Shown: positions 1 to 34,228 of the stretch, in pieces
Layout of the letters: every line of letters begins with the position of its first letter
Position numbering within the stretch: position 1 is the first letter of the stretch
Virus record (IMG/VR): IMGVR_UViG_3300017957_001772
Location: 1-34,228 of that record
Length of the DNA: 34,228 nucleotides
Origin: a virus
Reading direction: 5' to 3' (one strand)
The notes under the pieces: generated by a model
Databases searched by the model: none
Told to the model about the DNA's origin: nothing
Seen by the model: only the letters and a program-made list of their open reading frames with translations
Program-made: the position numbers and the translations under genes

Positions 1-63
1 AAATGGTATCGTCAAGTGACAAACAGAGCAGAGCGCCTCATGTCACGGATGGAAGAAGTTTAA
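1..63 (+). CDS. C-terminal end of an upstream gene (partial)
   Basis: An open frame enters from the left edge and ends in TAA at 61-63, giving the last 20 residues (KWYRQVTNRAERLMSRMEEV). It is charged and helical-looking. In T4-like phages the prohead core genes often follow the portal gene (gp20), so a portal C-terminus is possible, but 20 residues cannot show it. Confidence 0.6.
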   Translation, partial: KWYRQVTNRAERLMSRMEEV

Positions 64-69
64 TAAATA
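62..69 (+). promoter_or_regulatory. Candidate T4-type late promoter (-10 element)
   Basis: AATAAATA overlaps the stop codon of the upstream gene and matches the T4 late octamer TATAAATA at 7 of 8 bases. Predicted transcription would start near 76, about 20 bases before the prohead-core-like gene at 98. Late expression fits a capsid scaffold gene. AT-rich octamers occur by chance, so this is only a candidate. Confidence 0.4.
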
Positions 70-97
70 AACAAAACAAGCATTTATAGGAATAAAA

Positions 98-961
98 ATG
101 TCATTACATAAAATTATTCAACACGCGATTGACAACAATCCGTTGAAGATGAAAGAAGCCTTTGAAGACGAAATGACTTCACGTCTTCGTGTTGCTTTAG
201 AAGAAGCATACAACGGGATTAATGAAGCAGTCGACACTGATAAAGTGGAAATCGAATATAAAGGTAGTGACAAGCAGCGTGAATCTGATTCAGAAAAATA
301 TGGAATCAAGATTGGCGCCCCGAACAAAGATGGAAAGTCCGCTGTAACTGGTGACCATAAAAAGGTTGCTGACTTTTTAGCAAAACATTATGGTGATGAA
401 GAAGAAGCAAAAAAGAAACACCCAAGGGTTTTCTCTGATGTTGATTCTAAAGATGATGAAGGTGAAAAAACACCTGATTCTGACAAAGCATCACCAGCTG
501 ATGACTCTGGTTCTGATGATTCTGATGATTACGATGGTCCAGACCCAGAGGACATGAAACAAGTTGCAATCCAAGTTGCAGGTGCAGTAAACCTTAAGAA
601 GATAGTGGAAGCTATGAATGAAGAAGGTGAAGTACCTTTAGATGAAATGCTAGGATTTGACCCTGGTGATGAAGACCCAGAATATAAGGGTGGTGATACA
701 GTTGTATATCCTAGTTCATTCGAAAATGAAGACGGATTAAGAGAAATTCAACAAAGATGTGATTACCGAACTAAATTATCAGATTATACTTCGAAACGTA
801 TAAGTGCACATATAAAGACTGGTGGAAACGTTACCAACTGGAGTCCAGATGATGACGATGATAAAAACATTGGTTACGATGTGTTATACTATAACGCTTT
901 ATTAGAAGATATAATTCAACCAGGTGGTTCGGGTTTTACATACAGAGCTAAGTTAATTTAA
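98..961 (+). CDS. Prohead core (scaffold)-like protein, copy 1
   Basis: The 287-residue acidic protein starts after AGGAA. Residues 1-40 are a short helical module (KIIQHAIDNNPLKMKEAFE) resembling the N-termini of T4 gp67/gp68 prohead core proteins. Residues about 50-110 form a second module that is repeated in the next gene (IEYKGSD...YGIKI...VADFLAKHYGDEEEA). A low-complexity acidic Ser/Asp linker follows at about 113-150. The C-terminal part (about 150-287) has no recognised family. Position next to a near-paralog and upstream of lysis genes fits the late virion region. Role as scaffold is inferred from the N-terminal module and composition. Confidence 0.5.
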   Translation: MSLHKIIQHAIDNNPLKMKEAFEDEMTSRLRVALEEAYNGINEAVDTDKVEIEYKGSDKQRESDSEKYGIKIGAPNKDGKSAVTGDHKKVADFLAKHYGDEEEAKKKHPRVFSDVDSKDDEGEKTPDSDKASPADDSGSDDSDDYDGPDPEDMKQVAIQVAGAVNLKKIVEAMNEEGEVPLDEMLGFDPGDEDPEYKGGDTVVYPSSFENEDGLREIQQRCDYRTKLSDYTSKRISAHIKTGGNVTNWSPDDDDDKNIGYDVLYYNALLEDIIQPGGSGFTYRAKLI

Positions 962-975
962 ATAGGAGAATAGTA

Positions 976-1503
976 ATGTCTATTGAAAAAATAATTGCGG
1001 AAGCAATTGATAACAATCCTCTTAAAATGAAAGAGGCTTTTGAAGAGGAAATGAATTCTAGAATTCGCGCTTCTTTAGAAGAAAAGTACAAAGAAATGAC
1101 TGAAGGCAAAGTCAAAGAAGACGAAGACGAAGATGAGGAAGACGAGGACGAGGACGAATCTGACGAAGAGGAAGATGAGGACGAAGACGAGTCTGACGAA
1201 GAAGAGTCTAAAGCTAAAAAAAAAGTTAGCGAGCACACAATAACGATTGATTGGTCTCACGTGTTAAGTGAAGAAGTAATCGATATCGACTATATTGGTG
1301 ATGACAAACATAAAGCTGACGCCGAAAAGAAATATAGAATTAAAATTAAGAAGACCGGTGACGACACTGCCGATGTATCTGGTGATGCAAAAGACTTATG
1401 GAAGTTTGCTGTAAATCATTATCATAATGATGAAGAAGAAGCAGCTGATATACATCCTAAGTTAGCAAAGGCTGCAGGATACGAAGTCAAGGACGAAGAA
1501 TAA
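976..1503 (+). CDS. Prohead core-like protein, copy 2, highly acidic
   Basis: This 175-residue protein starts after AGGAGAATAGT. Residues 1-35 repeat the module of the preceding gene almost exactly (AIDNNPLKMKEAFEEEMNSR). A run of nearly pure Asp/Glu/Ser follows at about 45-80, built partly from a 33-base tandem repeat. Residues about 95-170 repeat the second module of copy 1 (IDYIGDDKHKADAEKKYRIK, then HYHNDEEEAADIHPK). Extreme acidity is typical of T4 gp67 and other core proteins that are cleaved and lost during head maturation. The two genes are only 14 bases apart, so a local duplication is likely. The precise T4 counterpart cannot be assigned. Confidence 0.5.
   Translation: MSIEKIIAEAIDNNPLKMKEAFEEEMNSRIRASLEEKYKEMTEGKVKEDEDEDEEDEDEDESDEEEDEDEDESDEEESKAKKKVSEHTITIDWSHVLSEEVIDIDYIGDDKHKADAEKKYRIKIKKTGDDTADVSGDAKDLWKFAVNHYHNDEEEAADIHPKLAKAAGYEVKDEE
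1144..1209 (+). repeat. Two 33-base imperfect tandem repeats coding acidic linker
   Basis: Units 1144-1176 and 1177-1209 each encode a version of EDEDESDEEED with synonymous GAA/GAG changes. Copy number could vary by slippage without frameshift. On the opposite strand this produces a spurious serine-rich open frame. Confidence 0.75.
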
Positions 1504-1506
1504 TCT

Positions 1507-1890
1507 GTGTTTAACCAGATATTTTTAACATTGATACTCGTACTTGGTGGTACGAGTTATTGGCTTTTTAATGAGAACCAGACATTAAAAGAAAATAATG
1601 TCAAACTTGAAAGTGCGATTGAAGAGCAAGCTGCTGCATTCAACGCAATGAAAGAATCTTATGAGAAACAAGGTCAAGCTCTTAATGACCTATCTCGTAG
1701 GACTGCCGAAATAGAGGCAGAAAAAGACCGTTATCTCGATATTTTCAGAAGACATAATCTCGACAAGCTCGCGCTGATGAAGCCGGGCTTGATTGAGACT
1801 CGAGTGAATAACGAAACCAAAGCAGTATTTGAGGAGATTGAAAATGACAGTAAAGCTATTAGCGAGCTCTCTGGCACTCCTTCTAATTAG
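1507..1890 (+). CDS. i-spanin-like (Rz-type) membrane protein
   Basis: The 127-residue protein starts at GTG three bases after the previous stop. One transmembrane helix lies at about residues 4-21 (IFLTLILVLGGTSYWLF), followed by a long coiled coil (about 22-85) and a tail with FRRHNLDKLALMKPGLIE, which resembles a tail common in T4-like marine phages. One N-terminal inner-membrane anchor plus a periplasmic coiled coil is the i-spanin layout. The next gene encodes a lipoprotein and overlaps it, the Rz/Rz1 arrangement. Together they would join inner and outer membranes in the last step of lysis of a Gram-negative host. Confidence 0.7.
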   Translation: MFNQIFLTLILVLGGTSYWLFNENQTLKENNVKLESAIEEQAAAFNAMKESYEKQGQALNDLSRRTAEIEAEKDRYLDIFRRHNLDKLALMKPGLIETRVNNETKAVFEEIENDSKAISELSGTPSN

Positions 1891-2380
1891 TGGTTGTTCT
1901 ACATTAGGCGGTTTCTTTACTAAAGAAGTCGAGATAGTTAGTAAACCAGTTCAAATTCAAATCATTCAACCAACATTACCAAGACCTATAGAACTCGAAG
2001 AGCCTAAATGGTACGTAGTTTCTGAGGCGGTAATTGTTAATCCATGTAAGAGGTCGATTCCTTTCGACCCACCTCGATTTAATGATGAAGGTGTAGAGAC
2101 ATTAAAACGTCCCAAAGAATGTTCTTTAGAAGATAGAGAAAACCCAGATTGGCCAGTCGGTTACACTTATTTTGATAAATTCATAGATGACATCAAAGCG
2201 GCAAATGGAGGAGACACCCTCTTCGTTGCAACGACTATAAAGGATTATGAACTAATGAGTGGAAACATGCAAGAGCTTCGTAGGTACATACGTGAACTCG
2301 GAGAGGTGGTCGTGTACTACCGCAATGTAACCATAAATGATGAACAAGCAGTCGGCGCTGAGTTTCAGAAAAAAGATTAA
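1844..2380 (+). CDS. o-spanin-like (Rz1-type) outer-membrane lipoprotein
   Basis: ATG at 1844 is chosen over TTG at 1829 because GAGGAG (1831-1836) is well spaced for it. The 178-residue product begins with a lipoprotein signal, MTVKLLASSLALLLISGC, with lipobox LISGC and lipidated Cys18. A Pro-rich stretch (about 30-55: QPTLPRPIELEEPKWYVVSE) and a C-terminal part (NMQELRRYIRELGEVVVYY) match a layout seen in T4-like marine phages. It is longer than classical Rz1. It overlaps the i-spanin gene by 47 bases in another frame, supporting a two-component spanin pair. Confidence 0.7.
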   Translation: MTVKLLASSLALLLISGCSTLGGFFTKEVEIVSKPVQIQIIQPTLPRPIELEEPKWYVVSEAVIVNPCKRSIPFDPPRFNDEGVETLKRPKECSLEDRENPDWPVGYTYFDKFIDDIKAANGGDTLFVATTIKDYELMSGNMQELRRYIRELGEVVVYYRNVTINDEQAVGAEFQKKD

Positions 2381-2418
2381 TTAATTTCTCTCCAATGTTG
2401 ACAGTAGGAAATCCTGTG

Positions 2419-2430
2419 GATAAATACTAT
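2419..2430 (+). promoter_or_regulatory. Candidate T4-type late promoter GATAAATACTAT
   Basis: The octamer GATAAATA matches TATAAATA at 7 of 8, and the following CTAT extends the match to known T4 late promoters. The same 12-mer recurs at 13896-13907, in front of the IscU gene. It lies in the 97-base gap before the gene at 2478, with predicted transcription starting near 2433. A sigma70-like TTGACA lies at 2398-2403, but no good -10 pairs with it. Confidence 0.5.
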
Positions 2431-2477
2431 TGTAAATCATGCGCTAGTTGTTTAATTAACTTATAAAACTTGGAGGC

Positions 2478-3017
2478 ATGGTGTCAGACGATACTGTAAA
2501 CCACATCAAAACAGATATAGCCCTCATAAAAAATGACCTCAAACAAATCGAAAGATTTTTTGATAAAGTTGATGGAGTTATAGACGAGATTTCAGACTTG
2601 TCGAAAGGCATGGCTGTGCAACAACAAATCATAGAAAGATTTGACCAGAAACTCGATTACCTAGAAGAAAAGATAGATACTCAAGCTCGTATTAACGTTG
2701 AAGCTCGATTTGCGCTGAAAGAAGAACTAGATGACCATAAACAGAATTTTAAAACAGATATGGTAAGAGCAATGGAAGACGCAAGAAATAAACACGCAGA
2801 AGTAAATGAACGTAGTCGTGAATGGCATGAAGATAGACATAGAGAAACAATACGACTCATCGAAAATATTGCAAAAGATTTAAACGAAAAAGTTGACGGA
2901 CAAGAAGAAAGAATAAGAAATATTGAGAACTTAAAATGGTGGTTGATAGGTGCTATAGCAGTTATCACTTTCATAGTGCAATTCTTAGACGTATCAATGT
3001 TTCATCTAAACAGTTGA
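2478..3017 (+). CDS. Coiled-coil protein with C-terminal membrane anchor
   Basis: This 179-residue protein starts at ATG after TGGAGG. Residues about 5-155 are almost entirely charged heptad-like helix; residues about 158-174 (WWLIGAIAVITFIVQFL) are one transmembrane segment. The layout, coiled coil then a single C-terminal helix, resembles the XhlA/DUF1515 type of phage-associated membrane protein. It follows the spanins and may be a late gene under the candidate promoter at 2419. A part in lysis (holin or accessory) is possible but unproven; a virion or membrane-anchoring role is equally open. Confidence 0.55.
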   Translation: MVSDDTVNHIKTDIALIKNDLKQIERFFDKVDGVIDEISDLSKGMAVQQQIIERFDQKLDYLEEKIDTQARINVEARFALKEELDDHKQNFKTDMVRAMEDARNKHAEVNERSREWHEDRHRETIRLIENIAKDLNEKVDGQEERIRNIENLKWWLIGAIAVITFIVQFLDVSMFHLNS

Positions 3018-3042
3018 CAATTCAATAAAACTAGTATATAAT
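3014..3042 (+). promoter_or_regulatory. Sigma70-type promoter, family member 1
   Basis: TTGACA (3014-3019), a 17-base spacer and TATAAT (3037-3042) are perfect consensus. The 11-mer AACAGTTGACA is present. Predicted start is near 3049, only about 4 bases before the ATG of the HAD gene at 3053. The -35 element overlaps the stop codon of the preceding gene. Confidence 0.85.
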
Positions 3043-3052
3043 AGTACATGAT

Positions 3053-3679
3053 ATGAAAAGATTCGAAGAATATTTGATAGAGAAAAGAGGTTCGAAAGGA
3101 TTGACAATCTTTGACGTCGATGATACGATGTTTGTATCTAAAGCTCGTGTACGTGTTCTTAATAAGAAAACCAAACAGGTTAAATCTCTTACTCCTAAAG
3201 AATATAACGATTATAAATTAAAGTCTGGTGAGGAATGGGACTACGGTGAATTTAAATCGTCAAAAATATTCTATCAAACCGCAACACCTATCGGAAAAAT
3301 AATCCAAAAAGCAAAAGCTATCATAAAGAATGCCACGAAAACTGGTAGTAGAGTTATTATTGTTACAGCACGTGCTGACATGGACGATAAGAATCTCTTT
3401 ATGAAAACGTTTGAAGCTCACGGAATACCTTTAGGAAATCGTAGAGAAGGTGTATATGTTGAGCGTGCTGGTAATCTTGGTGGAAGAAACGCTGCTGAAA
3501 ATAAGAAAGTGGTGTTTCGAAAGTATCTAAAGACAGGAGAGTATGGAAGAATACGTCTGTTTGATGACCATTTAGATAACTTAAAAGCTCTTCTAAGCCT
3601 TAAGAAAGAATTTCCTGAAGTCGAATATTTCGCATATCTAGTAGACCCTAAAACGGGTAGAGTCAAAACCGTAAAATAA
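3053..3679 (+). CDS. HAD-superfamily phosphatase-like protein
   Basis: The 208-residue protein has the HAD nucleophile motif FDVDDT at about residues 20-25 (Asp21 and Asp23), motif II in VIIVTAR (about 102-108) and an acidic motif near IRLFDDHLDN (about 172-181). This is the catalytic set of Mg-dependent phosphohydrolases such as the phosphatase half of polynucleotide kinase. The substrate is unknown. No Shine-Dalgarno precedes the ATG, and the promoter at 3014 predicts a leader of only about 4 bases. A second HAD-like gene at 22824 shows the same arrangement. Confidence 0.7.
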   Translation: MKRFEEYLIEKRGSKGLTIFDVDDTMFVSKARVRVLNKKTKQVKSLTPKEYNDYKLKSGEEWDYGEFKSSKIFYQTATPIGKIIQKAKAIIKNATKTGSRVIIVTARADMDDKNLFMKTFEAHGIPLGNRREGVYVERAGNLGGRNAAENKKVVFRKYLKTGEYGRIRLFDDHLDNLKALLSLKKEFPEVEYFAYLVDPKTGRVKTVK

Positions 3680-3682
3680 CGG

Positions 3683-3711
3683 TTGACATTTCAGTATCCT
3701 TGTGGTATAAT
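3683..3711 (+). promoter_or_regulatory. Sigma70-type promoter before primase
   Basis: TTGACA (3683-3688), 17-base spacer and extended -10 TGGTATAAT (hexamer 3706-3711). It differs from the other family members in having GG rather than CAG before the TTGACA. Predicted start is near 3718, giving a leader of about 27 bases with no clear Shine-Dalgarno before the primase ATG at 3745. Confidence 0.85.
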
Positions 3712-3744
3712 ATACCCAACTCATTCCACAGATAGATTTATAAT

Positions 3745-4758
3745 ATGATTGATTTTGTTGATATACAATATGCACAGACATTAGGTGGCCGCCTAGACAG
3801 GTTTCGTATTAGGTCCACTAATCCATATAAGATTAATTTCAGATGTCCACTTTGTGGTGACTCACAAAAATCAAAAACAAAAGCAAGGGGTTGGCTCCTT
3901 GAGAAAGACAATAACTTGTTCTACTATTGTCATAATTGCGGAGCAAGTCAATCCTTTTCCTACTTTCTCAAGACAGTCGACCCTCTTGCGTTCAAAGATT
4001 ACACATCTGAAAAATTTATTAATAAACACAAAAAGAAGGAGATGCCTGTATTAGAGGGAATGAAGTTTGAACAGCCCACTTTTACTAGCAACTCAACACT
4101 AAAAAAGATTAAAAAAGTATCACAATTATCTCATAATCACCCAGTAAAAACCTATATAGATAAGAGGAAGATTCCTTCGAATCATCATTATCGTCTTTAT
4201 TATGCGCCGAAATTTAAGGCATGGATTAATGGTATTATACCAGATAAGTTCTCGAATATAGATAAAGACGAACCTCGATTAGTGATTCCTTTTTTAGATG
4301 AACACAAAAAAATATTTGGTGTATCAGCCAGAGGGTTTGACCCCGATGGTATCAGGTACATCACAATTATGTTTGAAGATAGACCTAAAATCTTCGGATT
4401 AGATAAGGTTGACTTTAAACGACCATACATGGTCACGGAAGGTGCTTTAGACAGCATGTTCCTCAGAAATTCTGTTGCGATGGCAGGAGCGGAAGGAAAT
4501 ACATCTGCGCTCAAACATGCAAAAGAGAATGCGATATTCGTTTTCGATGCGGAACCTCGAAATAAAGAGATTCATAAACGCATGGAAAAAATTATAGAAC
4601 AGGGCTATAAGATTTGTATATGGCCCAACGATGTTCCTGGTAAGGACATCAATGAAATGTTTCTTAATGGTCTTACAAATGTTGAAGATTTTATTATCGA
4701 CAACATCTATAAAGGCTTAGAAGCTAAACTGAAATTCACTGAATGGAGAAAACTTTAA
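3745..4758 (+). CDS. DNA primase, T4 gp61-like
   Basis: The 337-residue protein has a DnaG-type zinc ribbon with Cys34, Cys37, Cys62 and Cys65 (RCPLCGDS ... YYCHNCGAS) and a central Toprim-like segment with VTEGALDSMFL at about 230-240 and IFVFDAE further on (about 265). These are the features of phage T4-type primases, which lay down short RNA primers for lagging-strand synthesis with the gp41 helicase; no helicase is in this window. Length is close to T4 gp61. The stop overlaps the start of thyX (TAATG), so the two are probably co-translated. Confidence 0.85.
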   Translation: MIDFVDIQYAQTLGGRLDRFRIRSTNPYKINFRCPLCGDSQKSKTKARGWLLEKDNNLFYYCHNCGASQSFSYFLKTVDPLAFKDYTSEKFINKHKKKEMPVLEGMKFEQPTFTSNSTLKKIKKVSQLSHNHPVKTYIDKRKIPSNHHYRLYYAPKFKAWINGIIPDKFSNIDKDEPRLVIPFLDEHKKIFGVSARGFDPDGIRYITIMFEDRPKIFGLDKVDFKRPYMVTEGALDSMFLRNSVAMAGAEGNTSALKHAKENAIFVFDAEPRNKEIHKRMEKIIEQGYKICIWPNDVPGKDINEMFLNGLTNVEDFIIDNIYKGLEAKLKFTEWRKL

Positions 4759-5438
4759 TGCATGCTAAATTGGTTAGTTATTCGCAACCCTCAGAAGAGG
4801 TCCTCAAAGAAGGATTACATAATGTACAAGACTTAATCGCGTTTTGTGCTAGAGTATCAAATCCCTCAAATCAGCTTAACACTGAAACAAGTGAAAAGCT
4901 TCTTAACTACTTAGCTAAACACAAACATTGGTCACCTTTCGAGATGACTAGTGCTTGTATCGAAGTCGAAACAACAAGAGACATCGCACGTCAATTATTA
5001 CGTCATAGGTCTTTTTCGTTTCAAGAATTTAGTCAAAGATATGCAGACCCTACAGAAGATTTAGAATTCGTAACGAGGGATGCAAGACTACAGGATAAAA
5101 CCAACAGACAAAATAGTATAGATATAGATTCGAATGATGAAACACACAGACGAATCAATGAGAATTTTCGAATGAAACAAAAGGCTTTTATCCGACAATC
5201 AAAAGAATTATATAATTGGGCAATTGAACAAGGTATTGCAAAAGAACAAGCACGTGCAGTACTACCAGAAGGTCTCACAGTTTCGAGATTATATGTAAAC
5301 GGAACATTACGTTCTTGGATACATTTCATCGAATTACGAAGTGGGAATGGAACTCAAAAAGAACATATCGAATTGGCAAGGGAAATCGCTTGTGTAATTA
5401 CAAGAATCTTTCCTATGGCCGCTAATTACGTACACTAA
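4758..5438 (+). CDS. thyX: Flavin-dependent thymidylate synthase ThyX
   Basis: The protein carries the ThyX signature RHRX7S, read as RHRSFSFQEFS at residues 82-92, followed by QRYADPT. ThyX methylates dUMP to dTMP using methylene-tetrahydrofolate, FAD and NADPH, feeding phage DNA synthesis. ATG 4758 (226 residues) is chosen because GGAGA at 4746-4750 is well placed and the start overlaps the primase stop; an in-frame ATG at 4743 would add five residues. It stands immediately before the ribonucleotide reductase genes, making a deoxynucleotide supply block. Confidence 0.95.
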   Translation: MHAKLVSYSQPSEEVLKEGLHNVQDLIAFCARVSNPSNQLNTETSEKLLNYLAKHKHWSPFEMTSACIEVETTRDIARQLLRHRSFSFQEFSQRYADPTEDLEFVTRDARLQDKTNRQNSIDIDSNDETHRRINENFRMKQKAFIRQSKELYNWAIEQGIAKEQARAVLPEGLTVSRLYVNGTLRSWIHFIELRSGNGTQKEHIELAREIACVITRIFPMAANYVH

Positions 5439-5450
5439 CAGGAGAAACAA

Positions 5451-7241
5451 ATGCAACATTTGGGCATAGAAATCGACAGTAAAAGAGATAAGATTCTCTC
5501 TGAACAGTCTTTTAAATTACTAAAAGACTATTATTGTAGGGAGGACGAGAAATCTCCTCAGATGGCATATGCACGAGCAGCTGTCGCTTTTTGTGGTGGT
5601 AATCTAAAACTCGCACAGAGAATATATGATTACGTTTCTAAAGGTTGGTTTATGTATGCAAGTCCTGTTCTTTCGAATGCACCAATCAAGGGAGAAGAGG
5701 TTAAAGCATTACCTATTAGTTGTTTCCTTACTTATGTACCAGATACATTAGATGGTCTTATAGACCACACAGCAGAACTTCGTTGGTTGTCTGTAAAAGG
5801 TGGAGGTGTTGGTGGACATTGGAACGACATTCGTGCTGTTTCAAAGAAAGCACCAGGTCCTATGCCTTTCCTTCATACAGTTGATGCTGACATGGTTGCA
5901 TATAGACAGGGACGTACACGTAAGGGTTCGTACGCGGCATACATGGATGTTGACCACCCAGATATCGTTGAGTTTATTAATATGCGTATTCCAACTGGTG
6001 ATGTGAATCGAAAGAATTTAAACTTACACCATGCAGTTAATATTACAGACAAGTTTATGGAAGCAGTTGAAGCAGGTGCTGAATGGGAATTATTAGACCC
6101 TAATGATAAATCAGTACGTGATACTATGCCAGCACGTAAACTTTGGGAACATATTTTAGAAACAAGATATAGAACAGGTGAACCTTACTTAAACTTTATT
6201 GATACTGCAAACCGTGCTTTACCTGACGCACAGAAAGCAATGGGTTTAAAAATTAAGGGGTCTAATCTGTGTAATGAGATTCACCTTGTGACCAACGAAG
6301 AACGCACAGCAGTTTGTTGTTTATCATCAGTTAATCTTGAAAAGTTTGATGAATGGGTAAGTACACCTATGGTAAAAGACTTAACTGTATTTTTAGATAA
6401 TGTTCTTCAATTCTTTATTGACAATGCTGGTGATGAAATTAGTAAAGCAAGATATTCCGCTCAACAAGAAAGGTCATTAGGTTTAGGTGCGATGGGTTTC
6501 CATTCGTATCTACAAAAACATTCAGTACCATTTGATTGCGAGTACGCATCAGGATTGAATGAAAGAATCTTTAAACACATTAAAGATGAAGCATTAGCAG
6601 CAACATTAGAAATGGGTAAACGTCGAGGTGAGGCTCCAGATATGAAAGGTACTGGAAGACGTAATGCACATATGTTAGCTATTGCTCCAAACGCAAACTC
6701 TTCTATGATTGTAAATACATCTCCAAGTATTGAACCTTGGAAAGCAAATGCATTTACTTCTCGTACAAGAGTAGGTTCTCACCTAAATAAAAATCCATAC
6801 CTCGAAGCCGAGCTTGAAAAGATTGGAAAGAATAACGAAGAGGTTTGGTCTTCAATTATTACAAACGGTGGTAGTGTACAACATCTTGATTTTTTACATG
6901 ACCACGTGAAAGAAGTATTTTTAACAGCAATTGAATTAAATCAATTAGCACTTATCAGATTAGCAGGTGAAAGACAAAAGTACCTATGTCAAGGTCAATC
7001 ACTAAACATCTTCTTCCCTGCAGGGTGTGATAAGAAAACTTTACATCAAGTCCACTATCAAGCGTGGAAACAAGGATGTAAAGGATTATATTATTTAAGA
7101 ACAGAAACATCTAACAGAGCAGAGAATGTAGCACAGAAAATTGAAAGAGAAAAGTTAGATGATATTATTAACCCAGACGCAGTAAAATTCAACAACGGTT
7201 CAGAGGAGAGTCAAGATGAGTGCGTTGCTTGTCAAGGATAG
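5451..7241 (+). CDS. nrdA: Ribonucleotide reductase class I large subunit NrdA
   Basis: The 596-residue protein has the catalytic set of class I alpha subunits: Cys91 in PISCFL, Asn272/Cys274/Glu276 in SNLCNEI, Cys290 in AVCCLSS, the radical-transfer tyrosine pair in GLYYLRTE, and a C-terminal CVAC redox pair four residues from the end. It converts ribonucleoside to deoxyribonucleoside diphosphates with NrdB. It is about 150 residues shorter than E. coli NrdA; the N-terminal ATP-cone that lets dATP switch the enzyme off appears to be missing, as expected of an enzyme run for phage replication. RBS is AGGAGA. The end lies close to or overlaps the nrdB start. Confidence 0.95.
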   Translation: MQHLGIEIDSKRDKILSEQSFKLLKDYYCREDEKSPQMAYARAAVAFCGGNLKLAQRIYDYVSKGWFMYASPVLSNAPIKGEEVKALPISCFLTYVPDTLDGLIDHTAELRWLSVKGGGVGGHWNDIRAVSKKAPGPMPFLHTVDADMVAYRQGRTRKGSYAAYMDVDHPDIVEFINMRIPTGDVNRKNLNLHHAVNITDKFMEAVEAGAEWELLDPNDKSVRDTMPARKLWEHILETRYRTGEPYLNFIDTANRALPDAQKAMGLKIKGSNLCNEIHLVTNEERTAVCCLSSVNLEKFDEWVSTPMVKDLTVFLDNVLQFFIDNAGDEISKARYSAQQERSLGLGAMGFHSYLQKHSVPFDCEYASGLNERIFKHIKDEALAATLEMGKRRGEAPDMKGTGRRNAHMLAIAPNANSSMIVNTSPSIEPWKANAFTSRTRVGSHLNKNPYLEAELEKIGKNNEEVWSSIITNGGSVQHLDFLHDHVKEVFLTAIELNQLALIRLAGERQKYLCQGQSLNIFFPAGCDKKTLHQVHYQAWKQGCKGLYYLRTETSNRAENVAQKIEREKLDDIINPDAVKFNNGSEESQDECVACQG

Positions 7242-7245
7242 AAAA

Positions 7246-8451
7246 ATGGATATAACAATTTATACTAAATCAAACTGCCCTTTTTGCGAAAAGGCAAAAG
7301 CTTGGTTTACTCAACATGGTATGAGCTATACTCAAATCATCTTAGATGATGAAGAACAAAGATTAGCTTTTTATCAAAAATTCTCAAATGGTAAAACTGT
7401 AAACTCAGTACCACAAATTTTTATTGATGATAAACATATTGGAACTTACAACGACCTTATGGAAGTAAGTGATACACTGATTAAGAAGCAAGGTGGATTA
7501 TTAGAATTCTCTGAAACATATAAGCCATTCCATTATCCTTGGGCAGTCCAAATTACAACAAGACACGAAAAAGCACATTGGATTGAAGATGAACTTGACT
7601 TGTCTGAAGATGTATCTGATTGGAAAGGTGGTAAGATTACACCTACTGAAAAAGAATATATTACAAACATCTTAAGATTGTTTACTCAATCTGATGTTGC
7701 AGTTGGTCAAAACTATTATGACCAATTTATTCCTAAGTTTAAGAATAACGAAGTACGTAATATGTTAGGTTCCTTTGCAGCTCGTGAAGGTATTCACCAA
7801 CGTGCTTATGCTTTATTAAATGAAACACTAGGTTTACCAGACAGTGAATATCACGCATTCCTAGAGTATTCTGAAATGGCTGACAAAATTGAGTACATGA
7901 GAAAAGCAGATGTTAATACATTAAGAGGTCTTGGTTTATCTCTTGCTAAATCTGTATTCAACGAGGGAGTTGCTCTATTCGCATCTTTCGTAATGCTGTT
8001 GAATTTCCAAAGATTTGGAAAGATGAAAGGTATGGGTAAAGTTGTAGAGTGGAGTATTCGTGATGAAAGTATTCATGTTGAAGGTAACTCAAAACTATTC
8101 AAAACATTTTGTAAAGAACACAGTCGTGTAGTTGATGATTCGTTTAAGAAAGAAATCTATGAGATGTCAAAAGATATCGTTGACCTTGAAGATAAGTTTA
8201 TTGATTTAGCTTATGAAATGGGAGAAATCGATGGTCTCCAGAAATCTGAAGTAAAAGAATATATAAGATATATTACAGACAGAAGGCTGCTTCAACTTGG
8301 TATGAAGACTAACTTTAAGGTAAAGGATAATCCTCTTCCTTGGTTAGAATGGGTATTGAATGGTGCTGACCATACAAACTTCTTTGAAAATCGTGTAACT
8401 GAATATGAAGTTGCTGGATTACAAGGGAACTGGGACGAAGCTTACGCCTAA
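7246..8451 (+). CDS. nrdB: Glutaredoxin-NrdB fusion, RNR small subunit
   Basis: Residues 1-80 are a glutaredoxin domain with active-site CPFC (Cys11, Cys14). The rest is a class I RNR beta subunit: EDELDLSED near the start, the SDVAVG acidic ligand, REGIHQRAY with Glu/His ligands and the likely radical Tyr, FNEGVALFASF, and RDESIHVEG. Beta makes and holds the radical; the fused glutaredoxin can recycle the CxxC of NrdA, as shown for such fusions in bacteria. ATG 7246 is preferred (AAGGA at 7234-7238); ATG 7216 also has an AGGAG and would overlap nrdA, adding ten residues. Confidence 0.93.
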   Translation: MDITIYTKSNCPFCEKAKAWFTQHGMSYTQIILDDEEQRLAFYQKFSNGKTVNSVPQIFIDDKHIGTYNDLMEVSDTLIKKQGGLLEFSETYKPFHYPWAVQITTRHEKAHWIEDELDLSEDVSDWKGGKITPTEKEYITNILRLFTQSDVAVGQNYYDQFIPKFKNNEVRNMLGSFAAREGIHQRAYALLNETLGLPDSEYHAFLEYSEMADKIEYMRKADVNTLRGLGLSLAKSVFNEGVALFASFVMLLNFQRFGKMKGMGKVVEWSIRDESIHVEGNSKLFKTFCKEHSRVVDDSFKKEIYEMSKDIVDLEDKFIDLAYEMGEIDGLQKSEVKEYIRYITDRRLLQLGMKTNFKVKDNPLPWLEWVLNGADHTNFFENRVTEYEVAGLQGNWDEAYA

Positions 8452-8462
8452 AAAGGTGAGCG

Positions 8463-9662
8463 ATGATTGAAAAAGCATATTTTCAGAATGTTATTGATAC
8501 ATTAAAAGACGAAGGAAAATATAGAGTCTTTAACGACATAGTGCGTGAAAGAGGCAACTTTCCTAAGGCAACCTGGTATTCTAAATATTCTCCAAAAACA
8601 ATAGTTAACTGGTGTTCCAACGATTACTTGTGCATGGGTCAAAACAAATATGTTATTGATGCTATGCAAACCGCGCTCGACAAGACAGGTTCGGGAAGTG
8701 GTGGTACAAGAAATATTGGTGGAACATCTCACTATCACGTTACTCTCGAAAGAACACTAGCAAAACTCCATAAAAAAGAAAAAGGATTATTGTTCACATC
8801 AGCTTATGTTGCTAATGAATGGACGATGATTGCACTATCACGAATCATTCCAAATATTTGTTTCGTATCAGATAATAAAAATCACGCATCATTGATTATG
8901 GGTATTAAACATAGTCGTGCTGAAAAAATTATCTGGGAACATAATAACATGGACGAATTAGAGTTGGCATTACAGACAGCTCAAATGAGCAATCAAGTTC
9001 CTTGTATTGTTTTTGAATCAGTGTATAGTATGGACGGTGATGTTGCGCCGATTAAAGAAATATGTGACCTTGCAGATAAGTATAATGCAATTACATATAT
9101 TGATGAAGTTCATGCAGTAGGACTTTATGGTGACACAGGTGCTGGATATTGTGAAAAATTAGGTCTATCTGATAGAGTCGATATCATAAATGGCACTCTA
9201 GGCAAGGCTTTTGGTGGCCATGGTGGTTATATTGTTGGAGAAGATATTGTCTTAGATGCCATTAGAAGTGTCGCCAGTGGATTTATATTCACCACATCGT
9301 TAAGTCCTGTTATGTGTGCAGGTGCTATTGCTTCAATAAGATGGTTAAAAGAACATAACGAATTAAGAGAACAACATCAAGAACGAGCTCAAACGCTACG
9401 TGAACTTTTTATAGATAATAATATAGAGGTGCATGAAGCATCTACAACGCATATTCTTCCAGTGATGGTAAGAGATGCAAAAAGAACTAAAGCAATGTCA
9501 GATAGGTTATTAAACGAGTATGGAATTTATATTCAACCAATTAATTATCCAACAGTCGATGTTGGTACTGAACGACTTAGAATTACACCAACACCATTAC
9601 ACACTAATGGTATGATGGAAGACCTCGTATCTGCATTGAAGGAGACGTTTAAAGAATTATGA
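8463..9662 (+). CDS. hemA: 5-aminolevulinate synthase (ALAS, Shemin pathway)
   Basis: The 399-residue PLP enzyme condenses glycine and succinyl-CoA to 5-aminolevulinate, the first step of heme synthesis in Alphaproteobacteria. It has GYRVF-type start ([10 protein letters not shown]), the ALAS-specific [15 protein letters not shown] (78-92; Thr82-Arg83-Asn84), NHAS with His141, [17 protein letters not shown] with Asp214, and the Schiff-base lysine Lys248 in TLGKAFG. The TRNI signature separates it from the related ligases KBL and AONS. Length and all catalytic residues are intact, so it should be active. RBS is AAAGGTGAGCG; it sits 11 bases after nrdB and overlaps the next gene by four bases. 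Confidence 0.95.
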
Positions 9663-10537
9663 AATGGTTAACACTATTTACATCACTAACGCTAGCATCA
9701 ACTGCAGCGTATTTTAGCATCATAGGATTGATGACTATTTTCAGTGGTGCAGCGTTGAGCATTTTAGTTATGGCTTCAGTATTAGAATTTGGAAAAATTG
9801 TGAGTGCTGCTTGGCTACACTACGAATGGGAACGTATTAATAATTTAGTACGTGCATATTTCACGACAGCAGTCGTGGTATTGATGTTAATAACTTCAAT
9901 GGGTATTTTTGGATTCCTTTCCAAGGCTCATATTGATAGTTCAATTACATCAGACAGTTATTCACTTGAAGCAAGCATAGTGGATAAAAGATTAGAAGGT
10001 AAACAACTTCAACTAGACAACTTAACTGGTCGTTTAGAAAACTTGGATTATGTACTACAAACAAGTAGACCAGAAGATAGAAATTACGTTAACAGAGTAC
10101 AAACAGAAGAACGTAATGAAATCAATTTAGATATTGATAACTTAGTCGCCGACATCGTAGAATTGAATGAACAAAAAATGCCTATTCAAAAACTTCAACT
10201 TGAACAAGAAGCTGAATTAGGTCCAGTAAAATATATTGCAGATATGATTTACGGAGAAGATGCGGAGTCGTTCTACGACAATGCAGTCCGTTGGGTAATA
10301 CTCACAATCATATTTGTATTTGACCCTCTTGCAATTATGTTGTTGATTGTATCAACCGCAGCGTTCAAGAGAGATAGAGAGCAAATGAATCCACTCGTAG
10401 ATGAAGAACAAATTCATAGAATGGATAAAAAGAAACAGTCAGATGAAATTGACTGGGACCGTGCTCCAAAGAAAACACCATCTAAGTCTCAAGACTCAGG
10501 TGGATTAAGTACAACATTAAATAGAAGACCAATATAA
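9659..10537 (+). CDS. Four-helix membrane protein with central coiled coil
   Basis: The 292-residue protein starts in ATGA overlap with the ALAS gene. Hydrophobic helices lie at about residues 5-25, 27-48, 64-90 and 212-236. Between them, residues about 105-185 are charged and coiled-coil-like, probably facing one side of the membrane. The tail (about 240-292) is polar and basic. I do not recognise a characterised family. Translational coupling to the ALAS gene means the two are made together, but no functional link is shown. Confidence 0.7.
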
Positions 10538-10538
10538 T

Positions 10539-10955
10539 ATGAATATAAAAAGAAGTCTATGGTTCGTCGCAGGACTAATATTACTAGGAATCGCATACAT
10601 AGGGGTAGTTATGCCAGGTATTCCTTTCTCAATCCCCGCAGTATTTGCTGCTTATTGCTTTGCAAGAAGTTCAGATAGAATGCACAAGTGGTTATACAAC
10701 CATAAAATCTTTGGACCATTTTTAACAAACTGGGAAACAAAGAAAGTATTTCCATTAAAAGCAAAATATGGAATGTTAGGATTTATGGCAATTGCTTTAA
10801 TCTTAATGATTGTCACAACAGGTAATTGGAAAGCAGTTATGTATTCTGGTACCTTTATGGCACTCGGTGCATGGTGGGGTTGGCAATATCCTTCTAGTCC
10901 AGAAGAGTACGACCAACGTGTGAAAGAAGGAAAGAAAATAGGTCTATTCAAGTAA
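10539..10955 (+). CDS. DUF454/YbaN-type inner-membrane protein
   Basis: The 138-residue protein has the pattern of the YbaN family: a first helix (about 7-27) ending in GVVMPGIPFSIPAVFAAYCF, the hallmark FARSSDRMHKWLYNHKIFGP (41-60), WETKKVFPLKAK, then two further helices (about 78-92 and 97-112). The family is common in Proteobacteria and its biochemical role is not known. It follows the previous gene by one base and is in the ALAS transcription unit. A host-derived accessory membrane gene is the simplest reading. Confidence 0.75.
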   Translation: MNIKRSLWFVAGLILLGIAYIGVVMPGIPFSIPAVFAAYCFARSSDRMHKWLYNHKIFGPFLTNWETKKVFPLKAKYGMLGFMAIALILMIVTTGNWKAVMYSGTFMALGAWWGWQYPSSPEEYDQRVKEGKKIGLFK

Positions 10956-10965
10956 GGAGAATAGT

Positions 10966-11187
10966 ATGTCGGAAAATTTTAGAGAACCAGATAAGCTTCC
11001 TAAGATGACACCGCACCAGTTTTATCAAGCATTACATAGAATGCATTATGCACATAAAATTGCTGATGAATTGGAAACTTTAGACCAGATTGATGCAATA
11101 GTCGATATGATGGAAGGAGAATATCCAGAAGCAGACTATATCATACAAAAAATCTTAAGGAGATTATATAATGACAGACATTTTTGA
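10966..11187 (+). CDS. Small hypothetical protein, 73 aa
   Basis: The frame starts at ATG after AAGGAGAATAGT. The product is soluble and helical, with acidic centre (DELETLDQIDAIVDMMEGEY) and a basic end (ILRRLYNDRHF). No family recognised. It overlaps the next gene by 17 bases, and the Shine-Dalgarno of that gene lies within it. Confidence 0.65.
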   Translation: MSENFREPDKLPKMTPHQFYQALHRMHYAHKIADELETLDQIDAIVDMMEGEYPEADYIIQKILRRLYNDRHF

Positions 11188-11359
11188 GAGTCCTGATAGA
11201 GGAAAAACAGTATATAGAAGACCATTTGGTGCGCCATATACTGAGAGAATTTTAGTTGAAACTAAAAGACCATACAACAATGGAGTTGAAAAGGAGAGTT
11301 CTAACGAATTCGAGTCGGCTCGTAACCAGAGCAAAACTTGGAGCATGGAACAAGATTAA
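11171..11359 (+). CDS. Small hypothetical protein, 62 aa
   Basis: ATG 11171 follows AAGGAGATTATATA. The product is polar, with FESPDRGKTVYRRPFGAPYT near the start, and probably disordered at the end. No family recognised. Overlap with the preceding gene suggests coupled translation. Confidence 0.6.
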   Translation: MTDIFESPDRGKTVYRRPFGAPYTERILVETKRPYNNGVEKESSNEFESARNQSKTWSMEQD

Positions 11360-11362
11360 TAC

Positions 11363-11470
11363 TTGAGAGTAATAGAATATCAAAGAAAAAGCTTTGCAAG
11401 AGATTTTGTATTTGTATGTTCGATAGGATTTAATATAGGATTAGTTTTAGGTATTTTGATTTTTATATAA
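11363..11470 (+). CDS. Tiny membrane protein, 35 aa
   Basis: A TTG-initiated frame fills the gap between two genes. The N-terminal half is basic (MRVIEYQRKSFARD) and the rest is one hydrophobic helix (FVFVCSIGFNIGLVLGILIF). Exact fit of the gap and the positive-inside pattern support it; the weak start and lack of a clear Shine-Dalgarno argue for caution. Confidence 0.45.
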   Translation: MRVIEYQRKSFARDFVFVCSIGFNIGLVLGILIFI

Positions 11471-11485
11471 GTGGAGTGATTTATT

Positions 11486-11833
11486 ATGGCAGATAAGTTC
11501 GTGAAAGTGGAATTGATATCGTCGTTTAGACAAACATACGTAATTCCGTATGAAGCATTACAGGAAATGAATACGAAAGTTCAGTTGACTGATGAGCTCG
11601 CATTACAGTGGGCAGAAGAAAGTGTTATGTGTGAGGAAATAAAAGAACTCGCACAACAATGGATTGGTGAAAATGTATTTGATAAAAGTATAATCAATAC
11701 TGAACAAGCAATCAAACAGTTTCGAAAACAAAACCCAGATTATTCAAAAGAAATGAGTGACGCTCAAGTCGTTGATTGGATTAATGACTGGGAAGACCCA
11801 ATTGCTAAAGGGAAGAAGAAAGCAGATGAGTAA
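11486..11833 (+). CDS. Hypothetical protein, 115 aa
   Basis: ATG follows GTGGAGTGATTTATT. The product is acidic and mixed alpha/beta; residues 1-30 look like beta strands (FVKVELISSFRQTYVIPYE), the rest helical with many Trp and Gln. The tail is basic (KGKKKADE). No family recognised. It overlaps the next gene by eight bases. Confidence 0.65.
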   Translation: MADKFVKVELISSFRQTYVIPYEALQEMNTKVQLTDELALQWAEESVMCEEIKELAQQWIGENVFDKSIINTEQAIKQFRKQNPDYSKEMSDAQVVDWINDWEDPIAKGKKKADE

Positions 11834-12077
11834 GTGGCATGGTGGAAAAGGTAGTAAACCTCGTCCTATAAAAGACATGAAAAAATTTGATTCTGAATGG
11901 GACAGGATTTTTAATAAAGAGAAAAAAGATTTGAATTACGAATCTGACAATCCTTTAGAAAGACCTTTTGAACCTTCACCACCTTCAGCTGTTGATGATG
12001 CAGCAGACGTTATGAGTAAGTATGCTCACCCAGCTTACACAAGATATCCTCATTTAAAGAAAATAATTAAAGAATGA
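11826..12077 (+). CDS. Hypothetical protein, 83 aa
   Basis: ATG 11826 is chosen because it overlaps the previous stop (ATGAGTAA) and follows a purine-rich stretch; the longer open frame upstream shadows the preceding gene. The product starts MSKWHGGKGSKPRP and has a Pro-rich middle (PFEPSPPSAVDDA). No family recognised. Confidence 0.6.
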   Translation: MSKWHGGKGSKPRPIKDMKKFDSEWDRIFNKEKKDLNYESDNPLERPFEPSPPSAVDDAADVMSKYAHPAYTRYPHLKKIIKE

Positions 12078-12328
12078 TAACAATTTATGGAACCGCATCT
12101 TGCGGTGCTTGCATTAATGCAATTAATTTATGTCGAAAAAATAACCTTACATTCAGGTATAAAGACGTAAGTTTCAGACAGCATTATATAGAATGCGAAC
12201 AACTCGGTGTTGATATGACAAAAATACCACACATAACAGTTGACAAACACTACATAGGATGTTATAATAGTCTGAAAGAATATATTTGGGAACAAAATGC
12301 TAAAAGACAAGATAATAGAATGGTTTAA
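12074..12328 (+). CDS. Stand-alone glutaredoxin-like protein
   Basis: The 84-residue protein has a thioredoxin-fold start MITIYGTASCGAC with redox pair Cys10/Cys13, the cis-proline segment KIPHITVDKHYIG (about 55-67, Ile-Pro) and a C-terminal helix. It would reduce disulfides or glutathionylated targets, and could serve NrdA or the Fe-S machinery. Its CGAC differs from the CPFC of the NrdB-fused domain, so it is a second, distinct glutaredoxin. It overlaps the previous gene by four bases (ATGA). A complete consensus promoter lies inside its coding sequence at 12240-12268. Confidence 0.8.
   Translation: MITIYGTASCGACINAINLCRKNNLTFRYKDVSFRQHYIECEQLGVDMTKIPHITVDKHYIGCYNSLKEYIWEQNAKRQDNRMV
12240..12268 (+). 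promoter_or_regulatory. Sigma70-type promoter inside the glutaredoxin gene
   Basis: TTGACA (12240-12245), 17-base spacer and TATAAT (12263-12268), preceded by AACAG, identical in design to the intergenic family. It is wholly within the coding sequence, encoding TVDKHYIGCYNS. Predicted start near 12275 would give a transcript for the small genes from 12297 on. Confidence 0.7.
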
Positions 12329-12437
12329 TATTTGTAAGATTCATTGGAAAGAAATCTTTGCTTTGAGTTTTGCATTACATTTCGTTATCGACATCTTTGT
12401 ATTTTGGTTAGGATTTATTATTGGGAGAATGACATAA
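12297..12437 (+). CDS. Small membrane protein, 46 aa
   Basis: ATG 12297 lies within the end of the glutaredoxin gene and the frame runs to TAA at 12435-12437, overlapping the next ATG by one base (TAATG). The N-terminus is basic and aromatic (MLKDKIIEWFNICKIHWKE), followed by one hydrophobic helix (IFALSFALHFVIDIFVFWLGFIIG in part) and RMT. The exact fit between neighbours supports it. It would be the first gene on the transcript from the promoter at 12240. Confidence 0.6.
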   Translation: MLKDKIIEWFNICKIHWKEIFALSFALHFVIDIFVFWLGFIIGRMT

Positions 12438-12724
12438 TGGCAAAATGGCCTAAAAGAACACCATGGCACGATGGTGAGAGAATAGAATGGAACTTGGATA
12501 ATGGATACATCATTTCGGCTGTAAAATTTACGGGTTCTTATGGATATAAAGAAAATAAGTGGGAACTTGCTATTATAGATAAAGATTTAAAAACATTCGT
12601 AGACCCACCTGCGGATAGAATGGAAAATATATTAGATGACTATCATAAAGCCGATGAAGGCATTTATGGTTATCTAAACGACCCTGATGTGGACAGGATT
12701 GTAGAAATGGTAAAGAGGTTATAA
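12437..12724 (+). CDS. Hypothetical protein, 95 aa
   Basis: ATG 12437 (TAATG overlap, GGGAGA upstream) is preferred over a longer frame that runs back through the membrane ORF. The product starts MAKWPKRTPWHDGERIEW and is a soluble alpha/beta protein with an acidic C-terminal half. No family recognised. It overlaps the next gene by one base. Confidence 0.65.
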   Translation: MAKWPKRTPWHDGERIEWNLDNGYIISAVKFTGSYGYKENKWELAIIDKDLKTFVDPPADRMENILDDYHKADEGIYGYLNDPDVDRIVEMVKRL

Positions 12725-12939
12725 TGCCAGTAAAGATAGGAAAATCAGTAAGGAAAGTTGTAAGAGGAGCGAGTAGACCAAGTTTCGAATATACACATGA
12801 ATATATAAAAACAAAATCAAACGGTGAATTGATTGATATGTACAATGCTTCAGGAACAATCCCTAAGAAAAAACAAAAAATTAAAAACGAATTAGTGAGA
12901 CGAAATAAAGTTGGAAAAGCAAGAGTCGTATTTAGATAA
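12724..12939 (+). CDS. Small basic protein, 71 aa
   Basis: ATG follows AAGAGGTTATA. The product is rich in Lys and Arg (MPVKIGKSVRKVVRGASRP and KKKQKIKNELVRRNK) with little acid, suggesting nucleic-acid contact. The central TKSNGELIDMYNASGTIPK looks like a small helical motif. No family named. Confidence 0.6.
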   Translation: MPVKIGKSVRKVVRGASRPSFEYTHEYIKTKSNGELIDMYNASGTIPKKKQKIKNELVRRNKVGKARVVFR

Positions 12940-13117
12940 GTTAGCGTATAAAGCAACTATACTTCTTCTTTGGAGTGGTGTTATATTGTGGACAGTGTTA
13001 ATTGGTTCAGCTGTATATTCGTTGTTTGAAGATGATAAAAAAATAATTGGATACACCTATCACGGTCTTCCAATTTATGAAAGTGATATAGAGGAGAAAG
13101 ATGGCGACGAAAAGTAA
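12911..13117 (+). CDS. Small membrane protein, 68 aa
   Basis: A TTG start at 12911 inside the preceding gene gives MEKQESYLDKLAYK, one hydrophobic helix (about 17-38, ILLLWSGVILWTVLIGSAVY) and an acidic tail ending EEKDGDEK. The membrane segment and codon pattern support the frame; the exact start is uncertain. Confidence 0.55.
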   Translation: MEKQESYLDKLAYKATILLLWSGVILWTVLIGSAVYSLFEDDKKIIGYTYHGLPIYESDIEEKDGDEK

Positions 13118-13244
13118 AGCTTACGCGAGTACCCACAATGGTATTAAAAAAGGCACATCTATTGGAAAGAATCCAAAGAGTCGTGCTACAATGAACAAGT
13201 CTAAAAAACGGTCATTTAAGAAATATCGTGGTCAAGGAAAATAA
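13101..13244 (+). CDS. Small very basic protein, 47 aa
   Basis: ATG 13101 follows GAGGAGAAAG. The product is short and strongly cationic (MATKSKAYASTHNGIKKG, then KKRSFKKYRGQGK), ribosomal-protein-like in composition. It overlaps the genes on both sides by 17 bases. Possible nucleic-acid binding; no family recognised. Confidence 0.55.
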   Translation: MATKSKAYASTHNGIKKGTSIGKNPKSRATMNKSKKRSFKKYRGQGK

Positions 13245-13821
13245 ACAAGCAATCATATTAGGAAACGGAGAATCTCGTTTAGGATACAACTACAGAGAAA
13301 AGTTTCCAAATGCGACTGTGTTCGGTTGTAATGGAGCGTATAGAGAATCTCCAGATTTTTTAATATGTACAGATGTTTATATGCAACATCTGATTTATAA
13401 AACCGGATATTGCAAAGACAACCTTTGTTACTTTTCTGAATGGGAAACTCTTCCCGGTGACGAAGGTTATAACTTAGCAAAACAATTAGGTAAACCTGTT
13501 ATTTCAAATGATAGAGATAATAGAATGAGTTGTGTTGTTAACGGTACAGAAAATTTCACGTATGTAACTTGGACTGAAGAAGAAGATTCAGTACAAAAAT
13601 TACTTGAAATTCCAATCAGCTCTGGTTCAAGAGCATTATTATTAGCATGTGAATTAGGATTTAATGAAATCCATTTACTTGGATTCGATGGTATAGGAGC
13701 TCAGAATGTTTATCAACAAACTGAGGGATATGAAAATTCTACACCAAGAGAAATCTGGGTAAAAGAAAGAAATGATATTAAGCAATTCTATAAGAGTAAA
13801 ATAAAATTTTATGATTTATAA
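13228..13821 (+). CDS. DUF115/MptE-like Rossmann-fold protein
   Basis: The 197-residue protein starts at GTG inside the preceding gene. It has IILGNGESRLGYNY near the N-terminus (like the LGNGPS loop of DUF115 proteins), FGCNGAY, DFLICTD, and a distal ISSGSRALLLACELGFNEIHLLGFDG (about 130-155), typical of this family. DUF115 members are found in surface-carbohydrate clusters and in pterin metabolism (MptE). Given the glycosyltransferases and sulfotransferase-like gene in this window, a role in glycan modification is the better guess. Substrate unknown. Confidence 0.6.
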   Translation: MVKENKQAIILGNGESRLGYNYREKFPNATVFGCNGAYRESPDFLICTDVYMQHLIYKTGYCKDNLCYFSEWETLPGDEGYNLAKQLGKPVISNDRDNRMSCVVNGTENFTYVTWTEEEDSVQKLLEIPISSGSRALLLACELGFNEIHLLGFDGIGAQNVYQQTEGYENSTPREIWVKERNDIKQFYKSKIKFYDL

Positions 13822-13900
13822 TCGATTAGCTTCAGCAGCTTATGGTGAAGGAAGAAGATATTTTAAATGGTGGGTACGTGTATGGTGTAAACGAAGATAA
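13811..13900 (+). CDS. Cationic Trp-rich micropeptide, 29 aa
   Basis: ATG 13811 overlaps the end of the previous gene by 11 bases and the frame ends at TAA 13898-13900. The peptide (MIYNRLASAAYGEGRRYF then KWWVRVWCKRR) has net positive charge and three Trp near the C-terminus. It fills most of the 88-base gap before iscU. Similar in style to the 29-residue ORF at 33329. No Shine-Dalgarno is clear. Confidence 0.4.
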   Translation: MIYNRLASAAYGEGRRYFKWWVRVWCKRR

Positions 13901-13907
13901 ATACTAT
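13896..13907 (+). promoter_or_regulatory. Candidate T4-type late promoter before iscU
   Basis: GATAAATACTAT is identical to the 12-mer at 2419-2430 and matches the T4 late octamer at 7 of 8. Its 3' end is two bases before the iscU ATG at 13910, so transcription from it would start about at the ATG. Either the iscU message from it is leaderless, or it serves the genes downstream. Confidence 0.45.
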
Positions 13908-13909
13908 CC

Positions 13910-14356
13910 ATGCCATACTCAAAGAAAGTTATAGAAAGATTCGAAGCAGTGACCAATAACCCTGCTGCACATGGTGTCGGAAGGTTTGACCCTAATGACC
14001 CAAACGTTGCAACGGGACTTACGGGTGCACCTGCATGTGGTGATGTTATGAAATTGGATTTAAAATTAAATCCAGAAACTGAGGTCATCGAAGATGTTAA
14101 ATTTAAAACTTATGGATGTGGTTCTGCTATCGCTTCAAGCAGTATGTTCGTTGAAATGTTAATTGGTAAAACCATTGAAGAAGCGAAGAATATTAAAGAT
14201 AAAGAAATTGCGGATGCTTTAGAATTACCTCCAATCAAAATTCATTGTTCAGTGTTGGCCGAAGATTCAATCAAACGTGCTATCCAAGATTGGGAAGAAA
14301 AGAAAGCAGGTCGCAATGAAACATGGTTAGAAAAGATGACCATAAAGGAAGATTAA
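13910..14356 (+). CDS. iscU: IscU-type Fe-S cluster assembly scaffold
   Basis: The 148-residue protein has every IscU hallmark: Cys43 and Asp45 in GAPACGDVMKL, Cys70 in KTYGCGSAIASSS, LPPIK at 106-110 (the HscA chaperone-binding motif, LPPVK in E. coli) and Cys113 in IHCSVLAEDSIK. IscU receives sulfur from IscS and iron, builds a [2Fe-2S] cluster and hands it on. A short insert (about 15-24, TNNPAAHGVG) near the N-terminus is not in E. coli IscU. All ligands are intact, so it should work with host IscS and HscAB. No Shine-Dalgarno is evident before the ATG. Confidence 0.95.
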   Translation: MPYSKKVIERFEAVTNNPAAHGVGRFDPNDPNVATGLTGAPACGDVMKLDLKLNPETEVIEDVKFKTYGCGSAIASSSMFVEMLIGKTIEEAKNIKDKEIADALELPPIKIHCSVLAEDSIKRAIQDWEEKKAGRNETWLEKMTIKED

Positions 14357-14358
14357 AG

Positions 14359-14829
14359 ATGTATGAGTATAAAGCAAAATTAATTAAAGTAGTAGACGGA
14401 GATACCGTAGATGTCGATATTGATTTGGGGTTTGGTATTTGGATGCGTAATGAGCGTGTTCGTATTATGGGAATTGATACACCAGAGTCCAGAACTAGGA
14501 ATAAGATTGAAAAATTATTTGGCCTCGCTGCAAAGAAAAGATTAAAAGAATTATTAACAAAGGATATCATTCTAAAAACATTTAAAGGTCGTGGTGGAGA
14601 AGATGCTAAAGGTAAATTTGGTAGAATCCTTGGTGACTTTAATGTCTATTATCCAGAACAAGACCGTTGGTGTTTAGTTACAGAAATTATGTTCCACGAA
14701 GGACATGGTGTACCTTACACTGGTGGAAGTAAAGATGATGTCGAAGAACAACACTTAAAGAATAGAGATAAGTTATTAAAAGAAGGTGTTGTTGATAGAG
14801 CAAAATACGAAAAATTAATTAATAACTAA
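14359..14829 (+). CDS. Staphylococcal-nuclease-like (SNase/TNase) protein
   Basis: ATG 14359 after AAGGAAGATTAAAG is chosen over ATG 14323, which lies inside iscU. The 156-residue protein has KVVDGDTVDVDIDLG (acidic Ca ligand near 15), VRIMGIDTPESR with Arg35, Asp40 and Glu43, and FGRILGDF with Arg89, the SNase catalytic set. Such enzymes cut DNA and RNA. There is no signal peptide, so it probably acts in the cytoplasm on host or phage nucleic acid, perhaps for nucleotide salvage. Confidence 0.85.
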   Translation: MYEYKAKLIKVVDGDTVDVDIDLGFGIWMRNERVRIMGIDTPESRTRNKIEKLFGLAAKKRLKELLTKDIILKTFKGRGGEDAKGKFGRILGDFNVYYPEQDRWCLVTEIMFHEGHGVPYTGGSKDDVEEQHLKNRDKLLKEGVVDRAKYEKLINN

Positions 14830-14845
14830 AGGTCCTTTTTATATT

Positions 14846-15652
14846 ATGGAAAATGTTTGTGTCTTAACAAACTTTCGTACCGGAAGTACATCATTCACAC
14901 TAGAAAAATCTGAAGAACATCAGTTACCTTATAAAGGTGAATTGTTTTCTCACGAAATACCTTTTGGTTTAGGTGAACTTGAAAGTATTAAGAGAGATGC
15001 ATTCATTTTTTCTAATCCTAAAGTAGGGAGACAAGCTTTAAGTCGTTGGAACTTTTTCCAACAATTGCGTAATGGTCACCCTGCTTGTTATAAAATTATG
15101 CCGAATCATTTCGGTGATGATAAAGAACACCTTCAACTTCGTACAGTTATTGGTCAAGCCGATAAAGTCTACTATCTCTATCGAAGAGATTTTATGAAAC
15201 AAATCGAAAGTTGGGTTGCAGCACGTCTTACTGGTTCTTGGGCAGAAACTGGGTTTAAAGCATACCCAGAAAATACTGACGGAAAATCTTGGCGCGAGTC
15301 TTGGATGCACGTTGAAGAAATATACGTCAAGAGAATGCACGGTATTCATAGAGGTGTATTTGGAGATAAAGAAGAACCTTATAAAGCATCCATCAATCCC
15401 TCGAAAGGAGTCAACCACGGTCAAGGTCACGATTTAAATCTTACTCGTATGGTTTGGCAACTCGTCTACAATTATAAAGTAATGGGTAGAATGTGGAAAG
15501 AATTTCCTGGTGAACTCGTTTGCTATGAAGATTATTTTCAAAAAGAAAAATATAAACCATATAATAGAGAGATTACTTGGGAATCTGAACTCGATATGGA
15601 CGTCATCAACGAACAGGTAGACACCTGGGATATCGAAAGTTATTTCAAATAA
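14846..15652 (+). CDS. Sulfotransferase-like P-loop protein
   Basis: The 268-residue protein begins VCVLTNFRTGSTSF (4-17), the 5'-phosphosulfate loop of PAPS-dependent sulfotransferases (RTGST), and has VYYLYRRDFMKQIESWVAA at about 108-127, matching the 3'-phosphate-binding segment (Arg ... Ser). Sulfotransferases move sulfate from PAPS to sugars or other acceptors. The acceptor is unknown; nearby glycosyltransferases and an FkbM-type methyltransferase suggest glycan decoration. It is followed by a strong promoter. No Shine-Dalgarno is close to the ATG, only AAAGG 13 bases away and the TATATTATG context shared by several genes here. Confidence 0.6.
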   Translation: MENVCVLTNFRTGSTSFTLEKSEEHQLPYKGELFSHEIPFGLGELESIKRDAFIFSNPKVGRQALSRWNFFQQLRNGHPACYKIMPNHFGDDKEHLQLRTVIGQADKVYYLYRRDFMKQIESWVAARLTGSWAETGFKAYPENTDGKSWRESWMHVEEIYVKRMHGIHRGVFGDKEEPYKASINPSKGVNHGQGHDLNLTRMVWQLVYNYKVMGRMWKEFPGELVCYEDYFQKEKYKPYNREITWESELDMDVINEQVDTWDIESYFK

Positions 15653-15655
15653 CAG

Positions 15656-15684
15656 TTGACAAATGCAATAAAACCTGTTATAAT
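15656..15684 (+). promoter_or_regulatory. Sigma70-type promoter, upstream of the bS21 gene (P1)
   Basis: TTGACA (15656-15661), 17-base spacer and TATAAT (15679-15684), with AACAG before the -35. Predicted start near 15691 leaves a leader of about 74 bases before the bS21 ATG; the leader contains a possible 28-codon upstream ORF (15695-15781). Confidence 0.85.
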
Positions 15685-15728
15685 AGTCAAGTAAATGGAA
15701 ATATTTGCGAAAAAAATGAAAAAAACAG

Positions 15729-15757
15729 TTGACAATTCCGTCAAACTGTGGTATATT
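15729..15757 (+). promoter_or_regulatory. Sigma70-type promoter abutting the bS21 start (P2)
   Basis: TTGACA (15729-15734), 17-base spacer and TATATT (15752-15757) with AACAG before the -35 and TGG before the -10. Predicted start is about 15764, next to the ATG at 15765, so this message would be leaderless or nearly so. Confidence 0.8.
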
Positions 15758-15764
15758 ATACAGT

Positions 15765-16061
15765 ATGAGAAAAAGATTTGATAATGCGGTAAGTGGTACT
15801 ACCGTTATTTTGGCACCACGAAAAAGACATCCTAGAGATAAAAGACCACCTCAAGCTATGCCATTTGATGTAGCGATGAGAAAGTTTAAGAAAGCGGTTG
15901 AAAAGGCTGGGATTCTTAAAGAACTCAAGAAAAGAGAGTTCTATGAAAAACCTTCAATTAAAAGAAATAGAAAAAAAGCTGAAGGTATTAAAAGGCATCA
16001 AAAAGCTCGTGCCAAAGAGATGGCAATGAGTAATTTGCCAAGAGGCTTTAGAAGATATTAA
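15765..16061 (+). CDS. rpsU: Ribosomal protein bS21 homolog
   Basis: The 98-residue basic protein contains the bS21 core: [20 protein letters not shown] (about 46-65), [20 protein letters not shown] (about 66-85) and an Arg/Lys-rich tail, with an N-terminal extension of about 40 residues before the core. bS21 sits at the 30S platform near the anti-Shine-Dalgarno and affects which messages start translation. Phage bS21 genes are known, including in pelagiphages. ATG 15765 is used because an in-frame TTG upstream lies within the -35 of P2. No Shine-Dalgarno precedes the start. Confidence 0.85.
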
Positions 16062-16079
16062 TTAATTGAGATTTATATT

Positions 16080-16499
16080 ATGGGATTAGCTAGAGGATTG
16101 TCTACGCTTAACACTCGTAAGCGTAAACTAAAAATCACAAAAGCAAAATACGCTGAACTTGAACTTCAGTGGAGACAACATAATCGTGATATGAAACGTA
16201 AAGGTATGCACGATTTAAGATATGACACACTTCAACAATACATCGATTATTGTTATGGTCGTACAAAAATCCAAACAGAATTCAAACCTTACACACCAAC
16301 TACAACATGGCGAGTTGACAATCATCGTGAACTCTATCCATCAGCACCTTTAACTGAGTCTGATGGACGTGGTACTGCTAAAGATTCACCTAAATATACT
16401 GGGACTCTTGTAAAGGGTATTGCAACAATGCATAAATCCAATGCAGTTCCAGTTATTAATCAAAAAGAAGCTGAAGATATCAGCAGGATGGCACGATGA
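16080..16499 (+). CDS. Hypothetical basic protein, 139 aa
   Basis: ATG 16080 lies in the context TTTATATTATGG with only GAG as a possible Shine-Dalgarno. The N-terminal 60 residues are strongly basic (MGLARGLSTLNTRKRKLK, then RQHNRDMKRKG), with TLQQYIDYCYGRTK after them; the C-terminal half is polar and ends SRMAR. Composition suggests RNA or DNA binding. It may share the bS21 transcript. No family named. Confidence 0.6.
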   Translation: MGLARGLSTLNTRKRKLKITKAKYAELELQWRQHNRDMKRKGMHDLRYDTLQQYIDYCYGRTKIQTEFKPYTPTTTWRVDNHRELYPSAPLTESDGRGTAKDSPKYTGTLVKGIATMHKSNAVPVINQKEAEDISRMAR

Positions 16500-16663
16500 A
16501 AATTGACTATCCTATTCATAAATTTTCCTGCGACATATGTGGGAAAGCGTTTACAAACCTAGTATATTATAAAGTAGAAAAGAATGGTTATCATTCTCAA
16601 GTGTATTGCGGACCTGAATGTAGTTTGAAAGGTCATGCCGTACACAGAGGACCTGAGAGATGA
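16496..16663 (+). CDS. Small zinc-finger-like protein, 55 aa
   Basis: ATG 16496 overlaps the previous stop (ATGA) and the stop overlaps the next ATG (ATGA). The product has FSCDICGKAFTNL (Cys12, Cys15) and VYCGPECSLKGH (Cys38, Cys42 region), a two-knuckle zinc site resembling treble-clef or MYM-type fingers. Tight overlap on both sides supports it as a gene. It could bind nucleic acid or protein. Confidence 0.65.
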   Translation: MKIDYPIHKFSCDICGKAFTNLVYYKVEKNGYHSQVYCGPECSLKGHAVHRGPER

Positions 16664-16863
16664 GTGATTTAGAAACACGTATTCAAGAAAGATTGGATAA
16701 GCTTGAAAAGTTAATGAAAGAAAATAAACACATTGGTCATGCGGAAGCAGCAATGGATTTTACAACAGACATTACAAAATTTTGGAGTGTGCTTAGTGAA
16801 GAGGATAGAGACTTTTTACAAGGTGTACAACATGCAATCGAAGAGCAAATACGCTGGGAGTAA
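16660..16863 (+). CDS. Hypothetical helical protein, 67 aa
   Basis: ATG overlaps the zinc-finger gene stop; GAGAG lies upstream. The product is acidic and helical (MSDLETRIQERLDKLEKLM at the start, SEEDRDFLQGVQHAIEEQ near the end). It resembles short coiled-coil phage proteins. No family recognised. Confidence 0.65.
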   Translation: MSDLETRIQERLDKLEKLMKENKHIGHAEAAMDFTTDITKFWSVLSEEDRDFLQGVQHAIEEQIRWE

Positions 16864-16866
16864 TAT

Positions 16867-17166
16867 ATGACGCAATATAACGATAAAGTCGAAAGACAAA
16901 GACTACTCATTGCCGCTGAGAAATGGGCAAAAGGAGTAGAAGGTATACACGTACATTCTTTAAATAGTATGTGGTATGATGATAGACCAGAAGATACGGC
17001 AGACAATCAGTATGTAACTGATACTACGTATAATAGTGGTTTAATCGTGAGAGAGAAAAACGGAAAGGTGATTCATACATTTGGTGAGAAGCTTGATGGT
17101 GATGCACTTATTGACGATTACCAAAGAAAGGTAACGCCTTCTCAAACTCAAGCATTATTAGCATGA
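16867..17166 (+). CDS. Hypothetical protein, 99 aa
   Basis: ATG follows GGGAGTAATAT. The product is soluble, with a helical N-terminus and a beta-looking middle (YVTDTTYNSGLIVREKNGKV). The stop overlaps the start of the lysin gene by four bases (ATGA). No family recognised. Confidence 0.65.
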   Translation: MTQYNDKVERQRLLIAAEKWAKGVEGIHVHSLNSMWYDDRPEDTADNQYVTDTTYNSGLIVREKNGKVIHTFGEKLDGDALIDDYQRKVTPSQTQALLA

Positions 17167-17720
17167 GCAAATTCGATAAAAACTTTCATTTAAATATGAG
17201 TCCTCTATACGTGACCCTTATATTCATGATTTTTATATTATGGTCAAGTGAAGTGAAAGCTGAGCCTGGTATTGATTACGATTGGGTAGTATCAAAAGAA
17301 GAACATTGTCTAGCATTAAACATTTATCACGAATCACGTTCAGAAAACTTAGCAGGTAAATATGCAGTTGCTGATGTTGTTTTAAATAGAGTAAGAGACG
17401 ACAGGTACCCTAATGATATATGTGGTGTAATATACCAAGGGAAGCACAAACCTTCTTGGAAAGACCCAGAGAGGCTCGTACCAATAAGGAATGCATGTCA
17501 GTTTAGTTGGTATTGTGATGGTAAGAGTGATGACCCACTTGATACTGACTCTTGGAATGAATCACTTAACATCGCTTATCATGTTATTAAAAATAATAAG
17601 TACCGTGGATTAACAGAAGGTGCAACACATTATCACACGACATGGGTAAGTCCTTATTGGGCTCCTACATTACAACAAGTAGGAACGATAGGAACTCATA
17701 TATTTTACCGTCAAGAATGA
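17163..17720 (+). CDS. SleB-type cell-wall hydrolase (endolysin)
   Basis: The 185-residue protein has an N-terminal hydrophobic segment at about 14-29 ending near KAEPG, either a signal peptide (cut after VKA) or a signal-anchor. The rest matches the Hydrolase_2/SleB fold: CLALNIYHESRSENLAGKYA with probable catalytic Glu57, VADVVLNRV, ACQFSWYCDG, TEGATHYH, and WAPTLQQVGTIGTHIFY. These enzymes cleave peptidoglycan glycan strands. With the spanins at 1507-2380 it forms the lysis set, though the genes are 15 kb apart. Export by the host Sec system would avoid the need for a large holin hole. Confidence 0.85.
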   Translation: MSKFDKNFHLNMSPLYVTLIFMIFILWSSEVKAEPGIDYDWVVSKEEHCLALNIYHESRSENLAGKYAVADVVLNRVRDDRYPNDICGVIYQGKHKPSWKDPERLVPIRNACQFSWYCDGKSDDPLDTDSWNESLNIAYHVIKNNKYRGLTEGATHYHTTWVSPYWAPTLQQVGTIGTHIFYRQE

Positions 17721-17727
17721 ATAAATA
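17720..17727 (+). promoter_or_regulatory. Candidate T4-type late promoter before the RuvC gene
   Basis: AATAAATA overlaps the lysin stop codon and matches the T4 late octamer at 7 of 8. Predicted start near 17734 gives a leader of about 25 bases before ATG 17759. Late expression suits a resolvase needed before packaging. Confidence 0.4.
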
Positions 17728-17758
17728 TCTCTATGTACAGTGAAACAAGAGATATGTT

Positions 17759-18325
17759 ATGGTTATTGCAGGAATAGATTACAGTTTAAGTAGCCCTGCT
17801 ATTTGTGTTCACGAAGGTAAAGAGTGGGATTATAAGAATTGCACTTTTTACTATTTAGTAAGTAAAGAAAAGTTTTTGAATACAGAGGACTCTCAATACT
17901 TACCAACTCTATATCCTCAATATAGAGAAGATATGGAGAGATTTGACAGACTTGCAGAATGGTCTATAAGTACTTGTTTAAATCGAGGTGTAGATATAGT
18001 TTCACTAGAAGGTTATGCATTTGGTGCAGTTGGAAGAGTATTTCAAATTGCTGAGAATGCTGGCTTACTAAAATATAAATTATGGGAACAACATATTGGT
18101 GTAGATATTTATGCACCAACAATGATAAAGAAATTTGCCACTGACAAAGGGAATTGCAATAAAGAAATGATGATAGAAGCTTTTGAATCTGAAACAGGGG
18201 TTGACATTCGCGAGAAATGTGGTATAATAAACAAACAGTGGAATCCTATAAGTGATATAGCCGACTCATACTATATGGCAAAATTTGGATTCCATCAGAT
18301 TTTTAATTTGGAAAAAGACGTATGA
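17759..18325 (+). CDS. RuvC-like Holliday-junction resolvase
   Basis: The 188-residue protein has the RNase H-fold RuvC set: Asp7 in AGIDYSLSSPAI, Glu84 in SLEGYAFGAVGR, the PTMIKKFATDKGNCNKEMM segment (120-138), and paired acids in SDIADSYYMAK (Asp166, Asp169). It would cut branched recombination intermediates to give linear DNA for packaging, the job of endonuclease VII (gp49) in T4. The stop overlaps the next start (ATGA type). A second-class promoter lies inside the gene at 18201. Confidence 0.85.
   Translation: MVIAGIDYSLSSPAICVHEGKEWDYKNCTFYYLVSKEKFLNTEDSQYLPTLYPQYREDMERFDRLAEWSISTCLNRGVDIVSLEGYAFGAVGRVFQIAENAGLLKYKLWEQHIGVDIYAPTMIKKFATDKGNCNKEMMIEAFESETGVDIREKCGIINKQWNPISDIADSYYMAKFGFHQIFNLEKDV
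18201..18228 (+). promoter_or_regulatory. Promoter-like sequence inside the RuvC gene
   Basis: TTGACA (18201-18206), 16-base spacer and extended -10 TGTGGTATAAT (hexamer 18223-18228). It lacks the AACAG of the family and its spacer is one base short, but both hexamers are perfect. Predicted start near 18235 could transcribe the kinase-like gene at 18322. Confidence 0.5.
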
Positions 18326-18975
18326 TAGTAATTTTCAATGGCCCGCCCGGTTCAGGTAAAGACGAAGCTGCTTCTTTATTTAAAGAAGTATTTGGTTTCG
18401 GTAACCTGAGTTTTAAATACCAATTGTTCAAAGAAACAATTAATCACTTCGAAGTCGATAAAGACTGGTTTATGGAAGGTTATGACGATAGAGAAGTAAA
18501 AGAAAAGAAAGAGTTCGCTCTTAAAGAAATGTCTCGTAGAGAAGCAATGATTCATGTATCTGAAGATATAGTCAAACCAAAAAATGGAAAAGATTATTTT
18601 GGACGCATGGTTGCTGAAGAGATTGAAGATGGAAAAAGCTATGCTATTGCAGATGGTGGATTCATCGAAGAGTTAGAACCAATAATCGAAAAATTAGGTG
18701 AAGAAAACATTGTCCTTGTTCAAATCACAAGAGAGGGACATGATTTCTCAACTGATTCACGTAGATACTTCGACGGAAAACTTTTTAAAGAATATACAAT
18801 TGGTCATGAAACACCGATTGAAAAGTCTTTTGTTTTAGATGAAAAGTTCGATATTAAAACATATCGAATTCATAACAATGGTTCTTTAAGAAATTTCCAC
18901 AATACATTAATGGACATACATAGTGAGTTAAAATTACAATATGACTTATCGACTGAAGAACCTACCGACGCTTAA
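18322..18975 (+). CDS. P-loop nucleotide kinase-like protein
   Basis: The 217-residue protein starts MIVIFNGPPGSGKDEAA with a Walker A loop at 7-14. The overall plan (P-loop, long charged lid region, SRREAMIHVSEDIVKPKNGK, then IVLVQITREGHDF) resembles deoxynucleoside monophosphate kinases such as T4 gp1, which phosphorylate dNMPs for DNA synthesis. No definitive substrate motif is visible, so another P-loop kinase is possible. It overlaps the RuvC gene by four bases and the next gene by 35. Confidence 0.65.
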   Translation: MIVIFNGPPGSGKDEAASLFKEVFGFGNLSFKYQLFKETINHFEVDKDWFMEGYDDREVKEKKEFALKEMSRREAMIHVSEDIVKPKNGKDYFGRMVAEEIEDGKSYAIADGGFIEELEPIIEKLGEENIVLVQITREGHDFSTDSRRYFDGKLFKEYTIGHETPIEKSFVLDEKFDIKTYRIHNNGSLRNFHNTLMDIHSELKLQYDLSTEEPTDA

Positions 18976-19717
18976 CGTCATAAACTTAAAAGAGTGTACT
19001 GATAGAAAAGAGTTAACAGAAAGCGAATTCAAACGCTTAGGTGTTGACAACTATAAGATACACGTTTATGATAGATATGAAGAAGGAGTCAGTATTCCTT
19101 TTGAAGGTGACCCTGATTTAATTAGCAAATGTACCAAAGGTGTTACATCATCTCACCTTTTAACTATTAAGTGGTGGTACGAAAATACTGACGAAGAGTA
19201 TGGTATTTTCTTAGAAGATGATGTTGACTTCACACCTTTAGAACATTGGAATTTTACGTTAAGTGAATACATTGAAAGGTGTAATGATTATGATTGGGGT
19301 GCTCTACAACTAGGATTAGTATTTGAGTATCCTTATGATGTTTGGCATGAATATCCTCCCATGTTCCCGCGTAGGCGTACGGAATGGGACCACGGATTAC
19401 AAGTTTATGTACTGAAAAGAAAGTATGCTGAAGTATTACTCGACTATTATTTTGGTGCCTTCCCAGGCAAACTTCATTTTAGAATGCCACTCGGTTCCGC
19501 TAACGCATTTGAAAATAATGTATTATGCGGATTTGGAGATGTGATTACATTCCCATTGTTTAATCATAACGTCACTGACTTCCGTTCGAAGAATATATAT
19601 TGTTATAACGAACAAACGCCGTCAGCGATTTATTCTTATGAATACTTAACAGATTGGTGGGACAAGAAAGGAAGTCAAAAATCATTAGATGACATATTTG
19701 GAGATGCAAAATTATGA
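18941..19717 (+). CDS. Glycosyltransferase, family 25-like (GT-A)
   Basis: The 258-residue protein opens with VINLKECTDRKELTESEFKR (13-32), the NLxxxxDR pattern of LPS-type family 25 transferases, and has the metal-binding FLEDDVDF at 90-97. A His-rich C-terminal part follows. Such enzymes add galactose or similar sugars to lipooligosaccharide or protein. A target on the virion, the host surface or phage DNA cannot be told from sequence. The start overlaps the preceding gene by 35 bases. Confidence 0.65.
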   Translation: MTYRLKNLPTLNVINLKECTDRKELTESEFKRLGVDNYKIHVYDRYEEGVSIPFEGDPDLISKCTKGVTSSHLLTIKWWYENTDEEYGIFLEDDVDFTPLEHWNFTLSEYIERCNDYDWGALQLGLVFEYPYDVWHEYPPMFPRRRTEWDHGLQVYVLKRKYAEVLLDYYFGAFPGKLHFRMPLGSANAFENNVLCGFGDVITFPLFNHNVTDFRSKNIYCYNEQTPSAIYSYEYLTDWWDKKGSQKSLDDIFGDAKL

Positions 19718-19899
19718 GATTAAGTAAAGTAAATAAACTCAAAGCAATTTGGGAATTAGTAGAAGAATTTAAACGTGAACTAGGTGGTCAAGCAAAAGGT
19801 CATTTCTATACTACAATTAGTGTATTGGAAAATAGAGCAGAACAACTAGAAAAAGAAATCGATAATGAAACTGTTAATGTTCAGGAGTATGTAAAGTGA
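19714..19899 (+). CDS. Small helical protein, 61 aa
   Basis: ATG overlaps the glycosyltransferase stop (ATGA), and its own stop overlaps the next GTG start. The product is one long charged helix pair (KLKAIWELVEEFKRELGG and SVLENRAEQLEKEIDNE). It stands between two glycosyltransferases. No family recognised. Confidence 0.6.
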   Translation: MRLSKVNKLKAIWELVEEFKRELGGQAKGHFYTTISVLENRAEQLEKEIDNETVNVQEYVK

Positions 19900-20867
19900 G
19901 TGTAGTATATAAAGGTCAAGTAATCGATTCAGAACTATCCAAAAATTCAAAGGGTGGAACTGAAATGATGCGTCAACGTTTCGTTGATAACGTTGATAAA
20001 AGTATTTTAGAGAAAGTTGCAGTACATTTATCAAGACCAAGAGAGATGTATGAAGATGTACCTAATGTTTTATGGTGCCATGATTTAGCTGAAGACCCAG
20101 AGAATAAAATCTTATTAGACGATGGTTGGAAAAAATTTGACCATTTCGTTTTTGTATCAGCATGGCAAAGAGACCAATATGTCTTAAGATTTGGTATTCC
20201 ATATTCTAAGTGTTCAGTTATTCATAATGCTGTTGAGAAAGAATACTCACCAAAAGAAAAAGATATGGAAACAATCCGTTTCGTTTATCATACAACACCT
20301 CATCGTGGATTAGAACTTGTCGTTCCAATCTTTGATGCTTTGTGTAATGATTTCGATAATATACATTTGGATGTTTATAGTTCATTCGATATTTACGGTT
20401 GGCCACAAAGAGATGAGCCTTACCAAGGATTGTTTAAAACTATAGAGTCGCATGACAATATGACTTACCATGGAAATGTTTCGAATGAAGAAGTACTAGA
20501 AGCATTAGACAAATCGCATATTTTCATGTATCCCAACGTGTGGAAAGAAACTTCTTGTATTGCGTTGATTGAAGCAATTAAGAGTCAGATGATTTGTATT
20601 CACCCAAATTACGGTGCATTACCAGAGACTGCTTCAAACGCTACAATCATGTATGATTTTAATGAAGTGAATCAGGCACATGCAAACTATTGTTATGCAG
20701 TGACAAAACAAGTATTACAGAGTATGAAACAAGACTCTAACTATTTCCACGGTTTCACTTATTCGGACCGTTTCAACTTAGCTCGAAATAATATCGCTTC
20801 ATTTAAAGTTATGTGGGAAACGCTTCTAAGGAATATTATACATGGCAAAGAACAAGAAGCCGGATAA
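19896..20867 (+). CDS. Glycosyltransferase, GT4-like (GT-B fold)
   Basis: A GTG start at 19896 follows AGGAG. The 323-residue protein has KGGTEMMRQRF near the start, VLWCHDLAED, FVFVSAWQRDQY, the hinge CSVIHNAVEKEYSP (about 107-120) and the C-terminal donor-site region MYPNVWKETSCIALIEAIK with Glu residues (about 210-230), followed by GALPETA. This is the family 4 retaining-transferase layout. It and the GT25-like gene probably act on one glycan. The acceptor is unknown. Confidence 0.75.
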   Translation: MSVVYKGQVIDSELSKNSKGGTEMMRQRFVDNVDKSILEKVAVHLSRPREMYEDVPNVLWCHDLAEDPENKILLDDGWKKFDHFVFVSAWQRDQYVLRFGIPYSKCSVIHNAVEKEYSPKEKDMETIRFVYHTTPHRGLELVVPIFDALCNDFDNIHLDVYSSFDIYGWPQRDEPYQGLFKTIESHDNMTYHGNVSNEEVLEALDKSHIFMYPNVWKETSCIALIEAIKSQMICIHPNYGALPETASNATIMYDFNEVNQAHANYCYAVTKQVLQSMKQDSNYFHGFTYSDRFNLARNNIASFKVMWETLLRNIIHGKEQEAG

Positions 20868-21237
20868 TGTTGTTCAATTTCCAAACATACACATAGACAA
20901 CCCTCCACTTAGTGCGAGTGATGTTAGTGACAGATTATTAAGATATAAAGAAAGCTATTCTACAGAATTAGCAGAAATATTATGGGAAAACGTTCTGGGT
21001 GAAATGACCAGAGCAGGGTGTGATTTTGATTCACAGATTGACAAATACTTTCCAAGTATGATTTTAATTTTTGAATCCATCAAATCATTACATTCATTAA
21101 CTATGGGCTTAGACCACCCTCTTCAAAGGTTTGCAGAGGAAAATGTAGTTATAATGGAGAGTGGTGAAGCTCAAACTGTAGGCGGTCTGAAAAAAGATTT
21201 GCAAAAAACAGTTGACAATGATGAAGAAATAGATTAA
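20842..21237 (+). CDS. Hypothetical protein, 131 aa
   Basis: ATG 20842 lies inside the end of the glycosyltransferase gene. The product starts MAKNKKPDNVVQFP and is mostly helical (ELAEILWENVLGEMTRAG; MILIFESIKSLHSLTMGL). It resembles short proteins often found before RNase H in T4-like marine phages, but I cannot name the family. Its last codons contain the promoter at 21212, so the end of the protein (QKTVDNDEEID) is constrained by it. Confidence 0.65.
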   Translation: MAKNKKPDNVVQFPNIHIDNPPLSASDVSDRLLRYKESYSTELAEILWENVLGEMTRAGCDFDSQIDKYFPSMILIFESIKSLHSLTMGLDHPLQRFAEENVVIMESGEAQTVGGLKKDLQKTVDNDEEID

Positions 21238-21240
21238 AAT
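21212..21240 (+). promoter_or_regulatory. Sigma70-type promoter before RNase H
   Basis: TTGACA (21212-21217), 17-base spacer and TAAAAT (21235-21240), with TTTGCAAAAAACAG upstream as in the early-region cassettes. It overlaps the end of the preceding coding sequence. Predicted start near 21247, about 27 bases before the RNase H ATG. Confidence 0.75.
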
Positions 21241-21273
21241 ATACACTGAATTAAATTAAATTGGAATTATATT

Positions 21274-22134
21274 ATGGCTATTTTAGTAGATTATAACCAA
21301 ATGATGCTCTCATCTTTGTTTGCACAGATTGGTAATCATACGGACATTGACCTTGATGAAAACTTATTAAGGCATATGTTCTTAAACTCGTTACGCTTCA
21401 ATAGGAAAAAGTTTCACGAAGATTATGGTGAAATTATCCTATGTGTCGATAATAAAGACGTATGGAGGCGTGACTACTTCCCTTATTATAAAGCGAATAG
21501 GAAAAAGAGTAGAGATGAATCCGACATGGATTGGAACAAGCTCTTCGAAGCTATTCATCAAATAAGAGAAGAAATTACTGAGTACTTTCCTTATAAGGTA
21601 CTCTATATCGAGAGGTGTGAAGCTGACGATATTATTGCAACCATTATTCACGAAGAAGGTACTGAACTGAATACTGGTGGCGAAAGGTTTTTAATTCTTT
21701 CTGGTGATAAGGACTTTATTCAATTACATAAGTATGCGAATGTAGACCAGTACAATCCAACTCTTAAGCGTTGGGTAAGGAATGACAATCCAAATAAATA
21801 CCTTTCAGAACACATATTGAAAGGTGATGTAGGCGACGGTATTCCTAATATTCTTAGTGCTGATAATTGTCTCGCCATTGGTGAACGTCAAAGACCAATG
21901 ACTAAGAAAAAGATTACTGCGTTTACAACTGAACCAGAATGTATGGACGAAGAAACAAAACTTCGATACAATCGAAATAAGAAGATGATTGACTTATCTG
22001 AAATTCCACAAGAATATAAAGATACAATTCTCGAAGCATACCACACTGAAAAGAATGTGGGTAGAGAACATCTCTTTAATTTCTTTGTTAAGAAAAAATT
22101 AAAAAACTTAATAACAGATATACAGGATTTTTAA
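21274..22134 (+). CDS. rnh: RNase H / 5'-3' exonuclease, T4 rnh-like
   Basis: The 286-residue protein has the FEN-1/Rad2-type pattern of T4 RNase H: VDYNQMM with Asp6, LCVDNKDVWRRDYFPYYKANR (about 56-76), RCEADDIIATI (about 112-122) and LSGDKDFIQLHKY (about 143-155), then a helix-hairpin-type KGDVGDGIPNIL. It removes RNA primers and adjacent DNA from lagging-strand fragments, complementing the primase at 3745. The start is in an ATTATATTATGG context with GGAAT upstream. Confidence 0.85.
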   Translation: MAILVDYNQMMLSSLFAQIGNHTDIDLDENLLRHMFLNSLRFNRKKFHEDYGEIILCVDNKDVWRRDYFPYYKANRKKSRDESDMDWNKLFEAIHQIREEITEYFPYKVLYIERCEADDIIATIIHEEGTELNTGGERFLILSGDKDFIQLHKYANVDQYNPTLKRWVRNDNPNKYLSEHILKGDVGDGIPNILSADNCLAIGERQRPMTKKKITAFTTEPECMDEETKLRYNRNKKMIDLSEIPQEYKDTILEAYHTEKNVGREHLFNFFVKKKLKNLITDIQDF

Positions 22135-22137
22135 ATT

Positions 22138-22575
22138 ATGGCTATCAAACTATCAATCTCTGAAGTACTGAATAAGTGCAAAGAGTTTAAATCAGTAAAA
22201 GAAAAAGCAGAATGGCTTCAACAAAATGATGCTGTTCCAGTAAGAACTGTACTAAGACTTATCTATGATGAAGATATCGAATTCTTAGTACCAGACACTC
22301 CACCACCTTGGAAGAAAAATAATTTTCCAGATGCGACAACTCTACTTTATAGAGAAGCTCGTAGACTGCGTATTTTCTTTAAAGGAGGAGGCTATGACGA
22401 TTTACCACAAGTCAAAAGAGAATCACTATTCATTTCTTTATTAGAAGATATTGAAAATGGTGACGCTGACTTATTGGCAAAAAATATGATTAGTCACACT
22501 GCAGTGAAAGGACTTACTAAGAAAACAGTTGAAACTGCTTTCCCAACAATTTTCACAGACCCTATTAGAGTCTAA
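22138..22575 (+). CDS. DUF6433-like phage protein
   Basis: The 145-residue protein follows RNase H by three bases. It has a helical N-terminal part (SEVLNKCKEFKSVKEKAEWL), VPDTPPPWKKNNFPDATTLL in the middle and KMISHTAVKGLT-like end (KNMISHTAVKGLTKKTVETA). This pattern is common in T4-like marine phages next to rnh, and I believe it corresponds to DUF6433, function unknown. A gp59-like helicase-loading role would fit the position in T4 (rnh-dsbA-33-59) but no residue evidence supports it. Confidence 0.6.
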   Translation: MAIKLSISEVLNKCKEFKSVKEKAEWLQQNDAVPVRTVLRLIYDEDIEFLVPDTPPPWKKNNFPDATTLLYREARRLRIFFKGGGYDDLPQVKRESLFISLLEDIENGDADLLAKNMISHTAVKGLTKKTVETAFPTIFTDPIRV

Positions 22576-22613
22576 ATTAGATTTGGTCTATATGACCTAA
22601 GGATAATGATTCG

Positions 22614-22787
22614 ATGTCTCGGAAAGGCTTTAGAAGCTTTCGTGATAAAAATAAAGAAGAGTGGAACGAATATAACAGACGAGAAGATAGAAAGTCTGAA
22701 CGTAAGAAGAAACAAAGACGTGACACTCGACGTCAACGCAGGTCAGAAAAATTCAAAAATTTTAAAGATTGGTCAGACAACAGTTGA
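22614..22787 (+). CDS. Small Arg/Lys-rich protein, 57 aa
   Basis: ATG 22614 is ten bases after AAGGA and gives a very charged product (MSRKGFRSFRDKNKEEWNEY ... KKKQRRDTRRQRR ... DWSDNS). A competing open frame from 22606 is too close to the Shine-Dalgarno and has a random-looking product. The composition suggests nucleic-acid binding. The stop TGA (22785-22787) lies inside the -35 of the promoter at 22784. Confidence 0.6.
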   Translation: MSRKGFRSFRDKNKEEWNEYNRREDRKSERKKKQRRDTRRQRRSEKFKNFKDWSDNS

Positions 22788-22812
22788 CAAATGCAAAAAA
22801 CTGTGTTATAAT
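22784..22812 (+). promoter_or_regulatory. Sigma70-type promoter before second HAD gene
   Basis: TTGACA (22784-22789), 17-base spacer and TATAAT (22807-22812), with AACAG before the -35. Predicted start near 22819 leaves only about five bases before ATG 22824, so the message is nearly leaderless. Confidence 0.85.
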
Positions 22813-22823
22813 ACAACTTGATT

Positions 22824-23444
22824 ATGAAAATTTACGGTAGTAACACTAACGTGTTTAGAGAAATGGATATAAGCGACAAGGTGATTCTTGTCGATTGTGA
22901 TGGTGTTCTTCTTGATTGGGAATATAGCTTCTATCAGTTTATGATTAATAGAGGGTATGAAGTAAAAGAACCTGGTCATTATAAGATTAATGAAAGCTTT
23001 GGTATACCATACGCTGAAGGTAAATCATTAATCATTCAATTTAATGAAAGTGCACAGATTGGTTTCCTTCATTCTCTTAGAGATGCAGTTAAGTATGTAA
23101 GAAAATTACATGAAGAACATGGATACGTATTCCATTGTATTACTTCTCTAAGCACAGACCCTTATGCTAAAAAACTGAGAGTAAGAAACCTCGAAAAGCT
23201 ATTTGGTAAAAATATATTTGAAGAAGTAGTTTGCCTACCTTGTGGCGCTGATAAAGACGATGCACTGGAACCATACAGAAACACAGGATGTATTTGGGTG
23301 GAGGATAAACCTGTCAATGCAGAACTAGGGCATGAATTAGGTCTGAGACCCTTCCTGATTGAACACACTCATAATAAAGACTACCAATCAGATAATTTTC
23401 CAAAAGTTAAAAATTGGAAAGAACTGTACGAACATATCGTATAA
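22824..23444 (+). CDS. HAD-like hydrolase / 5'-nucleotidase-like protein
   Basis: ATG 22824 is used; an in-frame TTG at 22818 would fall at or before the predicted transcription start. The 206-residue product has ILVDCDGVLLDW (nucleophile Asp and Asp+2, about 22-33), HCITSLSTDPYAKKLR as motif II (Ser/Thr, about 103-118) and GCIWVEDKPVNAELGHELG as the acidic motif (about 153-171). It resembles phage NT5C-type HAD phosphatases. Substrate unknown, perhaps a nucleotide. There is no Shine-Dalgarno. Confidence 0.7.
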   Translation: MKIYGSNTNVFREMDISDKVILVDCDGVLLDWEYSFYQFMINRGYEVKEPGHYKINESFGIPYAEGKSLIIQFNESAQIGFLHSLRDAVKYVRKLHEEHGYVFHCITSLSTDPYAKKLRVRNLEKLFGKNIFEEVVCLPCGADKDDALEPYRNTGCIWVEDKPVNAELGHELGLRPFLIEHTHNKDYQSDNFPKVKNWKELYEHIV

Positions 23445-23447
23445 ATA
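23440..23447 (+). promoter_or_regulatory. T4-type late promoter, perfect TATAAATA
   Basis: The octamer matches the T4 late consensus at 8 of 8 and overlaps the stop of the HAD gene. Predicted start near 23454 precedes the FmdB-like ATG at 23476 by about 22 bases. Confidence 0.6.
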
Positions 23448-23475
23448 AATTTATGAAAGTCTGGATTACTATTTA

Positions 23476-23718
23476 ATGCCAACATACGAATTTCAAGATA
23501 AAGAAACAGGTGAAACCTTCGAGAAAATTCTCAAAATCTCGGAAAGGGAAGCCTTCCTCAAAGATAATCCCAACCTTAAACAAATTATTAGCGGACAAAC
23601 CGTGATTGAGTCTGCGCGTCTTGGTCGAATGAAACCCGACCAAGGATTTCGTGATTTGCTTTCGTCGATGAAAAACAATAAAAGTTACACAGGAAACAAA
23701 ATCAACGATTGGAAATAA
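23476..23718 (+). CDS. FmdB-like small protein lacking the zinc cysteines
   Basis: The 80-residue protein starts MPTYEFQDKETGETFEKILK, the start of FmdB-type zinc ribbons (MPTYEYxCxxCG), then has a proline-turn NPNLKQIISG and a conserved-looking SARLGRMKPDQGFRDLL. It has no cysteine at all, so it cannot hold zinc in the usual way. Similar Cys-less versions are common in T4-like marine phages. Late promoter upstream suggests a virion-related or late regulatory job. ATG has no strong Shine-Dalgarno. Confidence 0.6.
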   Translation: MPTYEFQDKETGETFEKILKISEREAFLKDNPNLKQIISGQTVIESARLGRMKPDQGFRDLLSSMKNNKSYTGNKINDWK

Positions 23719-23749
23719 TAACCTTTACATTATGATGTTGATTTGCCAT

Positions 23750-23756
23750 AAGGAGG
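23750..23756 (+). promoter_or_regulatory. Strong Shine-Dalgarno of phoH
   Basis: AAGGAGG is the full complement of the 16S rRNA end and lies six bases before ATG 23763. It is the strongest ribosome site in the window and contrasts with the Shine-Dalgarno-less starts at 3053, 15765 and 22824. Confidence 0.8.
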
Positions 23757-23762
23757 TTATAT

Positions 23763-24530
23763 ATGTCGAAACAACGTCGTATTTCTCAAAAGGAGAGACG
23801 AAGATTAGAACGTGAATTGAAGACCGGAACGCTAAATTCCAAATTCAGTATGAGACCGATAAAACCCATTACAATCACACAGGAAGATATGTTTGACTCA
23901 TATCGTGCGGGATATAATATAGCAGCAATCGGTACAGCAGGGACTGGAAAAACTATGTGCGCCATGTACTTAGGATTAAAATCCATTCTCGAATCAGACC
24001 AATACGAACAATTAATTATCGTAAGGTCGGCCGTACAAACACGGGAACAAGGATTCATGCCAGGTACACAGGCACAAAAAGAAGCTGTTTATTCTACACC
24101 TTATGCAGACATCACATGTGATTTATTTGGGAGAGGCGATGCTTGGGAAATTCTCAAACAAAAACGCCAGGTCAAATTTATGACTTCTTCTTTTGTACGA
24201 GGATTGACGTTTGATAATTCTATTATTGTAGTAGATGAATGTCAATCAATGACATATCATGAACTTGATAGTATCATCACAAGAGTAGGTGAATCTTCAC
24301 GAATCATATTCTGTGGAGATACTAAACAAGATGACTTGTTGAATTCGAGAAATCGAAACGACGTATCGGGATTAGACGGCTTTATGAGTGTTATTAATAA
24401 GATGCATAAATCTTTCAGAACAATTGAGTTCAATGTAAATGACATCGTAAGAAGCGGTTTAGTTAAAGAATATATAATAGCAAAGGAGACAATTAACACT
24501 AAGTTTTCGCCCCAATTTGCGGTGGCTTAA
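23763..24530 (+). CDS. phoH: PhoH-like ATPase
   Basis: The 255-residue protein has Walker A GTAGTGKT (57-64), Walker B IIVVDECQSM (about 155-164), and FCGDTKQDDL, the PhoH-type superfamily 1 pattern. An N-terminal basic extension (1-25) precedes the domain. PhoH is a very common gene in marine phages; despite its name a phosphate-stress role is not established here, and RNA-related activity is suggested in cellular homologs. It has a strong ribosome site and ends before an intrinsic terminator. Confidence 0.9.
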   Translation: MSKQRRISQKERRRLERELKTGTLNSKFSMRPIKPITITQEDMFDSYRAGYNIAAIGTAGTGKTMCAMYLGLKSILESDQYEQLIIVRSAVQTREQGFMPGTQAQKEAVYSTPYADITCDLFGRGDAWEILKQKRQVKFMTSSFVRGLTFDNSIIVVDECQSMTYHELDSIITRVGESSRIIFCGDTKQDDLLNSRNRNDVSGLDGFMSVINKMHKSFRTIEFNVNDIVRSGLVKEYIIAKETINTKFSPQFAVA

Positions 24531-24542
24531 ATTTTGACGAGG

Positions 24543-24570
24543 TGGCGAGGGCAACCTCGCCATTCTTTTT
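24543..24570 (+). terminator. Intrinsic terminator after phoH
   Basis: Stem TGGCGAGG (24543-24550) pairs with CCTCGCCA (24555-24562) around a GCAA GNRA tetraloop, followed by TTCTTTTT. It begins 12 bases after the phoH stop codon. Confidence 0.9.
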
Positions 24571-24583
24571 AGAGAATAGAATT

Positions 24584-24844
24584 ATGATACAGGAAACAGT
24601 AGACAATTACAAATTACAATGGTTAACTAAAAACTCATACCGAGTTAAGTTACCAAAAAATCTTAAAGATTCAGGTGCTGAATGCCTAGCATGGTGTACA
24701 TCAGTACTTGATGAAAAAGTCTGGTCTCACTCATTCAACCCAGAAGACCAACAATATACTTTCTTTTTTGAAAGTCCTCATATTGCAGAACAATTTAGAG
24801 CTCAATGGAAAATAGGAGATTCTAGAACTGTAGACATCACATAA
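24584..24844 (+). CDS. Hypothetical protein, 86 aa
   Basis: ATG 24584 is chosen because the longer frame begins inside the phoH terminator. The product has alternating strands and helices (YKLQWLTKNSYRVKLPKN; QQYTFFFESPHIAEQFRAQW) like a small ferredoxin-like fold. No family recognised. It stands alone between a terminator and the nuclease gene. Confidence 0.6.
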   Translation: MIQETVDNYKLQWLTKNSYRVKLPKNLKDSGAECLAWCTSVLDEKVWSHSFNPEDQQYTFFFESPHIAEQFRAQWKIGDSRTVDIT

Positions 24845-24862
24845 GCTCAAGGATATTATATT

Positions 24863-25552
24863 ATGTTATTTGAACACCACAACCACGGGATTGATTTACC
24901 TCCCATAACAAGAAAAACAACAGAACAAGGAAGAAGATACTTCACACCAACAGGTGAAGCATACCCATCAGTCACAACTGTGTTAGGTATTCTAGGAAAA
25001 GCTTCATTAATGGCCTGGCGGAAACGCGTAGGTGAAGAAGAAGCGAATCGTATTTCTTCTCAAGCTGCTAGACGAGGTACTGCAGTTCATAAACTCTGTG
25101 AAAACTACTTAGACAATAAAGAAGATTATAAAGAAGGTGTACAACCTGCTAATCTTTTTATGTTTAACACTATGAAACCACTACTTGACAATAAGATAAA
25201 TAATATATGGTTCCAGGAAGCTTTTCTATATTCTGACGAATTGCAAACTGCGGGCCAAGTAGATTGTATCGCTGAATATGATGGTAAACTTTCGGTTATT
25301 GATTTTAAAACTTCTCGAAGATTAAAATCAGTTGACCAAATACAAAACTATTTTATGCAAGTGTCTTTTTATGCGAAAGCATTTGAAGAAAGAACAGGAC
25401 AAAAAGTAGAACAAGGAGTAGTTTTAATCGGGGTAGATGACGCTGAACCACAAGAATTCTTTATCAACCCAGACGATTATATAGAACACTTCAAAGCGGT
25501 TAGGGAGACATATGCCAACCTCTATGAAAAAGAAAAGGTACATAATAATTGA
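24863..25552 (+). CDS. PD-(D/E)XK-type exonuclease
   Basis: The 229-residue protein has the ordered motifs of the Cas4/RecB-like family: ARRGTAVHKLCE with His76, GQVDCIAEY with Asp134, LSVIDFKTS with Asp147 and Lys149, and QNYFMQVSFYAKAFE with Gln166 and Tyr170. It lacks the four Cys of an iron-sulfur cluster, so it is unlike true Cas4. Such phage nucleases process DNA ends in replication, recombination or host-DNA breakdown. The gene overlaps the next one by 41 bases. Start has AAGGAT and the TATATTATG context. Confidence 0.8.
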   Translation: MLFEHHNHGIDLPPITRKTTEQGRRYFTPTGEAYPSVTTVLGILGKASLMAWRKRVGEEEANRISSQAARRGTAVHKLCENYLDNKEDYKEGVQPANLFMFNTMKPLLDNKINNIWFQEAFLYSDELQTAGQVDCIAEYDGKLSVIDFKTSRRLKSVDQIQNYFMQVSFYAKAFEERTGQKVEQGVVLIGVDDAEPQEFFINPDDYIEHFKAVRETYANLYEKEKVHNN

Positions 25553-25871
25553 TAAAGACATGGGTGTATTCCTAGGCACTTACGATGGGCGTGAACTAGG
25601 AAGAGAAGATGATAATAGAATTTATGCGTGTTTTGCTGCTAACAATCCTTTCGGATTGACAACCGCATGTTCTTTCAAATCTGATAAGGCAGCAAACTTC
25701 TATATAAAAGATATGTTCCACGAGGGAAAGAAACGAGATTTACTCGTAGCTGAAGTGGATACAGATACTGAATTTCCTCATGTAGTAGATATAATTAAGG
25801 CAGGTTATACAGAACACTGTCACGATATGCTTGACGTTATGTTTGAAACTGGAAATCAAACTGTTCATTAA
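25512..25871 (+). CDS. Hypothetical protein, 119 aa
   Basis: ATG 25512 lies in the end of the nuclease gene with GGGAGA before it; ATG 25524 is an alternative. Residues 8-25 look like beta strands (RYIIIDKDMGVFLGTYDG), then a middle with CFAANNPFGLTTACSFK. The fold resembles small DUF-type phage proteins. No function named. A promoter follows directly. Confidence 0.6.
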   Translation: MPTSMKKKRYIIIDKDMGVFLGTYDGRELGREDDNRIYACFAANNPFGLTTACSFKSDKAANFYIKDMFHEGKKRDLLVAEVDTDTEFPHVVDIIKAGYTEHCHDMLDVMFETGNQTVH

Positions 25872-25874
25872 CAG

Positions 25875-25903
25875 TTGACATTTTCAAAAAGCTGTGGTAT
25901 AAT
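25875..25903 (+). promoter_or_regulatory. Sigma70-type promoter before FkbM gene
   Basis: TTGACA (25875-25880), 17-base spacer and TGGTATAAT (hexamer 25898-25903), with AACAG before the -35. Predicted start near 25910 leaves about 21 bases to ATG 25931, which has GAAGGTG as ribosome site. Confidence 0.85.
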
Positions 25904-25930
25904 ACGATTTTGAAGAAGGTGAATTAACAA

Positions 25931-26653
25931 ATGAATCATGAAGCTTTGAATAAGAATATGGATATGGGCAACTTGGATATGGACCACGTTGCAAACATGC
26001 ATAAAGAGTTCTTTGTTCATAATGATTATGAATGGTGGAACCCTCCTAAAACTGGTGATGTAGTTGTTGATGTGGGAGCTTGCGTTGGTATGTTCTCATG
26101 CATGGCATTAGACAAAGGTGCTGATAAGGTTTATATGATTGAACCAAATAAAGACCTTTTAATGACTGCTATTAAAAACACTGCTGATTATGTTATTAAT
26201 GAGACAGAATCAAAGGTTGTACCAGTACATGCAGCGATTCTTTCAGATGATAACCATGTACAACACATTTATAATGAAGATACTTCTGGTAGTTGGTTGA
26301 AATTTAGTTTCGACCAATTTATTGATTTTTATAAAATAGATAATATAGATTTTTTAAAGATTGATTGTGAAGGTGGAGAATATGATATTCTCACAAAAGA
26401 AAATTTTGAATGGATTTGCGATAATGTAAATCATATAGCACTCGAAGTTCATAGACGACATGGACCAAGTGGTGCAAAGGATTTTAAAAAGTTTAGAGAT
26501 GATTTTTTAAAACCATATCTAGAACGAGGCGGACAAGTTCGTTACCAACATCCCCAATATGGAGAGTTTATTTGGAACGACAAGATGATAGATGAAAAAA
26601 TCTATACTGAAGATTTACCCGCTGAGTTTATGATATATTTTACAAAGAAATAA
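25931..26653 (+). CDS. FkbM-type SAM-dependent methyltransferase
   Basis: The 240-residue protein has SAM motif I DVVVDVGACVGMFS (43-56), VYMIEPNKD with the acidic residue of motif II, and DNIDFLKIDCEGGEYDIL (about 136-153), the FkbM hallmark LKIDxEGxE. FkbM proteins O-methylate sugars and other small molecules. In this phage it may finish the glycan touched by the glycosyltransferases and the sulfotransferase-like protein. The next gene starts two bases after its stop. Confidence 0.85.
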   Translation: MNHEALNKNMDMGNLDMDHVANMHKEFFVHNDYEWWNPPKTGDVVVDVGACVGMFSCMALDKGADKVYMIEPNKDLLMTAIKNTADYVINETESKVVPVHAAILSDDNHVQHIYNEDTSGSWLKFSFDQFIDFYKIDNIDFLKIDCEGGEYDILTKENFEWICDNVNHIALEVHRRHGPSGAKDFKKFRDDFLKPYLERGGQVRYQHPQYGEFIWNDKMIDEKIYTEDLPAEFMIYFTKK

Positions 26654-26655
26654 AG

Positions 26656-27189
26656 ATGGCAAAAGACAAAAAATTAATTAGTGAAGCTCTTATGTTTGCG
26701 GTAAAAGCGCATGGAGACCAACGAAGAAAATACACAGGTGAACCTTACATCGTTCACCCAGTTGGTGTCGCGAAAATCCTTGAAGACTCAGTTGAGCACA
26801 CTGATGAAATGATAGTTGCAGCTCTATTACATGATGTAGTAGAAGATACACCTGTAACTTTCCAAGATGTAAAAGAAAAGTTCGGCTCAACAGTTGCTGA
26901 ATACGTACACTACTGTACGAACGTCTCAGAAAAGGAAGATGGAAACCGTGCATTTCGTAAGAAAATGGATGCGGACCATTTTGCGCTAGGTCCAGCTGAG
27001 ACTCAAACGATTAAGGTTGCGGATTTGATACACAATAGTGAAACTATCATTCCTCACGACCAAAAATTCTTTCATAAAGCTTACAAGCATGAGAAACAGT
27101 ATCTCTTGAAAGTATTGACTAAGGCTGACCCAATACTATTAGATAGAGCTCAAACCATCCTCTCAGATGCTTGGGAGCCTTCTAAATAA
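26656..27189 (+). CDS. Small alarmone hydrolase (SpoT/MESH1-like HD domain)
   Basis: The 177-residue protein is only the HD hydrolase domain of RelA/SpoT: GDQRRKYTGEPYIVHP with Arg24, Lys25 and His34; ALLHDVVEDTPVT with His59, Asp60, Glu63, Asp64; KVADLIHN with Asp123 and Asn127. These match the metal and ppGpp-binding residues of MESH1. No synthetase, TGS or ACT part is present, so it should only remove pyrophosphate from (p)ppGpp. It is probably co-transcribed with the FkbM gene. Another HD substrate remains possible. Confidence 0.8.
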   Translation: MAKDKKLISEALMFAVKAHGDQRRKYTGEPYIVHPVGVAKILEDSVEHTDEMIVAALLHDVVEDTPVTFQDVKEKFGSTVAEYVHYCTNVSEKEDGNRAFRKKMDADHFALGPAETQTIKVADLIHNSETIIPHDQKFFHKAYKHEKQYLLKVLTKADPILLDRAQTILSDAWEPSK

Positions 27190-27232
27190 CATAATTAGCC
27201 ATATTTTTGGTTCCTTATAACAAATTGATATA

Positions 27233-27251
27233 AAAAAAGTGCAACTTTTTT
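27233..27251. repeat. 19-base palindrome, copy 1
   Basis: AAAAAAGT-GCA-ACTTTTTT is a perfect 8-base inverted repeat with a 3-base loop. A 36-base stretch from here to the end of TTGACA (27233-27268) is identical to 27684-27719. It could be a weak bidirectional terminator or an operator. Confidence 0.85.
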
Positions 27252-27262
27252 GCAAAAAACAG

Positions 27263-27291
27263 TTGACATTTGCTTTGAAATGGTATAGAAT
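27263..27291 (+). promoter_or_regulatory. Sigma70-type promoter, cassette 1
   Basis: TTGACA (27263-27268), 17-base spacer with GCTTTGAAATGG, and TAGAAT (27286-27291). The spacer resembles those at 27714, 28684 and 30211. Confidence 0.75.
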
Positions 27292-27324
27292 GGTATCATA
27301 ATCAATTGGAAAAGGAGTTAAATT

Positions 27325-27678
27325 ATGGCTGATTATTCTTACTGGGGTGGAACAGGAAAGTTTCAAGACCTCGCCGATAAAATGCAAAACATGGTTCCAG
27401 TATCTGGTCCTTGTTACAACATACCTGATGATGATACTTCAGGAATCAATAAGCCTCTTGACACATTTCGTCAAGTTGTCAACGCATACTACGACATCTT
27501 CAACAATGGTGGAGGTAATAACGATACTCGTAAAGTTTCGAAATTCTTCCCAGGTGTAATGCAACATCTTCGTGGACGTAATTTCAATAATCCTGATTGG
27601 GATACTATCTCTTCTAAAGCTGACGCTCTTATGGATAAGCATGTCCAACGAGCTGCTAAGTCTATGGATTTACTTTAA
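27325..27678 (+). CDS. Hypothetical protein, 117 aa
   Basis: ATG follows AAAAGGAGTTAAATT. The product starts MADYSYWGGTGKFQDLADKM and is soluble, with a helical middle and end; it has Cys30 only. No family recognised. It is the first gene of a likely early region, with its own strong promoter. Confidence 0.7.
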   Translation: MADYSYWGGTGKFQDLADKMQNMVPVSGPCYNIPDDDTSGINKPLDTFRQVVNAYYDIFNNGGGNNDTRKVSKFFPGVMQHLRGRNFNNPDWDTISSKADALMDKHVQRAAKSMDLL

Positions 27679-27683
27679 AAGTG

Positions 27684-27702
27684 AAAAAAGTGCAACTTTT
27701 TT
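27684..27702. repeat. 19-base palindrome, copy 2
   Basis: Same AAAAAAGT-GCA-ACTTTTTT palindrome as at 27233, six bases after the stop codon of the preceding gene and 11 bases before the next -35. Its place between a stop and a promoter fits a terminator-plus-promoter cassette. Confidence 0.85.
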
Positions 27703-27713
27703 GCAAAAAACAG

Positions 27714-27742
27714 TTGACAAATTCGCTTTGATTTGGTATAAT
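27714..27742 (+). promoter_or_regulatory. Sigma70-type promoter, cassette 2
   Basis: TTGACA (27714-27719), 17-base spacer and TGGTATAAT (hexamer 27737-27742). Spacer and leader (AGTACAGTAAAT ... AAAAGGAGT) closely match those at 30211. Confidence 0.9.
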
Positions 27743-27770
27743 AGTACAGTAAATAGGAAAAGGAGTCAAA

Positions 27771-28124
27771 ATGAAGAATTTTACAGTTAAACAAATCAAG
27801 TTCACTGAATCAGAAAGTGAGCTTCCAAACGAACTAGGTTGGAATGGTGCTATGGAAAAATGCCCAAAGTGGAAGGTTAAACTAGACCTTCAAATGGATT
27901 CTAATCTTTTCGAATCAAACATGTTGGAGCACTTCACTCCAGTCTTTGAAGTTCAAGCTCAAGACTTAGAACATGTTTTCAGAATCACTAATCTCTGGGA
28001 CGAACCAGATTTAGTTCATACTTTAAACGTAGGTCACAGCACATCAGTTGGTGACTTAGTTGTCGATAACGACACTGGTGAGACTTTCATCTGTGCAGAC
28101 TTTGGATTTGATAAGGTAGCATAA
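27771..28124 (+). CDS. Hypothetical protein, 117 aa
   Basis: ATG follows AAAAGGAGTCAAA. The acidic product (MKNFTVKQIKFTESESELPN at the start) has a beta-rich middle with LEHVFRITNLWDEPDLVHTL and ends DTGETFICADFGFDKVA. No family recognised. The stop overlaps the next start by one base (TAATG). Confidence 0.7.
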   Translation: MKNFTVKQIKFTESESELPNELGWNGAMEKCPKWKVKLDLQMDSNLFESNMLEHFTPVFEVQAQDLEHVFRITNLWDEPDLVHTLNVGHSTSVGDLVVDNDTGETFICADFGFDKVA

Positions 28125-28324
28125 TGAAATATCTTCCAGGAATTCTTTTTACATCACTACTTGGTTTTGGATTCTACATGGGTACACTTAGCCTAGTAAA
28201 TATGCCTGATGTACATATTTCAAACACGACAGGAGAGTGCGTAAAGGTAATTAATTACGATGAGCGTTTTGATTATACTTGCGAAAACTATCCTTCAAAA
28301 TACAATCACGTATGGGTACAGTAA
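28124..28324 (+). CDS. Small membrane or exported protein, 66 aa
   Basis: Start in TAATG overlap. Residues 1-25 (MKYLPGILFTSLLGFGFYMG) are a signal-like or transmembrane helix, followed by a polar part with two Cys (ECVKVINYDERFDYTCENY) that could form a disulfide in the periplasm. The stop also overlaps the next start by one base. Confidence 0.6.
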   Translation: MKYLPGILFTSLLGFGFYMGTLSLVNMPDVHISNTTGECVKVINYDERFDYTCENYPSKYNHVWVQ

Positions 28325-28485
28325 TGAAGTTACAAGAATATTTTGATTTTTTAGATGCTCTTCGCGAAGGTGGCTCGATTAATATGTTTGGTGCACCTTC
28401 AGTTTTACAACAAGAGTTTGGTTTAACGAAAGCAGAAGCTTTCGAAATTTTCACAGCATGGACGGAGAAGTTCAAAAATGTATAA
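28324..28485 (+). CDS. Small helical protein, 53 aa
   Basis: ATG 28324 in TAATG overlap is chosen over an upstream frame in the preceding gene. The product (MKLQEYFDFLDALREGGSIN ... FGLTKAEAFEIFTAWTEKF) looks like a compact three-helix protein. No family recognised. Confidence 0.6.
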   Translation: MKLQEYFDFLDALREGGSINMFGAPSVLQQEFGLTKAEAFEIFTAWTEKFKNV

Positions 28486-28687
28486 CGAAGAAATCGTTGA
28501 AGTAAAAAACATCGAAGCGAAAATCGCTTCTATTGGAACAGCGCAAGCAGCATGTTCTGCAATTAATTCTCATCTAGGAAATGAGTCAATCGGTAAGGAA
28601 GTTTTTGCAATGCTTTCTGAACTCAAGGTTGACCTCTATGAGATTCAGTATCAAAATAAATTGAAATTAATTGCACAAAACAGTTGA
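28478..28687 (+). CDS. Small helical protein, 69 aa
   Basis: ATG 28478 overlaps the previous gene by eight bases. The product is helical with IEAKIASIGTAQAACSAINS and MLSELKVDLYEIQYQNKL. Its stop codon is inside the -35 of the promoter at 28684. No family recognised. Confidence 0.6.
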   Translation: MYNEEIVEVKNIEAKIASIGTAQAACSAINSHLGNESIGKEVFAMLSELKVDLYEIQYQNKLKLIAQNS

Positions 28688-28712
28688 CAAACGCTTTGAA
28701 ATGGTGTATAAT
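28684..28712 (+). promoter_or_regulatory. Sigma70-type promoter before DUF932 gene
   Basis: TTGACA (28684-28689), 17-base spacer with GCTTTGAAATGG and TATAAT (28707-28712), AACAG before the -35. Leader has GAAAGGAGTAAATT before ATG 28756. Confidence 0.9.
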
Positions 28713-28755
28713 AGTACCCATAAATTAAATTAATTCATATTGAAAGGAGTAAATT

Positions 28756-29712
28756 ATGGCACATGAATTAGAAATGGTAAACGGCCAAGCCTCAATGGCC
28801 TATAGAATCTCAAAAGGTGTACCTTGGCACGGCCTTGGTGTTCCAGTTGATGATGATATGACACCCATCGAAATGATGAAAGCAGCTAACCTTGATTGGG
28901 AAGTTGAGTTGAAAGATTCTTTCGTCAATATTGATGGTGAGAACGTCCCTACTGGACAACAGTCACTTGTAAGAAAGACTGATAATAAAATTCTTACAAA
29001 CGTAGGTGGTAAGTGGAATCCTTGCCAAAACTCTCAAGCATTTGAATTCTTTAATGAGTTCGTAAATGCTGGTGATATGGTAATGGATACTGCGGGCTCT
29101 TTAAAAGATGGTCAAATCGTCTTTGCCGCTGCTGATGTTAAAGATGGATTCACTCTCTTTAACGGTGACGAAGTGAAAGGTTATCTTCTCTTCTCAAATC
29201 CTCACGTTTATGGAAGGTCTATTGACGTTAAGTTCATTATGACAAGGGTTGTATGTAACAACACTTTGAGTATGGCACTTACTGAAAAAGGTCAACCTGC
29301 TATCAGAGTTTCTCACAGAAACGAATTTGATGCTGAAAAGGTTAAAGAACTTCTTGGTATTTCACATACAAGGGTACAACAGTTCAAAGAAGCTGCTGAG
29401 TTCCTTGGTTCAAAAAGATATGGAGACGAAGCTTTCCAAACTTTCCTTGGAAAAGTTTTTGGTACTTCCTCGCAAGACAATAAAGTTTTAAGTAGAACAG
29501 CTGAAAGGGCTTTTGAAATTGTAGACACTCAACCAGGTGCTCACTTCAAGCCAGGTTCATGGTGGAATGCTTATAACGCAGTCACTTACATGACTGACCA
29601 TGAATTAGGTAGAACTGCTGATGCAAGGGCTACTTCAGCATGGTATGGTGTTAACGCAAAGAGAAAACTCGATGCACTTGACCTTGCGGTTGAAATGGCG
29701 GAGGCTGCGTAA
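28756..29712 (+). CDS. DUF932 phage/plasmid-like protein
   Basis: The 318-residue protein begins MAHELEMVNGQASMAYRISK and has VPWHGLGVPVDDDMTPIEMM (23-42), the DUF932 start, with MTRVVCNNTLSMAL (about 162-175), also typical. DUF932 proteins are frequent in phages and plasmids; function is not established. Its strong promoter, ribosome site and terminator suggest high, independent early expression. The stop codon TAA lies in the loop of the terminator. Confidence 0.85.
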   Translation: MAHELEMVNGQASMAYRISKGVPWHGLGVPVDDDMTPIEMMKAANLDWEVELKDSFVNIDGENVPTGQQSLVRKTDNKILTNVGGKWNPCQNSQAFEFFNEFVNAGDMVMDTAGSLKDGQIVFAAADVKDGFTLFNGDEVKGYLLFSNPHVYGRSIDVKFIMTRVVCNNTLSMALTEKGQPAIRVSHRNEFDAEKVKELLGISHTRVQQFKEAAEFLGSKRYGDEAFQTFLGKVFGTSSQDNKVLSRTAERAFEIVDTQPGAHFKPGSWWNAYNAVTYMTDHELGRTADARATSAWYGVNAKRKLDALDLAVEMAEAA

Positions 29713-29730
29713 GCAGCTTCCATTTTTTTT
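29700..29730 (+). terminator. Intrinsic terminator after DUF932 gene, stop codon in loop
   Basis: GGAGGCTGC (29700-29708) pairs with GCAGCTTCC (29713-29721; one G-U) around the GNRA tetraloop GTAA, whose TAA (29710-29712) is the stop codon. Eight T follow at 29723-29730. Confidence 0.9.
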
Positions 29731-29750
29731 ATTTTTGGAAAAGGAATATT

Positions 29751-30092
29751 ATGATTAAATTTGATAACAAAGGAAAAACTAGAACTGAAGCTTATGTTGG
29801 TACATTCTCAACTGAATGCGCTGGTGATATGATGGAAGTTGAGAGTATTAGAACTCTAGTAAAAAACTTTAATAAAGACTTGAAAGCTTCAGGCGCTACT
29901 TGTAAAAGAGGCAGACCTCTTAGATACAGAGTTGATTTAAAAGCAAGACAACCAATCAATAAAGTACTCAATAGGAGAACTGGCAGATTGAATGGTTACA
30001 CTTGGGGCGGTGACGTCATTGGTGGAATTGCTAATGCTAGGGCAGTGGATTTATACATCCATAGGAATTGGAATTATTACTATGAAAATTAA
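29751..30092 (+). CDS. Hypothetical basic protein, 113 aa
   Basis: ATG follows AAGGAATATT. The product is basic with CKRGRPLRYRVDLKARQPIN and a Tyr/Trp-rich end (IHRNWNYYYEN). No family recognised. It follows the DUF932 terminator, so it depends on read-through or an unseen promoter. It overlaps the next gene by 11 bases. Confidence 0.65.
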   Translation: MIKFDNKGKTRTEAYVGTFSTECAGDMMEVESIRTLVKNFNKDLKASGATCKRGRPLRYRVDLKARQPINKVLNRRTGRLNGYTWGGDVIGGIANARAVDLYIHRNWNYYYEN

Positions 30093-30189
30093 AATAGAAA
30101 TCGAACTTGATACCGTAAGAGATGCTGAAGAAGTTCAGTCTCTTATGGACCTCGTAGAAGCTATTCGTCAAAAAGAAGAAGACGAATAG
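30082..30189 (+). CDS. Small acidic protein, 35 aa
   Basis: ATG 30082 in the end of the previous gene, with GGAATTGG upstream, gives MKIKIEIELDTVRDAEEVQS and an acidic helix to EEDE. A longer frame from 29992 runs through the preceding gene and is not preferred. Confidence 0.5.
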   Translation: MKIKIEIELDTVRDAEEVQSLMDLVEAIRQKEEDE

Positions 30190-30210
30190 TAAAAAAAGTG
30201 AAAAAAACAG

Positions 30211-30239
30211 TTGACAAATTCACTTTGATTTGGTATAAT
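30211..30239 (+). promoter_or_regulatory. Sigma70-type promoter, cassette 4
   Basis: TTGACA (30211-30216), 17-base spacer and TGGTATAAT (hexamer 30234-30239). The upstream palindrome is reduced to AAAAAAAGTGAAAAAAACAG. Leader GTACAGTTAAT and AAAAGGAGTAAATT match cassette 2. Confidence 0.9.
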
Positions 30240-30269
30240 GGTACAGTTAATTGGGAAAAGGAGTAAATT

Positions 30270-30551
30270 ATGACATTAACAAAAGCTGAAATTACGAAGT
30301 TCACTAACATCGTAAACAAAATGGATACTGAAGATTCTAAAATTCTTATCCAAATCTGGAAGAACGCTCAAAACATGAAGTCAGCAAATCAAGCTGCTCA
30401 GTTTCAAAAGGGCAATCTTGTTCAATTCACCTCTAGGACTGGCGAAGTGATTACTGGTACAGTATCGAAAGTCAACAGGAAGTCAATCGCTGTTGAAACA
30501 ACTAAAGGTAGTTGGAAAGTATCTCCATCTCTTCTTACTCTAATCGACTAG
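30270..30551 (+). CDS. Hypothetical protein with KOW-like C-terminus, 93 aa
   Basis: The N-terminal half is helical (LTKAEITKFTNIVNKMDTED). The C-terminal half (about 50-93) has KGNLVQFTSRTGEVITGTVS, KSIAVETTKGSWKV, a small SH3/KOW-like barrel seen in RNA-binding or ribosome-associated proteins. No definite family. Confidence 0.65.
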   Translation: MTLTKAEITKFTNIVNKMDTEDSKILIQIWKNAQNMKSANQAAQFQKGNLVQFTSRTGEVITGTVSKVNRKSIAVETTKGSWKVSPSLLTLID

Positions 30552-30560
30552 GAGGTTCTC

Positions 30561-30872
30561 ATGATTGAGATTCTACAGGAGATTACTGACTGGGGTGATG
30601 CCCCAGTTGCCAATGGAATATACCATGTTAATAGTGCTGGACAACTCGTTCAGCACAACGACACAGTCTTTAAAAATCCACTTAAAGGCTTTTCAAAAAC
30701 AAGACGTAAGTTTAAAAAGATTGGTGAAAGACCAGAGACAGTCGCACCAACTGCAATCTTAGTGAAAGGTTCAAAAGGAAACTATTATAGTATTAATAAT
30801 GGCAAGTGTACATGCCCTGGATTCACGTTCAGAGGTACTTGCAAACATCTAAAGGAGGCTGAAAATGTATGA
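30561..30872 (+). CDS. SWIM zinc-finger-like protein
   Basis: ATG follows AGGAGG. The 103-residue protein ends with GKCTCPGFTFRGTCKHLKEA: Cys83, Cys85, Cys94 and His96 in CxC-x8-CxH form, the SWIM zinc motif of DNA- or protein-binding domains. The rest is basic (KTRRKFKKIGER). It may be a small regulator acting on host proteins. It overlaps the next gene by eight bases. Confidence 0.75.
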   Translation: MIEILQEITDWGDAPVANGIYHVNSAGQLVQHNDTVFKNPLKGFSKTRRKFKKIGERPETVAPTAILVKGSKGNYYSINNGKCTCPGFTFRGTCKHLKEAENV

Positions 30873-31071
30873 AGTTCTTGAAACCCTCTTTGTGATTGGA
30901 ATAATGTTTTTCATGTTCATTTTCGCATACATGTCTAATCATGTTGTCGAAGAAAAAAGACAGAAAAAATACCTTCCTCTCGCATGGGAAGAAGGCGGAT
31001 TCTTAAATAAAACTTTTCATAAAGTTTTTGATAAGAGTGAAGTTAAATACACTGATGGAGACAACACATAA
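30865..31071 (+). CDS. Small membrane protein, 68 aa
   Basis: ATG 30865 follows AAAGGAGGCTGAAA inside the SWIM gene. One hydrophobic helix lies at about 7-25 (TLFVIGIMFFMFIFAYM), followed by a polar tail with EEKRQKKYLPLAWEEGGF. Function unknown. Confidence 0.6.
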   Translation: MYEVLETLFVIGIMFFMFIFAYMSNHVVEEKRQKKYLPLAWEEGGFLNKTFHKVFDKSEVKYTDGDNT

Positions 31072-31224
31072 ATGAACTATAAGTACTGGGGAAAGGTGGC
31101 ACTAGTAATTGTGCCTGTTGTATTGTGGACAGTTTGGTATTATGCTATTAAGTATATTGCCAAAGGAACTGAGTTTGTTCAAAACTACGGTGATGAACTG
31201 CTTGAAGAATTTATGAGAGATTAA
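31072..31224 (+). CDS. Small membrane protein, 50 aa
   Basis: ATG 31072 follows the previous stop directly (TAAATG). The product has one hydrophobic helix ([18 protein letters not shown]) and an acidic tail ([11 protein letters not shown]). Its exact fit between genes supports it. Confidence 0.6.
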
Positions 31225-31235
31225 GGAGAGTCTCG

Positions 31236-32393
31236 TTGAGAATTGATAACGAAATAAAGCTTGACTATAAGGATGTTTTAATTCAACCAAAACGGTCAAC
31301 ACTTGGAAGTCGTAAAGAAGTAGATTTATATCGTGGATTTACTTTTCGTAATTATGAACCACCAGAAATGTCGATAGAATCTATCCGCGCGTCTGGAGAA
31401 ACTCCGCACTATTATGGTATTCCTATTATGGCTGCCAATATGGACGGAGTAGGAACGATGGAAATGGCTGACACTCTTTCGAAACAAGGATTGTTTACCA
31501 CTCTAGTGAAAACATATAGTGAAGATGAATTGATTGCATTCTATAATGACGACCAAATTCTTCGTACTGAATTTGTAGCATATAGCATGGGCATTAGTGA
31601 TGAAGATTTAACTAAATTCATTAAGGTTTACACATACAATAGAGAGTCGATTAAGTATGTCTGTGTAGATGTTGCAAATGGATATAGTAGTAGATTTAGA
31701 GATTTCATCGCAACCCTTAGAGAAAAGGCACCAAACATCGTCATTATTGCTGGTAACGTAGTAACAAAAGAAATGACAGAGGAGTTAATTTTAAGTGGAG
31801 CAGATATCGTTAAAGTCGGCATTGGTCCTGGGAGTGTATGTACTACTCGTATTCAGACTGGTGTGGGTTACCCTCAACTCTCTGCGGTCATCGAGTGTGC
31901 TGACGCGGCGCATGGTCTTGGAGGACATATCATTGCTGACGGTGGGTGTACTAATCCTGGTGATGTATGTAAAGCATTTGCCGCAGGAGCAGATTTTGTA
32001 ATGTTAGGTGGAATGCTCGCAGGACATGATGAAGGTGGTGGTAATGTAATTACTGAATCTATTATTTCAAACGTGCAGGCGCCCGCTACGTCCGCGGGGA
32101 TTGGTAAACGTATTGAGAAACAATTTGTAGAGTTTTATGGTATGAGTTCTAAATCTGCTAATGATAAACACTTTGGTGGATTAAAAGAGTATAGAGCGAG
32201 TGAAGGTCGTACAGTAAGAGTTCCTTATAGAGGTGCTGTACAAAATACTATTAATGATATTTTAGGTGGCTTACGTAGTGCATGTACATATGCAGGGGCC
32301 GCAAAGCTTAAACATTTAAATAAGTGTGCAACGTTTGTTCGTTGTACTCAAACACATAATTCAGTTTATGAATCATCTACAATAGGAGTATAG
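31236..32393 (+). CDS. guaC: GMP reductase (GuaC-like)
   Basis: A TTG start follows AAGGAGAG with good spacing. The 385-residue TIM-barrel protein has [15 protein letters not shown], the catalytic [11 protein letters not shown] with Cys202, [40 protein letters not shown], and [14 protein letters not shown] near the end, matching GMP reductase more closely than IMP dehydrogenase; no CBS domains are present. GuaC turns GMP into IMP and ammonia with NADPH. It is about 40 residues longer than E. coli GuaC, with an insert at about 41-60. IMP dehydrogenase activity is the main alternative. Confidence 0.85.
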
Positions 32394-32394
32394 T

Positions 32395-32676
32395 ATGAAA
32401 AAAGTAGCACCAAACCCGTTTGGCGGAGAAGATGAAGTGCTTTATGATTCTGATTCAACAGAATCTCATAGTAGAGGAACTGCTGTTGAACTACAACTCT
32501 CAAGAAAGTTAGCAAACGAAATTGAGTGGGTAATTCAAAGCGGTGGCGTAATGCCAGTTCAAATCAGAAATGCATATGATGAATTGAAAAAATATTATGA
32601 AGTGCAAATGGAAAATGAGGAATATCGAAATTCAACTCAGTTTCCAGAGCCATTGCAAACTGATTTGTTCGAGTAA
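32395..32676 (+). CDS. Hypothetical protein, 93 aa
   Basis: ATG one base after the guaC stop, with AGGAGTATAGT as ribosome site. The product begins MKKVAPNPFGGEDEVLYDSD, has a helical middle and ends PEPLQTDLFE. The QTDLFE end resembles a beta-clamp-binding motif (QxxLF), so interaction with a sliding clamp is possible but speculative. Confidence 0.65.
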   Translation: MKKVAPNPFGGEDEVLYDSDSTESHSRGTAVELQLSRKLANEIEWVIQSGGVMPVQIRNAYDELKKYYEVQMENEEYRNSTQFPEPLQTDLFE

Positions 32677-32788
32677 TTGTAACAATTCTGTAAATAATTG
32701 CAATTATTTTAAATTTTTATAATATATTATAAATTCTATGTATATATAGTATCGTACAACGATGGGGAAGTTGTACTAGAAACAACGG
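32677..32788. other. AT-rich gap with palindrome and hairpin
   Basis: No gene is seen in these 112 bases. A perfect 18-base palindrome TTTATAATATATTATAAA lies at about 32716-32733. Further on GTACAAC (32754-32760) and GTTGTAC (32770-32776) can form a 7-base stem with loop GATGGGGAA. The hairpin ends 12 bases before ATG 32789 and its loop holds the only purine-rich ribosome-site-like sequence, so it may control that gene. Confidence 0.5.
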
Positions 32789-32971
32789 ATGTTCGAATTG
32801 AAAAAAGAAACAGCACTAAAAATCGCGAATCTTTCACCTGGTGAGAGTGTCGTAGAAAAATTAGTTGAAATCCACCCAATGAAACAAGTTGCTTATGCAT
32901 CGATTATCCAAGTATTAGTACTTGGTTTTATGCTAGGTAGTATGGCGCTGATTCAATACTTCATAGTATAA
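32789..32971 (+). CDS. Small membrane protein, 60 aa
   Basis: The product has a polar N-terminal half (MFELKKETALKIANLSPGES) and one C-terminal helix (ASIIQVLVLGFMLGSMALIQ). No adjacent Shine-Dalgarno; the hairpin loop upstream holds GGGGAA. Possibly a membrane regulator or holin-like protein; not assignable. Confidence 0.6.
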   Translation: MFELKKETALKIANLSPGESVVEKLVEIHPMKQVAYASIIQVLVLGFMLGSMALIQYFIV

Positions 32972-32992
32972 CATCCACAACCTTGGAATATA

Positions 32993-33247
32993 ATGAATAA
33001 GAAAATTATGATAGCGATAGCAGCATGCTTTATTGCTGCTCCAGCGTATGCTGACTGGAGGATGGAACGATTCGATTTGGATGGTGACAAACTAATCAGC
33101 AAAGCCGAACTCAAAGCTGCGGGATGTACCGTTAAGAATGGATTATTTAAAGCAGCCGATAAGAACAAGGATTCTTATTTAGATAAAAAGGAAGCTAGAA
33201 TAGCATCTCAGTATATCTTTAGAAGTAATTGTCCTAAAGGAGAATAA
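32993..33247 (+). CDS. Exported EF-hand protein
   Basis: The 84-residue protein has a signal peptide MNKKIMIAIAACFIAAPAYA with probable cleavage after Ala20. Two EF-hand loops follow: 28-39 (Asp28, Asp30, Asp32, Glu39) and 56-67 (Asp56, Asn58, Asp60, Glu67), each ending in Glu at position 12. Cys45 and Cys80 could pair in the periplasm. It is a small calcium-binding protein of calerythrin or host-EF-hand type, unusual for a phage. Purpose unknown: calcium buffering in the periplasm or interference with host surface proteins are guesses. Confidence 0.75.
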   Translation: MNKKIMIAIAACFIAAPAYADWRMERFDLDGDKLISKAELKAAGCTVKNGLFKAADKNKDSYLDKKEARIASQYIFRSNCPKGE

Positions 33248-33336
33248 TGAAAGAAAAGATGCAAGAACGAGTTGAACTGTTTGTTCTCGTTGGTATTTTT
33301 TGCATTTCATTAATGGGAGTAAATCCCAATGTTTAA
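33247..33336 (+). CDS. Tiny membrane peptide, 29 aa
   Basis: ATG in TAATG overlap with AAGGAGAA as ribosome site. The product (MKEKMQERVELFVLVGIFCI ... MGVNPNV) is one amphipathic-to-hydrophobic helix. Short but with a good ribosome site. Confidence 0.5.
   Translation: MKEKMQERVELFVLVGIFCISLMGVNPNV
33314..33328 (+). promoter_or_regulatory. Hairpin hiding the ribosome site of the next ORF
   Basis: TGGGA (33314-33318), loop GTAAA and TCCCA (33324-33328) form a 5-base stem that holds the GGGAG ribosome site of ATG 33329. Translation of the ORF at 33247 would open it, so the two may be coupled. Confidence 0.4.
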
Positions 33337-33418
33337 AGCGTTAAAAAGGTTCTTCACCCGTGGTTGGACTAGAACGTTCTTTAAATATTGGGTACAACCA
33401 TGGCATCCGGGTAGATAA
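33329..33418 (+). CDS. Cationic aromatic micropeptide, 29 aa
   Basis: ATG 33329 overlaps the previous gene by eight bases, with GGGAG upstream. The product (MFKALKRFFTRGWTRTFFKY then WVQPWHPGR) is strongly positive with Phe and Trp, like an amphipathic membrane-active peptide. Its stop overlaps the next ATG (TAATG). Similar in style to the ORF at 13811. Confidence 0.5.
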   Translation: MFKALKRFFTRGWTRTFFKYWVQPWHPGR

Positions 33419-33546
33419 TGGAACTATTTTTTATTATACCTTTCGGTCTGTTTATATCATACCTTTTTTTAAAGTATGCTCCAATGTGGGATATCAGAGT
33501 TGCTAACTACCTCTCTGAAGTTCAAAAACAAAAACACAACAAATAA
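33418..33546 (+). CDS. Small membrane protein, 42 aa
   Basis: Start in TAATG overlap. The N-terminal half is hydrophobic (MELFFIIPFGLFISYLFLKY) and the tail polar and basic (VQKQKHNK). The chain of one-base overlaps from 33247 to here supports translation. Confidence 0.5.
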   Translation: MELFFIIPFGLFISYLFLKYAPMWDIRVANYLSEVQKQKHNK

Positions 33547-33556
33547 GGGAACTGTT

Positions 33557-33673
33557 ATGAAAGCAATGGCACAAAAAGTGTGGTTGCGTGTAAATGGGGA
33601 GCTTTGTGTTGAGTGCTTATTAACCACAATCTTTTTAGGAATGATGGTTTATAGCATAAGTACCATTGTCTAA
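33557..33673 (+). CDS. Small membrane protein, 38 aa
   Basis: ATG 33557 after AAGGGAACTGTT is chosen over an upstream in-frame codon that overlaps the previous ORF. The product (MKAMAQKVWLRVNGELCVEC) has a CVEC pair and a C-terminal hydrophobic helix. It is the last gene before the terminator. Confidence 0.5.
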   Translation: MKAMAQKVWLRVNGELCVECLLTTIFLGMMVYSISTIV

Positions 33674-33697
33674 ACTTTATCTGCAATCACAGAACAC

Positions 33698-33727
33698 AAG
33701 GGAGTCGAAAGGCTCCCTTATCTTTTT
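33698..33727 (+). terminator. Intrinsic terminator between convergent genes
   Basis: AAGGGAGTC (33698-33706) pairs with GGCTCCCTT (33711-33719; one G-U) around GAAA, followed by ATCTTTTTT. It ends the + strand small-gene run and overlaps the stop codon of the - strand gene. Confidence 0.9.
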
Positions 33728-34228
33728 TCGCACTGTCTCTCGGCTTTATTAATTAATCTAAAATTATTTGCTACAACAAGTCCAGTTGAAACGCCTGCAC
33801 CTAATTTCCAATCATACCAAAAGGTATCATCACCATCTAAAACAAATTTTATTCCACCAATAACACCTAACTTTAAACCGACCATTTCATGTACTTCTGG
33901 AACTTCAGGTAATAAAGGATTCGCTTCAGTTAAACAAGAATACTTCATACCTTTATAAGTTGAATATACATCGAGTATCTGTGTGGTCCAAAAGAATAAA
34001 TCAATCCATCTTTTTTCTCTTTCATTCCAATAAAATTCTGGAGAGGACATGTCAAGATTTAAATTTATACTATTTTCTGAGAATTGTGGGGTTGGTTTCT
34101 TTTCCTTAAACTTTGGGTGATGCATTAAATCTTTTAGAGGAGGAACAAGTTCTGGTCCGTGTGGTAAAGTAATAATAGCACCGTTTTCCATTATTCGAGC
34201 TTTACCTACAACAACTCGACGAACATAT
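33718..34228 (-). CDS. Membrane-associated protein, N-terminus outside window
   Basis: The frame ends at 33718 and stays open to the right edge; the first in-frame ATG (34191) is probably internal because upstream codons read sensibly (YVRRVVVGKARI). The visible 169 residues include a Pro-rich part and WIDLFFWTTQILDVYSTYKG ... EANPLL, resembling DUF5658-type membrane proteins, then GLKLGVIGGIKFVLDGDD and LGAGVSTGLVVANNF. It is the only - strand gene seen and converges on the terminator at 33698. Confidence 0.6.
   Translation of the reverse strand, partial: YVRRVVVGKARIMENGAIITLPHGPELVPPLKDLMHHPKFKEKKPTPQFSENSINLNLDMSSPEFYWNEREKRWIDLFFWTTQILDVYSTYKGMKYSCLTEANPLLPEVPEVHEMVGLKLGVIGGIKFVLDGDDTFWYDWKLGAGVSTGLVVANNFRLINKAERQCEKR

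Follow-up and report, generated by a model that had tools for sequence, protein, structure and literature searches.

Why would a phage carry a gene for 5-aminolevulinate synthase (ALAS) among its genes for nucleotide metabolism, and does that gene travel with a partner? We considered this question for a 34,228-base virus record, analyzed at its full length and called the window here, which may be a fragment. Endolysin, spanin-like, resolvase, exonuclease (phage nuclease) and PhoH-like genes elsewhere in the window indicate that it is phage DNA. It also encodes an IMP dehydrogenase/GMP reductase-domain protein (31236-32393, 225 bits), a further phage nucleotide-metabolism gene, and a search with Rfam at gathering thresholds returned no matches in it.

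Phage ALAS genes, designated valaS, have already been reported from aquatic metagenomes, and the available text of that report describes one phage enzyme that complemented an E. coli ALA auxotroph and was shown to be active (Wegner et al., 2024, PMC11480375). The preliminary description of this locus, made from its letters, was right that ALAS genes are known from aquatic phage sequences. Phage ALAS itself is already known; the DUF454 partner described below is a useful addition.

A complete ALAS gene in the nrd/thyX operon

The ALAS gene (phage alaS) lies at 8463-9662 on the plus strand as a single open frame for 399 amino acids, with an ATG start, an SD-like AAGGTGA 5' of that start and no internal stops. 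Upstream on the same strand are genes for a T4-like DNA primase (3745-4758; PHROG 47 DNA primase, E 2.3e-69, and PHROG 451), the FAD-dependent thymidylate synthase ThyX (4743-5438; TIGR02170, 157 bits against a cut-off of 88), the ribonucleotide reductase large subunit NrdA (5451-7241; NF006577, 783 bits against 620) and NrdB with a fused N-terminal glutaredoxin domain (7216-8451; NF009398, 675 bits against 649). Eleven bases separate the nrdB stop at 8451 from the ALAS start, and the ALAS stop shares four bases with the ATG of a plus-strand gene for a 292-residue membrane protein (9659-10537). This protein matches none of the Pfam, NCBIfam or PHROG models, and its AF2 model is poor (pLDDT 53); read from its sequence, it has hydrophobic stretches at both ends with a long helical part between. 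Next on the same strand is a gene for a DUF454/YbaN-family membrane protein (10539-10955; PF04304, 95.7 bits against a gathering cut-off of 35.1). The gene arrangement is thus as first described, a phage-borne ALAS in an nrd/thyX operon, 11 bases past nrdB and overlapping the membrane-protein gene; the DUF454 partner had escaped that description.

The identity of the product is equally consistent. Against the NCBIfam model for 5-aminolevulinate synthase (TIGR01821) it scores 559 bits, with a cut-off of 339 and an E value of 4.6e-168, whereas the models for sister enzymes remain below threshold (321 against 426 bits for bioF, 273 against 493 for kbl, TIGR01822). Its top relatives in the PDB are 7x98 and 2bwn, both named 5-aminolevulinate synthase, of which we take 2bwn to be the R. 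capsulatus enzyme. K248 lies within TLGKAFG, and TRNI occupies residues 82-85. These comparisons confirm the predicted protein as a complete phage-borne 5-aminolevulinate synthase (EC 2.3.1.37), in agreement with the intact enzyme, Lys248 and TRNI signature that had been read from the sequence at the outset.

Conservation, ancestry and host

We aligned 77 phage ALAS sequences (dereplicated at 95% from 163) with 64 bacterial ones (dereplicated at 85% from 130), the latter being the nearest to the phage proteins and not representative of the Alphaproteobacteria as a whole. K248, H141, D214 and H217 are present in all 77 phage rows and do not vary in the bacterial rows either, and T82 with the TRNI residues is invariant in 77/77 phage and 64/64 bacterial rows. 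The window ALAS has all ten catalytic and substrate-site residues considered (K248, H141, D214, H217, T82, N84, I85, R21, T364 and R373), the roles of which we in part presume, and these columns are kept in 76 or 77 of the 77 phage rows; where a single row departs, it has a gap. Values of dN/dS between 0.05 and 0.09 in six pairs (the window ALAS against six relatives, with dS near saturation) indicate that purifying selection maintains the protein. Phage enzymes end about five residues sooner than bacterial ones, with a median of 27 against 32 residues after the arginine of ERLR, a motif present in 72/77 phage and 35/64 bacterial rows.

Within the set examined, the best bacterial identity of the window protein is 56.6%, which is near the value of about 55% to Pelagibacteraceae given for valaS enzymes in the available text of Wegner et al. 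(2024, PMC11480375). In a tree of 143 rows built rapidly with IQ-TREE (77 phage and 64 bacterial ALAS, one BioF and one Kbl), all 77 phage sequences occupy a single branch (SH-aLRT 97) nested in alphaproteobacterial ALAS, and BioF and Kbl, with one sequence each, fall outside ALAS at 99 on very long branches. The preliminary description had proposed a phylogeny as a check against the KBL, AONS and SPT enzymes; in this tree, which held one BioF, one Kbl and no SPT, the protein groups with ALAS. One transfer into phages suffices to explain the single branch, among rows that were collected through the window's own ALAS and linked genes (DUF454 and alternative oxidase, AOX), so that phage ALAS of other origin could be missed. 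The gene has the two features of a valaS, lying on a phage contig and falling in the phage clade of ALAS, a clade that was built without the published valaS sequences. Branches adjoining this clade have weak support and single out no donor lineage. The phage collection yielded no close ALAS (best match 35%), and several of the matching contigs resemble bacterial DNA. One phage ALAS match (G645:C1:53739-54917, locus L560) contains one in-frame TGA and may be a decaying copy, an error or a case of another code.

The presence of ALAS had also been taken to indicate an alphaproteobacterial host, and this claim was not sustained. The position of the phage clade inside alphaproteobacterial ALAS points to the gene donor, not to the present host, and we reject a host assignment from ALAS because the tree gives donor ancestry alone; the locus is a caution against host inference of this kind. 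The closest isolate by NrdA (73%) and NrdB (80%) is Melnitz, a methylophage of the gammaproteobacterial OM43 (MZ577095-MZ577098), whereas the primase is nearest to phages of the alphaproteobacterial Sinorhizobium (45%), so that the affinities of these genes point to different hosts. According to the available text of the respective reports, the Melnitz authors suggested that a switch of host between SAR11 and OM43 took place in the past (PMC9004378), and one valaS phage is predicted to infect a gammaproteobacterium, as cited in PMC11480375. The Melnitz NrdA (L556, 5950-7773) is annotated as a vitamin B12-dependent reductase though a small-chain gene follows, which is probably a misannotation.

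A DUF454 protein accompanies phage ALAS

Our ALAS-anchored set comprises 81 loci, the window and 80 others (L001-L080). The gene caller picked early starts and dropped overlapping genes, losing nrdB from several loci and DUF454 from L038 and L046; cluster counts over the 81 loci are hence lower bounds. A homologue of the 292-residue membrane protein is present in 50 of them, and DUF454/YbaN, a family named here from one scanned member, in 56. Where at least 2.5 kb is available downstream, DUF454 was counted in 52 of 62 loci, and since the ten misses include L038 and L046, where the gene is in fact present, the true count is at least 54/62. PF04304 likewise occurs in 44 of 49 whole ALAS records, a set made up of the window plus 48 of the other 80 loci, chiefly longer contigs and mostly fragments. 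As a control we searched 33 ALAS-negative phage records with AOX over their whole length and found DUF454 in 0/33 (ALAS likewise 0/33); these records were drawn from AOX loci without ALAS or DUF454 inside 6 kb and are biased against nearby DUF454.

A scan of IMG/VR anchored on DUF454 confirmed at least 560 relatives, and among the best 80 of these loci ALAS lies within 6 kb in 64. Contigs already met via ALAS account for 29 of the 80 (27 by a shared 120-mer, 2 by id), and the others are new. In 57 of the 64 loci DUF454 follows ALAS on one strand, in four it precedes ALAS, and in three the genes are on opposite strands; 26 of the 64 loci are free of nrd, membrane-protein and AOX genes. Two additional DUF454 queries gave ALAS in 37/80 and 47/80 loci, in overlapping sets and at a 100-bit limit under which the first query gives 65/80. 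After dereplication of DUF454 at 80%, ALAS is nearby in 13 of 32 roomy loci, nine of them with no more than 500 bp between the two genes and both on one strand. The pairing is frequent, yet the dereplicated count means that the tie is strong and not obligatory. The gene order is conserved in nrd-type phages, and in the phage clade of L071-L079 and kin DUF454 is not adjacent to ALAS.

We also considered phages in which DUF454 lacks a nearby ALAS. Of 48 distinct loci of this kind with enough flanking sequence, 33 were used. In these 33 records ALAS lies elsewhere in four and none was seen in 29; heme oxygenase (HemO) is present in 10, and ALAS or HemO in 12, counts that cover DUF454-bearing phages alone. 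A virus record of 452,799 bases, the size of a jumbo phage (G619), holds DUF454 and heme oxygenase, and ALAS was not found in it.

Phage ALAS is thus accompanied by a membrane protein of the DUF454/YbaN family, often adjacent to it and in several gene orders, an association that is new as far as the literature searched shows. The pair was not found in that search, which covered article texts chiefly outside subscription journals, and the main text of PMC11480375 contains no mention of DUF454, YbaN, alternative oxidase, nrd or ribonucleotide reductase; the valaS contigs may share the window's arrangement.

DUF454 in bacteria

Pfam labels DUF454 (PF04304) as a family of unknown function, and an AF2 model of the phage protein (pLDDT 80) gave no fold match in the PDB (best E 5). 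A C-terminal tail around GEKIGWLK is present in 54/54 phage DUF454 sequences and in 0/30 bacterial rows, although L344 among the latter appears to be read in the wrong frame. In a single sample of 200 Pseudomonadota genomes, DUF454 occurs in 71 and heme oxygenase above its cut-off in 20. Seven of the 20 HemO-bearing genomes (G112, G116, G148, G184, G200, G212 and G244) have the two genes directly adjoining on the same strand, separated by 44-186 bp, and in an eighth (G176) they lie 2.4 kb apart; in 64 of the 71 genomes with DUF454, no HemO was seen next to it. Several of the seven pair-bearing genomes carry another DUF454 gene at a separate site. Bacterial ALAS was found with DUF454 in 0/80 loci, 64 of which extend 2.5 kb or more to either side, and on short stretches (2.9-4.2 kb) in 0/30. 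The available text of two published studies agrees in part: DUF454 (118/1,111) and haem oxygenase (137/1,111) rank high in frequency among the significant neighbours of cluster-1 T11SS genes (PMC12282271), and an Avibacterium DUF454 gene is up under iron restriction (PMC7970244).

Other genes near phage ALAS

Heme oxygenase is present in 3 and bilin reductase in 4 of the 49 ALAS records, both together in three. Neither was found in the window, which therefore lacks the hemO-pcyA/X-valaS cassette as far as this possibly fragmentary record extends. Alternative oxidase occurs in 15/81 ALAS loci (L004-L006, L017, L033, L034, L037, L039 and L045-L051; PF01786, 236 bits for L046), immediately after ALAS in 13. 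An AOX-anchored scan of IMG/VR confirmed 334 relatives, and of the best 80 loci 22 hold ALAS and 58 have none; we reject AOX as a specific ALAS partner because no more than 22/80 AOX loci hold ALAS. AOX occurs in cyanophages, and no paper on phage AOX in pelagiphage was found in the literature searched. A serine hydroxymethyltransferase cluster, named from one scanned member, lies a few genes downstream of ALAS in 16/81 loci (for example L033, 12950-14110), a possible glycine or one-carbon link with ThyX. A small protein two to four genes past ALAS in 16 loci (for example L030, 7614-7880) is presumably GroES-like, to judge from its sequence.

A proposed role and its alternatives

We favor, at a probability of roughly 0.55, a heme-supply module in which an active ALAS raises heme, DUF454 serves as a heme-linked accessory at the inner membrane and respiration is kept up. 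ALAS would be made from the nrd/thyX operon during infection and would condense glycine and succinyl-CoA to 5-aminolevulinate, raising the heme output of the infected cell. The DUF454 protein encoded downstream may then handle the product at the inner membrane, by delivery, storage or export of heme or porphyrin, and respiration would be sustained while host genes are shut down. The raised tetrapyrrole flow that had been suggested from the start is supported as the best reading of the sequence data. We infer the activity of the window ALAS, the rise of heme in infection and the benefit to respiration; the ALAS/heme half of this mechanism draws on family assignment, sequence conservation and the activity published for a related enzyme, and the DUF454-heme half would follow from two independent linkages, with ALAS in phages and with heme oxygenase in some bacteria. 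We also suggest, tentatively and with more doubt than confidence, that ALAS and a phage-specific form of DUF454 make up a mobile phage module in which DUF454 would be a new heme- or porphyrin-handling inner-membrane protein. If this were true, the phage linkage would disclose the function of the widespread bacterial DUF454. The family is common (71/200 Pseudomonadota genomes), and two separate linkages make a heme role directly testable.

An account that deserves weight, unlikely as we consider it, accepts an active ALAS that raises tetrapyrroles and puts the DUF454 link down to synteny passed on by descent, or to a membrane gene of general use in phages, with no role in heme. The wide distribution of DUF454 in phage contigs (at least 560 relatives), the presence of ALAS near just 13 of 32 dereplicated DUF454 loci and the conserved gene order in nrd-type phages speak for such an account. 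It is harder to reconcile with a linkage that turns up repeatedly, in more than one gene order and also where no nrd genes are in sight, with the 0/33 count in the control records, with the DUF454 genes that adjoin heme oxygenase in some bacteria, and with heme oxygenase in 10/33 DUF454 phage records without nearby ALAS, a count taken in DUF454-bearing phages alone. The alpha-oxoamine synthases are known for varied substrates, and a best bacterial identity of 56.6% within the set would leave space for an enzyme that has come to use a different acyl-CoA or amino acid and makes a new product; the invariance of T82/TRNI in 77/77 phage and 64/64 bacterial rows and a score far over the ALAS cut-off (559 against 339 bits) make such drift extremely improbable.

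ALAS might also matter for what it consumes and not for heme, draining glycine and succinyl-CoA, for example the glycine released by serine hydroxymethyltransferase during methylene-THF supply to ThyX. Its seat in the nrd/thyX operon and the serine hydroxymethyltransferase cluster downstream in 16/81 loci fit this idea, to which we nonetheless give little credence, since the window has no member of that cluster, many ALAS loci have neither nrd nor thyX in view, and the DUF454 and heme oxygenase links indicate heme. Nor do we find it at all probable that ALAS feeds a breakdown of heme through HemO and bilin reductase to gain iron or bilins, with these genes on a missing part of the genome: neither gene was found in the window and both are rare among the 49 ALAS records, mostly fragments too, even though three relatives carry both, the window may itself be a fragment, and the available text of PMC11480375 describes a three-gene cassette.

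Comparison with known systems

The heme-supply module, our preferred reading, can be set beside four known systems. As described in the available text of Wegner et al. (2024, PMC11480375), valaS resembles the window ALAS in being aquatic and phage-borne, in standing apart from bacterial ALAS and in keeping the catalytic residues, and stand-alone valaS copies are reported. The settings differ, the published cassette being hemO-pcyA/X-valaS and the window reading nrdA-nrdB-alaS-membrane protein-DUF454, with hemO and bilin reductase not found.

The R. capsulatus ALAS (2bwn) and the window ALAS have the same catalytic residues over their full length. R. capsulatus His342, however, aligns with R341 in the window ALAS, which is without Cys in its last 25 residues. 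The available text of Wegner et al. suggests that phage ALAS escapes inhibition by heme where His342 or Cys400 is absent (PMC11480375). His is found at the His342 column in 0/77 phage rows and in 1/64 bacterial rows, and Cys within the last 14 residues in 14/77 phage and 8/64 bacterial ALAS. As the column is non-His in 63/64 bacterial relatives, the missing His342 is not phage-specific; the case for lost heme feedback as a phage trait is weakened, and these counts warn against taking the absence of His342 for a phage adaptation.

Melnitz and the window share the nrdA-nrdB order after the primase. In Melnitz nrdB is followed by small hypothetical genes, and ALAS, DUF454, the membrane partner and AOX are absent from 13.8 kb around nrdA; a search of the window ALAS and DUF454 against the whole phage collection gave no Melnitz match.

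The bacterial DUF454/YbaN protein encoded beside heme oxygenase belongs to the same Pfam family as the phage DUF454 and occupies a heme-linked setting in seven genomes. The phage form differs from it in its GEKIGWLK tail and in its partner, which is ALAS rather than HemO.
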